Assembly: GCF_002356295.1 (NCBI RefSeq)
Contig: NZ_AP018042.1
Location: forward strand, 3,380,361-3,444,360
Source: Labilibaculum antarcticum
GTDB taxonomy: Bacteria > Bacteroidota > Bacteroidia > Bacteroidales > Marinifilaceae
Length of the DNA stretch: 64,000 nucleotides
Direction: 5' to 3'
Shown: positions 1 to 64,000 of the stretch, one piece after another
How positions within the stretch are numbered: position 1 is the first letter of the stretch
Layout: every line of letters starts with the position of its first letter
Position numbers and translations under genes: made by a program
Notes under the pieces: model-generated
Seen by the model: only the letters and a program-made list of their open reading frames with translations
Database searches by the model: none
Told to the model about the DNA's origin: nothing

Positions 1-1
1 A

Positions 2-619
2 GCTGTTCAAACTGGAGGTCCATCAGGAGGATGTCTTACAGAAAAGCATTTGGATACTCCTATCGATTTTGATAATTTGATTGCTGTCGGTTCTATGATG
101 GGATCCGGCGGTATGATTGTTATGGATGAGGATGACTGTATGGTTTCAATGGCTAAATTTTATTTAGAATTTACTGTTGAAGAATCTTGCGGTAAATGTA
201 CACCTTGCCGAATTGGTAACAAGCGTCTTCATGAAATTCTTCATAAAATTACTTTGGGCGAAGGAACTAAAGAAGATCTTGATTTATTAAGAAATTTGAG
301 TACTGTAATTAAAGATACCTCTCTTTGCGGATTAGGACAAACATCTCCCAACCCGGTTCTTTCAACACTTGATAATTTCTACGATGAATATATTTCTCAC
401 GTAGAAGATCATAAATGTGCAGCGGGGCAGTGTAAAGCTTTGATGCAGTATGTAATTGATCCTGAATTGTGTGTTGGTTGTACTCTATGCTCGCGTAATT
501 GTCCTGTTGATTGTATTTCAGGAGAACGCAAGGAGGCACACCTTATTGATACATCAAAATGTATTAAGTGTGGTGCATGTATGGAGAAGTGTAAGTTTAA
601 TGCGATAAGCATACAGTAA
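2..619 (+). CDS. hydB: [FeFe] hydrogenase subunit beta (HydB/NuoF-like), 3' part
   Basis: Partial gene; its 5' end lies before the window and the frame is open from base 2. The visible 205 residues begin in the NuoF-type GGPSGGC stretch and run into GSMMGSGGMIVMDE. ESCGKCTPCR and the later TSLCGLG supply the four cysteines of the NuoF 4Fe-4S cluster. The C-terminus has two ferredoxin-type motifs (CVGCTLCSRNC and CIKCGACMEKC). In the family this subunit carries FMN and binds NAD(H), passing electrons to or from the hydrogenase subunit. The hydA gene follows 13 bp downstream and hydC after that, so this is the beta subunit of a HydABC complex, which in characterised relatives bifurcates electrons between ferredoxin and NAD. 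Family confident; bifurcation is inferred from subunit composition. Confidence 0.93.
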   Translation, partial: AVQTGGPSGGCLTEKHLDTPIDFDNLIAVGSMMGSGGMIVMDEDDCMVSMAKFYLEFTVEESCGKCTPCRIGNKRLHEILHKITLGEGTKEDLDLLRNLSTVIKDTSLCGLGQTSPNPVLSTLDNFYDEYISHVEDHKCAAGQCKALMQYVIDPELCVGCTLCSRNCPVDCISGERKEAHLIDTSKCIKCGACMEKCKFNAISIQ

Positions 620-624
620 GGAGG
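618..624 (+). promoter_or_regulatory. Shine-Dalgarno site of hydA
   Basis: AAGGAGG lies 8 bp before the ATG at 633 and overlaps the hydB stop codon. Strong SD sites are uncommon in Bacteroidota, and this one fixes the hydA start at 633 rather than at the in-frame ATG at 642. Confidence 0.7.
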
Positions 625-632
625 ATCTTAAT

Positions 633-2405
633 ATGGAAAAAATGGTCAAATTAATCATTGATAAAAAACAAGTAGAAGTACCTAAGGGAACTACTATTTT
701 GGAAGCCGCTAAAGGAATCGGGGTTGATATCCCAACTCTTTGTTATATGCATCTTGGCGATATGGGAATTGAACACAAGCCCGGCGGATGTCGAATTTGT
801 GTTGTCGAGGTGGAAGGACGTCGCAATTTGGCACCATCTTGTAACTCTAAGTGTGAAGAAGGTATGGTAATTCATACTCATAACATGAGAGTTTTAAATG
901 CACGTAAAACTGTAATGGAATTGATATTGTCTGATCATCCATTCGATTGTTTAGTGTGTGCGAAATCAGGTAACTGTGATTTGCAATCTACAGCACAGCA
1001 ATTAGGTGTTCGGGAAATTCATTACAAAGGCGAGCAATCAACCTATAAAGTAGATTATTCTCCATCTATTATTCGTGATATGGATAAATGTATCATGTGT
1101 CGTAGATGCGAAACAATGTGTAACGATGTACAAACTGTTGGAGCTCTTTCTGCAATAAACAGAGGTTTTCAGTCTGTTGTTGCAACAGCTTTCGAAATGG
1201 ATTTGGAGAAATCAACTTGCACCTATTGCGGACAGTGCGTTGCAGTTTGTCCTACAGGAGCATTAACTGAGAAAGATCATACGAATCAGTTGATTAGAGA
1301 TCTTGCTAATCCTAAGAAAACGGTTGTTGTTCAAACAGCTCCTGCTGTTCGTGCTGCTCTGGGTGAGGAATTTGGAATAGAACCAGGTACTTTGGTTACC
1401 GGAAAAATGGTTTCAGCTCTACGTCAGTTAGGATTTAATAGCGTATTCGATACCGATTTTGCTGCCGATCTTACCATTATGGAAGAGGGAACAGAATTAT
1501 TGGATCGTTTAAAAAGACATTTGGATGGTGATAAGGATGTTAAATTACCAATTTTAACTTCTTGCTGTCCGGCTTGGGTGAACTTCTTTGAACATCACTT
1601 TCCTGAAATGAAGGATATTCCTTCAACAGCTCGTTCTCCTCAGCAAATGTTTGGTCCTATAGCCAAGAATTATTTGGCAAAAGAAATGGGAATCAAACGT
1701 GAGGATATGATTGTGGTTTCTATCATGCCTTGTCTGGCAAAGAAGTACGAGTGTCAGCGCGATGAGTTTAAGGTTGATGGCGATCCTGATGTAAATTATT
1801 CAATCTCAACTCGCGAATTAGCCAACTTAATTAAGCAAGCTAATATGGATTTCAAAGCTCTGCCTGATGAAGAATTTGATAATCCAATGGGAGAATCAAC
1901 AGGTGCTGGTGTGATTTTTGGTACAACAGGTGGTGTGATCGAAGCTGCTGCCCGTACTGCTTACGAAGTTTATACTGGAAAAACATTAGAGAATGTAAAT
2001 TTTGAAGCCTTGCGTGGTATGGAAGGTATTCGAAGTGCAACAGTAGATTTTGATGGATTAGATGTTAATATTGGTATTGCTCATGGTTTGGGGAATGCTC
2101 GTAAGCTTCTGGAAGATATCCGTGATGGTAAATCGCAATATCATGCAATTGAGATCATGGCTTGTCCTGGTGGTTGTATTGGTGGCGGTGGTCAGCCCTT
2201 GCACCATGGCGATTCGTCAATTTTGAAGAAACGTGCTGCGGCTCTTTATCGTGAAGATGCAGGAAAAGCGATCCGGAAGTCTCACGAGAATCCATACATT
2301 ATTAAATTGTATGAAGAGTTCTTAGGTAAGCCATGCGGTGAATTATCTCATAAGTTATTACATACTCATTATTTCGATAAGAGTAATGATATTGAGATTG
2401 AATAA
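633..2405 (+). CDS. hydA: [FeFe] hydrogenase catalytic subunit (group A, HydA)
   Basis: 590-residue catalytic subunit that reduces protons or oxidises H2 at an H-cluster. Domains in order: N-terminal 2Fe-2S domain (C37, C53, C56, C70); NuoG-type His-Cys3 cluster site (H102, C106, C109, C115); two 4Fe-4S motifs (C153-C163 and C196-C206); then the H-domain with all three signatures, TSCCPAW (C311, C312), IMPCLAKKYE (C367) and MACPGGCIGGGG; finally a C-terminal small-subunit domain from about residue 520. The TSCCP form is the one seen in catalytic hydrogenases rather than sensory homologues. It lacks the extra C-terminal 2Fe-2S domain of Thermotoga HydA. It is co-transcribed with hydB and hydC. 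All ligands look intact, so I expect an active enzyme. Confidence 0.96.
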   Translation: MEKMVKLIIDKKQVEVPKGTTILEAAKGIGVDIPTLCYMHLGDMGIEHKPGGCRICVVEVEGRRNLAPSCNSKCEEGMVIHTHNMRVLNARKTVMELILSDHPFDCLVCAKSGNCDLQSTAQQLGVREIHYKGEQSTYKVDYSPSIIRDMDKCIMCRRCETMCNDVQTVGALSAINRGFQSVVATAFEMDLEKSTCTYCGQCVAVCPTGALTEKDHTNQLIRDLANPKKTVVVQTAPAVRAALGEEFGIEPGTLVTGKMVSALRQLGFNSVFDTDFAADLTIMEEGTELLDRLKRHLDGDKDVKLPILTSCCPAWVNFFEHHFPEMKDIPSTARSPQQMFGPIAKNYLAKEMGIKREDMIVVSIMPCLAKKYECQRDEFKVDGDPDVNYSISTRELANLIKQANMDFKALPDEEFDNPMGESTGAGVIFGTTGGVIEAAARTAYEVYTGKTLENVNFEALRGMEGIRSATVDFDGLDVNIGIAHGLGNARKLLEDIRDGKSQYHAIEIMACPGGCIGGGGQPLHHGDSSILKKRAAALYREDAGKAIRKSHENPYIIKLYEEFLGKPCGELSHKLLHTHYFDKSNDIEIE

Positions 2406-2446
2406 ATTATTTTGAACCATCAGGATTATAAAAATCCAATTAATAT

Positions 2447-2452
2447 AAGGAG
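2447..2452 (+). promoter_or_regulatory. Shine-Dalgarno site of hydC
   Basis: AAGGAG ends 8 bp before the ATG at 2461 and supports that start. Confidence 0.6.
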
Positions 2453-2460
2453 TTTATATT

Positions 2461-2940
2461 ATGGCAAAAATTAAATTAGCAAAATCCAAAGTGGATAAAC
2501 TTGTGGAGATTTGCAAATCATTTGATAATGTAGGAAGTGAGTTGATTAATGTACTTCATAAAGCTCAGGAGACCTTTGGGTATCTTCCTGCTGAAGTTCA
2601 GGAGATCATTGCTCGTGAGTTGAATGTTTCGGTTGCTCATGTTTATGGTGTGGTAACATTCTATTCATTTTTCTCAATGGTACCAAAAGGTGAATTCCCA
2701 ATTTCTGTTTGTATGGGAACAGCTTGTTATGTTAGAGGTGCTGAGAAGGTGTTGGAAGAATTCAAACGTCAGCTGAGTGTGCCTGTTGGTGAAACTACCG
2801 AAGATGGTAAATTCTCAATTAGCTGCTTGCGCTGCGTAGGAGCTTGCGGATTGGCGCCGGTTGTTACTATCGGAGAACGTGTTTATGGACGAGTTTCTGC
2901 AGGTGATGTAGCTGATATTATTAAAGAATATCAAAAATAG
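2461..2940 (+). CDS. hydC: [FeFe] hydrogenase subunit gamma (HydC/NuoE-like)
   Basis: 159-residue thioredoxin-like 2Fe-2S protein of the NuoE/HydC family. The helical N-terminus is followed by the typical LPAEVQEIIARELNVS segment and then the cluster ligands: CMGTAC, followed about 40 residues later by CLRCVGAC. Normal length for the family. It is the third gene of the hydBAC operon, 55 bp after hydA, and is followed directly by a strong terminator. In related complexes it relays electrons between the NuoF-like and HydA subunits. Confidence 0.94.
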   Translation: MAKIKLAKSKVDKLVEICKSFDNVGSELINVLHKAQETFGYLPAEVQEIIARELNVSVAHVYGVVTFYSFFSMVPKGEFPISVCMGTACYVRGAEKVLEEFKRQLSVPVGETTEDGKFSISCLRCVGACGLAPVVTIGERVYGRVSAGDVADIIKEYQK

Positions 2941-2958
2941 AATCAAATTCTAAATTTG

Positions 2959-2989
2959 AAACCTCCGGCCTAGGGTCGGAGGTTTTTTT
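2959..2989 (+). terminator. Rho-independent terminator of hydBAC
   Basis: A 9-bp stem (AAACCTCCG paired with CGGAGGTTT) with a 9-nt loop, followed by a run of T. It starts 18 bp after the hydC stop and ends next to the convergent regulator gene. Confidence 0.9.
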
Positions 2990-2990
2990 G

Positions 2991-3710
2991 TTAATCCCAA
3001 ATTAGTTCTTGCTCTTTTAAGTTTTTGAAGAAGGAAGGGCGAAATGTATCACCGATAGGAATTCTTTCCTGTCCAATTACGACTCTGTTTTTGTCGATGA
3101 TATCAATATGTTCTAATGATACAATATATGATTTGTGAATTCTTATAAATCTATCGGCGGGTAGATAAATACTTAGGTTTTTCATGGTTTGCAGAGTAAT
3201 AATCCTCTTGTTAATAGTCTGAATCCATATATAGTCCTTCATACCTTTAAAAAATAGGACCTCATTGTATTTCACTTTCTCTATCTGTGAATTATTCTTA
3301 ATAAAGAAAAAATCATTCTTCTTTGTTTCAGGTTTAGGATGAGCTGTTTTTCCCTGTTTTTGGATGTAAATATTATTTAAAACTCGAATGAATTTTTCAA
3401 ATGATACAGGTTTCATAATGTAGTCAAACGCACTAATACAATGGTCTTTATGTTGATATGAGGCACAACTCATGCTTATAATAACCTCTGGCTTTTGGAT
3501 ATTGAATTCATTCCAATCAATTTTTTGTTGTTGAGCAAATTCAAGATCCATAAATAGTAGATCTATTTTATTCTTGTTGATATAAGCTTTGGCTTGATTT
3601 AAATTTGAAAAACAAGCTTTTATATTTAGGTAGGGAATACTTTCTCCATATTTTTTAAGAGATTCAATATGAAGTAAGTCACGGTCAAGAATAATACTAT
3701 CTATTATCAT
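2991..3710 (-). CDS. LytTR-family response regulator
   Basis: 239 residues. An N-terminal receiver domain (about 1-120) has the phosphoacceptor Asp at D55 (LLFMDLEF) and the conserved Lys at K100 (IMKPVSF). A C-terminal LytTR DNA-binding domain (about 133-239) shows the usual pattern ending in RIHKSYIVSLEHI and GQERIPIGDTFR. No histidine kinase lies next to it, so it is an orphan in this window. Its targets are unknown; the DUF4907/Kelch group transcribed in the same direction just upstream is one candidate. A 15-bp inverted repeat lies about 40 bp upstream of its start. Confidence 0.88.
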   Translation of the reverse strand: MIIDSIILDRDLLHIESLKKYGESIPYLNIKACFSNLNQAKAYINKNKIDLLFMDLEFAQQQKIDWNEFNIQKPEVIISMSCASYQHKDHCISAFDYIMKPVSFEKFIRVLNNIYIQKQGKTAHPKPETKKNDFFFIKNNSQIEKVKYNEVLFFKGMKDYIWIQTINKRIITLQTMKNLSIYLPADRFIRIHKSYIVSLEHIDIIDKNRVVIGQERIPIGDTFRPSFFKNLKEQELIWD

Positions 3711-3750
3711 AGCTACTAATATAGTAGCTTTTGTTTGGAAAGAATAGGGC

Positions 3751-3787
3751 TTAACATTATTTAACTGTATACGTTAAATAGTGTTAA
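3751..3787. repeat. 15-bp inverted repeat upstream of the LytTR regulator
   Basis: TTAACATTATTTAAC pairs with GTTAAATAGTGTTAA across a TGTATAC loop (one G-T pair). It lies between the stop of the DUF4907 gene and the start of the regulator gene. There is no good T-run on the minus strand, so it is a poor terminator and could be a protein-binding site. Confidence 0.5.
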
Positions 3788-3800
3788 TGTTTTACCTTCT

Positions 3801-4151
3801 TTATTCAATAATAAGAGGTTGTTGCAGAGAATCGATTACCATTAACTCCATAAGGTCATCGGTTGAGATAGATGGAATTTCTTTCAGTTGTATTTTTTTA
3901 AGAACTCTTTCTCCAACAATTTTTGCTGATTTTTCAGAAGGGAAGGCATGTTTTTCTTGAATCGCCGGAATTCGGTATTGATTTATGACTGGCTTGTTAT
4001 TCTTTAATATTTGATATCCCCATCCTTCTTCTGTTTGGTAAGTTTGCATGTTATATGAAGGAGTTGATTTATTATTTCGGAATAGATAAACCGAAATAAT
4101 AAAGATGCCTATTATAATGAGTATCAGATAAAAATATTTCTTTTTAATCAT
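3801..4151 (-). CDS. DUF4907-family membrane-anchored protein
   Basis: 116 residues. The N-terminal helix (about residues 6-24, YFYLILIIIGIFIISVYLF) is a membrane anchor or uncleaved signal. The remainder matches the DUF4907 pattern: GWGYQILKNNKPVINQ, then IPAI, a conserved F-S-E-K-A-like helix and a basic VLKKI segment. The domain's function is not known. In Bacteroidota it often lies beside Kelch-repeat and DUF4270 proteins, as here. It follows the Kelch gene on the same strand, but a terminator separates them, so its expression may be lower. No catalytic residues recognised. Confidence 0.75.
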   Translation of the reverse strand: MIKKKYFYLILIIIGIFIISVYLFRNNKSTPSYNMQTYQTEEGWGYQILKNNKPVINQYRIPAIQEKHAFPSEKSAKIVGERVLKKIQLKEIPSISTDDLMELMVIDSLQQPLIIE

Positions 4152-4166
4152 AAACGTTATCTAAAT

Positions 4167-4201
4167 AAAAAAGGCTGAGTCTTAACGAATCAGCCTTTTT
4201 T
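4167..4201 (-). terminator. Terminator between the Kelch and DUF4907 genes
   Basis: A stem of AAAAAAGGCTGA pairing with TCAGCCTTTTTT, loop about 11 nt, T-rich tail on the minus strand. It sits 15 bp after the Kelch gene stop and just before the DUF4907 start, so it probably ends or attenuates Kelch transcription. Confidence 0.8.
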
Positions 4202-4215
4202 GAAGTTATAAATAT

Positions 4216-5250
4216 TTAATAATTATCAATGTCGTCTTCGTCTACATTTGGTTGGAATTCCCAAGTGTCGTCAAGGTAGTAAGTCCCAGAACTTCCAGTA
4301 GCAATATATGCTTTTGTTCCATCAGTGTTAGAAAAAGCAACAGCATTTTGTCTTGCAGCTACTTCAAACTCTAATTCTTCTTTTTCATCCCAGTTGTCAT
4401 TTGCAGGATTGTATTCCCAAACATCTCTTTTTAAGCTGGTACCATAAGCACCTGTCGCAATATATGCTCTGTTGTTAATTACAAAAGCTACTGCGTTTGA
4501 TCTCATAACATCTTCATTGTCGTAATCCTCGTCTAAAATTTCAATTTGATTCTCTACTTCCTGAGATACCCAAGTACTAGCTGCGATGTCAAATTTGTAA
4601 ATTTTGTTTAGTAAACCACCGGTATTTAGTGTTCCCGTACAAATGTATGCATAATCTCCAATAACAAAAGAACTGGCTTCTCTTACTTTGTTGCCATGAG
4701 TACCCAATGTAGTCCAACTAGTACCATCGAATTTATAATAATCGTTTAGATATTTTTTATCTGCTTCATCAAGATCACCGTAACCGGCACCAACAACACC
4801 ATATGTTGCAGTACTAAAAGCAACTGAACCTTCTCTAACTCCACCTGGGAAATCACCAATATTAGTCCATGCATTGGTAGCTGGGTCAAATTCCCAAAAA
4901 TCAGCATAACGAGTGTAGTCACCATCAAATCCGGTTCCTACATAACCTTTTCCATTAGCAGAAAAAGCAACTGCATTCTGACGTACTTTAAAAAGATCTC
5001 CAGGAGTAGCTACGTTTGTCCATGTTTCAGTTGTAAGATCAAATTTCTTAAAGCTGCTTAATCTGTCTTCACCATCGTATCCACAACCTACGTATGCAAA
5101 GTTCCCAATAGTAAATGTAACAGCGTTGCTGCGAGGCACACCAGGGAAATCAGTTTTCTTAACCCAGTTTCCAATAAGATCATCTCCACTACTACAACTT
5201 GCAAATAGAAAGAGGGTAGCAATAATCCCTAATGACAGTAATTTTCTCAT
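4216..5250 (-). CDS. Kelch-repeat beta-propeller lipoprotein
   Basis: 344 residues. The N-terminus is a lipoprotein signal with the lipobox ending at C19 (LFLFASC). The rest is about six repeats of roughly 50 residues, each containing a WT.....G or W.....FPGG element and a V.F.....YV.TG strand (for example FTIGNFAYVGCGYDG), the Kelch/galactose-oxidase propeller pattern. A tail of acidic residues (NVDEDDIDNY) closes the protein. No galactose-oxidase copper ligands were recognised, so it is more likely a surface binding or scaffolding protein than an enzyme. Neighbours (DUF4907, DUF4270, an outer-membrane protein) suggest a shared envelope role. Confidence 0.85.
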   Translation of the reverse strand: MRKLLSLGIIATLFLFASCSSGDDLIGNWVKKTDFPGVPRSNAVTFTIGNFAYVGCGYDGEDRLSSFKKFDLTTETWTNVATPGDLFKVRQNAVAFSANGKGYVGTGFDGDYTRYADFWEFDPATNAWTNIGDFPGGVREGSVAFSTATYGVVGAGYGDLDEADKKYLNDYYKFDGTSWTTLGTHGNKVREASSFVIGDYAYICTGTLNTGGLLNKIYKFDIAASTWVSQEVENQIEILDEDYDNEDVMRSNAVAFVINNRAYIATGAYGTSLKRDVWEYNPANDNWDEKEELEFEVAARQNAVAFSNTDGTKAYIATGSSGTYYLDDTWEFQPNVDEDDIDNY

Positions 5251-5582
5251 TTGTTATTTATTTTTTCAATGTTAATATCTTGAATAGGCATTTTTTAAAT
5301 TCCATTCTAAAATATGAATTCGATATAAGATTTATTTAATCTTAAATCCTCGTTCTAAATTATACTAAGGCACAAATATAAACAAAAAACAATATTATTA
5401 GTTTTTAGTCGTACAAAACTAATAATAATTTAGAAAATTTAACTATTATTTTTAGGGATCGACTTTGTCGATATTTTAATTACATTTGTCAGGAAAATCA
5501 ATACAGGACATCTATAAAAGTTCATTACTACCTTAATTTTGTTTTTATTTGAGGGACTTTTTAACCAGAATTTATAAAAAAT
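5251..5582. other. Divergent intergenic region between the Kelch and DUF4270 genes
   Basis: 332 AT-rich bases between oppositely directed genes. Matches to the Bacteroidota -7 element TAnnTTTG occur on the plus strand at 5481-5488 and 5534-5541 and on the minus strand at 5373-5380. None has a good TTTG at the expected distance, so promoters are likely here but not fixed. Nothing else seen. Confidence 0.4.
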
Positions 5583-6950
5583 ATGAATAGATTATTTTCC
5601 TTAATTATTCTTCTTTCGGTTCTTATTATAGGGTGTAATTCGGAGGATTTTGAAATACACGAGCTTGGTGGAAATCTAATTGAGAGTTCTACTGTTATTA
5701 ATATGGTTGATACTTTTACCATACAAAGTTCATCAGTTATCACGGATTCAATTCAGACATCTTCGTTGGGAAGTGTTTCTGTAGGACGTTATGTAGATGA
5801 TTATTTAGGAAGTATAAAAGCGACTTCCTATTCAAAAGTTGATTTGGGATCTGTTTTTAGTTTGGATATAACTGATAAAGCTCAATTTGACTCTATTATT
5901 CTAGTTGCCTATAGTACTGGTGCTTTTTGGGGAGATACGACTCAAACACAAACTATTAATGTACATAGAGTAACAGACCATATTGAAATAAATTCAGACA
6001 CATTAGCGTATTTCAATACTTACAGTTTAAATATTGATCCGGAAGTATTGGGAACAAAAACATTTACAGCGCGTCCCAAACGGAAAGATGAGCTTGGGGC
6101 AAGAATATATCACGATTTCAGAATTAAATTGAATGATGAGTTCGGTCAAGAACTTCTTGATTCAGCATTAAACAATAACGGATATCTTTCTAATGCTGTG
6201 AAATGGGAGGAGCGATTTGAAGGGATTGCTTTGGTGCCGGGAGAGACTGATAATGCTTCAGTGTTAAACTTTCAGACGGATAGTATGAACATTCGATTGT
6301 ATTACAGAACGGTAGGAAATAGTTCTGGTGGAGCAATTGAAACACATCGTGATTTTTCAATAAGTAAAACATTGTCTTTTACAAATTACCAGGCTGATAG
6401 AACAAATTCGAATCAACTAGGCACAAGTTTAAGTGGTTTAGTTGAGAGTGAGATTGATATTCCTTCGGAACAAACTAATAATTTATCCTTTATTCAAGGT
6501 GGTACTGGTATATATACTAAATTGAAAATCCCATATTTGGAATTGTTAGGTCAGCAAGGTGAGGCTGTCTCTTTACTGAGCGCTGAATTACTTTTGTATC
6601 CTTTAGAGGGGACAGATCAAAAAGAATTGTTTCCCTTATATGGATTGAATTTTGAGATTTATGAAACTGATAAAATGAATAGATTGGTTAGTCCAATTTA
6701 TAATTCTAGTAGTCAAGTAACATCTACTTACTATGTGAATTATGAAAATCCGGAGGATACTCCCTTGTATTTTGACTTAACTAGTTATGTTGGGGATGTA
6801 TTAGCTAATGGGATGGAAGATGATGAAGGACTTCTAATTAAGTTGACCAGCCAGTTTAATAATGGATTTGTTAATAGGATGGTAATTAATAATGATCCCG
6901 ATTCACGTTTTAAAATAAAATTAAGAACAACTTATGCAGTGCAAAAATAA
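5583..6950 (+). CDS. DUF4270 domain lipoprotein
   Basis: 455 residues with a lipoprotein signal ending at C18 (SVLIIGC). The body fits the DUF4270 family of Bacteroidota envelope proteins: an early SVSVGRYVDDYLGSIKATSY motif, a D..ILVAY segment, and a C-terminal domain with YFDLTSYV and a final NDPDSRFKIKLRTTY, typical of beta-rich secreted proteins. The function is unknown. The next gene starts 19 bp downstream from its preferred ATG (and overlaps from an earlier one), so the two are almost certainly co-transcribed. Confidence 0.82.
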   Translation: MNRLFSLIILLSVLIIGCNSEDFEIHELGGNLIESSTVINMVDTFTIQSSSVITDSIQTSSLGSVSVGRYVDDYLGSIKATSYSKVDLGSVFSLDITDKAQFDSIILVAYSTGAFWGDTTQTQTINVHRVTDHIEINSDTLAYFNTYSLNIDPEVLGTKTFTARPKRKDELGARIYHDFRIKLNDEFGQELLDSALNNNGYLSNAVKWEERFEGIALVPGETDNASVLNFQTDSMNIRLYYRTVGNSSGGAIETHRDFSISKTLSFTNYQADRTNSNQLGTSLSGLVESEIDIPSEQTNNLSFIQGGTGIYTKLKIPYLELLGQQGEAVSLLSAELLLYPLEGTDQKELFPLYGLNFEIYETDKMNRLVSPIYNSSSQVTSTYYVNYENPEDTPLYFDLTSYVGDVLANGMEDDEGLLIKLTSQFNNGFVNRMVINNDPDSRFKIKLRTTYAVQK

Positions 6951-6969
6951 CAAACTATTTAGTGTCAGT

Positions 6970-8211
6970 ATGAAGAACTTATATTTGTCTATATTATTGG
7001 TGTTAGTTAGTGGCGTACATGTTTGTTTTGCTCAAAATAATACCTCATCTCCATATTCTCGCTACGGGCTTGGAGAATTGAATCAGGTTGGTGTGGGGCA
7101 GGCTTCCGGTTTTAGCGGAACTAGCCTGTCTTTTCGAAACCGTAGTTACCTATCTATTGATAACCCTGCGGCATTAACTGCTATTGATAGTTTAAAGTTT
7201 ATCTTTAATGTTGGTGTATCCTCTAAAATTTCAAATTTGAATCAAAGTGGAAATTCGGATGTGCTATATGATAGTAATTTAAGTCATGTTTCTTTGGGAT
7301 TTCGCATTTCTCCAAAGATTGCAACGGCGGTATCTTTGGTTCCGTATACTAGTGTAGGATATAATATTTCAACACTCGAAAAGGTAAATGGCAGTACTGA
7401 TTTTTATCAAAGAATACTTTCTGGTTCGGGAGGTTTAAATCAATTTATTTTAAGCAATGGTGTTGCATTAACGAATAAATTATCCGTGGGTGTAAATGCA
7501 ATATACCTATTTGGAAATAATACGGCGAATGAAACAATTACACTTAGTAATACTTACAATAGTACTGTCGAGAAATTGATCTCAAAAGGGATATATGGTA
7601 ATGTTGGACTACAATATAAGGACGCATTTACTAAGGATTGGGAAGTTACTATTGGAGCAAAATTTCAACCTAAAGTTCAGGTTGCCGGGGAGAAGAAAGA
7701 GAATATTTCAAATTCTAGCTCGGGAACTGTAATTGATAATAATACTCTAAATAAAGGTTCTTTTGATGTGCCAATGACCTATGGTTTTGGTCTGGGGTTT
7801 ACAAAAAATGAGCAATTATGGTTTGGTGCTGATTATTTGCATGAGAAATGGGCTGATACTAAGATATTTAAAAAATCAAGTGGTTTAGTTGATAGAGATC
7901 GATTTAGTGTAGGAATGAATTATATAGCTGATGACGGTTATGCCACAACACTTTTGAAGAAACTCACCTACAGATTTGGTGCATTTTATGATACTGGATA
8001 TATTATGACTGGGAGTGACCGAATTGAATCTAAAGGTGTGAGTTTTGGTCTAGGAATTCCAATGGCGAAAAACAAAGGGACAATTAACCTTTCTTTTGAG
8101 TTCGGACAAATGGGAACAGCGGATAATAATAATATAAGAGAAGATTACGGTAAGGTTACGGTTGAGATGAGTTTGTTTGAAACTTGGTTCTTAAAACGTA
8201 AGTATCAATAA
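6970..8211 (+). CDS. Outer-membrane beta-barrel protein
   Basis: 413 residues from the ATG at 6970. I prefer this start because it places a clean signal peptide (MKNLYLSILLVLVSGVHVCFAQ) first; the in-frame ATG at 6934 adds 12 residues and overlaps the DUF4270 gene. After SSPYSRYGLGEL the protein is a run of alternating hydrophobic/polar strands, G/N-rich turns and aromatic strand ends. This is an outer-membrane barrel of the kind often labelled FadL/OmpP1-like or simply membrane protein in Bacteroidota. The SPYSRYGLG motif is common in that group. Substrate unknown. It is the last gene of its operon and is followed by a terminator. Confidence 0.78.
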   Translation: MKNLYLSILLVLVSGVHVCFAQNNTSSPYSRYGLGELNQVGVGQASGFSGTSLSFRNRSYLSIDNPAALTAIDSLKFIFNVGVSSKISNLNQSGNSDVLYDSNLSHVSLGFRISPKIATAVSLVPYTSVGYNISTLEKVNGSTDFYQRILSGSGGLNQFILSNGVALTNKLSVGVNAIYLFGNNTANETITLSNTYNSTVEKLISKGIYGNVGLQYKDAFTKDWEVTIGAKFQPKVQVAGEKKENISNSSSGTVIDNNTLNKGSFDVPMTYGFGLGFTKNEQLWFGADYLHEKWADTKIFKKSSGLVDRDRFSVGMNYIADDGYATTLLKKLTYRFGAFYDTGYIMTGSDRIESKGVSFGLGIPMAKNKGTINLSFEFGQMGTADNNNIREDYGKVTVEMSLFETWFLKRKYQ

Positions 8212-8236
8212 AAATATTTAGTGTAACTCTATATGT

Positions 8237-8269
8237 AACCCAAGGCTTTTATGGCCTTGGGTTTTTTTG
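8237..8269 (+). terminator. Terminator of the DUF4270/outer-membrane protein operon
   Basis: A 10-bp stem (AACCCAAGGC with GCCTTGGGTT), a 7-nt loop and a run of seven T, 25 bp after the stop. Confidence 0.9.
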
Positions 8270-8315
8270 TGGAATGGGAATAAGAATATAATAGATCTTA
8301 AACTCTAAATTATTA

Positions 8316-8344
8316 TTGAATCAAAATAATAATGTTTAATTTTG
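8316..8344 (+). promoter_or_regulatory. Putative promoter of hydG
   Basis: TTG at 8316-8318 and TAATTTTG at 8337-8344, spaced 18 bp, fit the Bacteroidota -33 / -7 pattern. It ends 75 bp before the hydG ATG. Confidence 0.5.
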
Positions 8345-8419
8345 CCCTGAAAACTAACTAAATACATAAAATATTGGGTCGTATGTACTATCCATATTTT
8401 ACGACAATACAGCGTAAAA

Positions 8420-9853
8420 ATGAAAATGATTTACAAACCTCAGGAGTATCGGATTAAAGATGAAAGGATGAAACCTTTTATCGATGAATCGGAAATTTGG
8501 GAGATTTTGGAAGAAGCCCAGCCAACCAAGGAAAATGTTCGTAGGATTATTCAAAAATCATTGGATAAAAATCGATTGAGCTTGCAGGAAACTGCAGTTT
8601 TGTTAAAGGTTGAAGATGAAGAATTAATTGAAGAAATTAAAGCTGGGGCAAAAGAGCTTAAGGAAAAGATATATGGTGACCGTATTGTTATTTTTGCTCC
8701 TTTATATATTGGAAACAAGTGTGTAAATAATTGTACCTACTGTGGTTTCAGAGCCTCAAATACCAAGCAAAAGAGAACGACACTTGATCATGAACAAATC
8801 GAAGCTGAGGTTAAGGCATTGGAAGATAGTGGTCAAAAAAGGCTGATTCTCGTTTATGGCGAACATCCAATGTACGATGCTGATTTTATTGCTGATTCAG
8901 TAAAGACTGTTTATGGTGTAAAATCGGGTAATGGTGAAATCCGAAGAGTGAACATCAATGCTGCACCTTTGGATATTGAAGGATTCAAAAAGGTGAAAGA
9001 GTCAGCAATTGGAACCTATCAGATCTTTCAGGAATCTTATCATCGTGAAGCATATGCAAAATATCACTTAAGTGGTAAGAAAAAAGATTTCGAATGGCGC
9101 TTAACGGGGCTCGACAGAGCTCAGGAAGCATTGATTGATGATGTTGGTATAGGTGCATTGTTTGGTTTGTATGATTGGAAATATGAAGTCTTAGGATTAA
9201 TTCGACACGTGAATCATTTTGAGGCATGTTACAATGTTGGACCACACACCATTTCTTTCCCGAGAATTCAAGCCGCCTCAGATTCTAATATTGATCCGGA
9301 ATTTGAAGTTAGTGATAAAGATTTTATTAGACTGGTTGCGATTCTTAGACTCGCAGTTCCTTACACAGGAATGATTCTTACTGCCAGAGAAACAAAGGAG
9401 ATCAGAGAAGAAGTAATTAAACTTGGTGTTTCACAGATTGATGCTGGGACGAATATTCAATTAGGAGGTTATTCCGAAGATAACGGAAAGCAGCAAAAAT
9501 TGGAACAGGAACAATTTGAAATCGGTGATCCCCGTAGTTTAGGTGAAGTGATCGATGAGCTTCTTGATAAGAAGTATTTGCCTTCGTTCTGCACAGCCTG
9601 CTATAGAAAAGGAAGAACAGGAGAGCATTTCATGGAATTCTCAGTTCCTGGTTTTATTAAACGATTTTGTTCTCAAAATGCGATTCTAACTTTAGCTGAG
9701 TATTTAGAGGATTACGCCACACTAGAGATGAAAAAGAAAGGATATGATTTAATTGATGTGAAAATTAATGAATTGAAAGATTTTCAGAAAACGGAAGATT
9801 TGCTTAAACGCTTGGAGATGGTGAAACAGGGGGAGCGTGATCTTTATTATTAG
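8420..9853 (+). CDS. hydG: [FeFe] hydrogenase H-cluster radical SAM maturase HydG
   Basis: 477 residues. HydG cleaves tyrosine to supply the CO and CN ligands of the hydrogenase H-cluster. The radical SAM motif CVNNCTYC has its cysteines at 101, 105 and 108, in the usual place. The C-terminal auxiliary cluster ligands are present (FCTACYRKGRTG, then a Cys about 22 residues later in KRFCSQ), which separates HydG from the related tyrosine lyase ThiH. Length matches the family. A TM1266-like gene and hydE lie beside it, and the hydrogenase structural genes are 6 kb upstream. No hydF is seen in the window. Confidence 0.96.
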   Translation: MKMIYKPQEYRIKDERMKPFIDESEIWEILEEAQPTKENVRRIIQKSLDKNRLSLQETAVLLKVEDEELIEEIKAGAKELKEKIYGDRIVIFAPLYIGNKCVNNCTYCGFRASNTKQKRTTLDHEQIEAEVKALEDSGQKRLILVYGEHPMYDADFIADSVKTVYGVKSGNGEIRRVNINAAPLDIEGFKKVKESAIGTYQIFQESYHREAYAKYHLSGKKKDFEWRLTGLDRAQEALIDDVGIGALFGLYDWKYEVLGLIRHVNHFEACYNVGPHTISFPRIQAASDSNIDPEFEVSDKDFIRLVAILRLAVPYTGMILTARETKEIREEVIKLGVSQIDAGTNIQLGGYSEDNGKQQKLEQEQFEIGDPRSLGEVIDELLDKKYLPSFCTACYRKGRTGEHFMEFSVPGFIKRFCSQNAILTLAEYLEDYATLEMKKKGYDLIDVKINELKDFQKTEDLLKRLEMVKQGERDLYY

Positions 9854-9939
9854 ATGTGTGAAGTGAATTTAGATTTTTAGAGATAATATGTTTTTTGTAA
9901 CTTGTTACTAGTCCGTATGATCACTCTAAATTTAGTTTT

Positions 9940-10203
9940 ATGGAAACATCAGCAATTTGGATATTTGGTGTGTTAATTCATGACAAGGAGAAAGAAGATG
10001 GTTGTGTGCAGAAAATTCTTGTTCGATATGCAGATTCTATCAAAACTCGTTTAGACCTATTCAATGTCGAACATTGGGAGGGTCATCCTCATGGATTACT
10101 ATTAATTCAGGTGATAGGATCCGAAGAAGAAATGGATTTATTCGAAAAAGAAATCTATATGATCGAAGGGGTTGAAATTCAGCACATGATGTTTGAACCA
10201 TAA
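9940..10203 (+). CDS. TM1266-like putative [FeFe]-hydrogenase system regulator
   Basis: 87 residues with the alternating beta-alpha pattern of an ACT/NikR-C-like domain. Strand 1 is AIWIFGVLIHD, a helix starts QKILVRYADSI, then RLDLFNVE, strand LLLIQVIGS, a helix, and a final EGVEIQHMMFEP. This matches small proteins annotated as iron-only hydrogenase system regulators (TM1266 family), which have no DNA-binding domain of their own. Its position between hydG and hydE supports the link. The role is not experimentally established in the family to my knowledge. Confidence 0.75.
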   Translation: METSAIWIFGVLIHDKEKEDGCVQKILVRYADSIKTRLDLFNVEHWEGHPHGLLLIQVIGSEEEMDLFEKEIYMIEGVEIQHMMFEP

Positions 10204-10212
10204 CGAATACAG

Positions 10213-10242
10213 AAAAGTCCGATAATATCGGACTTTTTTTTT
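10213..10242 (+). terminator. Terminator after the TM1266-like gene
   Basis: A stem of AAAAGTCCGATA with TATCGGACTTTT and a run of T, 10 bp after the stop. Confidence 0.9.
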
Positions 10243-10245
10243 CGC

Positions 10246-10350
10246 TTATTTAAGATCAATGTAAAAGTGTGCCCCTTTTCCCGGTTCACTTTCCCACCAC
10301 ACTTTTTCTTGCATGGCCTTAATGTATTTTTTTACAATATTTTTGAGGAA
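10246..10350 (-). pseudogene. Relic of a histidine kinase C-terminus
   Basis: On the minus strand, ending at a TAA at 10246-10248, a 34-residue open stretch reads FLKNIVKKYIKAMQ, then EKVWWESEPGKGAHFYIDLK. This is the end of a HATPase_c domain: the (L)xIVKKYxxAMxGxxWxESEPGKGxxFxxxL pattern of sensor kinases. It is closed off upstream by a stop codon, and nothing kinase-like continues into hydE. It appears to be what is left of a deleted sensor kinase between the hydrogenase regulator gene and hydE. Confidence 0.7.
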
Positions 10351-10402
10351 TTAAAGCTGTAAAATCAACAGTTGAATTATTCTGTATTGGCATTTTTCAA
10401 GC

Positions 10403-10426
10403 AAAAAAAAGCGACTATGGTCGCTT
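10403..10426 (-). terminator. Terminator of hydE
   Basis: On the minus strand, AAGCGAC-cata-GTCGCTT followed by eight T. The hydE stop codon (10415-10417) lies inside the hairpin. Confidence 0.8.
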
Positions 10427-11515
10427 CTGTTTAATTTGTCTGTTTTTATAATGCTTCGAATCGCCCCATTCTCCGTAGCCAATTACACCATCTGCCATAT
10501 TAATTCTGGCTTCCATACAGTTTGTACAATCATCAGCGCCTTCATCAATGCATGGCTTGTTTTGGTAGAGTAAATAATTTGCTCTTTCGGAGGTTGGCGT
10601 AATATTGGGCATAATAATATTGGCACCAATTCGTAAGGCTTTTTCTCGTCCTAATGGGTCTATTGCTTGAAGGGCAGTGGCAGAGGCGATATTAATGTCC
10701 TTCATCATGATTCTAAGTACAGCAATCATTTTTAAAGTAAGGCGGAATCGATCCTTCAAACTCATTAATTGATCTTTGTACTGATACATTGGAGTTTGAT
10801 CGTGTTCGATAAACGGTCCCATTCCAACCATGTCGATATCAAAATTTTGCATGAAAATCAGATCATTGGCCAAATCATCATAGGTCTGAAAAGGAATTCC
10901 AATCATCACTCCTGTTCCGGTCTGATATCCGATCTCCTGAAGGCTCTTCAGGCATTCTAATCTTGTTTCGTGTGAGTGTTCTTCATTGTTGGGATGAATT
11001 TTGTTGTAGAGCTCTTTGTTACTCGATTCAATGCGCAATAAATATCGGTGAGCACCAGCATCAAACCACTTTTGGTAGGTTTCTTTTGTTTGTTCTCCTA
11101 TCGAAATGGTAATCCCCAATTCGTTATTACTTATTTTCTTGATCTCTTTTAATAAGTTCTCAATACGATCAATAAATTTTTGGTCCGATCTTTCACCCGA
11201 TTGTAATACTAAAGAACCATACTTGTTTTCATGCGCAAATTTTGCCGCTTTCAGTATTTCTTCATCAGCAATATCGTATCTGTTCACAGCGCTGTTGCTG
11301 GCACGAATTCCACAGTAAAGACAATCTTTTTTGCAGATGTTTGAGAATTCAACCAATCCACGAAAGTGTACATTTTTTCCAACGTGCATTAGTTTTACTT
11401 CAGATGATTTCACAAATAATGCTTTTTCATCTTCATCTTTCGATTGTAATAATCGAACAATATCGTCTTTGGTGAATTGATCTTGTTGTAGGATCTGCTC
11501 AATAGTTTTCGTCAT
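10415..11515 (-). CDS. hydE: [FeFe] hydrogenase H-cluster radical SAM maturase HydE
   Basis: 366 residues. HydE acts in building the dithiolate bridge part of the H-cluster. The radical SAM motif CKKDCLYC has cysteines at 61, 65 and 68. A second, C-terminal cluster motif of the C-x7-C-x2-C type (CIDEGADDCTNC) is present; this site is found in some HydE proteins and is not essential. SIGEQTKETY and GMGPFIEHDQTP are typical HydE segments. It faces hydG with the small regulator gene between. A TAnnTTTG-type -7 element lies on the minus strand at 11544-11551, but no convincing -33 was found. Confidence 0.95.
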   Translation of the reverse strand: MTKTIEQILQQDQFTKDDIVRLLQSKDEDEKALFVKSSEVKLMHVGKNVHFRGLVEFSNICKKDCLYCGIRASNSAVNRYDIADEEILKAAKFAHENKYGSLVLQSGERSDQKFIDRIENLLKEIKKISNNELGITISIGEQTKETYQKWFDAGAHRYLLRIESSNKELYNKIHPNNEEHSHETRLECLKSLQEIGYQTGTGVMIGIPFQTYDDLANDLIFMQNFDIDMVGMGPFIEHDQTPMYQYKDQLMSLKDRFRLTLKMIAVLRIMMKDINIASATALQAIDPLGREKALRIGANIIMPNITPTSERANYLLYQNKPCIDEGADDCTNCMEARINMADGVIGYGEWGDSKHYKNRQIKQKRP

Positions 11516-11787
11516 CTGGAATTAGTTGCTTTTAATTCGACAGCAAAATTACAGATAAAATTTTAGCTTTTTATACTCTATATTTCAAAATGGATATTTG
11601 CATGGTAAACTCTTAATTTATTTGTTTTGTAGTGCATTGATAAAAAAATGCTTATAGCAAAAATGTGGAATGTCGATATTTTACGTTAACGTTTGTTTTT
11701 ACTTACAGTTTGTTGGTTAAATCGCTATTTTGAGAATAGATTATTATTATATTTGTCGCAAAATAGCAAAACACTAAACAACAAAAA

Positions 11788-13845
11788 ATGATAAACGAAC
11801 AGTTACTTAATCCTAAAAGTATTGTAGTTATTGGAGGTTCCGATGATGTGCAAAAGCCAGGAGGAAAGGTGCTAAAAAACCTGATTGATGGTAATTTTAA
11901 AGGTAATCTTTATGTTGCCAATCCTAAAATGGAGGAAGTTCAAGGTGTACCATCATATAAAGATCTTAAAAAATTGCCACAAACAGATTTGGCAATTATA
12001 GCAATTGCAGCGAAGTTTTGTGCATCTACTATTAAACTTCTTGCAGAAGAAAAAAACACCCGCGCTTTTATTATTCTTTCTGCTGGTTTTAGTGAAGAAA
12101 ACGAGGAGGGTGAGAAACTTGAAAAAGAGATTGTAGAAATCGTTAATTCGGTAGGTGGTTCGTTAATTGGACCAAACTGTGTTGGCGTATTAAATTCTAA
12201 TTATAATGGTGTTTTTACCACACCTATTCCAAGTCTGGATCCGAAAGGATGTGACTTTATTTCAGGATCAGGAGCAACGGCAGTTTTCATTATGGAGTCT
12301 GGAGTTCCTAAAGGCTTGTCTTTTTCAAGCGTATATTCAGTTGGAAACTCCGCTCAAATGGGTGTTGAAGAGATTCTTAAATATATGGACGAGAGTTTTG
12401 ATCCTGAAACAAGTAGTAAGGTTAAGTTATTATATATTGAGAACATCGATAAGCCTGAAATGCTTTTAAAGCATGCTTCTTCCTTAATCCGTAAAGGCTG
12501 TAAGATTGTAGCAATAAAATCGGGAAGTTCTGAAGCAGGAAGTCGTGCAGCATCTTCGCATACCGGTGCTTTGGCTAGTCCGGATGTAGCGGTTGATGCT
12601 TTATTAAAAAAAGCGGGTATTGTTCGTTGTAAGGGAAGAGATGAGTTGGTTACGGTTGCCTCAATATTTATGCATCCTGAGCTAAAAGGGAAAAATATTG
12701 CTGTGATAACACATGCAGGAGGACCGGCAGTGATGTTAACAGATTCGCTTTCGAACAATGGATTGGATGTTCCTCATATCGAAGGACCAAAAGCAGATGC
12801 TTTACTTGAGAAATTATATGGTGGATCATCGGTGGCTAATCCTATCGATTTTCTGGCAACAGGAACAGCACAACAATTAGGCGATATTATTGATGCTTGT
12901 GAAAATGATTTTGATAATGTTGATGCAATGGCTGTAATCTTTGGTAGTCCTGGATTATTTCCTGTTTACGATGTTTACGATCTTCTGCACGAGAAAATGA
13001 AGCAGTGTAAAAAACCTATCTATCCAATTCTACCTTCGATAGTTAATGTTAAAGATGAAATTGAGCATTTTCTTGCAAAGGGAAGAATTAATTTCCCTGA
13101 TGAAGTAGTATTTGGTGACGCATTGACTAAGGTTTATAATACATCAAAACCTCAAGCTGAAAAAATTGAAATGCCTGAAGTTGATAAAGAGGCAATTCGT
13201 AAAATTATTGATGGGGCTGAAAATGGTTATTTGAGTCCTGAGCAGTTGCATGCTTTGATGGATGCTGCCGGAATTGACAGAGCCAAAGAAGGTGTTGCCG
13301 ATACTGAAGATGAAATTGCAGCTTTGGCAAAAGAAATTGGTTTTCCTTTAGTGATGAAAGTTGTTGGACCAGTTCATAAATCGGATGTTGGCGGAGTAAC
13401 TTTGAATGTGAAAGACGAAGAAACTGTTCGTTCCGAATTCAGACGAATGATGCAGATTAAAGATACTTATGCCGTTATGTTGGCACAGATGCTAAAGGGC
13501 ACAGAAGTATTTATTGGTGCGAAACGCGAAGATAAGTTTGGGCATATGGTGTTGTGCGGTTTAGGAGGTATCTTTATTGAAGTTTTAAAAGATGTGAAAG
13601 CTTCATTGGCGCCAATTGCTAAACAAGAAGCTCATGAAATGATCCAGGGATTAAAATCGTATGGAATCATTAAAGGAGTAAGAGGACAGGAAGCTGTTAA
13701 TGAAGATAAATTTGCCGATGCAATTACAAGAGTGGCTGCTTTAATGAAAGTTGCTCCTGAAATTTTCGAAATGGATTTAAACCCCCTTTTAGGAAATAAA
13801 GATGCCGTAGTTGCTGTTGATGCCCGTATTCGAATTGAAAAATAA
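11788..13845 (+). CDS. Acetate/acyl-CoA ligase, ADP-forming (fused alpha-beta)
   Basis: 685-residue NDP-forming acyl-CoA synthetase. The N-terminal half (about 1-460) has a CoA-binding Rossmann domain (SIVVIGGSDD) and the phosphohistidine loop ASSHTGAL with H258, the residue that carries phosphate in archaeal ACD enzymes. The C-terminal part (about 465-685) is the ATP-grasp beta domain (FPLVMKVVGPVHKSDVGGV, and the EMDLNPLL end). In anaerobes it converts acyl-CoA, ADP and phosphate to acid, CoA and ATP. Downstream lie a flavodoxin, an aminotransferase and a 2-oxoacid:ferredoxin oxidoreductase, so a role in ATP formation from amino acids is likely. Substrate (acetyl versus branched-chain or aryl-acyl-CoA) cannot be read from sequence. 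Confidence 0.92.
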   Translation: MINEQLLNPKSIVVIGGSDDVQKPGGKVLKNLIDGNFKGNLYVANPKMEEVQGVPSYKDLKKLPQTDLAIIAIAAKFCASTIKLLAEEKNTRAFIILSAGFSEENEEGEKLEKEIVEIVNSVGGSLIGPNCVGVLNSNYNGVFTTPIPSLDPKGCDFISGSGATAVFIMESGVPKGLSFSSVYSVGNSAQMGVEEILKYMDESFDPETSSKVKLLYIENIDKPEMLLKHASSLIRKGCKIVAIKSGSSEAGSRAASSHTGALASPDVAVDALLKKAGIVRCKGRDELVTVASIFMHPELKGKNIAVITHAGGPAVMLTDSLSNNGLDVPHIEGPKADALLEKLYGGSSVANPIDFLATGTAQQLGDIIDACENDFDNVDAMAVIFGSPGLFPVYDVYDLLHEKMKQCKKPIYPILPSIVNVKDEIEHFLAKGRINFPDEVVFGDALTKVYNTSKPQAEKIEMPEVDKEAIRKIIDGAENGYLSPEQLHALMDAAGIDRAKEGVADTEDEIAALAKEIGFPLVMKVVGPVHKSDVGGVTLNVKDEETVRSEFRRMMQIKDTYAVMLAQMLKGTEVFIGAKREDKFGHMVLCGLGGIFIEVLKDVKASLAPIAKQEAHEMIQGLKSYGIIKGVRGQEAVNEDKFADAITRVAALMKVAPEIFEMDLNPLLGNKDAVVAVDARIRIEK

Positions 13846-13882
13846 TCCTGAATTTATTCGGAATTAATACTTATAATTTGTG

Positions 13883-14032
13883 ATGAGAAAGTTGAAAAAT
13901 CTTAGTTTAAATGAGAAGTTGATGATCAGTTTTGTAGTAATACTGTTATTAGGAATTGCTGTGAAATGGAAAGGGGTTAAGGAAGGTTTTTTCAATGGCT
14001 GGAATAAATATACAGAACAAACAGATAAATAA
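13883..14032 (+). CDS. Small single-pass membrane protein (49 aa)
   Basis: A 49-residue ORF with a basic N-terminus (MRKLKNLSLNEKLM), one hydrophobic helix (ISFVVILLLGIAV) and a polar tail with KWKGVKEGFFNGW. It lies 37 bp after the ACD gene and 54 bp before the next membrane protein gene, in the same direction. I do not recognise the family. The basic-TM-polar layout and codon use like its neighbours suggest a real gene. The short hairpin just after it may end or slow transcription. Confidence 0.55.
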   Translation: MRKLKNLSLNEKLMISFVVILLLGIAVKWKGVKEGFFNGWNKYTEQTDK

Positions 14033-14040
14033 TAATACCG

Positions 14041-14065
14041 ATAGCATGGGAACTTCTCATGCTAT
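14041..14065 (+). other. Stem-loop after the 49-aa membrane protein gene
   Basis: ATAGCATGGGA pairs with TCTCATGCTAT (one G-T pair) around a 3-nt loop. No T-run follows, so it may be an RNA-processing or attenuation element rather than a strong terminator. Confidence 0.45.
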
Positions 14066-14086
14066 TAGTTTATACTAAAACGATAC

Positions 14087-14779
14087 ATGAAAAGACAGGA
14101 TGTGATTTTTGCCTTTGGCTTCATTCTTTTGTTTTTGCCATTTTTCATTTCTCAAAGCATTTTTGATTTCTATATCGACTTTAACAAGGCGCATGGAATG
14201 ATTACCAGTTTCGTGAAATTTGCAATTTTGGCAACTTTAGGAGAGGTAATAGGACTTAGATTAAAAACAGGAAACTATTACCAGAAAAGTTTTGGACTTA
14301 TACCCAGAGCTGTTGTATGGGGTTTTTTAGGATTAACCATTAAGTTATCATTTGTAATTTTTGCAACAGGAACACCAATATTCTTATCATACCTTGGTAT
14401 TGAAGGTGCTGTTGATGTTATGAAAGGTCCATTTTCTGCAAGTAAATTATTAGTTGCTTTCTCGATAAGTGCATGTCTTAATTTAATTTATGCACCGGTT
14501 ATGATGACTCTGCATAAAATTACCGACACTCACATTATTGATAATGGTGGGACATTGTTAGGATTTATGAGACCCATTCAGATTTCGAAAATTTTCATTA
14601 ACCTCAATTGGGACGTGCAGTGGAATTTTGTTTTTAAAAAGACGATTCCTTTTTTCTGGATTCCTGCGCATACAATAACCTTTTTATTGCCTCCTGATTT
14701 TCAGGTTTTATTTGCTGCAATATTAGGTGTTGTTTTAGGGGTGTTACTTGCCATTGCAAGTTTGAAAAGTTCCAAATAA
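14087..14779 (+). CDS. Polytopic membrane protein of unknown function
   Basis: 230 residues with about five hydrophobic segments: near 8-28 (FAFGFILLFLPFFISQSIF), 42-56, 74-98 (AVVWGFLGLTIKLSFVIFATG), 122-142 and a C-terminal one (VLFAAILGVVLGVLLAIASL). A charged loop between segments contains HKITDTHIIDNGG. I do not recognise the family. The W-N-F...P-F-F-W-I-P segment near residue 185 faintly recalls Mpv17-like proteins, but that is weak. It is transcribed with the ACD and 49-residue genes upstream and the flavodoxin downstream. Confidence 0.7.
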   Translation: MKRQDVIFAFGFILLFLPFFISQSIFDFYIDFNKAHGMITSFVKFAILATLGEVIGLRLKTGNYYQKSFGLIPRAVVWGFLGLTIKLSFVIFATGTPIFLSYLGIEGAVDVMKGPFSASKLLVAFSISACLNLIYAPVMMTLHKITDTHIIDNGGTLLGFMRPIQISKIFINLNWDVQWNFVFKKTIPFFWIPAHTITFLLPPDFQVLFAAILGVVLGVLLAIASLKSSK

Positions 14780-14841
14780 TTTTAACTTTGTAAGAACGTT
14801 AAACAAACGAACAAAATTGATAACACTTAACACTTTATCCT

Positions 14842-15363
14842 ATGAGTAAAATTGGATTGTTTTATGGCCCTGAAGGTGGAAATGTTGAACGAGTAGCTGA
14901 GCTAATTGCTGAAAAAATAGATGCTGATCGAATAGTTATCCACAAACTTAAGGATTGTGAAGCTAAAGATGTAGCTGGATATTCGAATATTATTATGGGG
15001 ATTTCAACTCTTGGTAAACACAATTGGTCTTCGGATAACTCCGGAAATGATTGGGATGTTTTCTTGCCAAAACTAAATGGATTAAATTTAAAAGGGAAAA
15101 AAGTAGCTCTTTTTGGTTTAGGTGATCATATTGCTTACGCAGATTTTTTCGTTGATGCATTGGGTGATTTGGCTGACAGTATCCAATTAACTGGTGCTGA
15201 GATTATCGGACAGGTAAGTGATGAAGGATATGAATATGGCGATTCAAGGGCCTTTAGAGATGGTCAGTTTGTTGGTTTGCCTTTGGATGAGGACTTTGAA
15301 GATGATTTAACCCTTGAAAGAGTTGATAATTGGTTGAAACTGATTCTCCCTGAATTTGAATAA
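14842..15363 (+). CDS. Flavodoxin with atypical FMN phosphate loop
   Basis: 173 residues, long-chain flavodoxin size. FMN electron carrier able to replace ferredoxin. Visible elements: beta-1 and the phosphate loop LFYGPEGGNVERVA, the 50s loop STLGKHNWSSD with the flavin-stacking Trp, and the 90s loop GLGDHIAYADFFVDALG, close to the usual GLGDQxGYxxxFxDALG. The phosphate loop lacks the usual serine/threonine-rich T/S-x-T-G-N-T pattern. All other landmarks are intact, so FMN binding is still expected. A terminator follows, so it may be the last gene of the ACD unit. It could couple to the hydrogenase or the 2-oxoacid oxidoreductase. Confidence 0.85.
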   Translation: MSKIGLFYGPEGGNVERVAELIAEKIDADRIVIHKLKDCEAKDVAGYSNIIMGISTLGKHNWSSDNSGNDWDVFLPKLNGLNLKGKKVALFGLGDHIAYADFFVDALGDLADSIQLTGAEIIGQVSDEGYEYGDSRAFRDGQFVGLPLDEDFEDDLTLERVDNWLKLILPEFE

Positions 15364-15383
15364 TCAGAGGGAATTTATATACT

Positions 15384-15418
15384 AAGGCTGACGGTTTCCC
15401 GATCAGTCTTTTTTTTTG
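15384..15418 (+). terminator. Terminator of the flavodoxin gene
   Basis: AAGGCTGA and TCAGTCTT pair (one G-T) around an 11-nt loop and are followed by T8-T9. It begins about 20 bp after the stop. Confidence 0.85.
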
Positions 15419-15569
15419 CTGTTTTGTGATGATTTGATATTGCGCTAACGATTACTTTGTTTGTATTGCAATTATATAAGGCTGATAAGTTTTAAATTGT
15501 AATGAATTTTAGTAAAATTGTAGAGACCTAAGAGAATGCCTAATTTTTAATGAATTACATAATCTAAAA

Positions 15570-16889
15570 ATGATGAAAACCCCAATAAATTCTATAATTG
15601 TAGATCAAAAACTGGCTTTGTGCGAGATTCATAAGATGGAGGATGCTACTATTCGAGACGTGGTTCGTGTTGTTAGCATGATCGAAGAAGAAAGTGGTGA
15701 GAAATATATTCGTATGGAAATGGGCGTTCCTGGTCTAAAACCGGCAAGAGTTGGAATCGAAGCCGAAAAACAAGCTTTGGAAGATGGTGTTGCCTCTGCA
15801 TATCCTATGTTGGAAGGAGTAAAATCGTTAAAAGAGGAGGCGTCTAAATTTGTAAAGAACTTTATGAATGTAGACATCTTACCAGAAGGTATTGTTCCTA
15901 CCGTAGGTTCGATGCAAGGAGGTTATGCTGCATTTATGGCTATCGGAAATTGTGATGCAAAAAAAGATACTATATTATTCATTGATCCAGGATTTCCAGT
16001 TCAGAAGACTCAGCTTGAGGTGATGAATCAGAAATATGAATCTTTCGATGTATTCAATTATCGTGGTGATAAATTGGAGGCTAAATTGGAAGCGTTTTTG
16101 GCAAAGGGTAATATCGCGGGCATTATTTATTCTAACCCTAACAATCCTGCATGGATTTGTTTTAATGAGGATGAATTAAGAATAATAGGCGGGTTGGCAA
16201 ATAAATACAACACAATTGTTATGGAAGATTTAGCCTACTTTGCCATGGATTTCCGAACTGACCTGAGTAAACCGGGTGTTGCACCTTATCAGCCAAGTGT
16301 TGCTAATTATACCGATAATTATGTGTTGATGATTTCAAGTTCGAAGGCGTTTAGTTATGCTGGTCAACGAATAGGTTTACTTTGTATTTCAGATAAACTA
16401 TTTCACAAGCGCTTCGAAAACTTAAAACCGCGTTTTGGTGCCGAGGAATTTGGTTATACTCTAATTTATAGAATTATTTACACCTTATCATCAGGGACTT
16501 CCCATTCTGCTCAATATGCTTTAGGTGCGATGTTGAAAGCGGCTAATGAAGGCGAATTTAATTTTGTTGAAGAGGTTAAAGAGTATGGAGAACGAGCGAA
16601 AATCATGAAGAAGCTATTTTTAGAAAATGGTTTTGAATTGGTGTATGAGGGTGATATTGATCTGCCTTTAGCTGATGGATTTTATTTTACAGTTACTTAT
16701 CCTGGTTTAACCGGGCCAGATTTAAATAAAAAGTTATTGTATTACGGTATTTCTGCAATTTGCCTGAATGAAACAGGTAGCTTAAAGGAAGGATTAAGAG
16801 CTTGTGTTTCTCAGGTTTCACGTAATCAATTTGATACATTGGAAGCTCGATTGAGGGAGTTTCATAAGAATCATCAGGTTTTGGCATAA
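15570..16889 (+). CDS. PLP-dependent aminotransferase, class I/II
   Basis: 439 residues of fold-type I aminotransferase. The PLP Lys is K259 in ISSSKAFSYAGQRIGL, with the phosphate-binding Arg at 267. The YSNPNNPAW motif (N192), the Asp that contacts the PLP ring (D220, MEDLAYF) and the nearby Tyr are present. A C-terminal substrate Arg is likely in LRACVSQVSR. It is a little longer than standard AspC. Two ATG codons are adjacent (15570, 15573). Substrate cannot be assigned. It is followed by its own terminator and then by the 2-oxoacid:ferredoxin oxidoreductase operon, so feeding 2-oxoacids to that enzyme is plausible. Confidence 0.88.
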   Translation: MMKTPINSIIVDQKLALCEIHKMEDATIRDVVRVVSMIEEESGEKYIRMEMGVPGLKPARVGIEAEKQALEDGVASAYPMLEGVKSLKEEASKFVKNFMNVDILPEGIVPTVGSMQGGYAAFMAIGNCDAKKDTILFIDPGFPVQKTQLEVMNQKYESFDVFNYRGDKLEAKLEAFLAKGNIAGIIYSNPNNPAWICFNEDELRIIGGLANKYNTIVMEDLAYFAMDFRTDLSKPGVAPYQPSVANYTDNYVLMISSSKAFSYAGQRIGLLCISDKLFHKRFENLKPRFGAEEFGYTLIYRIIYTLSSGTSHSAQYALGAMLKAANEGEFNFVEEVKEYGERAKIMKKLFLENGFELVYEGDIDLPLADGFYFTVTYPGLTGPDLNKKLLYYGISAICLNETGSLKEGLRACVSQVSRNQFDTLEARLREFHKNHQVLA

Positions 16890-16987
16890 CAACTTATAAT
16901 CAGTAAAGATTGTAGCGTAAAAGATATTGATTTGATTGATAGTTTCTTGCATGAATCTTAAGACTATATTTCAAATAATCGTAATTA

Positions 16988-17027
16988 AAGTTTCATGAAT
17001 TGATATTCATGAAACTTTTTTTTTTCT
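16988..17027 (+). terminator. Terminator of the aminotransferase gene
   Basis: AAAGTTTCATGAAT pairs with ATTCATGAAACTTT around a short loop and is followed by a run of T. The remaining bases from 17030 to 17267 hold no other feature I can support. Confidence 0.9.
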
Positions 17028-17267
17028 GTATATTTATGATTGAATGCTTGATTTGTGAAGAGGATAATATTGATTGCCTTAGGTTTCAATTCGAAAGCTA
17101 GGAGCAAGAAAAACAAATGAATTGCAACTTATAATTCGAGTAATTTATTTAGACTGATTGTAAATTCTGCGAAAACGTGATGAATCGAAAGCAAAATGCC
17201 GAAAAAAGCTTTTGATTTGTTACCTTTATCAGATAAAATAAATATAATTCTTAATTCTATATACGCT

Positions 17268-17495
17268 ATGGCGAAATTTAAAGGAGCTATTGTTGTTGAT
17301 ACCGAAAAATGCAAGGGTTGTGGCATATGTGTTGCTGCTTGTCCTACAGGGGTTATCGATCTGGCAAGAGACGTAAATGGCAAAGGATATCATTATGCAT
17401 ACATGGCTAATCCAGATGCATGTATCGGTTGTTCAAGTTGCGGATTGGTTTGTCCTGATACCGTAATTACTGTTTACAGGGTAAAAGCAAGCTAG
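17268..17495 (+). CDS. korD: 2-oxoacid:ferredoxin oxidoreductase delta subunit (2[4Fe-4S])
   Basis: 75 residues from the ATG at 17268. I chose this start because MAKFKGAIVVDTEKCKGC begins as family members do; the ATG at 17196 would add 24 unrelated residues. Two 4Fe-4S motifs are seen: CKGCGICVAAC and CIGCSSCGLVC. It passes electrons from the catalytic subunits to ferredoxin. It is the first gene of a delta-alpha-beta-gamma operon; the alpha gene follows after 48 bp. Confidence 0.92.
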   Translation: MAKFKGAIVVDTEKCKGCGICVAACPTGVIDLARDVNGKGYHYAYMANPDACIGCSSCGLVCPDTVITVYRVKAS

Positions 17496-17543
17496 CACTA
17501 AGCTACGTTATTCTAAATCTGAAAATTTAATAAAATATTTGTA

Positions 17544-18629
17544 ATGGGAGACGTTCGTTTAATGAAAGGAAATGAGGTTATTGCTGAAGCAGCTATTCGT
17601 TGTGGATGTGATGGGTATTTTGGATATCCAATTACTCCTCAATCCGAAATTATGGAAACCCTAATGATCCGCAAGCCCTGGGAAAGTACAGGTATGGTGG
17701 TTCTGCAAGCTGAAAGTGAAATTGCTGCTATCAATATGGTGTATGGTGGAGCTTCTTGTGGAAAAAAAGTAATGACATCTTCATCAAGTCCCGGAATTAG
17801 TTTGAAAGTTGAAGGGATCACTTATTTGGCTGGTGCTGAATTGCCTGCATTAATTGTGAATGTGGTACGAGGAGGACCAGGATTGGGAACAATTCAACCT
17901 GCTCAGTCCGATTATTTTCAGGCTGTAAAAGGTGGTGGACATGGTGATTATAAATTAATTGTATTAGCTCCAGCTTCAGTTCAGGAAATGAACGATTTTG
18001 TTGAACTGTCATTTGAGCTTGCTTTTAAATATTTGAATCCTGCAATGATTCTATCAGATGGTGTTATTGGCCAGATGATGGAAAAAGTTGAATTGTCAGA
18101 ATTCAAACCACGTTGGACAGATGAGGAAATTAAGAAAATTTCGGGTACATGGGCAACAACAGGAAAAACTCCTGATCGCGATCGTAATATTTCTACTTCT
18201 TTGGATTTAGATTCTGCAAAACAAGAAATATTTAATCACAAGTTGCAGGCGAAATATCGTGCAATGGAAGAGAATGATGTAAGATTCGAAAAAATTGCAT
18301 GTGATGATGCTGAATATCTTTTCGTAGCTTATGGTTCTAGTGCTCGTATCTGTCAGAAAGCAGTAGAGCAAGCCCGTGAGAAAGGCATTAAAGTAGGTTT
18401 ATTACGTCCTATTACTCTTTTCCCTTATCCTGTTAAAGCTATTCAGGAAATGTTAGGTTCCGTTAAAGGTATTTTATCTGTAGAGATGAGTGCCGGACAA
18501 ATGGTGGAAGATGTTCGTCTTGCTGTAAATGGTAAGGTGCCGGTTGAGCATTTCGGTCGATATGGTGGAATTATTCCAACACCAGAGGAAGTAGTTGAAG
18601 CATTAGAACAAAAAATTTTAGGAAAATAA
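17544..18629 (+). CDS. korA: 2-oxoacid:ferredoxin oxidoreductase alpha subunit (KorA/VorB type)
   Basis: 361 residues carrying the pyrimidine-binding and C-terminal transketolase-like domains of the enzyme. MKGNEVIAEAAIRCGCDGYFGYPITPQSE is split here as MKGNEVIAEA and YFGYPITPQSEIME, typical of KorA/VorB. AESEIAAINMVYGGA contains the expected glutamate, and SSSSPGISLKVEG follows. It makes acyl-CoA, CO2 and reduced ferredoxin from a 2-oxoacid. Databases label similar proteins either 2-oxoglutarate or 3-methyl-2-oxobutanoate (branched-chain) oxidoreductase; sequence alone does not settle this. The beta gene follows after 3 bp. Confidence 0.92.
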   Translation: MGDVRLMKGNEVIAEAAIRCGCDGYFGYPITPQSEIMETLMIRKPWESTGMVVLQAESEIAAINMVYGGASCGKKVMTSSSSPGISLKVEGITYLAGAELPALIVNVVRGGPGLGTIQPAQSDYFQAVKGGGHGDYKLIVLAPASVQEMNDFVELSFELAFKYLNPAMILSDGVIGQMMEKVELSEFKPRWTDEEIKKISGTWATTGKTPDRDRNISTSLDLDSAKQEIFNHKLQAKYRAMEENDVRFEKIACDDAEYLFVAYGSSARICQKAVEQAREKGIKVGLLRPITLFPYPVKAIQEMLGSVKGILSVEMSAGQMVEDVRLAVNGKVPVEHFGRYGGIIPTPEEVVEALEQKILGK

Positions 18630-18632
18630 GTT

Positions 18633-19406
18633 ATGACAGCAACGACTGATATCAACAAAATAATTAGCAAAGAGAATCTGGTTTATGGTAAAACCAGCCT
18701 TCTTTTAGATAATGAAATGCATTACTGTCCTGGATGTACTCATGGAGTAATTCACAAGGTAATTGCTGAGGTGATTGATGAAATGGGGATTCAGGATAAA
18801 ACAATTGGTATTTCGCCTGTTGGATGTTCTGTCTTAGCATACAATTATCTTGATATTGACTGGCAACAAGCAGCTCATGGACGTGCTCCTGCACTTGCAA
18901 CAGCAACTGCTCGATTAATGCCTGAGAAATACGTATTTACTTATCAGGGAGATGGTGATTTAGCTTCTATTGGTTGTGCCGAAATTATGCACGCTTGTAA
19001 TAGAGGTGAAAATATTGTAGTCTTTTTCGTGAATAATGCAATTTATGGTATGACCGGTGGTCAAATGGCTCCTACTACTTTGGAAGGACAGGTTACTGCT
19101 ACTACTCCATACGGACGTGATTGTTCTACGACTGGATATCCAATGAGGATTACCGAAATACTTGCAATGTTGCCAGGTACACGTTTTGTGACCCGTCAAT
19201 CTGCTGAAACTCCTGGAGCGGTTCGTAAATTGAAAAAAGCGGTTCGTAAAGGTTTTGAAAATACCAGAGAGCATAAGGGGATTTCATTTATCGAAATTGT
19301 TGCAACATGTAGTTCTGGATGGAAATTGTCTCCAGTTAAATCAAACGAATGGATGAAGGAAAATATGTTTCCGTACTACCCATTGGGTACATTAAAGGAT
19401 AGATAA
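18633..19406 (+). CDS. korB: 2-oxoacid:ferredoxin oxidoreductase beta subunit (TPP-binding)
   Basis: 257 residues. It binds thiamine diphosphate through the GDGD...N motif: YQGDGDLASIGCAEIMHA followed by VVFFVNNAIYGMTGGQ. The HYCPGCTHG and GCSVLAYNYLD motifs near the N-terminus are characteristic of KorB. Normal length. It starts 3 bp after the alpha gene and is followed after 32 bp by the gamma gene, so translation is probably coupled. Confidence 0.94.
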   Translation: MTATTDINKIISKENLVYGKTSLLLDNEMHYCPGCTHGVIHKVIAEVIDEMGIQDKTIGISPVGCSVLAYNYLDIDWQQAAHGRAPALATATARLMPEKYVFTYQGDGDLASIGCAEIMHACNRGENIVVFFVNNAIYGMTGGQMAPTTLEGQVTATTPYGRDCSTTGYPMRITEILAMLPGTRFVTRQSAETPGAVRKLKKAVRKGFENTREHKGISFIEIVATCSSGWKLSPVKSNEWMKENMFPYYPLGTLKDR

Positions 19407-19438
19407 AAATCCATTTTAATCAATTAATCTGTAAAAAA

Positions 19439-19990
19439 ATGACTGAAGAAATTATAATTGCAGGATTTGGTGGTCAAGGTGTCCTTTCATTGGGTAAAAT
19501 TCTTTGCTACTCTGCTATCATGCAAAATCAGGAAGTATCGTGGATGCCATCTTATGGACCTGAAATGCGTGGAGGTACAGCTAATGTAACTGTTATATTA
19601 AGTGACGATCGTATTAGTTCACCAGTATTGAAAAGTTTCGATACTGCGATTATCCTTAACCAGCAATCAATGGATAAATTTGTAAATGAGGTTAAGCCAG
19701 GTGGAACTTTGATATATGATCCAAATGGTATTGTTCATCATCCAGAGAGAAAAGATATTAATATTTATAGAATTCCTGGTGCTGCGCTTGCAGCTGAATT
19801 GGGAAATCCTCAAACATTCAATATGATTATTATGGGAGCTTTTCTTAAAGTGAAGCCTATCGTATTATTAGAGAATGTTAAGAAAGGACTTGAAAAATCG
19901 TTACCTGAACGTCATCATAAGCTAATTCCTTTAAATATTGAAGCAATTCAAAAAGGCAGTAGTAATGTTGAGACAGTTCATGTTTTGTAA
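19439..19990 (+). CDS. korC: 2-oxoacid:ferredoxin oxidoreductase gamma subunit
   Basis: 183 residues of the gamma domain family. It opens with IIIAGFGGQGVLSLGKIL, continues with SWMPSYGPEMRGGTANVTV and later FNMIIMGAFL, all hallmarks. It is the last gene of the korDABC operon and a strong terminator follows. Splitting the enzyme into four polypeptides is the usual arrangement in strict anaerobes and Bacteroidales. Confidence 0.93.
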   Translation: MTEEIIIAGFGGQGVLSLGKILCYSAIMQNQEVSWMPSYGPEMRGGTANVTVILSDDRISSPVLKSFDTAIILNQQSMDKFVNEVKPGGTLIYDPNGIVHHPERKDINIYRIPGAALAAELGNPQTFNMIIMGAFLKVKPIVLLENVKKGLEKSLPERHHKLIPLNIEAIQKGSSNVETVHVL

Positions 19991-20024
19991 GAGACAGCAC
20001 AACAATCCTAATATAAGGTTTAGC

Positions 20025-20060
20025 AAAAGGGGAATTCCATACGGGATTCCCCTTTTATTT
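20025..20060 (+). terminator. Terminator of korDABC
   Basis: AAAAGGGGAAT pairs with ATTCCCCTTTT around a 10-nt loop, 35 bp after the korC stop. The rest of the gap to 20318 is AT-rich and holds nothing else I can support. Confidence 0.9.
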
Positions 20061-20318
20061 GTGATGAATAATTGATGAGAAAGCAGATGCGAATGTGAAA
20101 GCTATTGTAATATAAGTTTTGATATCAGTGTTTTGCTAATTAAAATTTGTTTTTGTTTTTATTCATTTGAATGTGTTGAACGGTCATTTTTATCCATTGA
20201 TCGTTCGTGGATTGTGTTTATCCAATAAAGTTGATGGTTAGCATAAAATTATTTAATATTGTTTAACGATTTTTTTGACGTAAAATCAATTTTTATGTAT
20301 CACGTATAATTTTATTAA

Positions 20319-21644
20319 ATGATGAGTAAAAGACTACTAATGCTGTCTTTGTTAGTAATATTTGTACTAACAAGTGGCTTTTCTCAAACGGGGAAAATAG
20401 AATTTGAAGAGTATGATTTGGATAATGGCTTGCATGTAATACTTCAGCAAGATCAAACAACTCCTAATATTGTTGTTTCTGTTATGTATCATGTCGGATC
20501 AAAAAATGAAAATCCGGAAATGACTGGGTTTGCACACTTTTTTGAACATTTAATGTTCGAAGGAACTGATAATATTCCTCGTCACCAGTACGATAAATAT
20601 GTTTCGAGAGCAGGAGGTGTGTTAAATGCGAATACTTCTTCTGATAGAACATACTATTATGAGAAGCTACCATCTAATCAATTGGCTTTAGGTCTTTGGT
20701 TAGAGTCGGAAAGAATGATGCACGCTAAAGTTGAGGCGATTGGAATTAAGACGCAAAAAGGTGTAGTGATTCAAGAGAAGAAGCAGAGTTATGACAATCG
20801 TCCGTATGGAAGAATTTTGCCTGAAACAATGAAACGAGCATATGTGAAGCATCCATACCGATGGATAACTATTGGTGATGAGAAGCATATTGAAAATGCA
20901 AAAGATGAGGATTTCTTAAATTTTTACAAGGAATTTTATGTGCCGAACAACGCAGTTTTAACTATTTGTGGTGATTTTAAATCCGAAGAGGCTAAAAAAT
21001 TAGTGAACGATTATTTTACTGAAATTCCTAAAGGAACAAAAGAGATTTATCGTCCAAGTATTGTTGAGCCTGTTAAAACTGCTGAAGTAAGAGATACTGT
21101 TTATGACAATATTCAATTGCCTGCCGTAATTCAAGCATATCACATTCCAGCTGTAGGTACTTCCGATTTTTATGCCGTTGATATGTTGTCCAAGTTAATG
21201 ACAGATGGTAAGAGTTCTCGTTTGTATAAAACTTTGGTTGATGAAAAGCAATTGGCATTACAAATGATGGCTTTCCCAATGCCAAATGAAGATCCAGGCC
21301 TAACTTTGGCATTTGGTATTCCTAATATGGGAGTTGATTTGAAGGTTCTTGAAAAAGAAATGGACACACAGTTTGCTACGGTTCGTGAAGAATTGATTTC
21401 TGATAGTGAATTTCAGAAGTTGAGAAATAAAATAGAGAATGAATTGGTGAGTTCTAATGCTACAATCGAAATGCGTGCTTCAAATTTAGCAACAGCATAT
21501 ACATATTATAAAGATGCTGGAAGAGTGAATGAAGAGCTCGAGAAATACTTTTCCGTAACAAAAGAGGATATCAGAGATGTTGCACAAAAATATTTTGTAT
21601 CAAAAAATAGAGTAGTTCTTTATTACATGCCAAAGCAAAATTAG
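20319..21644 (+). CDS. M16 zinc peptidase, catalytic partner
   Basis: 441 residues. An N-terminal signal (RLLMLSLLVIFVLTSGFSQ) exports it to the periplasm. The inverted zinc motif HxxEH is intact at H73, E76 and H77 (HFFEHLMFEG), and the third ligand Glu lies about 75 residues later in LWLESERM. The second M16 domain carries the RLYKTLVDEKQLA segment. The downstream gene encodes an M16 protein without the zinc motif, 66 bp away, so the two probably form an active/inactive heterodimer. Peptide substrates are unknown. The exact start is either of two adjacent ATGs. Confidence 0.92.
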   Translation: MMSKRLLMLSLLVIFVLTSGFSQTGKIEFEEYDLDNGLHVILQQDQTTPNIVVSVMYHVGSKNENPEMTGFAHFFEHLMFEGTDNIPRHQYDKYVSRAGGVLNANTSSDRTYYYEKLPSNQLALGLWLESERMMHAKVEAIGIKTQKGVVIQEKKQSYDNRPYGRILPETMKRAYVKHPYRWITIGDEKHIENAKDEDFLNFYKEFYVPNNAVLTICGDFKSEEAKKLVNDYFTEIPKGTKEIYRPSIVEPVKTAEVRDTVYDNIQLPAVIQAYHIPAVGTSDFYAVDMLSKLMTDGKSSRLYKTLVDEKQLALQMMAFPMPNEDPGLTLAFGIPNMGVDLKVLEKEMDTQFATVREELISDSEFQKLRNKIENELVSSNATIEMRASNLATAYTYYKDAGRVNEELEKYFSVTKEDIRDVAQKYFVSKNRVVLYYMPKQN

Positions 21645-21710
21645 TAATATCATGAATATGGGTTTTAGTTGAAAAATCCAACTGTTCTAAAATTGAAAAA
21701 AAAGAAAATA

Positions 21711-23774
21711 ATGAAAAATATATATAGATTATCCGCACTGTTTATCGCAGTTTGTTTCGTGATATCGGCAAGTGCTCAAGTGGATCGAACAAAGGCTCCG
21801 GCAGCGGGTCCTGCTCCAAAAATTCAGATTGGAGACTACGATAGCTTTACTTTAAAAAATGGATTGAAAGTATTAGTGGTAGAGAACCATAAGCTTCCTA
21901 AAGTTGAATTTGCACTTTCTTTATTAATCGACCCAATTGTAGAGGGAGAAAAAGTGGGTTATACTTCATTTGTAGGAGATTTAATGGATAGGGGTACAGC
22001 GAATCGTACAGCTAATCAAATTTCTGAAGAAATTGATTTTATAGGTGCCAAGTTGGGAGCACGATCCGATGGAGTAGAAGCTGGTGGTTTATCAAGATAT
22101 AAGGAGCAAATTCTTGAATTAATGGCCGACGTAACTTTACATCCGACTTTCCCTCAAGATGAATTTGATAAGATTGTAAAACAAACCTTATCCGGTCTTG
22201 AAGCAAATAAGACAGATCCGAAGTCTACTTCAAGAAATGTAAGAAATAAAGTAGTATATGGTGAAAATCATCCTTATGGAGAAGTGTTGACAGAAACTTC
22301 GGTTAACAATGTAACTGTTGAAGATTGTAAGAAATATCATGCGACTTATTTTAAGCCAAATGTTGCTTTAATGGCAATTGTAGGTGATATCACAACTAAA
22401 GAAGCTAAGAAATTAGTGAAAAAATACTTTGGTGAGTGGGAGCAGGGAGTAGTGCCAACTCATAAATATGACATGCCTGCTAAAATAGAAGGAAAGAGAG
22501 TTGTTTTAGCAAATAAGGATGCTGCTCCTCAATCATTAGTGCAAATTATTAACTGGATCGATTTGAAAAAAGGTGATCCTGATGTAATTCCAGCATCTGT
22601 TATGAATTCGATGTTGGGACGTGGATTTTTGGGATTATTGAATAGAAATCTTCGTGAAGACAAAGCATATACTTATGGCGCTTATTCAGGACTTTCGTCA
22701 GATAAGTTAGTGGGGCAGTTTTTTGCAGGTTCGGAAGTCAAAGCTACTGTTACAGATAGTGCATTGATTGAAATCGCTTACGAAATGAATTTTATTCGCA
22801 ATCAGAAGCTAACTCAGGATCACTTGGATATGACCAAAGCAACTATGGCTGGTGATTTTGCAAGATCGTTAGAGGCTCCTTCAACCATTGCTGATTTTGC
22901 CATGGCTATTGAGCGTTACAACTTGCCTGCAGATTATTATGCAACTTATCTTGAAAAACTAGATAAAGTAACATTGGAAGATGTTCAGGCAATGGCGAAG
23001 AAGTATGTTGATCCTAATAATGCTGTTTATTTGGTAGTTGGGGATAAAAAATACATGAGTTGTTTGGCCAAACTAAGTTCAACGAACACAGTAGAAGAGT
23101 ACGATTATAAAGGTGATCTTGTAAAACAAGATCCTAATGCCATACCTAAAGGTTTAACTTGTAAGACGGTAATTGATAGTTATGTAACTGCTGTTGGTGG
23201 TCGTGAGAAATGGTCTGCCGTAAAAGATCTTGCAATTAAAGGTGAAATGAAAATGGGGCCAATGAGTGTGAATGTTGAATCAGCTTTTAAAAATAATGAA
23301 AAGTATAGCCTTAAAATGACCATGAATGGTCAGGTAGTGCAAGCAATTTCGTATAATGGAACTTCAGCTAAGGTTATTGCCATGGGTAAAGAGAAGCAAG
23401 CGGATGAGGCTGAGTTGAGCAAATATAAAATTCAAGCTCAAATGTGTCCTGAGTTAAATATGCAAGAACTTGGTTATGAAATGGAAATTGTTGGTGCTGA
23501 GGTTATTCAGGGTGAGAAAGCTTATAAACTTGAAATTACAGATGCTGATGGAGTGTCGAGATATGACTTCTTTTCAGTTGATTCGGGCCTTAAGCTAAAA
23601 ACAATAATGCAGCAAAATGGAATAAGTATTGTAATGCTTTACAAAGAATACAAAGAAGTGGAAGGTATAAAATATCCTTACTTAACGGTTACCAAAATGG
23701 GACCACAGGAAATGCCTCTAACAATTACCGAATTATTGGTAAACAAAGGTGTGGATGATTCTGTTTTTAATTAG
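21711..23774 (+). CDS. M16 peptidase-like protein, non-catalytic partner with C-terminal lipoprotein-sorting-like domain
   Basis: 687 residues from the ATG at 21711, which places the signal peptide (NIYRLSALFIAVCFVISASAQ) first; upstream in-frame TTG codons are unlikely starts. Two M16 domains span about 35-465. Where the first should read HxxEH it has SFVGDLMDRGTANR, so it cannot bind zinc the usual way. LGRGFLGLLNRNLREDKAYTY keeps the R/Y pair used by partner subunits for substrate. From about residue 480 comes an extra domain (SYVTAVGGREKWSAVKDL and later strands), similar to the LolA-like / outer membrane lipoprotein-sorting fold found fused to such peptidases in Bacteroidota. Follows the catalytic gene. 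Confidence 0.88.
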   Translation: MKNIYRLSALFIAVCFVISASAQVDRTKAPAAGPAPKIQIGDYDSFTLKNGLKVLVVENHKLPKVEFALSLLIDPIVEGEKVGYTSFVGDLMDRGTANRTANQISEEIDFIGAKLGARSDGVEAGGLSRYKEQILELMADVTLHPTFPQDEFDKIVKQTLSGLEANKTDPKSTSRNVRNKVVYGENHPYGEVLTETSVNNVTVEDCKKYHATYFKPNVALMAIVGDITTKEAKKLVKKYFGEWEQGVVPTHKYDMPAKIEGKRVVLANKDAAPQSLVQIINWIDLKKGDPDVIPASVMNSMLGRGFLGLLNRNLREDKAYTYGAYSGLSSDKLVGQFFAGSEVKATVTDSALIEIAYEMNFIRNQKLTQDHLDMTKATMAGDFARSLEAPSTIADFAMAIERYNLPADYYATYLEKLDKVTLEDVQAMAKKYVDPNNAVYLVVGDKKYMSCLAKLSSTNTVEEYDYKGDLVKQDPNAIPKGLTCKTVIDSYVTAVGGREKWSAVKDLAIKGEMKMGPMSVNVESAFKNNEKYSLKMTMNGQVVQAISYNGTSAKVIAMGKEKQADEAELSKYKIQAQMCPELNMQELGYEMEIVGAEVIQGEKAYKLEITDADGVSRYDFFSVDSGLKLKTIMQQNGISIVMLYKEYKEVEGIKYPYLTVTKMGPQEMPLTITELLVNKGVDDSVFN

Positions 23775-23798
23775 AATGAATTAAAGACTTAAATATAG

Positions 23799-23826
23799 AA
23801 AAGGCTGCAATTTGTAGCCTTTTCTT
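23799..23826 (+). terminator. Terminator of the M16 pair
   Basis: AAAAGGCTGCAA pairs with TTGTAGCCTTTT (G-T at one position), 24 bp after the stop. Confidence 0.85.
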
Positions 23827-23885
23827 ATGGAAATTCAAGTATAAACGTTATTCTTTTTGAAAGATAAATATTAATTATAAAACCC

Positions 23886-23915
23886 TTTGTGATTTAAATT
23901 TAATATCTATCTTTG
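23886..23915 (+). promoter_or_regulatory. Promoter of the gene-free RNA unit
   Basis: TTTG at 23886-23889 and TATCTTTG at 23908-23915 are separated by 18 bp, a good match to the Bacteroidota -33 TTTG / -7 TAnnTTTG promoter. Transcription should begin near 23920. Confidence 0.65.
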
Positions 23916-23917
23916 CA

Positions 23918-24056
23918 CTCCGATTCGGGAGTGCAGTGGTTAGGCATAGTGATCGAATCGGAATTTCCTTATGAATATATATGGTTTTAGGGTTAAAACT
24001 TCGTATTGGAAATCATTTTGGGTTAGAGAAAAGGCTGGTGGGGACCAGCCTTTTTT
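23918..24056 (+). ncRNA. Candidate structured small RNA (about 135 nt)
   Basis: No protein is encoded, yet the stretch has its own promoter and a strong terminator (GGCTGGT-GGGG-ACCAGCC then T6 at 24051-24056). Between them lie three structures. GCACTCC/GGAGTGC (23915-23934) competes with CCGATTCG/CGAATCGG (23920-23927 with 23954-23961). A long interrupted hairpin is nested as ATTTCC/GGAAAT (23963-23968, 24008-24013), TATGAA/TTCGTA (23970-23975, 24000-24005) and GTTTTA/TAAAAC (23984-23989, 23994-23999). It resembles no tRNA, tmRNA or SRP RNA. A long rod with internal loops is also the shape of 6S RNAs, but I cannot assign a family. Confidence 0.6.
24029..24056 (+). terminator. Terminator of the candidate small RNA
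   Basis: AAAAGGCTGGT and ACCAGCCTTTTTT pair with a GGGG loop. It ends directly before the stop codon of the convergent nadD gene and may serve both strands. Confidence 0.85.
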
Positions 24057-24059
24057 ATT

Positions 24060-24638
24060 TTATAGTTTCTCGTAAAAGTGCATTTCTTTTAGATAGTTGT
24101 AAGCTTTCTCGGGCATGAAGTAGGGAATGTCTTTTTTCTCTTTTATGGCTTTTCTGATAAAGCTTGAGGAGATTTCTATTAAAGGAGCATTTACAATGTA
24201 AATATTGCCATCCATAGTAATCGATTCACTTTCAAAATTAGGTCGTGGATAGACAAATAAAGCATGATTTTGTAGAATTAATTCATGATTCTTCCACTTT
24301 GAAAAGCTTTTTAGATTATCCGATCCTACGATTAGAGAAAACTGATGAGATGGGTTTTTTTCTTTTAAATAGGTAAGGGTATCAATCGTAAAAGAAGGTT
24401 GGGGCATTCCAAATTCAACATTAGATGCCTTGAAATGGGGATAGCGGTCAATTGCCTGATTTACCAATTGCAGCCGATGATAATCGGCTAAGAGACTGTT
24501 CTTGTTCTTGAAAGGATTGTGTGGACTAACTACAAACCAAATTTGTTCTAAATCGGTGTATTCTGCCATGTAGTTCGCAATAGCGAGATGGCCGATATGA
24601 ATTGGATTAAACGATCCGAAAAATAGTCCTATTCTCAT
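24060..24638 (-). CDS. nadD: Nicotinate-nucleotide adenylyltransferase
   Basis: 192 residues. It adenylates nicotinate mononucleotide in NAD synthesis. The nucleotidyltransferase signature GLFFGSFNPIHIGHL contains the HxGH-type motif, VVSPHNPFK follows, and the C-terminal ISSSFIRKAI motif is intact. Normal length. It is the last gene of a minus-strand group with gmk (16 bp upstream) and yicC, an order often conserved in Bacteroidota. Confidence 0.95.
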   Translation of the reverse strand: MRIGLFFGSFNPIHIGHLAIANYMAEYTDLEQIWFVVSPHNPFKNKNSLLADYHRLQLVNQAIDRYPHFKASNVEFGMPQPSFTIDTLTYLKEKNPSHQFSLIVGSDNLKSFSKWKNHELILQNHALFVYPRPNFESESITMDGNIYIVNAPLIEISSSFIRKAIKEKKDIPYFMPEKAYNYLKEMHFYEKL

Positions 24639-24654
24639 CCGATTGGGTCTTGTG

Positions 24655-25221
24655 TTATTGGTTTAGAAAATTGATTAGTGTAACTTCTGCTTCTGCAAAA
24701 GCATCTTCCAGCTTATCGTTAACAATTACTTTATCAAATTGATCTGAGAAAGCTAATTCAAATTTAAACTTTTCAACTCGTTTGGCAATTACTTCCTGCG
24801 AATCAGTATTTCTATTGCGCAATCTGTTCTCCAGCTCTTTTATTGATGGAGGCTGAATAAAAATAGCCAAAGCGTCCTCTTTATAAAATTTCTTGATATT
24901 TGTACCGCCAACAACATCAACATCAAATATTACATTGTCGCCTTCTTCTCTAATCTTTTCAACTTCACTTTTAAGCGTACCATAAAAGCAACCTTCATAT
25001 ACCTCTTCCCATTCAAGGAATTCATCGTTGTCAATTTTCGCTTTGAATTCTTCAGCAGACATAAAATGATAGTCTTTACCATCAATTTCATGGGTTCTTT
25101 TTGTTCTGCTTGTCGCAGAAACGGAGAATTTTAACTTGAAATCCTGCTTTAACAGATGTTGAACTATTGTCGTTTTCCCAGATCCACTTGGAGCAGAAAA
25201 TATGAATAATTTCCCCGGCAT
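24655..25221 (-). CDS. gmk: Guanylate kinase
   Basis: 188 residues. It phosphorylates GMP to GDP. The P-loop APSGSGKTT sits at about 9-17, followed by SATSRTKR and the GMP-binding GKDYHFMSAEEF and EWEEVYEGCFYGT segments. Standard length. Co-transcribed with yicC upstream and nadD downstream. Confidence 0.96.
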   Translation of the reverse strand: MPGKLFIFSAPSGSGKTTIVQHLLKQDFKLKFSVSATSRTKRTHEIDGKDYHFMSAEEFKAKIDNDEFLEWEEVYEGCFYGTLKSEVEKIREEGDNVIFDVDVVGGTNIKKFYKEDALAIFIQPPSIKELENRLRNRNTDSQEVIAKRVEKFKFELAFSDQFDKVIVNDKLEDAFAEAEVTLINFLNQ

Positions 25222-25303
25222 TTGATATTGTGTTATTGAGGTTAGTATTATAAAAAAGCGCAGAGTGACTAACCCTACGCTAAAATATGATTTATTGTAA
25301 TAA

Positions 25304-26182
25304 TTACAAGACGTTTAAAAGCTGTTCTTTTATTTTTTCCAATTCATCTTTCATATCAATTACGATTTTTTGGATGTTTGAATGATTGGCCTTCGAACCT
25401 AAAGTATTGATTTCACGTCCAATTTCCTGAGCGATAAAACCCAGTTTTTTACCTTCTGAATTTCCTGTATTTGATGTTTCTAGGAAATACTTACAATGGT
25501 TCGCAAGTCGGACTTTTTCCTCTGTAATATCTAATTTTTCCAGATAGTAAATGATTTCTTGTTCGAAGCGATTTTTATCTACATTCTGTTTTTCAACAAA
25601 ATCTCTTAGATTATCATTAATTCGGGTACGAACAGTTTCAATTCGGTCATTTTCGTATTGAGGAACTTCTGCTAAAAGATTTTCAATGTTGTTAATTCTG
25701 GCAAAAATATCTTTCTGGAGTGCACTTCCTTCTTGTTCTCGAAAATTCATTATGGCTGCAAGTGCAGTTTTAAATCCTTCAAAAATCAGATTCCATTCCT
25801 CTTCGTCGAGCTCTTGATATTCAACCTTTAGAGCATCTGGAAGTTTTACTATGGTTTGAAGAATAGGCTCTTTATCCATGGCAATTCCAAGATCCTGAGC
25901 TAGTTCGTTTAACTGCCTGTAGTAGGCCTCAACAATAGGTTTGTTGATTTTAGTTTCTTTGTCAGAACCAACACTTTCAATAAAAATGGAAAGCTCTACT
26001 TTTCCTCTCTCCAGCTTGTTTTTGATTTCATTCCTTATTACCAAGTCTTTTTCTTTGTAAAGATTTGGCATTCGCGTATTGATATCTAGTTGTTTACTGT
26101 TTAGGGATTTGATTTCAATTGAAATATTTTTGTTTTTCAATTCAAGAATGGCTTTACCAAAGCCTGTCATCGATATTAACAT
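25304..26182 (-). CDS. yicC: YicC-family protein
   Basis: 292 residues. N-terminal YicC domain starts MTGFGKAILE at residue 5; SLNSKQLDINTRMP follows. The C-terminal DUF1732 part contains IIYYLEKLDITEEKVRLANHC and ends with GREINTLGSKAN and the helical VIDMKDELEKIKEQL. Family members have been reported to act as endoribonucleases and to influence small-RNA decay in E. coli. It stands 82 bp upstream of gmk, as in many bacteria. Confidence 0.93.
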   Translation of the reverse strand: MLISMTGFGKAILELKNKNISIEIKSLNSKQLDINTRMPNLYKEKDLVIRNEIKNKLERGKVELSIFIESVGSDKETKINKPIVEAYYRQLNELAQDLGIAMDKEPILQTIVKLPDALKVEYQELDEEEWNLIFEGFKTALAAIMNFREQEGSALQKDIFARINNIENLLAEVPQYENDRIETVRTRINDNLRDFVEKQNVDKNRFEQEIIYYLEKLDITEEKVRLANHCKYFLETSNTGNSEGKKLGFIAQEIGREINTLGSKANHSNIQKIVIDMKDELEKIKEQLLNVL

Positions 26183-26294
26183 ATTTGGGCTATTTATTTC
26201 AGCAAAGGTAAGAGTTTGAAGTGGATTTACAAATCAATTCCTTTATATACTTACAGTTGAGAGAATCATATTTTGGTTTGTCGGCTTATATTAA

Positions 26295-27653
26295 TTACTT
26301 GCTGGTAAGCATCTGATTGTCAGTTGTTATAATGGATTTCATTTTCCATCTGCCAGTTCGGTAATAAAGGTATGATAATATTGATCCCATCGACCAGCCA
26401 AGAGGTATTGACCACCAAATTCCCGTTTCTCCCATTTTTGAAGATAGAAAGTAGGCTCCGGGAATACGAATGATCCACAGTGCAAAGAGTGTTATAAACA
26501 TTGGAATTAGTGTGTCGCCAGCACCTCTTAAAACACCATTAGTGGTGAACATTGTGGAGAATAACAGGTAAAAGGAACTTACAATGATTAAGTATTTTTC
26601 CCCAATGGCAATTACGTTTGCATCTGTTGTAAATAGTTTCATTAGGTGACTGCCAAATATGACAATTATTGCAGTCATGAACAGGCAGAATACATTCGAC
26701 ATGATAAATGTAACCTTAAATCCTTGTCGTACCCGGTCAATCTTATTGGCACCTAAATTCTGACCAACAAATGCGGCTACAGCTTGTGAAAAATTCATGG
26801 CTGGTAACATAGCCAAAGAGTCAATTCTACCGGCTGCAGTATATGCGGCTATAACATCAGTACCAAATGTATTTACAATTCCGAGTAAGGCCATCATTCC
26901 AAGCGCAACAAATGTGTGCTGAAGTCCCGATGGAATACCAATCTTTAAACTTTTGAGGAAAATTTCTTTATCAAACACTAGTTTGAAAAGTGAAAAGTTA
27001 AGAATGTTATGGCTTCTGTTTAGGTAAATTATAGCAGAAATAAATGCACCACTTTGTGCAATAACTGTTGCCCAGGCAGCTCCTGCAATTCCCCATTTAA
27101 ATACCATTACAAATAGTAAATCGAATATGATATTGAAAATAGATGCAAGTATCAGAAAATAAAGCGGTGTTTTCGAATCACCAAGTCCCCGCAGAACAGA
27201 ACTGGTTCCACTAAATCCAAAAAACATCACCATTCCGGCCATGTATACATTCAGATAGGCCGTTGCCTGAGGTATCAATTCTGCAGGTAATTGTAAAATA
27301 ATGAATAGTTCTTCACTAAAATAGATTCCGAGCATAGAGATGAAAATACCAGTAGTGAATAAAAATATGTACATGGTATCAATAGCTCTCTTTACTCTAT
27401 TGATGTCTTTTGCTCCGTAATATTGAGATATTACAATTGAAAAGCCAGAACCAATCCCAATCAATAAAGCAATTAGCGTGAATATAATAGGAAATGATGC
27501 ACCCACAGACGCAAGGGCTTCTTTACCCAATACCTTTCCCACAATGATACTGTCTACGATATTATAGAGCTGCTGAAACACATTTCCCAACAACATGGGT
27601 AAAGTGAAATTCAGTATGAGTTTGGTGATATTTCCTTGCGTGAAATCTTTCAT
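26295..27653 (-). CDS. MATE-family efflux transporter
   Basis: 452 residues with twelve predicted membrane helices in two similar halves. It opens with the MATE pattern LILNFTLPMLLGNVFQQLYNIVDSIIVG, repeated in diverged form in the second half (GIPSGLQHTFVALGMMALLGIVN). These transporters export drugs or metabolites with H+ or Na+. Substrate unknown. It lies between yicC and the ABC-F gene with gaps of 112 bp and 52 bp, so linkage to either operon is uncertain. Confidence 0.93.
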   Translation of the reverse strand: MKDFTQGNITKLILNFTLPMLLGNVFQQLYNIVDSIIVGKVLGKEALASVGASFPIIFTLIALLIGIGSGFSIVISQYYGAKDINRVKRAIDTMYIFLFTTGIFISMLGIYFSEELFIILQLPAELIPQATAYLNVYMAGMVMFFGFSGTSSVLRGLGDSKTPLYFLILASIFNIIFDLLFVMVFKWGIAGAAWATVIAQSGAFISAIIYLNRSHNILNFSLFKLVFDKEIFLKSLKIGIPSGLQHTFVALGMMALLGIVNTFGTDVIAAYTAAGRIDSLAMLPAMNFSQAVAAFVGQNLGANKIDRVRQGFKVTFIMSNVFCLFMTAIIVIFGSHLMKLFTTDANVIAIGEKYLIIVSSFYLLFSTMFTTNGVLRGAGDTLIPMFITLFALWIIRIPGAYFLSSKMGETGIWWSIPLGWSMGSILSYLYYRTGRWKMKSIITTDNQMLTSK

Positions 27654-27705
27654 CTAATTCTCTCTAGAGCTAAATAGCTCAGCTATTTAAAATGGATATT
27701 GAAAA

Positions 27706-29568
27706 TTAAGCTCGTTCGCTTAATTCTAACCATCGAAATTCTTTCTCGTCAATTAATTCAATTACTTTTTCAATTCGACTTGCTTTTTCCATCAGTACAT
27801 CATTGGAAAGACTACCTGAACTCATAGCAACTTCAATCTCTTCTTTTTCTGTTGTTAGAGTTTCAATCTCTACTTCCAATTGCTCAAATTCTCTTTTTTC
27901 GTTAAAAGATAATTTTTTAGACTGTTCCTGTTTTGGCTTTTCCTTTTTAGGGCTTGCTTGTTTTTCAATTTTTTTAATCGCTTTTTCTTGCAGATCTACT
28001 GAGTCACGATAAATAGTGTAACTGCCGGGGAAATTTCGGATGATTCCATTTCCTTCAAATACAAATAATTGATCAACAACCTTATCCATGAAATATCTGT
28101 CGTGAGATACGATAATTAAACATCCCGAAAAGTTTAATAGATAATCCTCTAAAACATTTAAAGTCATGATGTCCAGATCGTTGGTCGGTTCATCGAGAAT
28201 TAAAAAGTTTGGGTTTTTTATCAATACAGTCATTAAATAAAGTCGACGCCTCTCGCCACCACTTAATTTAGAGACTTGGTTGTGCTGAGTTTTACTAGGG
28301 AAAAGAAAGTATTCTAAAAATTGAGAAGCCGACATCACCTTTCCGTTCCCTAAATCAATAGATTCTGCTATTTCTTTAATTACGTCTATGATTTTCTCAT
28401 TCTCATTAATGGTTATTCCATCTTGCTTGTAGTAGCCATAAACTACTGTTTCTCCAATTTCAATAGATCCTGAATCGGCTTCAATATTTTGGGTAATCAT
28501 ATTTAGGAAGGTTGATTTTCCCGTTCCATTTTTACCTACAATTCCAATTTTCTCACCTTTTTGAAATTTATAGCTGAAATCTTCTAATATTTTTAAATCA
28601 CCATAGCTTTTGTAGAGGTGACCCAGTTCCAAAATTTTATTTCCTAATCTTGCGGATTTAATATCTAAATCCATTGTAGCTTCTTTAAGCCCTGAACCAG
28701 CTTTCTTTTTTATATCCTCAAAAGCATCAACTCTGTATTTCGCTTTTGTTCCTCTGGCTTGTGGCATTCTTCGTATCCATTCCTGCTCAGTTTTCATTAA
28801 TTTCTGAGCTTTACCAACTTCAGCATTTAGGTTTTCGATTCGTTCCGCTCTTTTCTCAAGATAGTAGGAGTAGTTGCCCTTGTAGGTGAATAGGGTATTG
28901 GATTCCATTTCGATGATTATATTGCAAACACGATCCAGAAAATATCTATCGTGAGTTACCATTAAAAGGGTTCCTTTCGATTTGTTTAGGTATTCTTCAA
29001 GCCACTCTATCATCTCCAAGTCCAAGTGGTTGGTCGGCTCATCGAGAATTAAAAAATCAGCATCAGTAATTAATACTTTTGCTAATCCAACTCGTTTTTT
29101 CTGTCCGCCCGAAAGTTCCCCAATCATTTGATCAAGATTGGTGATTTTCAGTTTTGATAGAATCTGTTTTACTTTGTTTTCATAATCCCAGGCCTTGAAT
29201 TGATCCATCTTTTCGAGGATGTCTGCCATCAATTCCTGATCATCGTTCTTGATAATCCGTTCGTAGTCCCTAATCACAGAAAGGACTGGGTCGGAAGAGT
29301 TAAAAACCTCATTAAGAATAGTGTTGCTGTGGTTTAAATCAGGGTTTTGTTCCAAATAGGCCATTTTTAAATCGCTGCGGAATGAGATATCTCCACTATC
29401 CTGACTATCTAATCCTGAGATAATATTTAAAAGAGTAGTCTTTCCAGTCCCGTTTTTTGCAATCAATGCAATTTTTTGCCCTTGTCCTACGCCGAAGCTA
29501 ATATTTTCAAATAGTGTAAGATCTCCGTAACTCTTGGTGAGGTTTTCAACCTGTAAATATGATATCAT
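27706..29568 (-). CDS. ABC-F family ATPase (Uup-like)
   Basis: 620 residues from the ATG at 29568, where MISYLQVENLTKSYGD begins as in relatives; an ATG 54 bp upstream would add 18 unrelated residues that overlap duplicated intergenic DNA. Two ABC domains: Walker A AKNGTGKTT and GKNGTGKST, signatures LSGGQKKR and LSGGERRR, Walker B LILDEPTNHLDL and LILDEPTNDLDI. A basic linker joins them. A C-terminal coiled coil (KREFEQLEVEIETLTTEKEE) is typical of the Uup branch. There are no membrane segments, so it acts in the cytoplasm, probably on ribosomes or nucleic acid. Confidence 0.9.
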   Translation of the reverse strand: MISYLQVENLTKSYGDLTLFENISFGVGQGQKIALIAKNGTGKTTLLNIISGLDSQDSGDISFRSDLKMAYLEQNPDLNHSNTILNEVFNSSDPVLSVIRDYERIIKNDDQELMADILEKMDQFKAWDYENKVKQILSKLKITNLDQMIGELSGGQKKRVGLAKVLITDADFLILDEPTNHLDLEMIEWLEEYLNKSKGTLLMVTHDRYFLDRVCNIIIEMESNTLFTYKGNYSYYLEKRAERIENLNAEVGKAQKLMKTEQEWIRRMPQARGTKAKYRVDAFEDIKKKAGSGLKEATMDLDIKSARLGNKILELGHLYKSYGDLKILEDFSYKFQKGEKIGIVGKNGTGKSTFLNMITQNIEADSGSIEIGETVVYGYYKQDGITINENEKIIDVIKEIAESIDLGNGKVMSASQFLEYFLFPSKTQHNQVSKLSGGERRRLYLMTVLIKNPNFLILDEPTNDLDIMTLNVLEDYLLNFSGCLIIVSHDRYFMDKVVDQLFVFEGNGIIRNFPGSYTIYRDSVDLQEKAIKKIEKQASPKKEKPKQEQSKKLSFNEKREFEQLEVEIETLTTEKEEIEVAMSSGSLSNDVLMEKASRIEKVIELIDEKEFRWLELSERA

Positions 29569-29700
29569 GTAATCTGTTCTTAATTTTTTGGAGCTCAAAT
29601 TTACGAATAAGTACTGATACATTACTAATCTGGTCTTGAATTAGAATTAACTTGTTCAAATTGCTTCTAGATATTATTAGAGGAGAGTAAATAATTAGTC

Positions 29701-29734
29701 AAAAAAAAATCCTGCTATCTAATAATAGCAGGAT
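29701..29734 (-). terminator. Terminator after the broken papain-like gene
   Basis: ATCCTGCTAT pairs with ATAGCAGGAT; on the minus strand it is followed by nine T. It has a twin at 30979-31011. Confidence 0.8.
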
Positions 29735-29774
29735 GCAACTAATTTTATTTCAATCATAACAAGGTTTATGCTCT

Positions 29775-30612
29775 GTATGATTCAGATGCTTCTGTCGATA
29801 CTTTGGCCATAGTAGAGTCTGAAATCAATTTGTCCCCCAATTAGTAATCTAGGAATTCATAGCAAGGAAGGCATTTTTCCTGTCTTCAGAACCGACAACA
29901 CAATAGCAATGGTGACCGTAAATTTCAACTGTTTTGGTTTGTACTGATTGTAACTAAAATTGCAAAATTGACGATAAACAGGTCCATAAACAGCTATTGG
30001 TTTGCCCGCAGTAAGTTGGTCTTTCAAATACGTCCATGGTTTTAGGTACAGTATTATAGCTCACAGCTTTAAAATTGCGACTTTTGATGTTTGATTCTTA
30101 GTGGGATATAAATTGCAGGAACTATTGGTGTAAGGCATGTTATTCCAAACTTAAACTTCTTGGTCTACAACAAAATTTAATTCATCAGTTCCGTTTGAGC
30201 CACTGGTACAGTCAATAACTTTAATTTGATTGTAAATGTATTCTTGACTCAAAATATTCATGCTGTAATCTAAGGAGCCATCAAATAAAGCATGCCAACT
30301 AATACTTTTTCCTGCGTAACCAACGCCCCAGGAAACGCAAGATCCCTCACCACCTTGATTACGAGCCGGAGGACAAGTGATATTGACTAATTGAGGGTAG
30401 GATTTAGTATTGTTGATGTCTTCAGCACTAGGGTTTTTTTCATACTTTGGAAGGGTGATGTAGGCTGAGATTATAACACTGCTGGTATCCTCTTGTTGAG
30501 TTTCGTTTTGATCGATTGTTGATTTATCATTGTAATCACATGAAGTAGTGAGAAATAGTAAATTCATTGTTATTAATGAGAACAGTGAAAGTTTTAATAG
30601 TTTTTTTTTCAT
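29775..30612 (-). pseudogene. Broken papain-family (C1) lipoprotein gene
   Basis: The first 153 residues are open and align with the intact neighbour at 31050-31907: lipobox at about C25, QGGEGSCVSWGVGYAG around the catalytic Cys, and EYIYNQIKV. At the position of the cysteine in QGVCVWNDMPYT the copy has a TAA (QEV-stop-VWNNMPYT). Beyond it the homology continues in shifting frames (for example DQLTAGKPIAVYGPVYRQF), with further stops and a disrupted His region. The catalytic His and Asn would not be made. It is clearly a decayed duplicate. Confidence 0.88.
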
Positions 30613-31049
30613 GGAGTCTTTTTTATTTTTCGTAAAATAATAATATGATTTATTGTGAAATATTCATGCCAAAAATAAAACGGAGCAATGAGTAATTACA
30701 TAAGTTGTATTTTGTCAGTATGTTGAGTAAGGAATTTGTTTGTAATCCTAAATCATTAATTCATCATTATATTGTAGACTCCCCAGTTATGTGTGGATAA
30801 AACCCACTTTATTTTTGAAATTAGGTTTTCTGTTTAGATTTCCTTTTGAAATAATTTCGATATGAATTTTAAATAAATTACGAATAAGTACTGATACATT
30901 ACTAATCTGATATTGAATTAGAATTTTCTTATTGAAGTTCGCAGAAGATAAGATTTGTAAAACTCAATAATTGAGGATAAAAAAAATCCTGCTATTTGAG
31001 AATAGCAGGATATAACTGATTTTGTTTCAATCTCAACAATATTTATTTT
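30613..31049. other. Intergenic region between the duplicated papain-like genes
   Basis: 437 bases. The right part (from 30880) is the second copy of the duplication boundary and carries the terminator at 30979-31011. The left part, 30613-30879, is AT-rich and probably holds the promoter of the broken copy; nothing definite seen. Confidence 0.5.
30979..31011 (-). terminator. Terminator after the intact papain-like gene
   Basis: ATCCTGCTATT pairs with AATAGCAGGAT, followed on the minus strand by eight T, 38 bp after the stop. Confidence 0.85.
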
Positions 31050-31907
31050 TTATAATTCATTTAATACATAAGCTTCTGTCCAAACTTTGGCCATAATATT
31101 GTAAGAAACCCATCCAAATCCATTGGTTCCCCAGTTTGTTCCCCATGAATTCATTACCTGGAAAGCATTTTTACTGTCGTCATAACCAACAACACAATAA
31201 CAATGGCCGCCGTAATTTCTAACGGTTTTTGTTTGTATTTCATTATAACCAAGATAGTAAAACTCACGATAAACAGGTCCACCAACAATAATTGGTTTGC
31301 CTGCTGCAAGCTGGTCTTTGAATGCGTCTATTGTTTTAGGTACCGTATTATAGGTAGCCGCTTTAAAATTTGCCGCTTGTAATACTTGGTAGTTATCGGG
31401 ATATATATCGCAAGAAATATCTGTGTATGGCATGTCGTTCCAAACGCATACTCCTTGATCTACAACCAAATTTAAACCATCAGTTACGTATGAACCACTT
31501 GCACAGTCAGTAACTTTAATTTGATTGTAAATGTATTCCGGACTGAAAATGTTCACACTGTAATTGTAGGTGCCACCATATAAAGCCTGCCAACTGATAC
31601 TTCTGCCAGCATAACCAACACCCCAAGAAACGCAAGATCCTTCTCCGCCTTGACTAAGAATTGGTGGGCAAGAGAGGTTGACTGAGAGAGGGTATGATTT
31701 GGTCGTGCTGATTTGTTTAGCACTAGGTATTTTATTATACTGCTCAATAGGAAGAGGCAAATAACCCGAATTTATGATGATATCTTCATCTTGAATTTGC
31801 TCTTGATCCGCAAACGAATCGTCGTTGTTGGTACATGAAGGTATTAAAAAAAGTAAACTCAATGCAAATACAGAGAGTAAGGTGAATTTAATTAAATTCT
31901 TTTTCAT
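31050..31907 (-). CDS. Papain-family (C1) cysteine peptidase-like lipoprotein
   Basis: 285 residues. The signal peptide ends in a lipobox at C25 (LFLIPSC), so the protein is probably lipid-anchored. A spacer of about 50 residues precedes the C1 domain. Catalytic features are visible: oxyanion Q86 and nucleophile C92 (SQGGEGSCVSWGVGYA), His in YGGHCYCVVGYDD, and Asn in NSWGTNWGTNGFGW. The order Cys-His-Asn and the NSWGxxWGxxGF signature are classical C1A. The protein is compact and has no long propeptide. Substrate unknown. It is the intact member of a tandem duplication; the other copy is a pseudogene. Confidence 0.88.
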   Translation of the reverse strand: MKKNLIKFTLLSVFALSLLFLIPSCTNNDDSFADQEQIQDEDIIINSGYLPLPIEQYNKIPSAKQISTTKSYPLSVNLSCPPILSQGGEGSCVSWGVGYAGRSISWQALYGGTYNYSVNIFSPEYIYNQIKVTDCASGSYVTDGLNLVVDQGVCVWNDMPYTDISCDIYPDNYQVLQAANFKAATYNTVPKTIDAFKDQLAAGKPIIVGGPVYREFYYLGYNEIQTKTVRNYGGHCYCVVGYDDSKNAFQVMNSWGTNWGTNGFGWVSYNIMAKVWTEAYVLNEL

Positions 31908-32064
31908 AAGTAAGTTTTTTTAGTTTGTAGTAAAGGGCTTGTGGTTTTTGAAACAGTAAAATATCAAGAGTATTAGTCAAATACTTTGATGCTTGTATCA
32001 GTTTAAATCTAATATGAATTTACAATAAAATAATTATATATGGAATAGGTTTTGGGAAGATAAA

Positions 32065-32080
32065 TGTGATTTTTTTCACG
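32065..32080. promoter_or_regulatory. Crp/Fnr-like operator
   Basis: TGTGA-N6-TCACG, within AAATGTGA...TCACGTTA, matches the Crp-type consensus TGTGA-N6-TCACA at 9 of 10 core positions. It lies 158 bp upstream of the papain-like lipoprotein start and about 310 bp upstream of nth. Confidence 0.45.
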
Positions 32081-32217
32081 TTAGTGTTCGTTATTTTCGT
32101 GTTTGCGTATTTATGTCGTCATTTCGTCACTAAAGGCGTTGTTTGCTGTTTTGTTTTTAAAATGACTTTTGTGGAAATCTTTGATCCTTAAAAAACACAT
32201 ATACACTAAAGTTTTTA

Positions 32218-32259
32218 ATTAATTGGCATTGTGATTAAGTAATCACAATGCCAATTAAT
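32218..32259. repeat. Perfect 19-bp inverted repeat
   Basis: ATTAATTGGCATTGTGATT and its exact complement flank an AAGT loop. No T-run follows on either strand, so it is not a classical terminator. The inner part reads TGTGATT-N4-AATCACA, sharing half-sites with the Crp-like site 140 bp away. Confidence 0.75.
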
Positions 32260-32390
32260 CCTTCGACTTTACTAAATTCGTGTAATGAAAGGGTAGATGT
32301 TAGTTCCTTTTAAGTTTGAATACTTTATTGTAAAGATTGGCATCTTTATTTTTTAACGACTAACTACTTATCGATTAGAATTTATTAGCA

Positions 32391-33053
32391 ATGCGAAAGA
32401 AAGAAAGATTTGAAAATATAGTATCCTGGTTTAAAGAAAATATGCCTGTTGCCGAAACAGAATTGCATTATTCCAATCCATATGAATTATTAGTTGCGGT
32501 TATTTTATCTGCTCAGTGTACCGATAAAAGAGTTAATATGATGACTCCGTTTTTATTCGAGAAATATCCAACTGCATTTGAATTGTCTCATGCAACACAA
32601 GACGATATTTTCGATTTGATACGCTCATGTTCTTACCCAAATAATAAGGCGAAGCATTTGTTGGGGATGGCGAAAATGTTGGTGGCTGATTTTAAAGAGG
32701 TTGTACCTGAAGATATTAATGAATTGCAAAAAATGCCTGGAGTAGGTCGGAAAACGGCAAATGTCATTGCCTCGGTGGTTTACGATAAACCTGCAATGGC
32801 CGTGGATACTCATGTTTTTAGGGTGTCTGAAAGGATTGGGTTGACAACTAATTCGAAAACACCATTAGAAACTGAAAAGCAATTGGTTAAGTTTATTCCT
32901 GAGGAATATATTGCTACAGCACATCATTGGTTAATTTTACACGGAAGGTATGTATGTGTGGCAAGAAAGCCAAAATGCAAATCTTGTGGAATAAAGGAAT
33001 ATTGTAAATATTTTGCGAAGGAAGAAAAGAAAAGCAAAAAAGCCTCAATTTGA
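32391..33053 (+). CDS. nth: Endonuclease III
   Basis: 220 residues. Base-excision-repair glycosylase/AP lyase for oxidised pyrimidines. The helix-hairpin-helix MPGVGRKTANV carries the catalytic Lys (K121), and VDTHVFRV carries the catalytic Asp (D139). The C-terminal 4Fe-4S site C-x6-C-x2-C-x5-C is intact (CVARKPKCKSCGIKEYC). Numbering is within one residue of E. coli Nth. Its last codons lie in a bidirectional terminator shared with the convergent zinc transporter gene. Confidence 0.97.
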   Translation: MRKKERFENIVSWFKENMPVAETELHYSNPYELLVAVILSAQCTDKRVNMMTPFLFEKYPTAFELSHATQDDIFDLIRSCSYPNNKAKHLLGMAKMLVADFKEVVPEDINELQKMPGVGRKTANVIASVVYDKPAMAVDTHVFRVSERIGLTTNSKTPLETEKQLVKFIPEEYIATAHHWLILHGRYVCVARKPKCKSCGIKEYCKYFAKEEKKSKKASI

Positions 33054-33061
33054 GGCTTTTA
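33037..33061. terminator. Bidirectional terminator between nth and the ZIP transporter
   Basis: AAAAGCCTCAA pairs with TTGAGGCTTTT, nearly a perfect palindrome, with A-rich and T-rich flanks on both sides. It overlaps the 3' end of nth. Confidence 0.85.
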
Positions 33062-33069
33062 ATATGTTG

Positions 33070-33888
33070 TTATAAGAATAGGAGCAGGCTAACTGCCATA
33101 ACCGCCATTCCTGCTATTAATCCGTAAATTGCAATGTGGTGTTCTCCATATTCTTCAGCTGTTGGTAATAGTTCGTCTAAAGAAATGAAAACCATAATTC
33201 CAGCTACACCTCCAAATAAAACGCCAAAAACAGTTTCGTTTATTCCTAGGAATGAATAAATTAATGCGAAACCAATTAAGGCTCCAACAGGTTCTGCTAA
33301 ACCAGATAGAAAAGAATATAAAAATGCTTTTTTCCGACTTCCAGTAGCATAATAGATGGGTACCGATACAGCAATTCCTTCAGGGATATTGTGTATTGCA
33401 ATTGCTACTGCAATTGGAATAGCCACTGTTGGATCGATTAATGCGGCAGCGAATGTTGCGAATCCTTCGGGGAAATTATGAATTCCAATGGCTAAAGCCG
33501 AAAACATTCCCATTCTCATTAACTTTCGGTCAACAGGAGGTTTACCATCAAGATCTTCTATTTTTTTAACCTCATGAGGATTCTCATAAGAAGGAATCAT
33601 TTTGTCGATTAGTGCAATTAATAATATCCCCCCAAAAAAGGATAAAACGGTGTACCATGATCCAGCAACAGTGCCGTGTACATTAATTAAAGCAGTATTT
33701 GCCTTCTGAAATATTTCTACCAGAGAAACATAGATCATTACACCAGCAGAAAATCCCAAAGAAAGTGCCAGAAATTTTGTGTTTGTTCGTTTGGCGAAGA
33801 AGGCAATTGCACTTCCTATTCCAGTAGCTAGACCTGCAAATAAGGTCATTCCAAATGCGATTGCTACAGTATTAAAATCAAATTCCAT
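33070..33888 (-). CDS. zupT: ZIP-family metal transporter (ZupT-like)
   Basis: 272 residues with about eight membrane helices. The two metal-site helices are clear: [10 protein letters not shown] and [18 protein letters not shown], the HN.PEG motifs of the ZupT/GufA branch that import zinc and other divalent metals. The cytoplasmic loop between helices 3 and 4 is short and acidic/basic ([16 protein letters not shown]) instead of His-rich. [12 protein letters not shown] is also typical. Metal specificity is not predictable. Confidence 0.92.
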
Positions 33889-34056
33889 ATATCGGTTTTG
33901 TTTTTTTTAAATTGATTTAATAAGGGATAAATATAATAAATTATTTGGAATAGATCTAAATAAGATATTAAGATATTTACATCTTGTTTTCAAAAATGGC
34001 AAGTAGTAAATTTAATCAAATCATGTTGAGTTGATTTTTAATTTTAAAATAAAATT

Positions 34057-34227
34057 ATGGCTTATATTATTTCAGACGACTGTACAGCTTGTGGTTCTTG
34101 TATTAATGAATGTCCCGTAGATGCAATTTCGGAGGGGGATATTTATGTGATCGATGCAGATACATGTATTGATTGCGGTGCCTGTGCAGAAGTATGCCCT
34201 GTTGAAGCAATTTCAGAGGCGGATTAA
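34057..34227 (+). CDS. 2[4Fe-4S] ferredoxin (56 aa)
   Basis: A complete 56-residue ferredoxin: MAYIISDDCTACGSC opens the first motif (C-x2-C-x2-C-x3-C-P ending INECP) and CIDCGACAEVCP gives the second. The size and spacing are those of clostridial-type ferredoxins. It stands alone with its own terminator. It is the obvious electron carrier for the Kor enzyme and the HydABC hydrogenase encoded earlier in the window, which is inference. Confidence 0.93.
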   Translation: MAYIISDDCTACGSCINECPVDAISEGDIYVIDADTCIDCGACAEVCPVEAISEAD

Positions 34228-34313
34228 TAATCTTGTATTTTACAATGTAAAAGGGGGTGTTTACTATAGTGAAGTAAGCCCGGGTAGATGGACGCTTATA
34301 AAATAAATTATGT

Positions 34314-34350
34314 GATTGAGTTCGCTGTTTTACCGGACTCAATCCTTTTA
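34314..34350 (+). terminator. Terminator of the ferredoxin gene
   Basis: GATTGAGTTCG pairs with CGGACTCAATC (one G-T) around a 9-nt loop, followed by CTTTTAA. It starts 87 bp after the stop. Confidence 0.7.
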
Positions 34351-34406
34351 AATGAGGTTTTGTTATGAGTTTATTGTAGTAGATTTAGGAAATTTTAGAA
34401 GAATAA

Positions 34407-34480
34407 CATCTTAGGTTATGCCTATCCCTAAAAGGGAAATTGATGTTAATGATAAATTGACTCAGAACGAAGGTTACTAA
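34407..34480 (+). pseudogene. susD 3'-end fragment
   Basis: The last 22 codons of susD are repeated here: VMPIPKREIDVNDKLTQ is exact at the protein level, ending at the same TAA. A TAG stands directly before VMP, where the intact gene has a Leu codon. There is no start or upstream susD sequence. Confidence 0.85.
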
Positions 34481-34504
34481 GAATGTACTTGTAAAGATCA
34501 TGAA

Positions 34505-34530
34505 AAAGGGGCTCACTAGAGCCCCTTTAT
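34505..34530. terminator. Copy of the susD terminator
   Basis: AAAGGGGCTC pairs with GAGCCCCTTT around a 4-nt loop, as at 39646-39669, inside the duplicated segment. It no longer follows an intact gene. Confidence 0.75.
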
Positions 34531-34542
34531 TTATTTTAGCTT

Positions 34543-34845
34543 TTAAAACCCATTCAACTCCATGGTAACCGTTGGAATCAGTAATAAAAGTCCCAATAAA
34601 AGAAGGATAGCCATAAAACCGCCGATCCATTTTTACCCATTTGTCGTAAGGAATTTTGGCAACACCCAATACGCCGATAAGAACACCGGATGTTGGCGTA
34701 ATCATATTGGTGAAACCATCACCAAATTGGAAAGCCATTACCTTAGCCTGACGCGATACGCCAATTGATTCGGAGAATTGGAATATTATTGGCATGGTGA
34801 GAGCTGCTTTTGCCGAACCTGATGAAATGTTAAGCATAACTTGAA
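34543..34845 (-). pseudogene. YfcC-family transporter 3'-end fragment
   Basis: About 100 C-terminal residues of the transporter at 39693-41288 are repeated. SGSAKAALTMP through GVLGVAKIPYDKWVK is nearly identical. Then an extra T in a T-run (near 34628) shifts the frame, so the normal C-terminal helix is lost in the open frame. There is no N-terminal part. It is an inactive remnant. Confidence 0.85.
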
Positions 34846-34857
34846 TAATTAGATGTT

Positions 34858-35198
34858 TTTAGTGAGAAAATAATAGGAATTTAATGCCTCTTTCTGAACA
34901 TAGTATTATTATAAGTTTGTTTTAAGGCTTAAAAATAAAAATTATATAAATTTTTATCGTAATTAGATTAAAATTGAGCAAATAAATTTATGGTAAATAA
35001 TCAACCTTGTATATGTTGATTTCCGTAATGTGTAAATAGTTTGTATTGTTAATTTTTATTTATGAGTTTTTATATTTTATCATCTCACTGTTCTGGTAAT
35101 GTGATGTTTAACGCAATAATAAATTTCATGTAATCGTTAAAATTTGTTAAATTAATGTCTGTTAACCATTATGAGTTTATTAACTAAAAAATTTTTCT
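34858..35198. other. Leader region of susC
   Basis: 341 very AT-rich bases between the repeat and susC. It must hold the susCD promoter, but I find no convincing -33/-7 pair and no anti-sigma or regulator gene beside it. Confidence 0.35.
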
Positions 35199-38100
35199 AT
35201 GAAAAAACTGACATTTATTGTTTGTGTGTTGATGTTAACTTTTCAAATAGTTAATGCACAAACAAAGCAAATTTCCGGTACTGTAATTAGTGCTGATGAT
35301 GGCATGGGGATGCCAGGCGTTTCTGTTGTGATTATAGGAACCACAACTGGAACGAGTACTGATATTGACGGTAAATATGTCTTAAGTGCTCAATCTTCGG
35401 ATGTCTTGTTGTTTAGTTTCGTGGGTATGGTAGCTCAAGAAATTACCGTTGGTAACCAATCTGTGATTAATGTAACTATGAAATCTGAGATAATTGGAAT
35501 GGACGAAATCATAGTTGTTGGTTATGGAAAGCAAATAAAATCGGAAATGACTGGTGCTATTTCTAAAGTGGATGTAGAAGGATTACAAAAAGTTCCTTCG
35601 CCTTCTTTTGAGACATCTATGCAAGGAAAAACTTCAGGGGTTTTTATTCAACAGAGCACGGGAAAACTTGGAGAGGGAATAAACATTCGAGTTCGAGGAG
35701 CCTCTTCATTAAGTGCCAGTAACCAACCTTTGTATGTGGTTGATGGGGTGGTTGTAACTTCCCAGGATCAAGGAGGAACAGGAAACCAACCAACCAATCC
35801 GATTTCAGATCTGAATTTTGATGATATTGCTTCGATTCAAATACTTAAAGATGCATCTGCGGCTTCAATATATGGCTCGAGAGCATCGAATGGAGTGGTA
35901 ATTATTACAACAAAATCAGGTGGGAAAAATAAGAAGACTGTAATTAATGTTAACTACTCTGTTTCTATAGCCAAAGAGACCAATAGGCTTGATATGCTGA
36001 ATACTCAGGAATATGTAGAGTTACTAGGTGAAGGAATGGATAATTCTGGTTGGGCTTTGTCGGATGGAATGAATGGGGAAGAATCTATTCTTGATTGGGG
36101 AGGGTTTGCCTCGATAGAGGAAACTGCAGATACAGATTGGCAAGATGAGATGTTTAGAACAGCGGTTTCATCAAATTATAATATTAGTGCCTCAGGAGGA
36201 AATGAAAAAACCCGATTCTATTCAGGATTGTCATATTCGGATCAGCAGGGGATTTTAATTGATAATGATTTTAAGCGGATTAGTGCTCGATTAAATTTGG
36301 ATCACCAGATTAGTGATAAAATTGATTTTGGAATAAAATTCAACTTTGTAAGAAGTGTTCTGGATCGTGTCTCTGATGATAATGCATTTTCAACACCGAC
36401 CCAATTGATAGCACAAGCGCCTTATTTTCCAGCTTTTGATGATTCGGGGGAGCCTTTTGCTGATACGTTCTATTTTAATAGTTTATTGGCTTCCAGATAC
36501 AACTACTATGAAACATTAGTGTACAGAACGTTTGTTAATGCATATATAACCTGTGATATTCTACCTGAGTTATCCTTTAAATCTGTATTTGGTGCTGATA
36601 ATCTTATTCAACGGGAAGATCAGTATTGGAGTAGGAGAACTGACGATGGGCAACCTGCAGGTAAATCGTATTTAAGAAATGTAAATATGCTAAATTATTC
36701 ATTTGACAATTATTTTACCTACAGCAAAGATTTTAATGAGAATCATTCCTTAGAAGTTGTTTTAGGTACGTCTATTCAAAAAGCGGAGAGATTTGTTAGT
36801 AGAGTGGGCGGTAAGAGTTTCCCTTCTGATGAGTTCCAGACTATCGCATCAGCGGCTGAAAATGATGATTTTTATAGTGATAAAACAGAGTTCTCTTATC
36901 TCTCCTATTTTTCCAGATTGAATTATAAATTTATGGATAAGTATCTGGCAACATTGAGTTATCGTGTTGATGGTTCAAGTAAGTTTGGAGAAGATAATCG
37001 GTATGGTGGATTTTATGCAGGTTCTCTAGGTTGGATTATTTCCAAGGAGGATTTTTTATTGGATAGTCCCGTTGTTAGTTTCCTAAAAGTTCGTGGGTCA
37101 TATGGTATAACGGGAAATTCTGAAATAGGAAATTTTCCATCCCGAGGATTATTTAGCGGAACACGTTACGCAGGTAATTCGGCTATTGAGCCAACGCAAT
37201 TGGCAAATGCAAAACTACAATGGGAGAAAACAGCTCAAACTGATATCGGAATTGATTTTGGATTATTTAATAATCGAATAAATGGGGAATTTGATTACTA
37301 TTATAAGAAAACTACTGATTTATTATTGGATAGATTATTACCATATACATCAGGTTATTCCAGTATTGCCGAGAATGTTGGAGAATTGGAAAATAAAGGG
37401 GTCGAGATCACTTTAAATACAAATAATTTGATTGGTGATTTTACTTGGAGTACCAGCTTTAATATCTCATTTAATAAAAATGAAGTGACCAAATTGATTG
37501 ATCCTATTCAACGAAATGTGAACAGGGTAATGGTCGGGGAACCAATTGGTGTATTTTATATAAAAAAATACGCAGGAGTAGATCCTGATAATGGAGATGC
37601 GCTTTACTTTATAGAGGACGGAAGTGATGAAACTACAAATGATTATGGTCTTGCTGAAGATATAATTGTTGGAGATCCTAATCCTGACTTTTTTGGAGGT
37701 TTGGATAATACCTTTTCGTATAAAGGTTTTGATGCCAGAATTTTCTTCCAGTTTGTATATGGAAATGATATCTATAATGATGCCGGACGTTTTATGTCTG
37801 CGAACGGCGATTGGGTAGATAATCAGACACGTGATCAGTTGAAGCGTTGGCAACAACCAGGTGATATTACTGATATTCCTCAGGCGAGATTTGGAGATAG
37901 TAATGGAACAAGAACTTCTTCCAGATGGATTTCCGATGGTTCCTATATTCGCCTGAAGGATTTAACCCTTGGATACACTTTGCCAAAAAAATTGGCTCAA
38001 AAAATAAATGTTAACAAAGTGAGAATTTACTTCACTGGACAGAACTTATGGACATATACTGATTTTAAAGGTTGGGATCCTGAAGTAAGTGCTCCAGGAA

Positions 38101-38201
38101 GTAATCGTACTCAGCTGTCAACTAATATTCAGCAAGGTGTTGATTATTATTCTACTCCACAGGCGAAAACGTATATGTTTGGAGTTAATTTAAGCTTCTA
38201 A
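35199..38201 (+). CDS. SusC/RagA-family TonB-dependent outer-membrane transporter
   Basis: 1000 residues. Signal peptide (LTFIVCVLMLTFQIVNAQ), then a carboxypeptidase-like regulatory domain (about 25-95, ISGTVISADDGMGMPGVSV), then the TonB box region DEIIVVGYG, a plug domain with VRGASSLSASNQPLYVVDGV and SAASIYGSRASNGVVIITTK, and a large barrel ending in aromatic YMFGVNLSF. It imports oligomers (glycans or peptides) together with the SusD lipoprotein encoded 19 bp downstream. No glycoside hydrolase or protease is in the cluster, so the substrate is open. The pair is bracketed by direct repeats. Confidence 0.96.
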   Translation: MKKLTFIVCVLMLTFQIVNAQTKQISGTVISADDGMGMPGVSVVIIGTTTGTSTDIDGKYVLSAQSSDVLLFSFVGMVAQEITVGNQSVINVTMKSEIIGMDEIIVVGYGKQIKSEMTGAISKVDVEGLQKVPSPSFETSMQGKTSGVFIQQSTGKLGEGINIRVRGASSLSASNQPLYVVDGVVVTSQDQGGTGNQPTNPISDLNFDDIASIQILKDASAASIYGSRASNGVVIITTKSGGKNKKTVINVNYSVSIAKETNRLDMLNTQEYVELLGEGMDNSGWALSDGMNGEESILDWGGFASIEETADTDWQDEMFRTAVSSNYNISASGGNEKTRFYSGLSYSDQQGILIDNDFKRISARLNLDHQISDKIDFGIKFNFVRSVLDRVSDDNAFSTPTQLIAQAPYFPAFDDSGEPFADTFYFNSLLASRYNYYETLVYRTFVNAYITCDILPELSFKSVFGADNLIQREDQYWSRRTDDGQPAGKSYLRNVNMLNYSFDNYFTYSKDFNENHSLEVVLGTSIQKAERFVSRVGGKSFPSDEFQTIASAAENDDFYSDKTEFSYLSYFSRLNYKFMDKYLATLSYRVDGSSKFGEDNRYGGFYAGSLGWIISKEDFLLDSPVVSFLKVRGSYGITGNSEIGNFPSRGLFSGTRYAGNSAIEPTQLANAKLQWEKTAQTDIGIDFGLFNNRINGEFDYYYKKTTDLLLDRLLPYTSGYSSIAENVGELENKGVEITLNTNNLIGDFTWSTSFNISFNKNEVTKLIDPIQRNVNRVMVGEPIGVFYIKKYAGVDPDNGDALYFIEDGSDETTNDYGLAEDIIVGDPNPDFFGGLDNTFSYKGFDARIFFQFVYGNDIYNDAGRFMSANGDWVDNQTRDQLKRWQQPGDITDIPQARFGDSNGTRTSSRWISDGSYIRLKDLTLGYTLPKKLAQKINVNKVRIYFTGQNLWTYTDFKGWDPEVSAPGSNRTQLSTNIQQGVDYYSTPQAKTYMFGVNLSF

Positions 38202-38220
38202 CCCAAAAAATATAAAGCAT

Positions 38221-39621
38221 ATGAAATATATAAAATCATTACTAATCGTTTTATCCATCCTGATTTTTACTGGATGCGATAGTATTTTGGACCTAGATCC
38301 ACAACAATCGATTGATACGAATCTGGTTTTGACAACTGCTGAGAACATTGAACTTACTCTTGTGGGAACATATCCAATTGTGAGAGATGCATATGGTCAA
38401 AATATGTTCCATTTTAGTGAATTGTTAGCCGATAATGGGGAGTTTGAATTTAGAGGAACATTTTCTCAACCTCGCGATTTAATTAATAAGGATTTGGTGG
38501 ATAATTTCTCTTGGGGAAATGATGCATGGAATCTGGCATATGATGCTATAAATAGAACTAATATTGTTTTGGATTATAAAGATGTACTTGCTGAAAGTGA
38601 TCGGGATGAAATAAGTGGGCAGGCAATGTTCTTACGAGGATTGATGTATTTTGACATGGTTCGGTTCTACGCGAAACCTTATGTTGCCGGACAAGCAAAT
38701 AATCAACCAGGAGTACCATTAATGTTGCATTCTAATTTTGACGTCAGTAAAGTGGAATATCCAGAAAGAGCAACTGTTGATGCAGTATACGATCAAGCCA
38801 TATCAGACCTTAGTATGGCTAAGACTTTGTTGGGAGAAGATAGTTTTTATGCTAACAGGTTTGCTGCAGCAGCAATTTTATCAAGAATTTATTTACAGAA
38901 AGGAATGTATGAAGAGGCTGCAATCGAAGCCAATTATGTAATTACTGAAGGTGGTTTCGATTTGACGGAAGTCCCTTTTGATGCCTACAATAATGAAACT
39001 AATGGTTTTGAGGATGTCTTTACTTTTCAGCAAAACAATGATGATAATATTGGAGAAAGTAATGCCGGGATGGCGACTTTTTATGCTAGTACAGATGCTA
39101 CCGGAAGATCCGATTTCCAAATTACGAATGTAGAAACTGATAAATATGAAGCAGGTGATTTAAGAGGAGAGATTCAAACCGATTTAGATGAAGATTCTAA
39201 AATCAATGATGTGAAAAGTATTTATTATTTGGGATTTGGCTCAAATTCTACTGGTGGTAATTATTGCGCTAAGTGGTTAGATTTTAAAACTAATTTGACA
39301 TTTATTCGTTTAGCAGAAATGTACTTGACAAGAGCCGAAGGTAACTTTGAGGCAGGAACTACTTTAGGAGCAACTCCATTGGATGACATTAATAAAATTC
39401 GTTATAGAGCAGGATTAGTTCTGATAGGTTCTGTTACTCAGAGCATAATTAGAAATGAAAGAAAATTAGAGTTAGCATTTGAAGGATTTAGACTTCACGA
39501 TATTAAGCGTTGGAAGGAATCTGTAGGAACGCTAGCCTATGATGATCCATCTTTGGTTATGCCTATCCCTAAAAGGGAAATTGATGTTAATGATAAATTG
39601 ACTCAGAACGAAGGTTACTAA
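38221..39621 (+). CDS. SusD/RagB-family nutrient-binding outer-membrane lipoprotein
   Basis: 466 residues. Lipobox at the end of SLLIVLSILIFTGC, giving a surface lipoprotein. The N-terminal SusD-like region has LDLDPQQSIDTN and GQAMFLRGLMYFDMVRFYAKPY; the C-terminal RagB/SusD domain has FIRLAEMYLTRAEGNF and NERKLELAFEGFRLHDIKRW, both strong family signatures. It caps the SusC barrel and captures substrate. The last 22 codons are repeated upstream of susC. Confidence 0.95.
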   Translation: MKYIKSLLIVLSILIFTGCDSILDLDPQQSIDTNLVLTTAENIELTLVGTYPIVRDAYGQNMFHFSELLADNGEFEFRGTFSQPRDLINKDLVDNFSWGNDAWNLAYDAINRTNIVLDYKDVLAESDRDEISGQAMFLRGLMYFDMVRFYAKPYVAGQANNQPGVPLMLHSNFDVSKVEYPERATVDAVYDQAISDLSMAKTLLGEDSFYANRFAAAAILSRIYLQKGMYEEAAIEANYVITEGGFDLTEVPFDAYNNETNGFEDVFTFQQNNDDNIGESNAGMATFYASTDATGRSDFQITNVETDKYEAGDLRGEIQTDLDEDSKINDVKSIYYLGFGSNSTGGNYCAKWLDFKTNLTFIRLAEMYLTRAEGNFEAGTTLGATPLDDINKIRYRAGLVLIGSVTQSIIRNERKLELAFEGFRLHDIKRWKESVGTLAYDDPSLVMPIPKREIDVNDKLTQNEGY

Positions 39622-40010
39622 GAATGTACTTGTAAAGATCATGAAAAAGGGGCTCATTAGAGCCCCTTTATTTATTTATTTATTTTAGCTTTTTAAAACC
39701 CATTCAACTCCATGGTAACTGTTGGAATCAGTAGTAACAGTCCTAATAAAAGAAGGATAGCCATAAAGCCGCCAATCCATTTTACCCATTTGTCGTAAGG
39801 GATTTTGGCAACGCCTAGTACGCCAATTAGCACACCAGATGTTGGTGTAATCATATTGGTGAAACCATCTCCAAATTGGAATGCCATTACTGTTGCCTGA
39901 CGTGATACGCCAATTAAATCGGAGAACTGCGACATCATTGGCATGGTAAGAGCTGCTTTTGCCGAACCGGATGGAATGATGACGTTGATGATGTTTTGAA
40001 TTAGATACAT
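39548..40010. repeat. Right direct repeat flanking susCD (intact copy)
   Basis: This segment spans the end of susD, the terminator and the end of the yfcC-like gene. The matching decayed copy is at 34407-34857, 5.1 kb upstream, on the other side of susC-susD. Confidence 0.88.
39646..39672. terminator. Terminator between susD and the YfcC-like gene
   Basis: AAAGGGGCTC pairs with GAGCCCCTTT around ATTA, between two convergent genes. T-rich on the plus side. Confidence 0.85.
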
Positions 40011-41288
40011 CATGCTTACGGATGCTATTTTTCCAAAATCATTCATCGATTGAGAAATAGAATAGAGGATTGAATCGATAATATGTCCGTCTTCCAAAAC
40101 AATTAGAATTCCTCCGGCCAATCCAACAATCATAGCTGCAGAAAGAATATCACGGGCACCATCTAAAAACAGATGGGTAATTTCGTTGGCTGTGTTGTTG
40201 AAGGCAATGCCTGAGAAAATTCCCATGGCAAAGAAAAGGGTTGCAATTTCCATGATGTACCAGCCGTATCCCATTACGCCGACGATTAGGAAGATGATTG
40301 TGAACAGGAGTAGGTTTAGGATGTAGAAATGAACTGATTTACGCAGAGATAGAATCCCCGAAATGGCAAAAAGAGCAGTGATAATAGGTAACACCATGAA
40401 AGTGCTTTCGGAGTTTCCGATTTTTAGGGTACTAACAGGATAGTAGTAGGAAAAGCCAATCATGGAAACCAACAAGACAATGTAAGTCAGCCATGCTGAT
40501 TTGGGCGTGTAATATTCAATGGTTTCCATGTCGGTATCGTGATGCTTTCTCCAGTATTCATCATCGGTGTAAACTAATGATGATGTAGGATTCTTACGAA
40601 CCTTGGCTGCATATCGTAGGATGAATGCAAAACCGATCACATTAATTACTACCCAACAGAACAAGCGGTATTCAATACCCGAGAAAAGAGGAAGATTTGA
40701 TAAACCCTGCGCAATACCAATGGTGAAAGGATTTAGGAGTGCTCCTGCGAAACCAAGTCCGGCAGCTACAAAACAGATGGCTACACCAACAATTGAATCG
40801 TATCCCATTTTAATGGCCATGGGAACAAATATGATGGTGAAGGCAATGGTTTCCTCACTCATGCCGAAGGTGGCACCAAAAATGCTAAATATGAGCATTA
40901 TTAACGTGAGTATGATGTTGTTGACACCAATTTTACGGATCAGCTTATTCTTCTCCAGTTTCTTGGTGAATTCCAGAAAGGAGTAGATGCCAATATCGAT
41001 TGACTTACTTGCATTCATGATCCAGAATGCACCACCAATTACCAGAATAAACATGATGATATCTGCTTTATCAACAAAACCTTTAAAGAAAGAAGAGAAG
41101 ATCTCCCAGGATTGACCTTGGCTTTCGATTTGTTGATAGGTACCTTGTACGATAACTTCCCGATCGGTACCATTTACATTTACGGTGGTTCGTTCGAACT
41201 CTCCTCCTGGAATTACCCAGGTAAGAATAGCTGAGAGAACCACTATTGCAAATACAATAACATAAGTATGCGGTATCTTTTTAAACAT
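39693..41288 (-). CDS. YfcC-family transporter
   Basis: 531 residues with about twelve membrane helices. MFKKIPHTYVIVFAIVVLSAILTWVIPGGEF is split here as PHTYVIVFAIVV and LTWVIPGGEFER, the standard YfcC/DcuC-like opening. The IPSGSAKAALTMP and FQFGDGFTNMITPTSG motifs are the conserved hairpin and unwound-helix regions of this superfamily. Members move C4-dicarboxylates, arginine/ornithine or short peptides. The next gene on the other side is hutI, which hints at amino-acid uptake, but the link is only positional. Its 3' end has been copied to the other side of susCD. Confidence 0.88.
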   Translation of the reverse strand: MFKKIPHTYVIVFAIVVLSAILTWVIPGGEFERTTVNVNGTDREVIVQGTYQQIESQGQSWEIFSSFFKGFVDKADIIMFILVIGGAFWIMNASKSIDIGIYSFLEFTKKLEKNKLIRKIGVNNIILTLIMLIFSIFGATFGMSEETIAFTIIFVPMAIKMGYDSIVGVAICFVAAGLGFAGALLNPFTIGIAQGLSNLPLFSGIEYRLFCWVVINVIGFAFILRYAAKVRKNPTSSLVYTDDEYWRKHHDTDMETIEYYTPKSAWLTYIVLLVSMIGFSYYYPVSTLKIGNSESTFMVLPIITALFAISGILSLRKSVHFYILNLLLFTIIFLIVGVMGYGWYIMEIATLFFAMGIFSGIAFNNTANEITHLFLDGARDILSAAMIVGLAGGILIVLEDGHIIDSILYSISQSMNDFGKIASVSMMYLIQNIINVIIPSGSAKAALTMPMMSQFSDLIGVSRQATVMAFQFGDGFTNMITPTSGVLIGVLGVAKIPYDKWVKWIGGFMAILLLLGLLLLIPTVTMELNGF

Positions 41289-41680
41289 GTAATGCGATTT
41301 AGTAATTAGTTTGTTAGTTGGTGTAAAAATGAATGTGTAAAAATAGAAAAATAAGAAGAGAATGGAAGCCTTGAATTTATTTTAAAAAGGCACATCGAAA
41401 AGGTTTGCAATTTGCTCTTTTTTCTCTAATATTTGCATTAGGGTTTCCCAATTTGTTCGCTCGTGAAAAACAGACGATTAACAGGTAGGAATACCATCGT
41501 GAAACAGTGCGTTATGGTCCCGATAGCTATCGGGAGAAACGAATACCCCGAAGTTGCGTCGGATTTTTGAGGGGAGCAACGAGGAGTAGCAGTGAAAAGC
41601 CTGACCCGACCCAAGGAGGGAAACGCCCTAATCATAGAAAAAGTTTTGAATGAATCTATCTCACATCAAATATTGATATT
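41289..41680. other. Divergent intergenic region with a repeat element
   Basis: 392 bases between the YfcC-like gene and hutI. From about 41440 it holds a dispersed repeat including the perfect palindrome TCCCGATAGCTATCGGGA (41518-41535) and a GC-rich part (41570-41625) whose reverse complement resembles 45366-45420 (GGGTCAGGCTTT..., AACTCCTCG). Confidence 0.6.
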
Positions 41681-42934
41681 ATGAAGTTGTTAATAAGTAA
41701 TATAAAAACATTGGTTCAGGTTGATGAAGCGCCCCGAAAATGGGTAGCAGGAACCGACATGGCAAATTTGAATTGCATTGATGATGCCTACTTGCTGATT
41801 GAAGGTGAGAAAATAACTGATTTTGGTAAAATGGAAGACATGCCTGACTTTGATGAAAAGGAAGGTTTTGATTTTGTTGAGGAATATGATGCAACTGGAA
41901 GAATGGTTTTTCCGAGTTTCTGCGATTCGCATACTCATTTGGTGTATGCCGGAAGTCGGGAAATAGAATATACCGATAAAATTAAAGGTTTATCGTACGA
42001 GGAGATTGCAAAGCGTGGCGGTGGAATTTTGAATTCGGCAAAACGCATGCACGAAGCAACGGAAGAGGAGTTGTATGAATCGGCCATGGAGCGAATTCAA
42101 GAGATTATTGGTTTGGGAACTGGAGCTGTCGAAATTAAAAGCGGTTATGGTTTAACCGTTGCCGATGAGTTGAAAATGCTTCGTGTAATTAAGCGCTTAA
42201 AGAAAAATACGCCACTGACTATTAAATCGACCTTTTTGGGTGCACATGCCGTTCCTGCTGAATACATCGGCAGACAAGGAGAATATGTAGACATGGTGAT
42301 TAATGAAATGATACCCATGGTTGCTGCCGAAGATTTGGCCGATTATATTGATGTGTTTTGCGACAAGGGATTCTTTACGGTTGAAGAGACCGATCGGATT
42401 TTATTGGCTGGAATGAAATACGGCATGCGGGCTAAAATTCATGCTAACGAGCTGGATTATTCAGGGGGAGTGCAGGTAGGAGTGAAGTACAATGCGCTTT
42501 CGGTTGATCATTTAGAGTTTGTTGGCGATGCTGAAATTGAAGCTTTGAAAGGATCGGAGACCATGCCTACAGTATTGCCTGGCGCGGCTTTCTTTTTAAA
42601 CATGGTTTGTTCGCCGGTGCGCAAAATGATGGATGCAGGATTACCGGTTGCTTTGGCATCCGATTTTAATCCGGGATCGTCGCCATCGGGAAATATGAAA
42701 TTTATTATGTCGCTGGCATGTATCAATTATAAAATGTTGCCACAGGAGGCTATTAATGCCACTACCCTTAATTCGGCTTACGCCATGGGTGTTGAAGAGG
42801 AATTGGGAAGCATTGCCAAAGGAAAAATTGCCAATGTTTACATCACCAAAGAAATTCCTTCGGTAGAGTACATGCCATATGCCTACGGAAGCAACCTGAT
42901 TGATGTAGTGATTTTGCGCGGGAAGGTGTTGTAA
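41681..42934 (+). CDS. hutI: Imidazolonepropionase
   Basis: 417 residues. It opens the ring of 4-imidazolone-5-propionate to N-formimino-L-glutamate, the third step of histidine breakdown. FCDSHTHLVYAGSRE gives the HxH metal ligands; AKRGGGILNSAKRMHEA, EIKSGYGL, KIHANELDYSGG and the catalytic ASDFNPGSSP segment are all typical of HutI. Normal length. The ftcD gene follows after 500 bp of repeats. hutH and hutU are not in the window. Confidence 0.96.
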   Translation: MKLLISNIKTLVQVDEAPRKWVAGTDMANLNCIDDAYLLIEGEKITDFGKMEDMPDFDEKEGFDFVEEYDATGRMVFPSFCDSHTHLVYAGSREIEYTDKIKGLSYEEIAKRGGGILNSAKRMHEATEEELYESAMERIQEIIGLGTGAVEIKSGYGLTVADELKMLRVIKRLKKNTPLTIKSTFLGAHAVPAEYIGRQGEYVDMVINEMIPMVAAEDLADYIDVFCDKGFFTVEETDRILLAGMKYGMRAKIHANELDYSGGVQVGVKYNALSVDHLEFVGDAEIEALKGSETMPTVLPGAAFFLNMVCSPVRKMMDAGLPVALASDFNPGSSPSGNMKFIMSLACINYKMLPQEAINATTLNSAYAMGVEEELGSIAKGKIANVYITKEIPSVEYMPYAYGSNLIDVVILRGKVL

Positions 42935-43010
42935 GAATAGACGTGAGATATTAGATTCGAGACATGAAATAAACAATCTCAATTTCTATATAACAGATTT
43001 AAATATAAAC

Positions 43011-43124
43011 ACCTCACCCTAAGCCTCTCCTGAAGGAGAGGGAATTGAGCTGCAAACTGGCTCAAATGCAAAAATGGAGAAAAACTCCCCTTCTCCTTTA
43101 GGAGAAGGGGCCGGGGGATGAGGT
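43011..43124. repeat. 114-bp palindromic intergenic repeat, copy 1
   Basis: Begins ACCTCACCCTAAGCCTCTCC and ends in GGAGAAGGGGCCGGGGGATG then AGGT, so the ends are inverted repeats. Copy 2 follows with a period of 145 bp. Confidence 0.85.
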
Positions 43125-43155
43125 GATAAGAATAAAAGGGAAGTAGAGGTAAAAC

Positions 43156-43269
43156 ACCTCACCCTAACCCTCTCCTGAAGGAGAGGGAACAGAGCAGTAA
43201 ACCAGCTTGAATGCAAAAATGGAGAAAAGCTCCCTTTCGCCTATAGGAGAAGGGGTTGGGGGATGAGGT
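43156..43269. repeat. 114-bp palindromic intergenic repeat, copy 2
   Basis: Same length and ends as copy 1 (ACCTCACCCTAACCCTCTCC to GGAGAAGGGGTTGGGGGATG and AGGT), with scattered differences inside. Confidence 0.85.
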
Positions 43270-43434
43270 AAAGAGAGAAGGAGTAGGGGGTTTTGATTCT
43301 TTTTCAATAGAATACAAATAAAAACTTAGTGCACTTAGTGAAGTACTTTGTGCTCTTTGTGGTTAAATAAAATACAAACAAATACTTAAAATACGATCAG
43401 GTAGCTATCTACTTGATTTAACAATCACACAACA

Positions 43435-45126
43435 ATGAAAAAATTAATCGAATGTGTTCCTAATTTTTCTGAAGGGAACGACATGAATATCATTAAGCAG
43501 ATTACCCATGAAATTGAATCTGTAGAAGGCGTACGTTTAATCGACGTTGATCCTGGAAAAGCAACCAACCGTACCGTAGTTACTATGGTGGGCACGCCCG
43601 ATGAGGTTTGCGAAGCAGCCTTTCGTGCTGTAAAAAAAGCAGCAGAGTTAATCGACATGAGCAAGCACTCAGGTGCACATCCACGTTTTGGAGCCACCGA
43701 TGTTTGTCCCTTGGTGCCGGTTGCCAACATTACAATGGAAGAGACCATTGAGTATGCACACAAATTGGCGAAACGCATTGGCGAAGAAGCAGGTGTTCCT
43801 GTTTATTGCTACGAAAGTGCAGCACGCACACCTGAGCGTAAAAATTTGGCGGTTTGTCGTGCCGGCGAGTACGAAGCCGTTAAAGACAGAATAGGAACAG
43901 AGCAGTGGAAACCAGATTTTGGACCTGCTGAATTTACACCTGCCGTTGCCAAAAGCGGGGTGACTGCTGTTGGAGCACGTAATTTCTTAATTGCCTACAA
44001 CTTCAACTTAAATACCACCTCAACCCGTCGTGCCAATGCCATCGCATTCGATGTTCGTGAGCGTGGCCGCACCTTGCGAGAAGGAAATCCGGCAACGGGG
44101 AAAATTGTTACCGACGAAAAAGGAAATCCGGTAATGATTCCTGGAACCCTAAAAGCCACCAAAGCAATTGGATGGTTTATCGAAGAATTTGGCGTTGCTC
44201 AAATTTCTATGAACATGACCGATCTCGATGTAACACCTGTTCACAAAGCATTCGATGAGGTTTGCGCCAAAGCTCAGGCTCGTGGTATTCGCGTTACAGG
44301 ATCCGAGTTGGTGGGTGTTGTGCCATTAAAAGCAATGCTGGATGCCGGTAAGCATTACCTTCGCATGCAGGAACGTTCAACCGGTATTGCCGATCGCGAA
44401 ATCATAAAAATCGCAGTTAAATCACTCGGGTTGGATGAGTTGTACCCATTCGAAGCCGATAAGAAAATTGTAGAATACATCTTGGAAGATAAAGATCAGA
44501 AGAAATTGGTTGACCTGAATCTTACCGATTTTGTGAACGAAACAGCTTCCGAATCCATGGCTCCGGGTGGAGGATCAATTTCTGCCTACATGGGTGCTAT
44601 GGGTGCCGCTTTGGGATCAATGGTTGCCAACCTATCGGCTCACAAAGCAGGATGGGACGATCGTTGGGAAGAGTTCTCCGATTGGGCCGAAATGGGCAAA
44701 TCCTACCACACCAAACTAGTTCATTTGGTGGATGAGGATACCAATGCCTTCAATAAAATTATGGATGCAATTCGTTTGCCAAAAGGCACCGATGCTGAGA
44801 AAACTGCTCGTGGTGAGGCCATGGAAGAGGCCACCAAATTTGCAACCATGGTTCCTTTTCAAACCATGGAGCTGTGTTTGGGTTCAATGGATGTTGCCAA
44901 AGCAATGGCCGAGGTTGGTAATCCTAACTCGGTAACCGATGCCGGTGTTGGCGCATTGGCCGCCCGTTCGGGGGTTTTGGGTGCTTTCATGAATGTGAAA
45001 ATCAACGCTAAAGATTTGCAGGACAAAGCCTGGGCTGCCGATATCCTAGCCAAAGGGCAGGCAATTGTTGATAAGGCCATTGCTCTCGAAAACGAGATTG
45101 TAGCCATGGTTAACGCTAAAATCTAA
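43435..45126 (+). CDS. ftcD: Glutamate formimidoyltransferase / formimidotetrahydrofolate cyclodeaminase (fused)
   Basis: 563 residues. The N-terminal part (1 to about 320) is the formimidoyltransferase: LIECVPNFSEGND and HSGAHPRFGATDVCPLVP with the catalytic-type His. The C-terminal part (about 360-563) is the cyclodeaminase: NETASESMAPGGGSISAYMGAMG. The fusion transfers the formimino group from histidine breakdown to tetrahydrofolate and releases ammonia. It is the full fused form, as in animals and many Bacteroidota. The coding sequence uses more C-ending codons than its neighbours, which may mean high expression or a different origin. Confidence 0.96.
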   Translation: MKKLIECVPNFSEGNDMNIIKQITHEIESVEGVRLIDVDPGKATNRTVVTMVGTPDEVCEAAFRAVKKAAELIDMSKHSGAHPRFGATDVCPLVPVANITMEETIEYAHKLAKRIGEEAGVPVYCYESAARTPERKNLAVCRAGEYEAVKDRIGTEQWKPDFGPAEFTPAVAKSGVTAVGARNFLIAYNFNLNTTSTRRANAIAFDVRERGRTLREGNPATGKIVTDEKGNPVMIPGTLKATKAIGWFIEEFGVAQISMNMTDLDVTPVHKAFDEVCAKAQARGIRVTGSELVGVVPLKAMLDAGKHYLRMQERSTGIADREIIKIAVKSLGLDELYPFEADKKIVEYILEDKDQKKLVDLNLTDFVNETASESMAPGGGSISAYMGAMGAALGSMVANLSAHKAGWDDRWEEFSDWAEMGKSYHTKLVHLVDEDTNAFNKIMDAIRLPKGTDAEKTARGEAMEEATKFATMVPFQTMELCLGSMDVAKAMAEVGNPNSVTDAGVGALAARSGVLGAFMNVKINAKDLQDKAWAADILAKGQAIVDKAIALENEIVAMVNAKI

Positions 45127-45150
45127 TTCGTATCAATGATATTTTATTTA

Positions 45151-45187
45151 GACCTGTCAGGTTTCCAAAACCTGACAGGTCTTTTTT
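45151..45187 (+). terminator. ftcD terminator (twin of 51645-51680)
   Basis: GACCTGTCAGGTTT pairs with AAACCTGACAGGTC around a tiny loop, followed by six T. The same hairpin with near-identical flanks occurs at 51645. Confidence 0.9.
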
Positions 45188-45193
45188 ATTGCC

Positions 45194-45383
45194 TTTCCCG
45201 GTCACGCCATGGCATGACCCTACGCATTTCATTACACATTCTTAATTACCAATTCTCAATTATTTGTGGGGTTTCCTTCGTGTCATGTATTTTCCCGGTC
45301 ACGCCATTGCATTACCCTACGCATTTCATTACCCATTATTAATTACCAATTCTTAATTATTGGGGGGTTACCCTTCGGGTCAG
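45194..45383. repeat. Two direct repeats of about 95 bp
   Basis: TTTCCCGGTCACGCCATGGC (45194) and TTTCCCGGTCACGCCATTGC (45291) start two copies with a 97-bp period. Each continues with CCTACGCATTTCATTAC and TTAATTACCAATTCT and ends in a TTCGTGTCA or TTCGGGTCA segment. Confidence 0.8.
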
Positions 45384-45509
45384 GCTTTCCGTTGCAACTC
45401 CTCGGATAGCCTTCGTGCCTCAGGCAAACCTGCGGGGTTTTCACTATAATCCTTAACCCACCGATGCGGGCATTGTACAATTAATCAACCGATATTCATC
45501 ATGTCGCCA

Positions 45510-45690
45510 ATTCCTTGGGGCGTTGCCCCAAGCTCCGATGTGTCAGGCCTTCAGCCTGAAATTTTTGCTCCTGCATATAGAACCGTCATGCTCTGACTAT
45601 AAGCAAGCTGTAAATGTCAGGGTATGACTATTTAATAAAACATTGATCCCGAATAATCGGGAACAAAAAGTGAGACCATCAAGGCAAAGC
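45510..45690. repeat. Composite REP-like element, copy 1
   Basis: TTGGGGCGTTGCCCCAA hairpin, TCAGGCCTTCAGCCTGAAAT hairpin, then the 46-nt core 45585-45630 (GTCATGCTCTGA ... TCAGGGTATGAC inverted ends) and a GATCCCGAATAATCGGGAAC hairpin. Related copies: 47856-47955 and 49376-49562; the last hairpin also recurs at 48135. Confidence 0.8.
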
Positions 45691-45710
45691 TACTTTTTAT
45701 ATATAGCCTT

Positions 45711-45832
45711 GTCTTTGCGAAGGAGCCCCAGCGACTGACGCAATCTCTCCATAGAAGAGAATCTGCGATACTGCATGTTCCGTTCATTTATCATGAGATT
45801 GCCACGTCCTCATTCTTCGTCCTCGCAATGAC
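45711..45832. repeat. 122-bp palindromic intergenic element
   Basis: Imperfect inverted ends (GTCTTTGCGAAGGAGC; reverse complement of the other end GTCATTGCGAGGACG), with GCAATCTC occurring inside in both orientations. It has the look of the widespread TTGCGAGGA/GCAATCTC palindromic repeats in bacterial intergenic DNA. No coding capacity. Confidence 0.75.
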
Positions 45833-46120
45833 AGCCTTAAAGTGTATGTTCTTCTTTTGTCTTAAGTCATCTCCTTTAAAATGCTAAGTTCTATGAAAGC
45901 TTTTACTCTCATGTTTTGTAGTTTTTGCTTTTAGCTGAAAGGAACGCGATACTACCGAAACGAAGTGGAGATCAGCGAAGCTAATCGCGCACCAGCAGGG
46001 GGGGGGCCACTGCAATCCTTAACCCATGTTGTATAGATGTCTGTTTATAATTTATTATATGTTCTTTCCTGTAAGAGATGTTTTATTAAATTTACTTGTC
46101 TAAAATTAAACTAGTCAGAA

Positions 46121-46636
46121 ATGGAAAATGTAACTATTGAATTGGTAATATCATTATTTGCTTTAATTGCTGCTTTTTATTCAATATACAGGAATAATAG
46201 GAACAATAAACTACAAATAAAAGTGTCAAAACTGGAAGAATTATTTGAGGTAATTAAATCTTTAGGAGGCTCATATTATCTAATGGCTGGAACAACTTAT
46301 CAAACGAAAGCTTATCAAAATCCTCAGGATAAGACAATCAATTCGTTGAAAGAATATTGGATGGAAAGAGATGAATTATTACCAAGGGAAGAGCGAGATA
46401 AAATAGTAAAATATGTATCACGGTTGGATGTGTTAACTGAATGTTATACTCGTGGTAAATTAAATAAGAAAATTAGAAGTTACCACGAAATGTTAGTTGC
46501 TATATCAAATTATACTTTTAATGGTGGAGACATTATTTATGAATCAAAATTTGGTGCTGATTTTGTAGAGACTGAGAAATATAGATCTGATACAAAAGAA
46601 ATTTTAGATGAAATCATTAAGGAAATTAAAGTTTGA
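46121..46636 (+). CDS. Single-pass membrane protein of unknown function
   Basis: 171 residues. A short N-terminus is followed by one membrane helix (about 6-22, LVISLFALIAAFYSIY) and a basic cytoplasmic-type flank (RNNRNNK). The remaining 145 residues are charged and mostly helical, with EYWMERDELLPREERDKIVKY. I recognise no family. It is followed after 31 bp by a DUF2971-HARE gene in the same direction, so the two are probably one unit. AT-rich codon use matches the accessory region. Confidence 0.75.
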   Translation: MENVTIELVISLFALIAAFYSIYRNNRNNKLQIKVSKLEELFEVIKSLGGSYYLMAGTTYQTKAYQNPQDKTINSLKEYWMERDELLPREERDKIVKYVSRLDVLTECYTRGKLNKKIRSYHEMLVAISNYTFNGGDIIYESKFGADFVETEKYRSDTKEILDEIIKEIKV

Positions 46637-46667
46637 GTGAGTTAAGAGGATATTTAAAACTATAAAT

Positions 46668-47843
46668 ATGGAAGTGAATAAATTTGAATGTACCTATCGC
46701 ACAGGTAGACAAAATGGATCAATTGTATTTGAGGTGATTCCTGATGAGGAAAGACCAGTCCCTGAATCTTTATTTAAGCTTTATGAATTAAATAAATTTT
46801 CAGTCGATGCATTATGTAAGAGTTATTTTTATGCAGCCCATCCTTGTCAGCTTAATGATTATTTTGATTGCCACGAAAAACTATTAGAGTTTGATGACCA
46901 ATTAATAATAAACTTTCTTGGAAATGGAGGCTTTCATGAAAATATTCAAGATTTAATTAAAAATGACCCTAAAAGGGCACAAAAGATAACAAGGGAAACT
47001 TTTCGAGAAGTCTTTTTTAAGAAGATAGGAGTCGTAAGTTTAACTGAAAACCCTTTTAATTTGTTAATGTGGTCATACTATACCAATCACAAAGGATTTC
47101 AAGTGCAATATGACCATGGTAAATTCTCGTTTAATAATCATGGTCCATTTGCTATAAATTATCGTGAAAATTTAGAAATAATAAGAATGTCGCCAAGTAA
47201 TGTTGAATTAGGAGTTCTTATGCAGACAAATTTAAAACATAAGGTGTGGCAACATGAAAAAGAATGGCGTTTTTTAGCAGAAAAAGAGAATATGGAATCA
47301 CCAAGTTCTGAAGTTATGAGAAATGAAGGAGGTGAGTCAAGGAAATTTCCATATTCTTTTTCTGCAATAAATAGTATTCAATTGGGAATTCGTTTTTTTG
47401 ATGTGGAAGAAGTTATACCTGAAAATAAATACACTCTAAGAATTTCTTTAAAATTAAAAGATGTATTGAAACGAAAATTCTTATCATTTTTAGCTGAAAA
47501 TGAGATCAATACTGGAATATCAATATCTCAAGAGCTTAATAAAATTGATTTTAGGTATGGTAGGCTTATGAGGATTGATAAATTGACATTTGTATTTACT
47601 GTTTTTGAAGATTTGAATAATCTTCCATTGACATTGCATGAAGCAATAATTAAATTGCTCCAGCACGAAGATAGAGCAATGAACGCTAAAGAAATTGCCG
47701 ATAAATTAAATCAAAATGGATGGTACCAGAAGAGTGATGGTTCTTTGGTAAAAACTAATCAAATTCATGCTCGAAAAAATAAATATCCTGATCTTTTCAG
47801 TGTGGATAATACAGCTAAGCCTCAACTTATTGACTTAGTTTAA
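46668..47843 (+). CDS. DUF2971 protein with C-terminal HARE-HTH domain
   Basis: 391 residues. The first 270 fit DUF2971: LYELNKFSVDALC, YFYAAHPCQLNDYFDC, then VSLTENPFNLLMWSYYTNHKG and QHEKEWRFLAE. The C-terminal 75 residues resemble the HARE-HTH winged helix (LTLHEAIIKLLQHEDRAMNA, KEIADKLNQNGWYQ, IHARKNKYPDLF), a DNA-binding module found in restriction and chromatin proteins. A DUF2971-HARE fusion is unusual. The role of DUF2971 is unknown; its N-terminal Y/H and late E-W-R recall ADP-ribosyltransferase folds, which is only a hypothesis. It pairs with the membrane protein upstream. Confidence 0.75.
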   Translation: MEVNKFECTYRTGRQNGSIVFEVIPDEERPVPESLFKLYELNKFSVDALCKSYFYAAHPCQLNDYFDCHEKLLEFDDQLIINFLGNGGFHENIQDLIKNDPKRAQKITRETFREVFFKKIGVVSLTENPFNLLMWSYYTNHKGFQVQYDHGKFSFNNHGPFAINYRENLEIIRMSPSNVELGVLMQTNLKHKVWQHEKEWRFLAEKENMESPSSEVMRNEGGESRKFPYSFSAINSIQLGIRFFDVEEVIPENKYTLRISLKLKDVLKRKFLSFLAENEINTGISISQELNKIDFRYGRLMRIDKLTFVFTVFEDLNNLPLTLHEAIIKLLQHEDRAMNAKEIADKLNQNGWYQKSDGSLVKTNQIHARKNKYPDLFSVDNTAKPQLIDLV

Positions 47844-47855
47844 AAATATTGACTT

Positions 47856-47955
47856 GTCATGCTCTGATTATAAGTAAACTGTAAATATCAGGGTATGATT
47901 ATTTATTTTATTTATTTATTGAGAGTCTCACGAAAAGAGTGAGACCCTCAGAATC
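47856..47955. repeat. REP-like element, copy 2
   Basis: The 46-nt core (47856-47901, GTCATGCTCTGAT ... CAGGGTATGATTA), followed by the hairpin TGAGAGTCTCAC / GTGAGACCCTCA. Confidence 0.75.
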
Positions 47956-48248
47956 AGATGGTGTCAATCCCATTGGGATTGCATGTTTATAGACAAACAC
48001 CCTATTAATAAGAGTTCGACTCCGAAGGAGTCGTATTCATTTGCAGAATATATATCTATAAACATTAGAATCCTATGGATTCAAAAAGACTTGGATCAAC
48101 AAGTTCATGCTAAGGTTATGACTGATATTGTATTGATCCTGAATATTCGGGAACAAAAAGGGAGCCCCTCAAGGCACAATTTGTACCATCCTCAGAGTTT
48201 CAGAATGCCACATGTCGGTGAAACCTTCCTGCTCATGTCGGGAGGTTT

Positions 48249-48344
48249 CCACAAGCTTGTGAAAGCTTCCTGCCCACGGCAGGAAGAAAAAAAATGTCTG
48301 TGGAACCTCCCTGCCCATAGCGCGAAGCTTTCACAATCTTGTGG
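48249..48344. repeat. Long inverted repeat with nested hairpin
   Basis: CCACAAGCTTGTGAAAGCTTC (21 nt; 48249-48269; shown minus none of its bases, key parts CCACAAG and GTGAAAGCTTC) is complementary at 20 of 21 positions to 48324-48344. The loop holds a CCTGCC-cac-GGCAGG hairpin. A cruciform or MITE-like element. Confidence 0.7.
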
Positions 48345-48550
48345 TGCATTCCTGCGTTTAAAATGACAGTTCCACAACAGTGTGTAGTGGTTTTACTTGT
48401 GTTTGTGATATTATTTGAATTGTGATTAAGAAAAGCAGTTATTGTACTTGCATCAGTATGTGAGTATTTTAAAGGATATTTAAAAATGTCTTGTTTATCT
48501 TAAAAAAATGATTAATTTCATAACTCACTTGTTAAATTAAATCATTTTTT

Positions 48551-49285
48551 ATGTTTGAATCTATTCATCTTACAAATTTACGTCACAACGAATTCATCCA
48601 GTTCATTATTAATTATCTGGAAATTTTAAGTAAAAACGATCTAACCGCTTTAAAGTTGCAGCCTCAATCAGATAATTTGTCAGCTCTAATTGCATCTATG
48701 ATTGCCTTGTATAAACCCGACAAGGGAAGTTCAATAACCAAAATTCTTCTTGAAGATGATAACCGACGCGACAAGTCTCTTGTTGGCATCCAGACAGTAA
48801 TAAATGCCTATACCTACCATTTCGATGCGGAAATCAAGGAATCTGCCGATGTGTTAACTGCATCTTTAAAAAAGTATGGAACGGCAATAACCAAGCAGAA
48901 TTATCAAGGCGAAACCGCTACTGTTAATTCAATTCTTGATGAATGGAAGAGAGAAAGCGCATTTGTAAATGCGATCAATAAATTAGCTCTTACCGATTGG
49001 GTTGTTGAATTAGGTACGGCAAACACACAATTTAATACCGATTATTTGGATCGTGCTAAAGAAGATGCCGAATCACCCGAAATCAAAATAGTTGATTTAC
49101 GTAAGCAAATCATACAAGCCTACTATGAGCTAAGCAATCGTGTGAATGCATTTGCGACTATTGGCGAAGTAGAAACTTATACAGATATGGTTAAACATAG
49201 CAATAGCATCATTGAAAAATACAATGCTGTGATTGTTGCCCGTGCAGCTAAAACAGTTGAGGAGGAGATACCTACTCAGGAGTAA
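48551..49285 (+). CDS. DUF6261-family protein
   Basis: 244 residues, wholly helical by eye, no signal or membrane segment. The opening SIHLTNLRHNEFIQFI and the middle DDNRRDKSLVGIQTVINAY match the DUF6261 family, which I know only from Bacteroidota. Two similar helical halves are suggested. The function is unknown. These genes are often found among intergenic repeats, as here. A 380-bp gap follows. Confidence 0.75.
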   Translation: MFESIHLTNLRHNEFIQFIINYLEILSKNDLTALKLQPQSDNLSALIASMIALYKPDKGSSITKILLEDDNRRDKSLVGIQTVINAYTYHFDAEIKESADVLTASLKKYGTAITKQNYQGETATVNSILDEWKRESAFVNAINKLALTDWVVELGTANTQFNTDYLDRAKEDAESPEIKIVDLRKQIIQAYYELSNRVNAFATIGEVETYTDMVKHSNSIIEKYNAVIVARAAKTVEEEIPTQE

Positions 49286-49665
49286 ATTAAATGATTGAAT
49301 TGAATGAAAAACTGCTCCGCTTGGGGTGGTTTTTTTTATTGTGTTAGCCCTTCATGCTGTTATTTTCAAACGTGGGGAATCATGGGGCGATGCCCCATTC
49401 TATGATCTATCAGGCCTTCAGCCTGAAATCAATAAAATCTCGCAACTATTTCTGCATTGTCATGCTCTGACTGTAAGTAAGCCGCAAATGTCAGGGTATG
49501 ACTAGTCTTCATTATCTTATATTATTGAGAGCCTCACAAAAAAAGTGAGACCCTCAAACCCGAAGTAGTGATTTGTCGAAATGGAGGAGGTGGTGTTTAA
49601 TGCAAGTTCTGAGCCTAACATATTTTTCATAACTTGGTGAAAGTTTTACGAAACAACATATTTAA
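49286..49665. other. Intergenic region with REP-like element
   Basis: 380 bases: a weak hairpin (AAAACTGCTCCGCTTGGGG... T-run near 49330), then REP-like copy 3, then about 100 AT-rich bases that probably hold the promoter of the TPR gene. No gene seen. Confidence 0.55.
49376..49562. repeat. Composite REP-like element, copy 3
   Basis: Same order as copy 1: TGGGGCGATGCCCCA hairpin, TCAGGCCTTCAGCCTGAAAT, the 46-nt core (49459-49504), then the TGAG...CTCAC/GTGAG...CTCA hairpin of copy 2. Confidence 0.8.
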
Positions 49666-50682
49666 ATGGGACTATTTAATTTCTTTAAAAGAGATAAAAT
49701 TTCGAAGTATACTGTAGAAGCGTTTGATGCATATAATGAGGAAGAAAGTAGAAATGAAAAATTGAAAAGGGAGAATCGGGAATGGGAGACAGAATTTAAG
49801 CATTTATCTGATTCAAGAATAAAAGGATCATGTTTCGAAAAGGAAAATAAATATTTCGAAGCGATAGAAGTTTATTTATCTTCAGTTGAGTATGGCGAAA
49901 AATCAAATTTATTATCAATTGCCAATTACGGACACGATATTGAACGTGTTATTATTCTTTATGGCAAATTAAAACAAAAGGTATACCTAAGACAATTTCT
50001 GGAAAGAATGATTTCGACCTATCCCGATTGCAGAGAAGCAATTAAATGGGATGCCAGGTTAGCCAAAATTATTCCTGATAATTCGGCTAAGGAGAATACT
50101 GAGTTGAACGCACAGGATATAGATAGACCGCTTGCTCAAAACCCGTCATTGGGAGCAAAAATACAAGCGTTTAAAAATGCCTTGCCCGAATTTAATTTTT
50201 ACTACGATATGCCCGAAGAGATGCATACAATGGAGTATTTAACGGAACGAAACCCTGTTTCTTTTGACAGAATGAGTGAACTAAGAGAATTACGACAGGC
50301 TTTTAAGGCTGTAATTGAAAAAGCCAATGTTGCAGAAAAACGAAATGATGTAAAGAGTGCAATTGAAGCTTACGAGAAAATGCTTGTGGAGGAATATGAA
50401 GGCAGGGAACCTTATGAGAGACTTATAATTCTGTATCGGAAATTAAAATGGAAAGATGAGGAAATTAGGGTCATTCAACACGCAATATTCTTTTTTGAAA
50501 ATTTGAGAGATGAGCAGTTGAACTACGTGAGAACTCTTGCAGAAAAATATGGAAAAGAAGACTTTGCTAACGATTATATAGCACAGGGAATGAGAATACA
50601 ATATTATGGTGGAGCATTTGATTTGTACAACCCATTTCCCGTTATTGCCAAATGGAAAACCCGATTAGAGAAATTGAACTAG
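49666..50682 (+). CDS. TPR-like helical protein
   Basis: 338 residues, soluble. Helix-turn-helix repeats are seen at about 55-75 (CFEKENKYFEAIEVYLSSVEY), 220-245 (AEKRNDVKSAIEAYEKMLVEEY) and 250-280, of the tetratricopeptide kind (A..Y...L pattern). No catalytic motif is recognised. The DUF2971 gene begins 4 bp after its stop, so the two are almost certainly translated together. It may be the partner, inhibitor or adaptor of that protein; this is inference. Confidence 0.75.
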   Translation: MGLFNFFKRDKISKYTVEAFDAYNEEESRNEKLKRENREWETEFKHLSDSRIKGSCFEKENKYFEAIEVYLSSVEYGEKSNLLSIANYGHDIERVIILYGKLKQKVYLRQFLERMISTYPDCREAIKWDARLAKIIPDNSAKENTELNAQDIDRPLAQNPSLGAKIQAFKNALPEFNFYYDMPEEMHTMEYLTERNPVSFDRMSELRELRQAFKAVIEKANVAEKRNDVKSAIEAYEKMLVEEYEGREPYERLIILYRKLKWKDEEIRVIQHAIFFFENLRDEQLNYVRTLAEKYGKEDFANDYIAQGMRIQYYGGAFDLYNPFPVIAKWKTRLEKLN

Positions 50683-50686
50683 GAAT

Positions 50687-51631
50687 ATGACAATAAAGCG
50701 CAAAATATTATCGAAAGCTATTACGCCGGAACAAAAAGAAATCATAAAGGAACAATTTCCAGATGCTTTTAATAATGGTATCGATCCCAGTAAATTCAAT
50801 TTGTTACTTGAAACTCAAAAGGAACCTGATATTCTCTATCACTATACCACTATGGGCACTTTGCAATCCATATTGAATAATGTGAAAGAAAAAGGGACTT
50901 TAATATTAAGAGGAACCCATGTAGAGTATTTGAATGATGAAACAGAATATGTATTCGCATGTGGGATTCTGGAAGGAATGTTAAAGGATTATGTGAATAT
51001 AATGGATCCAACAGATAAAAAAGATCTTTTGAAATACATGAATAGTAAGAAGTTTGAATATATTGGATCTCTTATTACGGGTAAGCCGTATGTAACTTCT
51101 TTATCTGAAAATCATGATAATTTACCAATGTGGAATACCTATGGCGATAATGGTCGAGGAGTAGCTATAGGTATAAAAAAAGAAACAATTGCTAATTTAA
51201 ATGCAAGTTGGGTGAAGTGTAGTTATGATAAAGAAAGTTTTAAATCATATATGAGTATGTTTATTAAGGATTTATATGAAAAAATATCTTTTGTTGATGG
51301 CTTTACATATGAAGACCCAGATTTTTTATTAGGGATATTATACACTTCTATAAAGCATTTTGCTTATGAATACGAAAATGAGTGGAGGATTGTAAAATGT
51401 GCGTCAAATGGCGATGTTAAACATCAAGAAAATAAAGGTATACTAAAGCCATATATAGATCATAGCTTTGAAAAAGAAGCACTAAAAGAGATAATTATTG
51501 GACCTTGTGCAGATAAGGAACTGGCAAAAAAATTAATTGAATGTATCTTGGAAAAGGTAGGTTATGATATATCAGATGAGAAAAATGAGAATTACGTAAA
51601 GATTAGAAAATCAGAAGTTCCTTTTAGGTAA
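50687..51631 (+). CDS. DUF2971-family protein
   Basis: 314 residues, soluble. Visible family motifs: LYHYTTMGTLQSILNN near residue 46, LRGTHVEYLNDETEYVFACG, YVTSLSENHDNLPMWNTYGDNGRGVAIG and, later, AYEYENEWRIVKCAS. The N-terminal H-Y-x-T...L..IL, the central S-x-S-E-N and the late E-W-R resemble the layout of H-Y-E type ADP-ribosyltransferases such as DarT, but no function is proven for the family. It shares SL[TS]EN...NL.MW..Y with the product of 46668-47843. Encoded as the second gene of a tight pair with the TPR-like protein. Confidence 0.8.
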   Translation: MTIKRKILSKAITPEQKEIIKEQFPDAFNNGIDPSKFNLLLETQKEPDILYHYTTMGTLQSILNNVKEKGTLILRGTHVEYLNDETEYVFACGILEGMLKDYVNIMDPTDKKDLLKYMNSKKFEYIGSLITGKPYVTSLSENHDNLPMWNTYGDNGRGVAIGIKKETIANLNASWVKCSYDKESFKSYMSMFIKDLYEKISFVDGFTYEDPDFLLGILYTSIKHFAYEYENEWRIVKCASNGDVKHQENKGILKPYIDHSFEKEALKEIIIGPCADKELAKKLIECILEKVGYDISDEKNENYVKIRKSEVPFR

Positions 51632-51644
51632 ATTTAAGTATATA

Positions 51645-51680
51645 GACCTGTCAGGTTTTTAAAACCTGACAGGTCTTTTT
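51645..51680 (+). terminator. Terminator of the TPR/DUF2971 pair (twin of 45151-45187)
   Basis: GACCTGTCAGGTTT and AAACCTGACAGGTC pair and are followed by six T. The hairpin arms equal those after ftcD, so the accessory region is bracketed by two copies in the same orientation. Confidence 0.9.
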
Positions 51681-51728
51681 TATGGCAGAAACCTAAGGGC
51701 AGTTTTAATCCCTGTTAGTGTATTGTAT

Positions 51729-52988
51729 TTACAGAAAGCTGACGAAAAGAGCAATATTCAGTATTGTGATGATTCCTCCCATGGCATAAAGAGTAATTTT
51801 CGACAGGGTTGAGTTTTTGTATTTGCCCATTACTTTCGACGAAGAGGTTAGGTACACCTGCGCAAAAATTGTAAATGGCAATTGAATACTCAATATCATT
51901 TGCGAAATAATCAATCCCTGAAAAGGATTGGATATAAAATAGATAATTGCCAATGCAACCAGCAAAGAAATGGCAACGCCCAATCGGGAATGATTGTCTT
52001 TAATATCATAGGGCTCTTTAAACATCCCTGCAAATATCGATCCTGCAGCCATTCCTGAAGTAATGGTGGAGGCCAATCCGGCAAATAAAAGAGCTACTGC
52101 AAAAACAACTGCGGCATGTTCACCCAAAAGAGGCGCCAATAAATGATTTGCCTGTTCGAGTTGCGTAACCGGAGTTTTCGTTTTAAAGAAGGTGGCGGCC
52201 GCCAATAAAATCATGGCACTGTTTATTGCCCAGCCTATAATCATTGATACGAAGGTATCCAGAAACTCAAATTTCAATTGCTTTTTTATGATTTTCTCAT
52301 CTTTCAGATTCCATTGCCGGCTTTGAATAATTTCCGAATGAAGAAACAAGTTGTGAGGCATTACAACAGCTCCCAATACACTCATAATTACAAGCATCGA
52401 ACCTTGAGGGAAGCTTGGAGTTACCCATCCTGTCATGGCACTGTTCCAATCAATATCTACCAGCGATAGTTCATAAAAAAACGACAAACCAATCACCGAT
52501 ACAAATGCGATAATCCATTTCTCAATCATTCGGTATGCATTGGTATACAGCATAATCATAACGAATATGGTGACCAGCAAAGCTCCGGCTCTTATGGGTA
52601 AATCAAACAGCATATTTAAGCCGATAGCTCCTCCCAGTATTTCGGCCAGCGAGGTTGAAATAGAAGCCAGCATAGCCGATGAAAGAATCAATTTTGAATA
52701 GACAGGTTTAATGTAAATCATGGTAGCCTCCGAAAGACAAAGTCCTGTAGCAATGCCCAAATGCGCTACATTGTGTTGCAGAAATATCAACATGATGGTA
52801 GAAAGACTTACCATCCATAATAATGCATAACCATAGTCTGCTCCTGCAGCAAGGTTCGAAGCCCAGTTGCCCGGATCGATAAATCCGACGGTCACCAATA
52901 GCCCGGGACCAATGTATTTGAATATATCCAAGGCTCCATGTTGTGGTTTGTAACCTTTCTTGTCAATATTCCTTAATGATTTAAACAT
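51729..52988 (-). CDS. Nramp-family divalent metal transporter
   Basis: 419 residues with about eleven membrane helices. The metal-binding DPGN motif of helix 1 is intact (GFIDPGNWASNL), and helix 6 has the MPHN form of the MPH motif (VVMPHNLFLHS). Together they mark an Mn/Fe transporter of the MntH kind rather than an Mg-transporting relative. It stands alone, antisense to the accessory genes. A regulator site was not identified. Confidence 0.92.
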   Translation of the reverse strand: MFKSLRNIDKKGYKPQHGALDIFKYIGPGLLVTVGFIDPGNWASNLAAGADYGYALLWMVSLSTIMLIFLQHNVAHLGIATGLCLSEATMIYIKPVYSKLILSSAMLASISTSLAEILGGAIGLNMLFDLPIRAGALLVTIFVMIMLYTNAYRMIEKWIIAFVSVIGLSFFYELSLVDIDWNSAMTGWVTPSFPQGSMLVIMSVLGAVVMPHNLFLHSEIIQSRQWNLKDEKIIKKQLKFEFLDTFVSMIIGWAINSAMILLAAATFFKTKTPVTQLEQANHLLAPLLGEHAAVVFAVALLFAGLASTITSGMAAGSIFAGMFKEPYDIKDNHSRLGVAISLLVALAIIYFISNPFQGLIISQMILSIQLPFTIFAQVYLTSSSKVMGKYKNSTLSKITLYAMGGIITILNIALFVSFL

Positions 52989-53173
52989 TATTTGTTCTGT
53001 TATTAAAAGTAAGTTGATACAATTATCCCAAGACTGAATGCTATTTTAGAAAGCGTGTTCAATTTCTGATAGAATTAGGATGGGGGGAGCACTTTTTTTC
53101 AAAATGCAAACCGGAAGCTGTATTAACTTCCGGTTTGTATTTTGTTATGCAATGAAAGATTCAAATCGGGAGA

Positions 53174-54418
53174 TTATATCCCCAGCAATAATGAATCCGG
53201 ATCTTTTCCTCCGAACAGCATTTTTTGTGGATTTTCAATCATTTCCTTCATCTTAACTAAGAAACCAACTGAATCCTTACCATCAATCACACGATGATCG
53301 TAGGATAGAGCGATGTACATCATTGGGCGAATTTCTACCTTGCCGTTTACAGCAATGGGTCGCTCAACAATATTGTGCATGCCCAAAATGCCCGATTGTG
53401 GAGGATTGATAATTGGAGTACTCAATAGAGAGCCAAACACACCACCATTGGTAATGGTAAAAGTTCCGCCAGTCATTTCATCCAAACTGATTTTACCCGT
53501 ACGGGCTTTGTTGGCCAATCTCATTAATTCCTTTTCGATATCTGCCAAACCTAAGGTTTCGATGTTTCGGATTACCGGAACCATCAATCCTTTTGGTGTT
53601 TGCACCGCGATAGCAATATCGGTGTATTCAGGAGATACAATCTCCTCACCATCCATCATCGAATTTACCGACGGGTGAAGCTTTAAAGCCTCCGAAGCCG
53701 CTTTGGTAAAGAAGGACATAAAGCCCAGCTTAATATCGTGAGTTTCTACAAATTTCTTTTGATACTTGCTTCGCAATGCCATTACCGCAGTCATGTCTAC
53801 TTCATTAAAAGTAGTTAGCATGGCAGTTTCATTCTTTACAGAAACCAAACGAGCGGCCAACTTCTTCCGAAGATTAGTCATTTTTGTGCGTTTGACTTCT
53901 CTTGAAATGCTTGTGTTTTGAGTTGGAATTACCGGTTGATTTCCTGAATTGTCAACTACCGCCTGAATGTCTTTTTTCGACAATCGTTGAATGCCTGCAA
54001 TAACATCATCAACCGAAAGGTGATTTTCTTCCATCAATTTTTTCGCAACAGGAGAAATTTTAACATCCTTGTATGTTTCCGAATTTTTGGTTTTTGATTC
54101 GGATGCAACTACAGGTGCAGTCTTTTCAGCAGGAACTTCTTTTTTGGCTTCTTTAGGAGCAGAGGAAGCAGATGCTTCTCCTGCAAAACTGGTGTCAATT
54201 TTGCAGGCAACCGATCCAACAGCAACCGTATCGCCTTCCTGCGCCATGATCTGAATTTTACCACCTTCATCAGCAATAAGAGTCAGAGTCGCTTTATCCG
54301 ATTCAACTTCTGCAATTTCCTGATCCTTTTCAACAATGTCACCCTCTGCAACAAACCAGTTGGCTATTTCTACTTCGGAAATGGATTCTCCGGGACTAGG
54401 TATTTTAATTTCGATCAT
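53174..54418 (-). CDS. sucB: 2-oxoglutarate dehydrogenase E2 (dihydrolipoyl succinyltransferase)
   Basis: 414 residues. One lipoyl domain with the lipoylated Lys at K42 ([11 protein letters not shown]), an Ala/Lys/Glu-rich linker, a peripheral-subunit-binding domain near 120-155 ([19 protein letters not shown]), and the catalytic acyltransferase domain ending with the active-site His in [10 protein letters not shown]. It transfers the succinyl group to CoA. It follows sucA by 84 bp on the same strand. The E3 gene is not here and may be shared with other complexes. Confidence 0.96.
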
Positions 54419-54502
54419 CTTTATTGTATTATTGTTTTATCATCGGGTAAAAGTCACTAAACCTGCTACTTGTCTTGATACTTTGTATTTGGGTCTTTTG
54501 GT

Positions 54503-57358
54503 TTACATGATTAACTTACTTTTTTTCTCTGCAAAATATTCGTGCTGAAGCAGGATGTCTGCATGAGAACTGCCTTCCACACATTGCAATCCGCAATATT
54601 TCAGTTTTCGATCGCAATTGCATTTTCGAAATACCTTGTTTATAATTTCGTTTTGTCCTGCCAAATGAATCTTATTCAATCCGGTTGCCGGACTGCCACT
54701 AGATTGGCGTGCAACAGGAACCAGTTTAACATCCTTGTTTTTAAACTGGTAGTTGACAAATTGCCAGGCTCCCATGTTTTCAGGTTCTTCCTGAACCCAC
54801 AAATGAAGAAGGGCATTTGGATATCGATTCAAAACTTGATCAATCTGTTTCTCAGGAAAGGGATACAATTGTTCCACTCGAACCAAGGCGATATCCTGAG
54901 CAAATAATTCTTCTTTTCGGGCCAGTAAATCGTAATAGATTTTTCCGGAACAGAAAACAACGCGGCGAACTTCTTCTGCAATTATATTATTGTCGTCAAT
55001 AACTTCTTGAAACTGTCCTTTGGCCAATTCATCCATTTTCGAAACACATTTTGCATGACGAAGCAGACTTTTTGGTGTGAAGCAAATCAACGGAACCCGT
55101 ATATCACGTTTCACTTGTCTTCGTAACATGTGAAACAAGTTGGCAGGTGTCGTTGGGTTTATAATTTGCATGTTGTTGTTTGCACATAAAGTAAGGAATC
55201 GCTCCATTCTTGCACTTGAATGTTCTGCTCCCTGACCTTCGTATCCATGCGGCAAATACATTACCAAACCATTTTTTATGCCCCACTTGTCTTCGGCAGC
55301 ACTTATGTATTGGTCGATAACTGCCTGAGCAACATTATGGAAATCACCAAACTGGGCTTCCCAAATAGTCAGTCCGGTAGGATGAGCCAAAGCATATCCA
55401 TATTCAAATCCAAGCACACCATACTCGCTTAAGGATGAATTGTAGATATGGAAAGGTGCTTGCTTGTCGCTGATATTTTTAAGCGGGAAATATTTCTCGT
55501 CTGAATTCTCAATAATCAAAGCTGCATGTCGGTGCGAGAAGGTTCCTCTTTCCGAATCCTGTCCGCTTACACGCACACTGTTTCCTTCTTCCAGCAGGCT
55601 GGAATAGGCAAGCAGTTCTCCCATTGCCCAATCCAATTTATCATTCTCGATCATCTTCTTGCGATCGGACATTAACTTTCCAATTTTCTTGAAGAAAGTT
55701 AGATCTTTGGGCAAATTAGTAATGTTTCCGGCAAGCTCAAGTAAAGTTTTTTTATCAACTCCTGTTTTCGGAGAAGACTCGAAATCTTCCTTTGTTGAAT
55801 GTCGAATATCTTTATAATAATCCTCTAAGAAGGGCTGTATGAATACCTTTTTAAAAGTTTTAGATAGTTCAAAATCTTTATCTAAAAGCTTGTTGTAATC
55901 ATCATTACTAATTTTTATCTCTTCTTTAGAGTAAATTCCTTTTTCCATAAGGAAATCGGCATAAATATCTCTCGGATTTTTATGCTTGGCAATTTTTTTG
56001 TACAAAATAGGTTGGGTAAAACGAGGTTCATCACCTTCGTTATGACCAAATTTCCGATACGAAAGAATATCAATGAAAACATCAGAATTGAATTCCTGAC
56101 GGTATTCCATGGCAAGTTTTATGGTGAAAATTAAAGCTTCCACATCATCGCCATTTACATGAAAAACAGGAGAGCGGGTCACCTTTGCAACATCAGTGCA
56201 ATAAGTACTCGAACGGGCATCCAGATAATTGGTCGTAAAACCAATCTGATTATTGATTACCAAATGAATGGTTCCTCCGGTTTTATATCCGGTTAGTTGC
56301 GACATCTGAACTGTTTCGTAAACAATTCCTTGTGCGGCAATCGCTGCATCACCATGAATGATAACAGGAACCAATTTATCCTGATCGCCTGCGTAGTCGT
56401 TATCAATTTTCGAGCGTGAAATTCCTTCTACAACAGCACCAACGGTTTCCAAATGAGAAGGATTTGGCGCCAAATGAAGTTTTACTTTACTGCCATTGTC
56501 TGTTTTTACAGTATTTCCATATCCCAGGTGATATTTTACATCACCTAAAGCAATATCTTCGTCGAACTCTTCACCCATAAATTCTTTGAAAATATTAGCA
56601 TAAGGTTTCTCTAAAATATTGGCTAAAACATTTAGTCTTCCGCGGTGAGCCATTCCAAAAATAAACTCCTGAACACCAAGTTCAGCACCACGTTCAATCA
56701 TGGCATCCAAAGCGGGAATTAAGGTTTCCGTTCCTTCAAGTGAAAAGCGTTTCTGACCTACAAATTTTTTGTGAATGTAGTTTTCAAATCCAACGGCAAG
56801 CTTTAAATGATAATAGATGTGCTTGCGCTGTTCATCGTTAAAATTGGGCGTATTTTTGGTTCCTTCCATTTTGCTTTGCAGCCATCGCATCATTTGAGGA
56901 TGACGTACAAAAACGTATTCTGCTCCTATCGATTTGCAATAAGTTTCCTGCAAATGCGATACAATATCTTTTAATTTTGAAGCTCCCAATCCTATTTCTG
57001 TTCCTGCATGGAAAACAGTTTCCAAATCGGATTCAGATAAATCGAAGTTCTCAATGTCTAGAGTAGGGAAATATTTTCGTCGGGTTCGAACCGGATTGGT
57101 TTTGGTGAAAAGATGTCCACGCTGACGATATGCTTGAACCAAATTCATAACATTGAATTCTTTGCTCATCGAATTGGTGGCAGGTATATTTTCGGTAACC
57201 ACTTGTTCCTTACCTGGGTATTTGGTCGTTGCAAAGTCAAATCCCTGGAAAAATTGTCTCCAACTTTCTTCAACCGATTTAGGATCATTCTTATAGGATT
57301 GGTAAAGTTTGTCGATATATTCGATTTCGCTATTGCCCAAAAAGCTAAATTTATCCAT
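54503..57358 (-). CDS. sucA: 2-oxoglutarate dehydrogenase E1
   Basis: 951 residues, normal for SucA. It decarboxylates 2-oxoglutarate with thiamine diphosphate and passes the succinyl group to SucB. The start MDKFSFLGNSEIEYIDKLY and SWRQFFQGFD are typical; FGMAHRGRLNVLAN and IIHGDAAIAAQGIVYE are TPP-site motifs, and LPHGYEGQGAEHSSAR is the conserved loop. A -7-like TACATTTG lies on the minus strand at 57401-57408, 43 bp upstream, without a clear -33. The genome also encodes a ferredoxin-linked 2-oxoacid oxidoreductase. Confidence 0.97.
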   Translation of the reverse strand: MDKFSFLGNSEIEYIDKLYQSYKNDPKSVEESWRQFFQGFDFATTKYPGKEQVVTENIPATNSMSKEFNVMNLVQAYRQRGHLFTKTNPVRTRRKYFPTLDIENFDLSESDLETVFHAGTEIGLGASKLKDIVSHLQETYCKSIGAEYVFVRHPQMMRWLQSKMEGTKNTPNFNDEQRKHIYYHLKLAVGFENYIHKKFVGQKRFSLEGTETLIPALDAMIERGAELGVQEFIFGMAHRGRLNVLANILEKPYANIFKEFMGEEFDEDIALGDVKYHLGYGNTVKTDNGSKVKLHLAPNPSHLETVGAVVEGISRSKIDNDYAGDQDKLVPVIIHGDAAIAAQGIVYETVQMSQLTGYKTGGTIHLVINNQIGFTTNYLDARSSTYCTDVAKVTRSPVFHVNGDDVEALIFTIKLAMEYRQEFNSDVFIDILSYRKFGHNEGDEPRFTQPILYKKIAKHKNPRDIYADFLMEKGIYSKEEIKISNDDYNKLLDKDFELSKTFKKVFIQPFLEDYYKDIRHSTKEDFESSPKTGVDKKTLLELAGNITNLPKDLTFFKKIGKLMSDRKKMIENDKLDWAMGELLAYSSLLEEGNSVRVSGQDSERGTFSHRHAALIIENSDEKYFPLKNISDKQAPFHIYNSSLSEYGVLGFEYGYALAHPTGLTIWEAQFGDFHNVAQAVIDQYISAAEDKWGIKNGLVMYLPHGYEGQGAEHSSARMERFLTLCANNNMQIINPTTPANLFHMLRRQVKRDIRVPLICFTPKSLLRHAKCVSKMDELAKGQFQEVIDDNNIIAEEVRRVVFCSGKIYYDLLARKEELFAQDIALVRVEQLYPFPEKQIDQVLNRYPNALLHLWVQEEPENMGAWQFVNYQFKNKDVKLVPVARQSSGSPATGLNKIHLAGQNEIINKVFRKCNCDRKLKYCGLQCVEGSSHADILLQHEYFAEKKSKLIM

Positions 57359-57604
57359 ATAATTGTTCGTTGTTCTTACTGATATTCGTTGTTACTTAAA
57401 CAAATGTATTAATTTTTAAAGCTTATGGTGATATCAAAAACGAATAAAAGATAAAAAGATCATTTTTTTTTCAAATGCCCTTATAGAGTTTTTCGATAAG
57501 AGGATTAAGCGTAACATTACTGAAAATAATCAGCACTATTCTTTTATTTGATACAGGTTCGAATTACTTTAGATTTTTCAAGATAAACATGTAATATTTC
57601 ACCG

Positions 57605-58282
57605 ATGTATTTTCTCCGTATTTTGATTGTTCTCGTACTTGGTACTCAGCTAACAGCCTGTCATAATGTACAAAAAAAACAGCCGTTCGCTTTAGAAAAA
57701 GGGGATCTGCTTTTTCAGGATCTGGATTCTGATTCAATTTCGGATGCCATAGAATCAGTAACCGGAGGAGAGAAACATTTGAGTTTTTCGCATGTGGGTA
57801 TTGTTGATATTGATTCCAATGGAGATACCTTGGTTTTAGAGGCCATTTCAAAAGGAGTCATTTATACCAAGCTCAATACTTTTTTACAGCGAAGCACAAC
57901 TGCTGATCAAAAACCAAAGGTTGAGGTGGGAAGACTAAAACCCGAATTTGGTGTATTGATTCATGAAGCACTTGAGTCAGGGAAAAAGCTAATTGGAAAA
58001 CCATACGATGATATTTACATCATGGGAGACTCAACTTACTATTGTTCGGAGTTGATTTACGAACTGTTTTTCAATTCTGAAGATTCGATGCAGGTCTTTC
58101 AATTAAATCCAATGACTTTTAAAGATGCTAAAACAGGAGATTTTCTTCCATTTTGGATTGAGTATTATAAAAAGTTAGGTGTGGATATCCCGGAAGGAAA
58201 ACCGGGTTTGAATCCAAATGGAATGTCCTTATCAGCAAATATAAATATGGTTTACAGTTACCATTCTAATAACGAACGCTAA
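57605..58282 (+). CDS. YiiX/YebB-like (C92) papain-fold lipoprotein
   Basis: 225 residues. Lipobox at C19 (LVLGTQLTAC). The domain fits the permuted NlpC/P60-like YiiX/YebB family: ALEKGDLLFQDL, catalytic His in SFSHVGIVDID (H63), and the nucleophile Cys in YYCSELIY (C147). Members are predicted to cut peptide or amide bonds, perhaps in the cell wall or lipoproteins; none of this is shown here. The next gene starts 15 bp downstream, so they are likely co-transcribed. Confidence 0.85.
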   Translation: MYFLRILIVLVLGTQLTACHNVQKKQPFALEKGDLLFQDLDSDSISDAIESVTGGEKHLSFSHVGIVDIDSNGDTLVLEAISKGVIYTKLNTFLQRSTTADQKPKVEVGRLKPEFGVLIHEALESGKKLIGKPYDDIYIMGDSTYYCSELIYELFFNSEDSMQVFQLNPMTFKDAKTGDFLPFWIEYYKKLGVDIPEGKPGLNPNGMSLSANINMVYSYHSNNER

Positions 58283-58297
58283 GTTTATACTCTATAT

Positions 58298-61168
58298 ATG
58301 AATTCTTTTCTACGTGAATTAACCGGCGAGCTGTACGAAAAATATGGCAGCAATTTATCCAATTGCATGTTGGTGTTTCCAAATCGCCGTGCAGGTTTAT
58401 TTTTCTCAAAGTATTTGAATGAGTTGATTGAACAACCAGTTTGGGCGCCAAAGATTCTCACCATTAATGATTTTTTTAAAACGCATTCTCAATTACAAAC
58501 AGAGGATAATTTGGGCTTGCTTTTCCGATTGTATAAAATTTACATTCAGAGAATGGAAGTTTCGGAGAGTTTCGATGAGTTTTACCACTGGGGAGAAATG
58601 CTTTTGGGAGATTTCGACGATTTGGACAAGTACCGGGTGAATGCGAAACATTTGTTTCAGAATTTAGCAGAGGAAAAAGAAATTGATAACCTGTTTGATT
58701 ACTTAACCGAAGAGCAGATTGTTGCCATTCAGTCATTTTGGAGTTCTTTCCGTCCCGAGAATTATTCGGAGCATCAGAAAGAATTTGTGAAGCTTTGGGA
58801 GAATTTGTACCCAATTTATTCTGATTTTCGAGATGAATTGCAATCTGAAGGATTGGCATACGAAGGAATGGCTTCACGTAAACTGGTGGATGAGCTGGAA
58901 TCGGGGAAGATTAATATCAAAGAAGACAGAGTCCTTTTTATTGGCTTTAATGCATTAAACCGTTGCGAAAAGAATTTGTTTGATGAGTTGAAAAGACAAG
59001 ATAAAGCCGATTTTTATTGGGATTACGATGAGTCATATCTCAAAAATCCTTTTCATGAAGCTGGTTTGTTTATGCGGGAAAACATCAAAAGATTTCCTTC
59101 ACCCAAAACGAATATTCGCTTCGACAATATTAAAAACAATAAAACAAAGATTGAATTTGTTTCGCTCTCCTCGGAGGTGGGACAGGCGAAGTATGCCCAC
59201 GCCGTGGTTGAGGAGTTTTGCACGAATTCGGAGTATGCATTAGAGGAAACGGCAATTGTTTTGGCTGATGAGGAGTTGCTTCTTCCGGTATTGCATTCCA
59301 TTCCTAAAATTGCAAAAAATGTGAATGTGACCATGGGATATCCGGCAAAAAATACGCCTGTTGCCAGTTTGTTACGTTTGGTTATCGATCTGCAAAAAAG
59401 CGTGAAAAATTCTGGCGGAGAGGTATCGTTTCATCACAAACAGGTATTGGCTCTTTTGAATCACCAATATTTGAATTCAGTTAATCCTGAATTGGCACAT
59501 ACCATAACACAAGATATCTTAACAACCAATAGAATTGAAGTTCCACAACGTTTAATTAAAGGTGATCCCGTATTGGAGAAACTTTTTTCGCCGGTTAGTA
59601 GTGTGGAGCAATTTTCAATATATCTGCTTGAATTGCTTCAAGGGATTTATCAGAAATTAGAAACTGCTGATGAGGAAAAATCTTTGGTTGATAAAATTGA
59701 ACAGGAATATATTTACCATTTGTTTTTGGCGATAAAGCGTCTCAATTCTTTATTAAATCAGCACAAAATAGATCTTAAACAGGATACTTTTTATAAGATT
59801 CTGGATAAAATGATTCAAAGTCTGAGCATTCCTTTTGAAGGAGAACCATTGGCTGGTTTGCAGGTGATGGGGATTTTGGAAACACGATTGCTCGACTTCA
59901 AGAAGATCGTAATCCTTTCGATGAACGAAGGTAAATTGCCTAAAACAGGAGCTGCAAATTCATTCGTTCCTTACCATTTGCGTAAAGGATTCGGAATGCC
60001 AACAATCGACCATCAGGATGCGATTTTCGCCTACTATTTTTATAGATTGATTCAGCGCGTTGAAGATCTTAAATTGTTGTACAGCACTCAAAGTGATGGA
60101 ATGCGAACAGGTGAGATGAGTCGCTTTTTGTATCAGCTAAAATACGAATCAGATTTCGAGATCGTTGAGAACAGTCCATCTTATAATATTTCGTTGCAGG
60201 AAGCCAAGCCGATTAGTGTGACTAAAAATGAACGAATTCAAACTCGTTTAAATGAGTATTGTGGGGATAGTTTTAAGAGCTTTTCGCCATCAGCATTAAA
60301 TACTTACATGAATTGTAGTTTAAGCTTTTACTTTAAATATTTAGCTGGTTTAAAAGAGCCTGATGTGGTTCTTGAGGAGATTGATCCGCCAACCTTTGGT
60401 AATTTATTTCACTCGGTTTTGGAAGAGTTGTACAAGCCTTTTAGTGGCAAAACAATTCAGAAAGAAGATTTGGAGGGATTGCGAAAAAATAAAAATTTAT
60501 TGGATCAGGTTTTAAAGGATGCTTTTCGAACGATCTACTTTAAGCTAAAGAAGGATCAGCCAATGGAGATTGGTGGAAGAAACCTACTCATATTCGATAT
60601 CTTAAAGAAATTTATTGATCGGATATTGATTTTGGATCAGAAATTTGCACCCTTTGAAATTGTTTCATTAGAAGGGAAATATAAGATTCAACTGCCAATA
60701 GGGGAGAAAGCCGATCGAGTGGTTAATATAAGTGGATTGATTGATCGGGTTGATAAGCTGGGTGATGCTATTCGTATTCTGGATTACAAAACAGGTAAGG
60801 CAGATCTGATTTTTAAGGACATCGCTTCTCTTTTCGAAAAAGAAGGCAAGAATAAAAATAAAGCGGCATTTCAAACTTTGCTTTATTGCTTGTTTTACGA
60901 TGAAAATTATAAGCCAGATTTAGCAATTTCCCCGGGAATATATAGCCTTAAAGAATTTTTTAGCGATGGGTTTGATTGTACATTAGCTCAAAAAGAAGGG
61001 CGCGGAAATGCCATTCGTGTTGATGATTACAGGATGTTTAAAGCCGAATTTGTTGAAGGCTTAAAGGAATTGCTGGAAGAGATTTTTAATCAGGATATTC
61101 CTTTTTCGCAGGTGGAAAACAAAGATATTTGCCGAACTTGTGTGTACTCAGAAATTTGTCATCGATAA
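58298..61168 (+). CDS. AddB-like PD-(D/E)XK nuclease with iron-sulfur site
   Basis: 956 residues. The N-terminal part (1 to about 640) is a helicase-like fold without a clean Walker A; CMLVFPNRRAGLFF opens it as in the AddB/Bacteroidota family. The C-terminal nuclease has LNTYMNCSLSFYFKYL, TFGNLFHSVLEELY, the catalytic RILDYKTGKAD (D-Y-K) and a final CRTCVYSEIC that, with the earlier Cys, forms the AddB-type 4Fe-4S staple. It should act with an AddA-type UvrD helicase-nuclease in double-strand-break repair. No addA is adjacent in the window. About 200 residues shorter than Bacillus AddB. Confidence 0.87.
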   Translation: MNSFLRELTGELYEKYGSNLSNCMLVFPNRRAGLFFSKYLNELIEQPVWAPKILTINDFFKTHSQLQTEDNLGLLFRLYKIYIQRMEVSESFDEFYHWGEMLLGDFDDLDKYRVNAKHLFQNLAEEKEIDNLFDYLTEEQIVAIQSFWSSFRPENYSEHQKEFVKLWENLYPIYSDFRDELQSEGLAYEGMASRKLVDELESGKINIKEDRVLFIGFNALNRCEKNLFDELKRQDKADFYWDYDESYLKNPFHEAGLFMRENIKRFPSPKTNIRFDNIKNNKTKIEFVSLSSEVGQAKYAHAVVEEFCTNSEYALEETAIVLADEELLLPVLHSIPKIAKNVNVTMGYPAKNTPVASLLRLVIDLQKSVKNSGGEVSFHHKQVLALLNHQYLNSVNPELAHTITQDILTTNRIEVPQRLIKGDPVLEKLFSPVSSVEQFSIYLLELLQGIYQKLETADEEKSLVDKIEQEYIYHLFLAIKRLNSLLNQHKIDLKQDTFYKILDKMIQSLSIPFEGEPLAGLQVMGILETRLLDFKKIVILSMNEGKLPKTGAANSFVPYHLRKGFGMPTIDHQDAIFAYYFYRLIQRVEDLKLLYSTQSDGMRTGEMSRFLYQLKYESDFEIVENSPSYNISLQEAKPISVTKNERIQTRLNEYCGDSFKSFSPSALNTYMNCSLSFYFKYLAGLKEPDVVLEEIDPPTFGNLFHSVLEELYKPFSGKTIQKEDLEGLRKNKNLLDQVLKDAFRTIYFKLKKDQPMEIGGRNLLIFDILKKFIDRILILDQKFAPFEIVSLEGKYKIQLPIGEKADRVVNISGLIDRVDKLGDAIRILDYKTGKADLIFKDIASLFEKEGKNKNKAAFQTLLYCLFYDENYKPDLAISPGIYSLKEFFSDGFDCTLAQKEGRGNAIRVDDYRMFKAEFVEGLKELLEEIFNQDIPFSQVENKDICRTCVYSEICHR

Positions 61169-61194
61169 ATCGTGGCTCATTTTGGACTTTTGAA

Positions 61195-63159
61195 ATGAAA
61201 AATAGTATTAAAATGTGTCGATCAATTATTTTAATCTTGTTTTGTTTGTTACTTGGACCTACTTCCAATGCACAAAAAAAATACAGCATTAAGTCAAAGA
61301 GAGCCATCAAAAATTACGAGTTGGCTTCAGAGGCTTATCGGCATATGGATAATTCCGAAGCTCTGAAATATTTAGATGTAGCAATTGAGCAAAGCCCTGA
61401 TTTTATTGAAGCTTGGCTTTTTAAGGCTGATGTATTGCACGAAACGGGGAAAACGGGATTAGAAATAGAGGCTTACCAAAAGGCAATAGAAATTGATGCA
61501 GGCTTCTTCACGAATGTGCATTTTAATTTGGCGAATACTTACTTAGAAATAGGAGAATATCAAAAGGCATTAGCGAAATATAAAGATTTCCTATCACTTT
61601 CAAGCAGTTCCGGAAGAAATCAGACTTTGGCGAAAAAAAGAATAGAAAGTTGTCAGTTTGCCATCCATTCGATAGCAAATCCTGTCGATTTCAAGCCTGT
61701 AAACCTTGGCGGAAATGTGAATTCTGAATTTGATGAATACTGGCCCAGCCTTACAGCCGATGAGGAATTGCTGGTGTTTACCCGATTGATGCTCGAAAAG
61801 AAAGAAGGAACTGAAGTAATAATTAAGAGACAAGAGGATTTTTATGTGTCACAGAGGGAAGATAGTTTGTGGAGGCCTGCAGAAGCATTATCTCTGGTTA
61901 TAAATACAGAAATGAATGAAGGGGCTCAAACGATTACTGCTGATGGTAAATACATGTATTTTACGGCTTGTGATCGTTCCAACGGATATGGACGATGCGA
62001 TATTTATTATTCGGTTCGGGAAGGGAATGTTTGGTCTGCACCAATAAATGTCGGCAAACCAATTAATTCGAAAGATTGGGAAGCTCAGCCAAGCATATCT
62101 GCTGACGGACGGGAATTGTATTTTGTGAGCAATAGAAAATCAGGAAAGGGGAAAATGGACATTTGGCATTCGAGATTAATCGAAACGACGGCTGATGGAA
62201 AGCAACGCTGGACCCAGCCTACTAATTTCCCCCTAAATTCAACAAATAATGAAATGTCTCCGTTTATTCATGCAGGAAATCAGTATCTGGTATTTTCTTC
62301 AGATGGTTTGACCGGAATGGGAGGATATGATCTGTTTAAAACGGAGAAAAACAAAGATGGGAAATGGATTGAACCAGAAAATTTGGGATACCCAATTAAT
62401 ACATGTAACGATGAAATCGGATTGGTCATTAATGCGAAAGGCAACAAGGCTTACTTTTCTTCCGATCGCCTAAAAGGCAAAGGGAAAGATATCTTCAGTT
62501 TTAATATGCCTGTAGATTTACAGCCTAAGTCTGCTTCGTGGTTAAAAGGGAATGTATTGGATGCGAAATCTAAAAATCCGGTGTCTGCGTCGCTTTTATT
62601 GATCGATTTGATGAGCAAAGACACAATTACTCAGATTAAATCGGATCGGATGGATGGTAGCTATTTGGTTTGTTTGCCTTCGGGAAAAGAATATTTATTT
62701 TCTGCTGAGGCTGAAAATTATCTTTTTTACTCAGCGCATTTTTCGATGTTAAATGATCAGGAGAAATCGAACCCTCAACAATTAAATATTTATTTGAATA
62801 AGATTGAAAAGGGAGAAGAAATAGTGCTTCGTAATGTGTTTTTTGAATTGGATTCCTGGGATATCTTGCCAAAATCAGAAACTGAATTGACCCGTTTATA
62901 CGAGCTATTGTCTACTCATCCTAAATTAAAAATTGAAATTGCCGGTCATACCGATGATACAGGGAGTGAAGAACACAACCTGAGTCTTTCTAATAATCGG
63001 GCAAAGGAAGTTTGTAATTTTTTAATTTCAAAGGGAATAAATGCAAACCGGTTAAGCTTTAAAGGATATGGAGCTTTGCATCCTATTGCTGATAATAAGA
63101 CCGAAGAGGGAAGAAGTTTAAACAGAAGAACTGAATTTAAGGTTCTTGAAAATGAATAA
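61195..63159 (+). CDS. TPR / beta-propeller / OmpA-family envelope protein (PorE-like)
   Basis: 654 residues from the ATG at 61195, which gives a signal peptide ending LLLGPTSNAQ; in-frame TTG starts upstream overlap addB. Domains in order: TPR repeats (about 30-145), a PD40/WD40-like propeller (about 165-450, with repeats such as QPSISADGRELYFVSNR and EMSPFIHAGNQYLVFSSDG), a carboxypeptidase-regulatory-like domain (about 460-540), and a C-terminal OmpA peptidoglycan-binding domain with AGHTDDTGSEEHNLSLSNNR. This order is that of PorE of the type 9 secretion system. It has no lipobox, unlike PorE. Many paralogues exist in the phylum, so a T9SS role is uncertain. Confidence 0.85.
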   Translation: MKNSIKMCRSIILILFCLLLGPTSNAQKKYSIKSKRAIKNYELASEAYRHMDNSEALKYLDVAIEQSPDFIEAWLFKADVLHETGKTGLEIEAYQKAIEIDAGFFTNVHFNLANTYLEIGEYQKALAKYKDFLSLSSSSGRNQTLAKKRIESCQFAIHSIANPVDFKPVNLGGNVNSEFDEYWPSLTADEELLVFTRLMLEKKEGTEVIIKRQEDFYVSQREDSLWRPAEALSLVINTEMNEGAQTITADGKYMYFTACDRSNGYGRCDIYYSVREGNVWSAPINVGKPINSKDWEAQPSISADGRELYFVSNRKSGKGKMDIWHSRLIETTADGKQRWTQPTNFPLNSTNNEMSPFIHAGNQYLVFSSDGLTGMGGYDLFKTEKNKDGKWIEPENLGYPINTCNDEIGLVINAKGNKAYFSSDRLKGKGKDIFSFNMPVDLQPKSASWLKGNVLDAKSKNPVSASLLLIDLMSKDTITQIKSDRMDGSYLVCLPSGKEYLFSAEAENYLFYSAHFSMLNDQEKSNPQQLNIYLNKIEKGEEIVLRNVFFELDSWDILPKSETELTRLYELLSTHPKLKIEIAGHTDDTGSEEHNLSLSNNRAKEVCNFLISKGINANRLSFKGYGALHPIADNKTEEGRSLNRRTEFKVLENE

Positions 63160-63174
63160 AAAATAACTACTGAA

Positions 63175-64000
63175 ATGAAGCCTATATATCTTGATTACAA
63201 TGCGACTACACCTATCGCACCAGAAGTTGCTGATGCAATGCTTCCTTACTTAAAAGGTTTTTTTGGCAATCCGTCGAGTTCTCATTTTTATGGGCGACAA
63301 AGCAAAGAGGCTGTCGATAAAGCCAGAAATCAGGTTGCTTCATTGCTGAATTGTAATGCGGGTGAATTGATATTTACAAGTGGAGGTAGTGAATCAAATA
63401 ATTATGCATTAAAAGGTTATGCGTTTGCAAATCAGGCTAAGGGCAAACATATTATCACATCTTCTATCGAGCATCCGGCAATAATAGAGGTTTGTAAATT
63501 TTTGGAAACAGAGGGCTTCGAGGTCACCTATCTGCCGGTTGATGAAACTGGAAGAGTGAAATTGTCCGATGTGAAAAAGGCGATTCGAAAGGATACTATA
63601 TTGATATCGATCATGTATGCGAATAACGAGGTGGGAACTTTACAGCCAATTTCTGAAATTTCGAAATTGGCGAAGGGAAATAATATTGTTGTTCATTCAG
63701 ATTGTGCTCAGGCAGTTGGTAAGGTGCCAGTAAATGTGCAGGAATTAGGTGTCGATTTACTAAGCATTGCAGGTCATAAATTGTATGGTCCCAAAGGAAT
63801 TGGTGCGCTGTACATTCGTGAGGGAATTAAATTGCAGAAATTGATTCATGGTGCAGATCATGAACGAAATTTGAGAGCGGGAACCGAAAATGTGTTGGAA
63901 ATTGTGGGTTTAGGAAGAGCAGCTGAATTGGCAATGGAGGATGAAGACATTAGAATGAGGCATGAAAAGAATTTGATTAAGCGTTTACGCAATAATTTGG
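63175..64000 (+). CDS. Cysteine desulfurase (NifS/IscS family), 5' part
   Basis: Runs off the window; 275 residues are visible. MKPIYLDYNATTP is the classical start. FGNPSSSHFYGRQ, FTSGGSESNNYALKG, SSIEHPAIIEV, YANNEVGTLQPI and the PLP Lys in SIAGHKLYGPKG are all present. It removes sulfur from cysteine for Fe-S cluster or cofactor building. The distal cysteine loop, which would tell IscS-like from NifS-like, is beyond the end. It starts 15 bp after the OmpA gene. Confidence 0.95.
   Translation, partial: MKPIYLDYNATTPIAPEVADAMLPYLKGFFGNPSSSHFYGRQSKEAVDKARNQVASLLNCNAGELIFTSGGSESNNYALKGYAFANQAKGKHIITSSIEHPAIIEVCKFLETEGFEVTYLPVDETGRVKLSDVKKAIRKDTILISIMYANNEVGTLQPISEISKLAKGNNIVVHSDCAQAVGKVPVNVQELGVDLLSIAGHKLYGPKGIGALYIREGIKLQKLIHGADHERNLRAGTENVLEIVGLGRAAELAMEDEDIRMRHEKNLIKRLRNNL

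Follow-up and report, generated by a model that had tools for sequence, protein, structure and literature searches.

A structured small RNA of Marinifilaceae with a thrice-repeated GGUUA-type motif and a candidate role in a FopS-like network

What does the transcription unit between an M16-family gene and a convergent cytidylyltransferase-like gene (Pfam names) encode in Labilibaculum antarcticum? The unit lies on the strand of the M16-family gene at 23886–24056 of the window, i.e., the whole 64,000-nt stretch of DNA analyzed here. An initial annotation made from the sequence had described a Bacteroidota promoter, an ORF-free stretch, and a strong terminator, and all three are present. The −33 element TTTG of a primary promoter (23886–23889, plus strand) and the −7 element TATCTTTG (23908–23915, plus strand; form TAnnTTTG) agree with the promoter consensus described in PMC7366714, which has TAnnTTTG at −7 and TTTG at −33, and both were found in 17/17 aligned homologues. 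Judged from the position of the promoter, the 5′ end probably lies near 23919–23922, and the predicted small RNA is ~138 nt long (23919–24056, plus strand). Its intrinsic terminator, a GGGG loop on a GGT..ACC stem (24027–24056, plus strand), was found by a terminator scan and in the alignment; the scan of 23500–24500 returned one terminator, with 0.6 expected in shuffled sequences. The fold of 23918–24056 reaches −46.4 kcal/mol compared to −31.3 ± 3.4 kcal/mol in shuffles (z −4.45; none of 200 shuffles as low). No ORF is common to all 17 distinct homologous sequences when frames of at least eight codons are compared. A coding gene was considered and rejected: each of the 17 sequences contains some frame of at least eight codons, none of them common to all, and a GTG frame of at least 12 codons in Labilibaculum and Marinifilum is interrupted by TAA in Ancylomarina. 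With promoter, terminator, and homologues in 23 of 56 family genomes, we are highly confident that the locus is a real RNA gene.

The small RNA is confined to part of one family. A sequence search of 59 genomes, L. antarcticum included, matched it at E < 1e-20 in 17, and matches above that value were taken as chance or promoter-only. The covariance model R1, built from the 19 sequences of alignment A2, recovered it at the same threshold in 23 of 56 family genomes; a 24th match (E 0.096) was taken as chance. The carriers are Labilibaculum, Marinifilum, Ancylomarina, and one Marinifilaceae MAG, and a pattern scan of species genomes returned 19 records, each labelled Labilibaculum, Marinifilum, Ancylomarina, or Marinifilaceae. 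Across 295 genomes of the order, R1 had an accepted match in L. antarcticum only; two weak matches outside the family (E 0.001 and 0.007) were rejected, their score coming mainly from the terminator hairpin. Alignment A2 comprises 19 sequences (17 distinct) from 36 matching loci, with most identical cores left out; the promoter boxes, core, and terminator are kept in 17/17 aligned homologues and the flanks have diverged. The cytidylyltransferase-like gene, named nadD in the initial annotation and nadD-like here, lies downstream in the L. antarcticum window and in the two Marinifilum loci that were read (L043 and L049), and an aquaporin-type gene takes its place in all five Ancylomarina-type loci read (L015, L034, L035, L041, and L047). 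In the MAG McD1.32, both flanks differ from those of the other genomes. The small RNA gene is thus independent of its downstream neighbor, since the identity of the neighbor changes while the RNA stays. Loss of the stems in relatives that keep nadD, named beforehand as telling against the RNA, was looked for, and the RNA stands. Its own promoter and terminator, conservation, neighbor independence, and lack of a conserved ORF are the marks of a trans-acting intergenic small RNA; together with the covariation described below and the persistence across the change from a nadD-like to an aquaporin-type neighbor, they favor the trans-acting small RNA that had been proposed. The McD1.32 contig (L033) carries long opposite-strand ORFs upstream of the RNA, rich in Asn/Lys and seemingly unlike the M16 genes found elsewhere, and is possibly chimeric.

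The 5′ domain and the terminator covary. On the unfitted alignment A2, helices P1 and P2 and the terminator contain seven pairs in which both sides have changed, and their joint covariation score of 0.165 was reached by none of 500 alignment shuffles (0.094 ± 0.009), which disregard the relatedness of the sequences. Of the five measures used, four place them above every one of the 500 shuffles, and slid versions score far lower; the fifth measure, "further pair types", was not above the shuffles (394/500 on A2 and 248/500 on A3). The compensatory changes for which a check had been proposed were therefore found in P1, P2, and the terminator on A2. P1 joins CCGATTCG (23920–23927) with CGAATCGG (23954–23961) in fold and alignment (23920–23961, plus strand), with 85.9% of cells paired and both-side changes in one of eight pairs; its outermost pair is broken in 9/17 distinct rows, and end pairs are gone in several species with the core CGAUUC/GAAUCG kept. 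P2, GTGC (23931–23934) with GCAT (23944–23947), spans 23931–23947 of the plus strand, has 97.1% of cells paired and both-side changes in three of four pairs, and is the best supported part within the 5′ domain, with a probability of at least 0.5 in only 4–5 of 17 single-sequence folds. The terminator stem is paired in 100% of cells and shows both-side changes in 3 of 11 pairs.

This RNA carries three copies of a GGUUA-type motif, one each in the P2 loop, the P3 top, and the 3′ linker. The P2 loop AGTGGTTAG is the first copy. P3, a rod with an apical hairpin (23963–24013, plus strand), carries the second copy TTTAGGGTTAAA at its top, with GGGT at 23990–23993 unpaired. The rod described in the initial annotation is present: its outer stem recurs in independent single folds (mean pair probability of P3 at least 0.39 in 16/17 sequences), and the apical hairpin reaches 0.5 in only 5/17. 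P3 is also favored on alignment A3, which was fitted to the structure and is therefore biased towards the model. The third copy lies in the linker ATTTTGGGTTAGA (24015–24027, plus strand), where TTTTGGGTTAG is invariant in A2 and 12 of 13 bases of the L. antarcticum sequence are unpaired at a probability of 0.92–0.97. With the 5′ end set at 23920, the copies are mostly unpaired in 14/17 (linker), 14/17 (P3), and 16/17 (P2) sequences.

The 3′ end of the small RNA recurs in a multicopy family of the same genomes. The weaker R1 matches there are mostly short, terminator-ended units, often in tandem, and UUUUUCAUgGUAUUAGAUUUAAGGUUAAuAAA, the Rfam FopS consensus, can be aligned with their core UUUUUCAUAGAUUAGAUUUAGGUUAGUAA; on the FopS model (RF04319), these FopS-like units score 23–34 bits, and the scores in L. 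antarcticum are 23–30 bits, against a threshold of 56. L. antarcticum has 13 of them by regular expression over fetched loci, or 14 by model R2 over the whole genome. Six stand in tandem at 4.00 Mb, ~200–216 nt apart (L082, G000:C1 ~4001465–4002650, minus strand), most of them preceded by a TATGTTTG-like box when read by eye; five form a looser cluster at 1.99 Mb (L107, G000:C1 ~1986350–1989330, plus strand), and single units lie at 3.02 and 2.05 Mb. Tandem FopS-like units were also seen in other Labilibaculum-, Marinifilum-, and Ancylomarina-type genomes. The module common to the small RNA and the units is GGUUAGA-GAAAAG followed by a terminator with a GGGG loop, and the best match of the reverse model R2 in the window is the 3′ end of the small RNA (E 0.033). 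It may also be that this common end was acquired as a terminator module. FopS-like matches at E < 1e-5 occur in 23/23 genomes with the small RNA; among the 33 genomes without it, G005 (63% complete) alone has such a match, and weak R2 matches, one or two per genome (E 1.6e-4 to 0.008), turn up in 24 of the remaining 32. The comparison favors the genomes with the small RNA, as R2 was built from their units.

The small RNA resembles FopS without being FopS by sequence. In the account given in PMC11697453, Bacteroides thetaiotaomicron has 14 FopS RNAs; they associate with RbpB, and their repression of susC translation takes place at the start codon. They consist of a single-stranded 5′ stretch and a terminator, occur in 12–15 copies per genome, and are highly conserved within Bacteroidaceae. 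Our RNA has in common with FopS (RF04319) a primary-type promoter, a short length, a GGUUA-type motif, an intrinsic terminator, and a predicted complementarity to susC starts. In contrast to FopS, it is single copy and has a P1/P2 and P3 body, and where FopS has an unstructured 5′ stretch with the seed UUUUUCAU..AUUAGAUUUAAGGUUAA, it has the GGUUA-type core three times in a structured body. An assignment to FopS was rejected, as the UUUUUCAU part is missing and the RNA scores 15.9 bits on the FopS model (24015–24062), under the 56-bit gathering threshold. By description (PMC7366714), GibS of Bacteroides is alike in being a 145-nt intergenic RNA with two seed regions against the translation starts of metabolic genes, and it differs in that it has little structure, 5′ seeds, and a promoter of the PM2 type.

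The best reading of these features is that of a trans-acting small RNA of a new family, with a structured body and several seeds, that would act in a FopS-like network. As a single-copy RNA of part of the Marinifilaceae, it would share this network with the FopS-like RNAs that its genomes encode and present the three copies of the motif. These copies would pair with UAACC(C) just upstream of the start codons of susC/susD, hup, and, in some relatives, an MFS transporter, and, like FopS on the susC mRNA of Bacteroides, the paired RNA would keep translation from starting. The motif may also be a binding site for an RRM protein of the RbpB kind, which would then modulate the pairing. That the RNA pairs with UAACC-type start regions within such a network is, on balance, probable.

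The leaders of susC genes are a candidate target set, for the FopS-like units above all. YTAACC occurs in 8/30 susC leaders compared to 2/259 sampled gene starts (Fisher p 2e-7) and TAACCC in 0/30; the linker therefore reaches susC leaders only via YTAACC with G-U pairs or mismatches. TAACCC and CTAACC were absent from 201 sampled leaders of L. antarcticum (−45 to −4) and were present in 1 and 0 of 259 sampled gene starts; by these counts, neither is a common feature of leaders in this genome. TAACC is mildly enriched in 129 leaders of G079, a genome without the small RNA (10 compared to 2.9 expected). Duplexes of a FopS-like unit have a mean of −20.0 kcal/mol on susC leaders versus −13.4 kcal/mol on sampled starts, and no shuffled unit of 60 gave as large a difference. 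For the linker, the means are −9.2 and −8.0 kcal/mol, a difference of modest size that was likewise reached by none of 60 shuffled linkers, and for the P3 and P2 loop seeds it was reached by 4/60 and 2/60 shuffles. These tests used 30 of the 32 susC genes above the family cut-off in the L. antarcticum genome, with the start taken as the 5′-most ATG, which is wrong for some. The best single sites are the susC gene L129 at −18.0 kcal/mol and a susC/susD junction in the window at −17.6 kcal/mol. The latter is a possible target, CTAACCCAAAAA at 38198–38223 (plus strand), where the susC stop meets the susD start (ATG at 38221; SusD by Pfam); its duplex with the linker is the lowest of 260, a rank that is not independent, since the site was chosen by pattern search. 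The window holds this susC/susD pair at ~35268–38198 and from 38221 on. The susC start region in the window forms a duplex of −31.8 kcal/mol with a FopS-like unit, the second best of the 30 susC leaders.

Beyond susC, exact complements of the linker and the P3 loop were searched in nine genomes. The linker complement gave 18 matches, nine of which are its own locus, and four of the other nine sit 7–11 nt before an ORF start. The P3 complement gave 32 matches; among the 30 examined, eight are the own locus and nine of the other 22 sit 9–13 nt before a gene start, namely six hup, two MFS, and one other. A hup leader with TTTTAACCCTAAAA, complementary to the P3 top, is found in 16 Labilibaculum- and Marinifilum-type genomes, and one with TTAACCCAAAA, complementary to the linker, in five Ancylomarina-type genomes and G028. 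Of the 13 close orthologues listed for the MFS transporter, two have no readable start; of the remaining 11, 10 have TAACCC in the leader, and they represent three genera. L. antarcticum has no close orthologue, its only one being at 56%. In genomes without the small RNA, hup keeps TAACCC in seven of the eight listed, and TTTAACCC precedes the start of three MFS homologues of ~55% identity (G068, G023, and G067). Genome-wide, reversed control patterns were as frequent or more so, with 16 matches compared to 18 for the true linker pattern and 52 compared to 32 for P3; with ATGA added, the counts were 49 and 82, part of the 82 lying in small-RNA loci. These counts and the sites in relatives without the small RNA tell against specificity, so that hup, susC/susD, and, in relatives, the MFS transporter stand as candidate targets. 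TAACC leaders may predate the small RNA, with FopS-like RNAs or some other cause preserving them.

Three mostly unpaired copies of one motif would also suit an RNA that binds a protein instead of messengers. Under titration, the GGUUA repeats would sequester a putative RRM protein of the RbpB kind, as CsrB does CsrA, and shift FopS-like RNAs to or from their targets. RNAs of the CsrB/RsmZ type titrate a protein through a GGA motif repeated in loops and single-stranded stretches; our RNA likewise repeats a short motif in such places, and it differs in that the motif is GGUUA, not GGA, with three copies. To our knowledge, CsrA is not known in this phylum. The presence of a single-copy RNA beside a multicopy family is consistent with titration. 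It also fits that RbpB of B. thetaiotaomicron, as described in PMC11697453, has a preference for single-stranded regions, and that the 41-nt sequence ranking first among its CLIP motifs is present in the 14 FopS RNAs. However, three motifs are few for a sponge, and the linker is also complementary to start regions, so that we regard titration as unlikely. A wider version would put the RNA at the center of a FopS-type network beyond the Bacteroidaceae, as the Bacteroidota equivalent of CsrB: displaying three times a motif that is both seed and RRM-protein site, it would titrate the RRM protein and so set the strength with which the 13–14 FopS-like RNAs silence sus operons, and the choice of the 5′ start may open or cover the linker motif. 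This version seems to us a shade more doubtful again.

Less probable still is a switch within the trans-acting RNA. The initial annotation had pointed to two mutually exclusive hairpins, and their partners do stand where they were placed: CCGATTCG and CGAATCGG, which form P1, and GCACTCC (23915–23921) with GGAGTGC (23928–23934). Pairing of CACTCC with GGAGTG excludes the P1/P2 fold and releases the 3′ half of P1, which can then mask the linker motif; the start site, a ligand, or a partner RNA would then decide whether the linker seed is open, and the two folds would differ, on the structural model, in seed exposure. In silico, the competing hairpin is dominant in 11/17 sequences when the 5′ end is set at 23916 and in 0/17 when it is set at 23918 or later. 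The GGGUUAG linker motif is mostly unpaired in 7/17 sequences with the former end and in 14/17 with an end at 23920, although the mean unpaired values differ modestly (0.54 and 0.68, respectively). The competing hairpin has one pair with both-side changes in two sequences, but its covariation score was matched by 89/500 shuffles, and 6/17 sequences cannot form one of its pairs, compared to P2 with 97.1% of cells paired. Both hairpins are thus in the sequence, and covariation beyond shuffles is confined to P1/P2. We do not credit the switch because the promoter implies a start near 23919–23922.

The RNA is very unlikely to be a 3′ UTR or leader element of a neighboring gene, be it the M16 gene upstream or the downstream gene. 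In favor of this reading, the distance from the end of the M16 ORF to the promoter is 112 nt. Against it, the RNA's own promoter boxes are present in 17/17 homologues, and a hairpin followed by T at ~23800–23826, read by eye and absent from the terminator scan list, separates the M16 ORF from the promoter. The downstream genes are convergent and vary between genomes, and McD1.32 has a different upstream stretch as well.

A Bacteroidota-specific relative of 6S RNA, brought to mind by the size and the rod with internal loops, can hardly be correct, since the RNA matches no 6S-type Rfam model and is restricted to part of one family. The initial annotation could not place the RNA in a known family, and in the Rfam search that it had suggested, no family reached its threshold over the 64,000-nt window, 6S-Flavo and Bacteroidales-1 included. 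Compared with 6S-Flavo (RF01685), the RNA is alike in size and in its rod-like element and unlike in having no match to the model. Elsewhere in the genome, the 6S-Flavo model finds two copies ~0.7 kb apart (L031/L032, G000:C1:384580–384703 and 383844–383967, minus strand) at 50.5 and 49.5 bits, under the family cut-off of 85. These two copies are likely the genome's own 6S RNA, as far as the model match indicates, and the relationship to 6S proposed at first was abandoned.

Our literature search found nothing on such small RNAs in Labilibaculum, Marinifilum, or their family. New here are the thrice-repeated GGUUA-type motif and the 3′ end common to 13–14 FopS-like RNAs, 11 of them clustered. 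In Marinifilaceae, clusters of FopS-like RNAs are now seen together with a single-copy, structured RNA as their companion, with predicted pairing to susC starts; if the pairing is true, small-RNA control of glycan import would be a wider trait of Bacteroidales. The small RNA also offers a defined second RNA for testing how such seeds and RRM proteins cooperate. A separate FopS-like unit with UUUUAGGGUUAG was observed at G000:C1 ~3020180–3020245 on the minus strand (L109). Its complement CTAACCCTAAAATTTAACTATGA was matched in six other genomes of ten (G003, G004, G014, G016, G028, and G071), and from these matches, the unit looks like a second conserved member.
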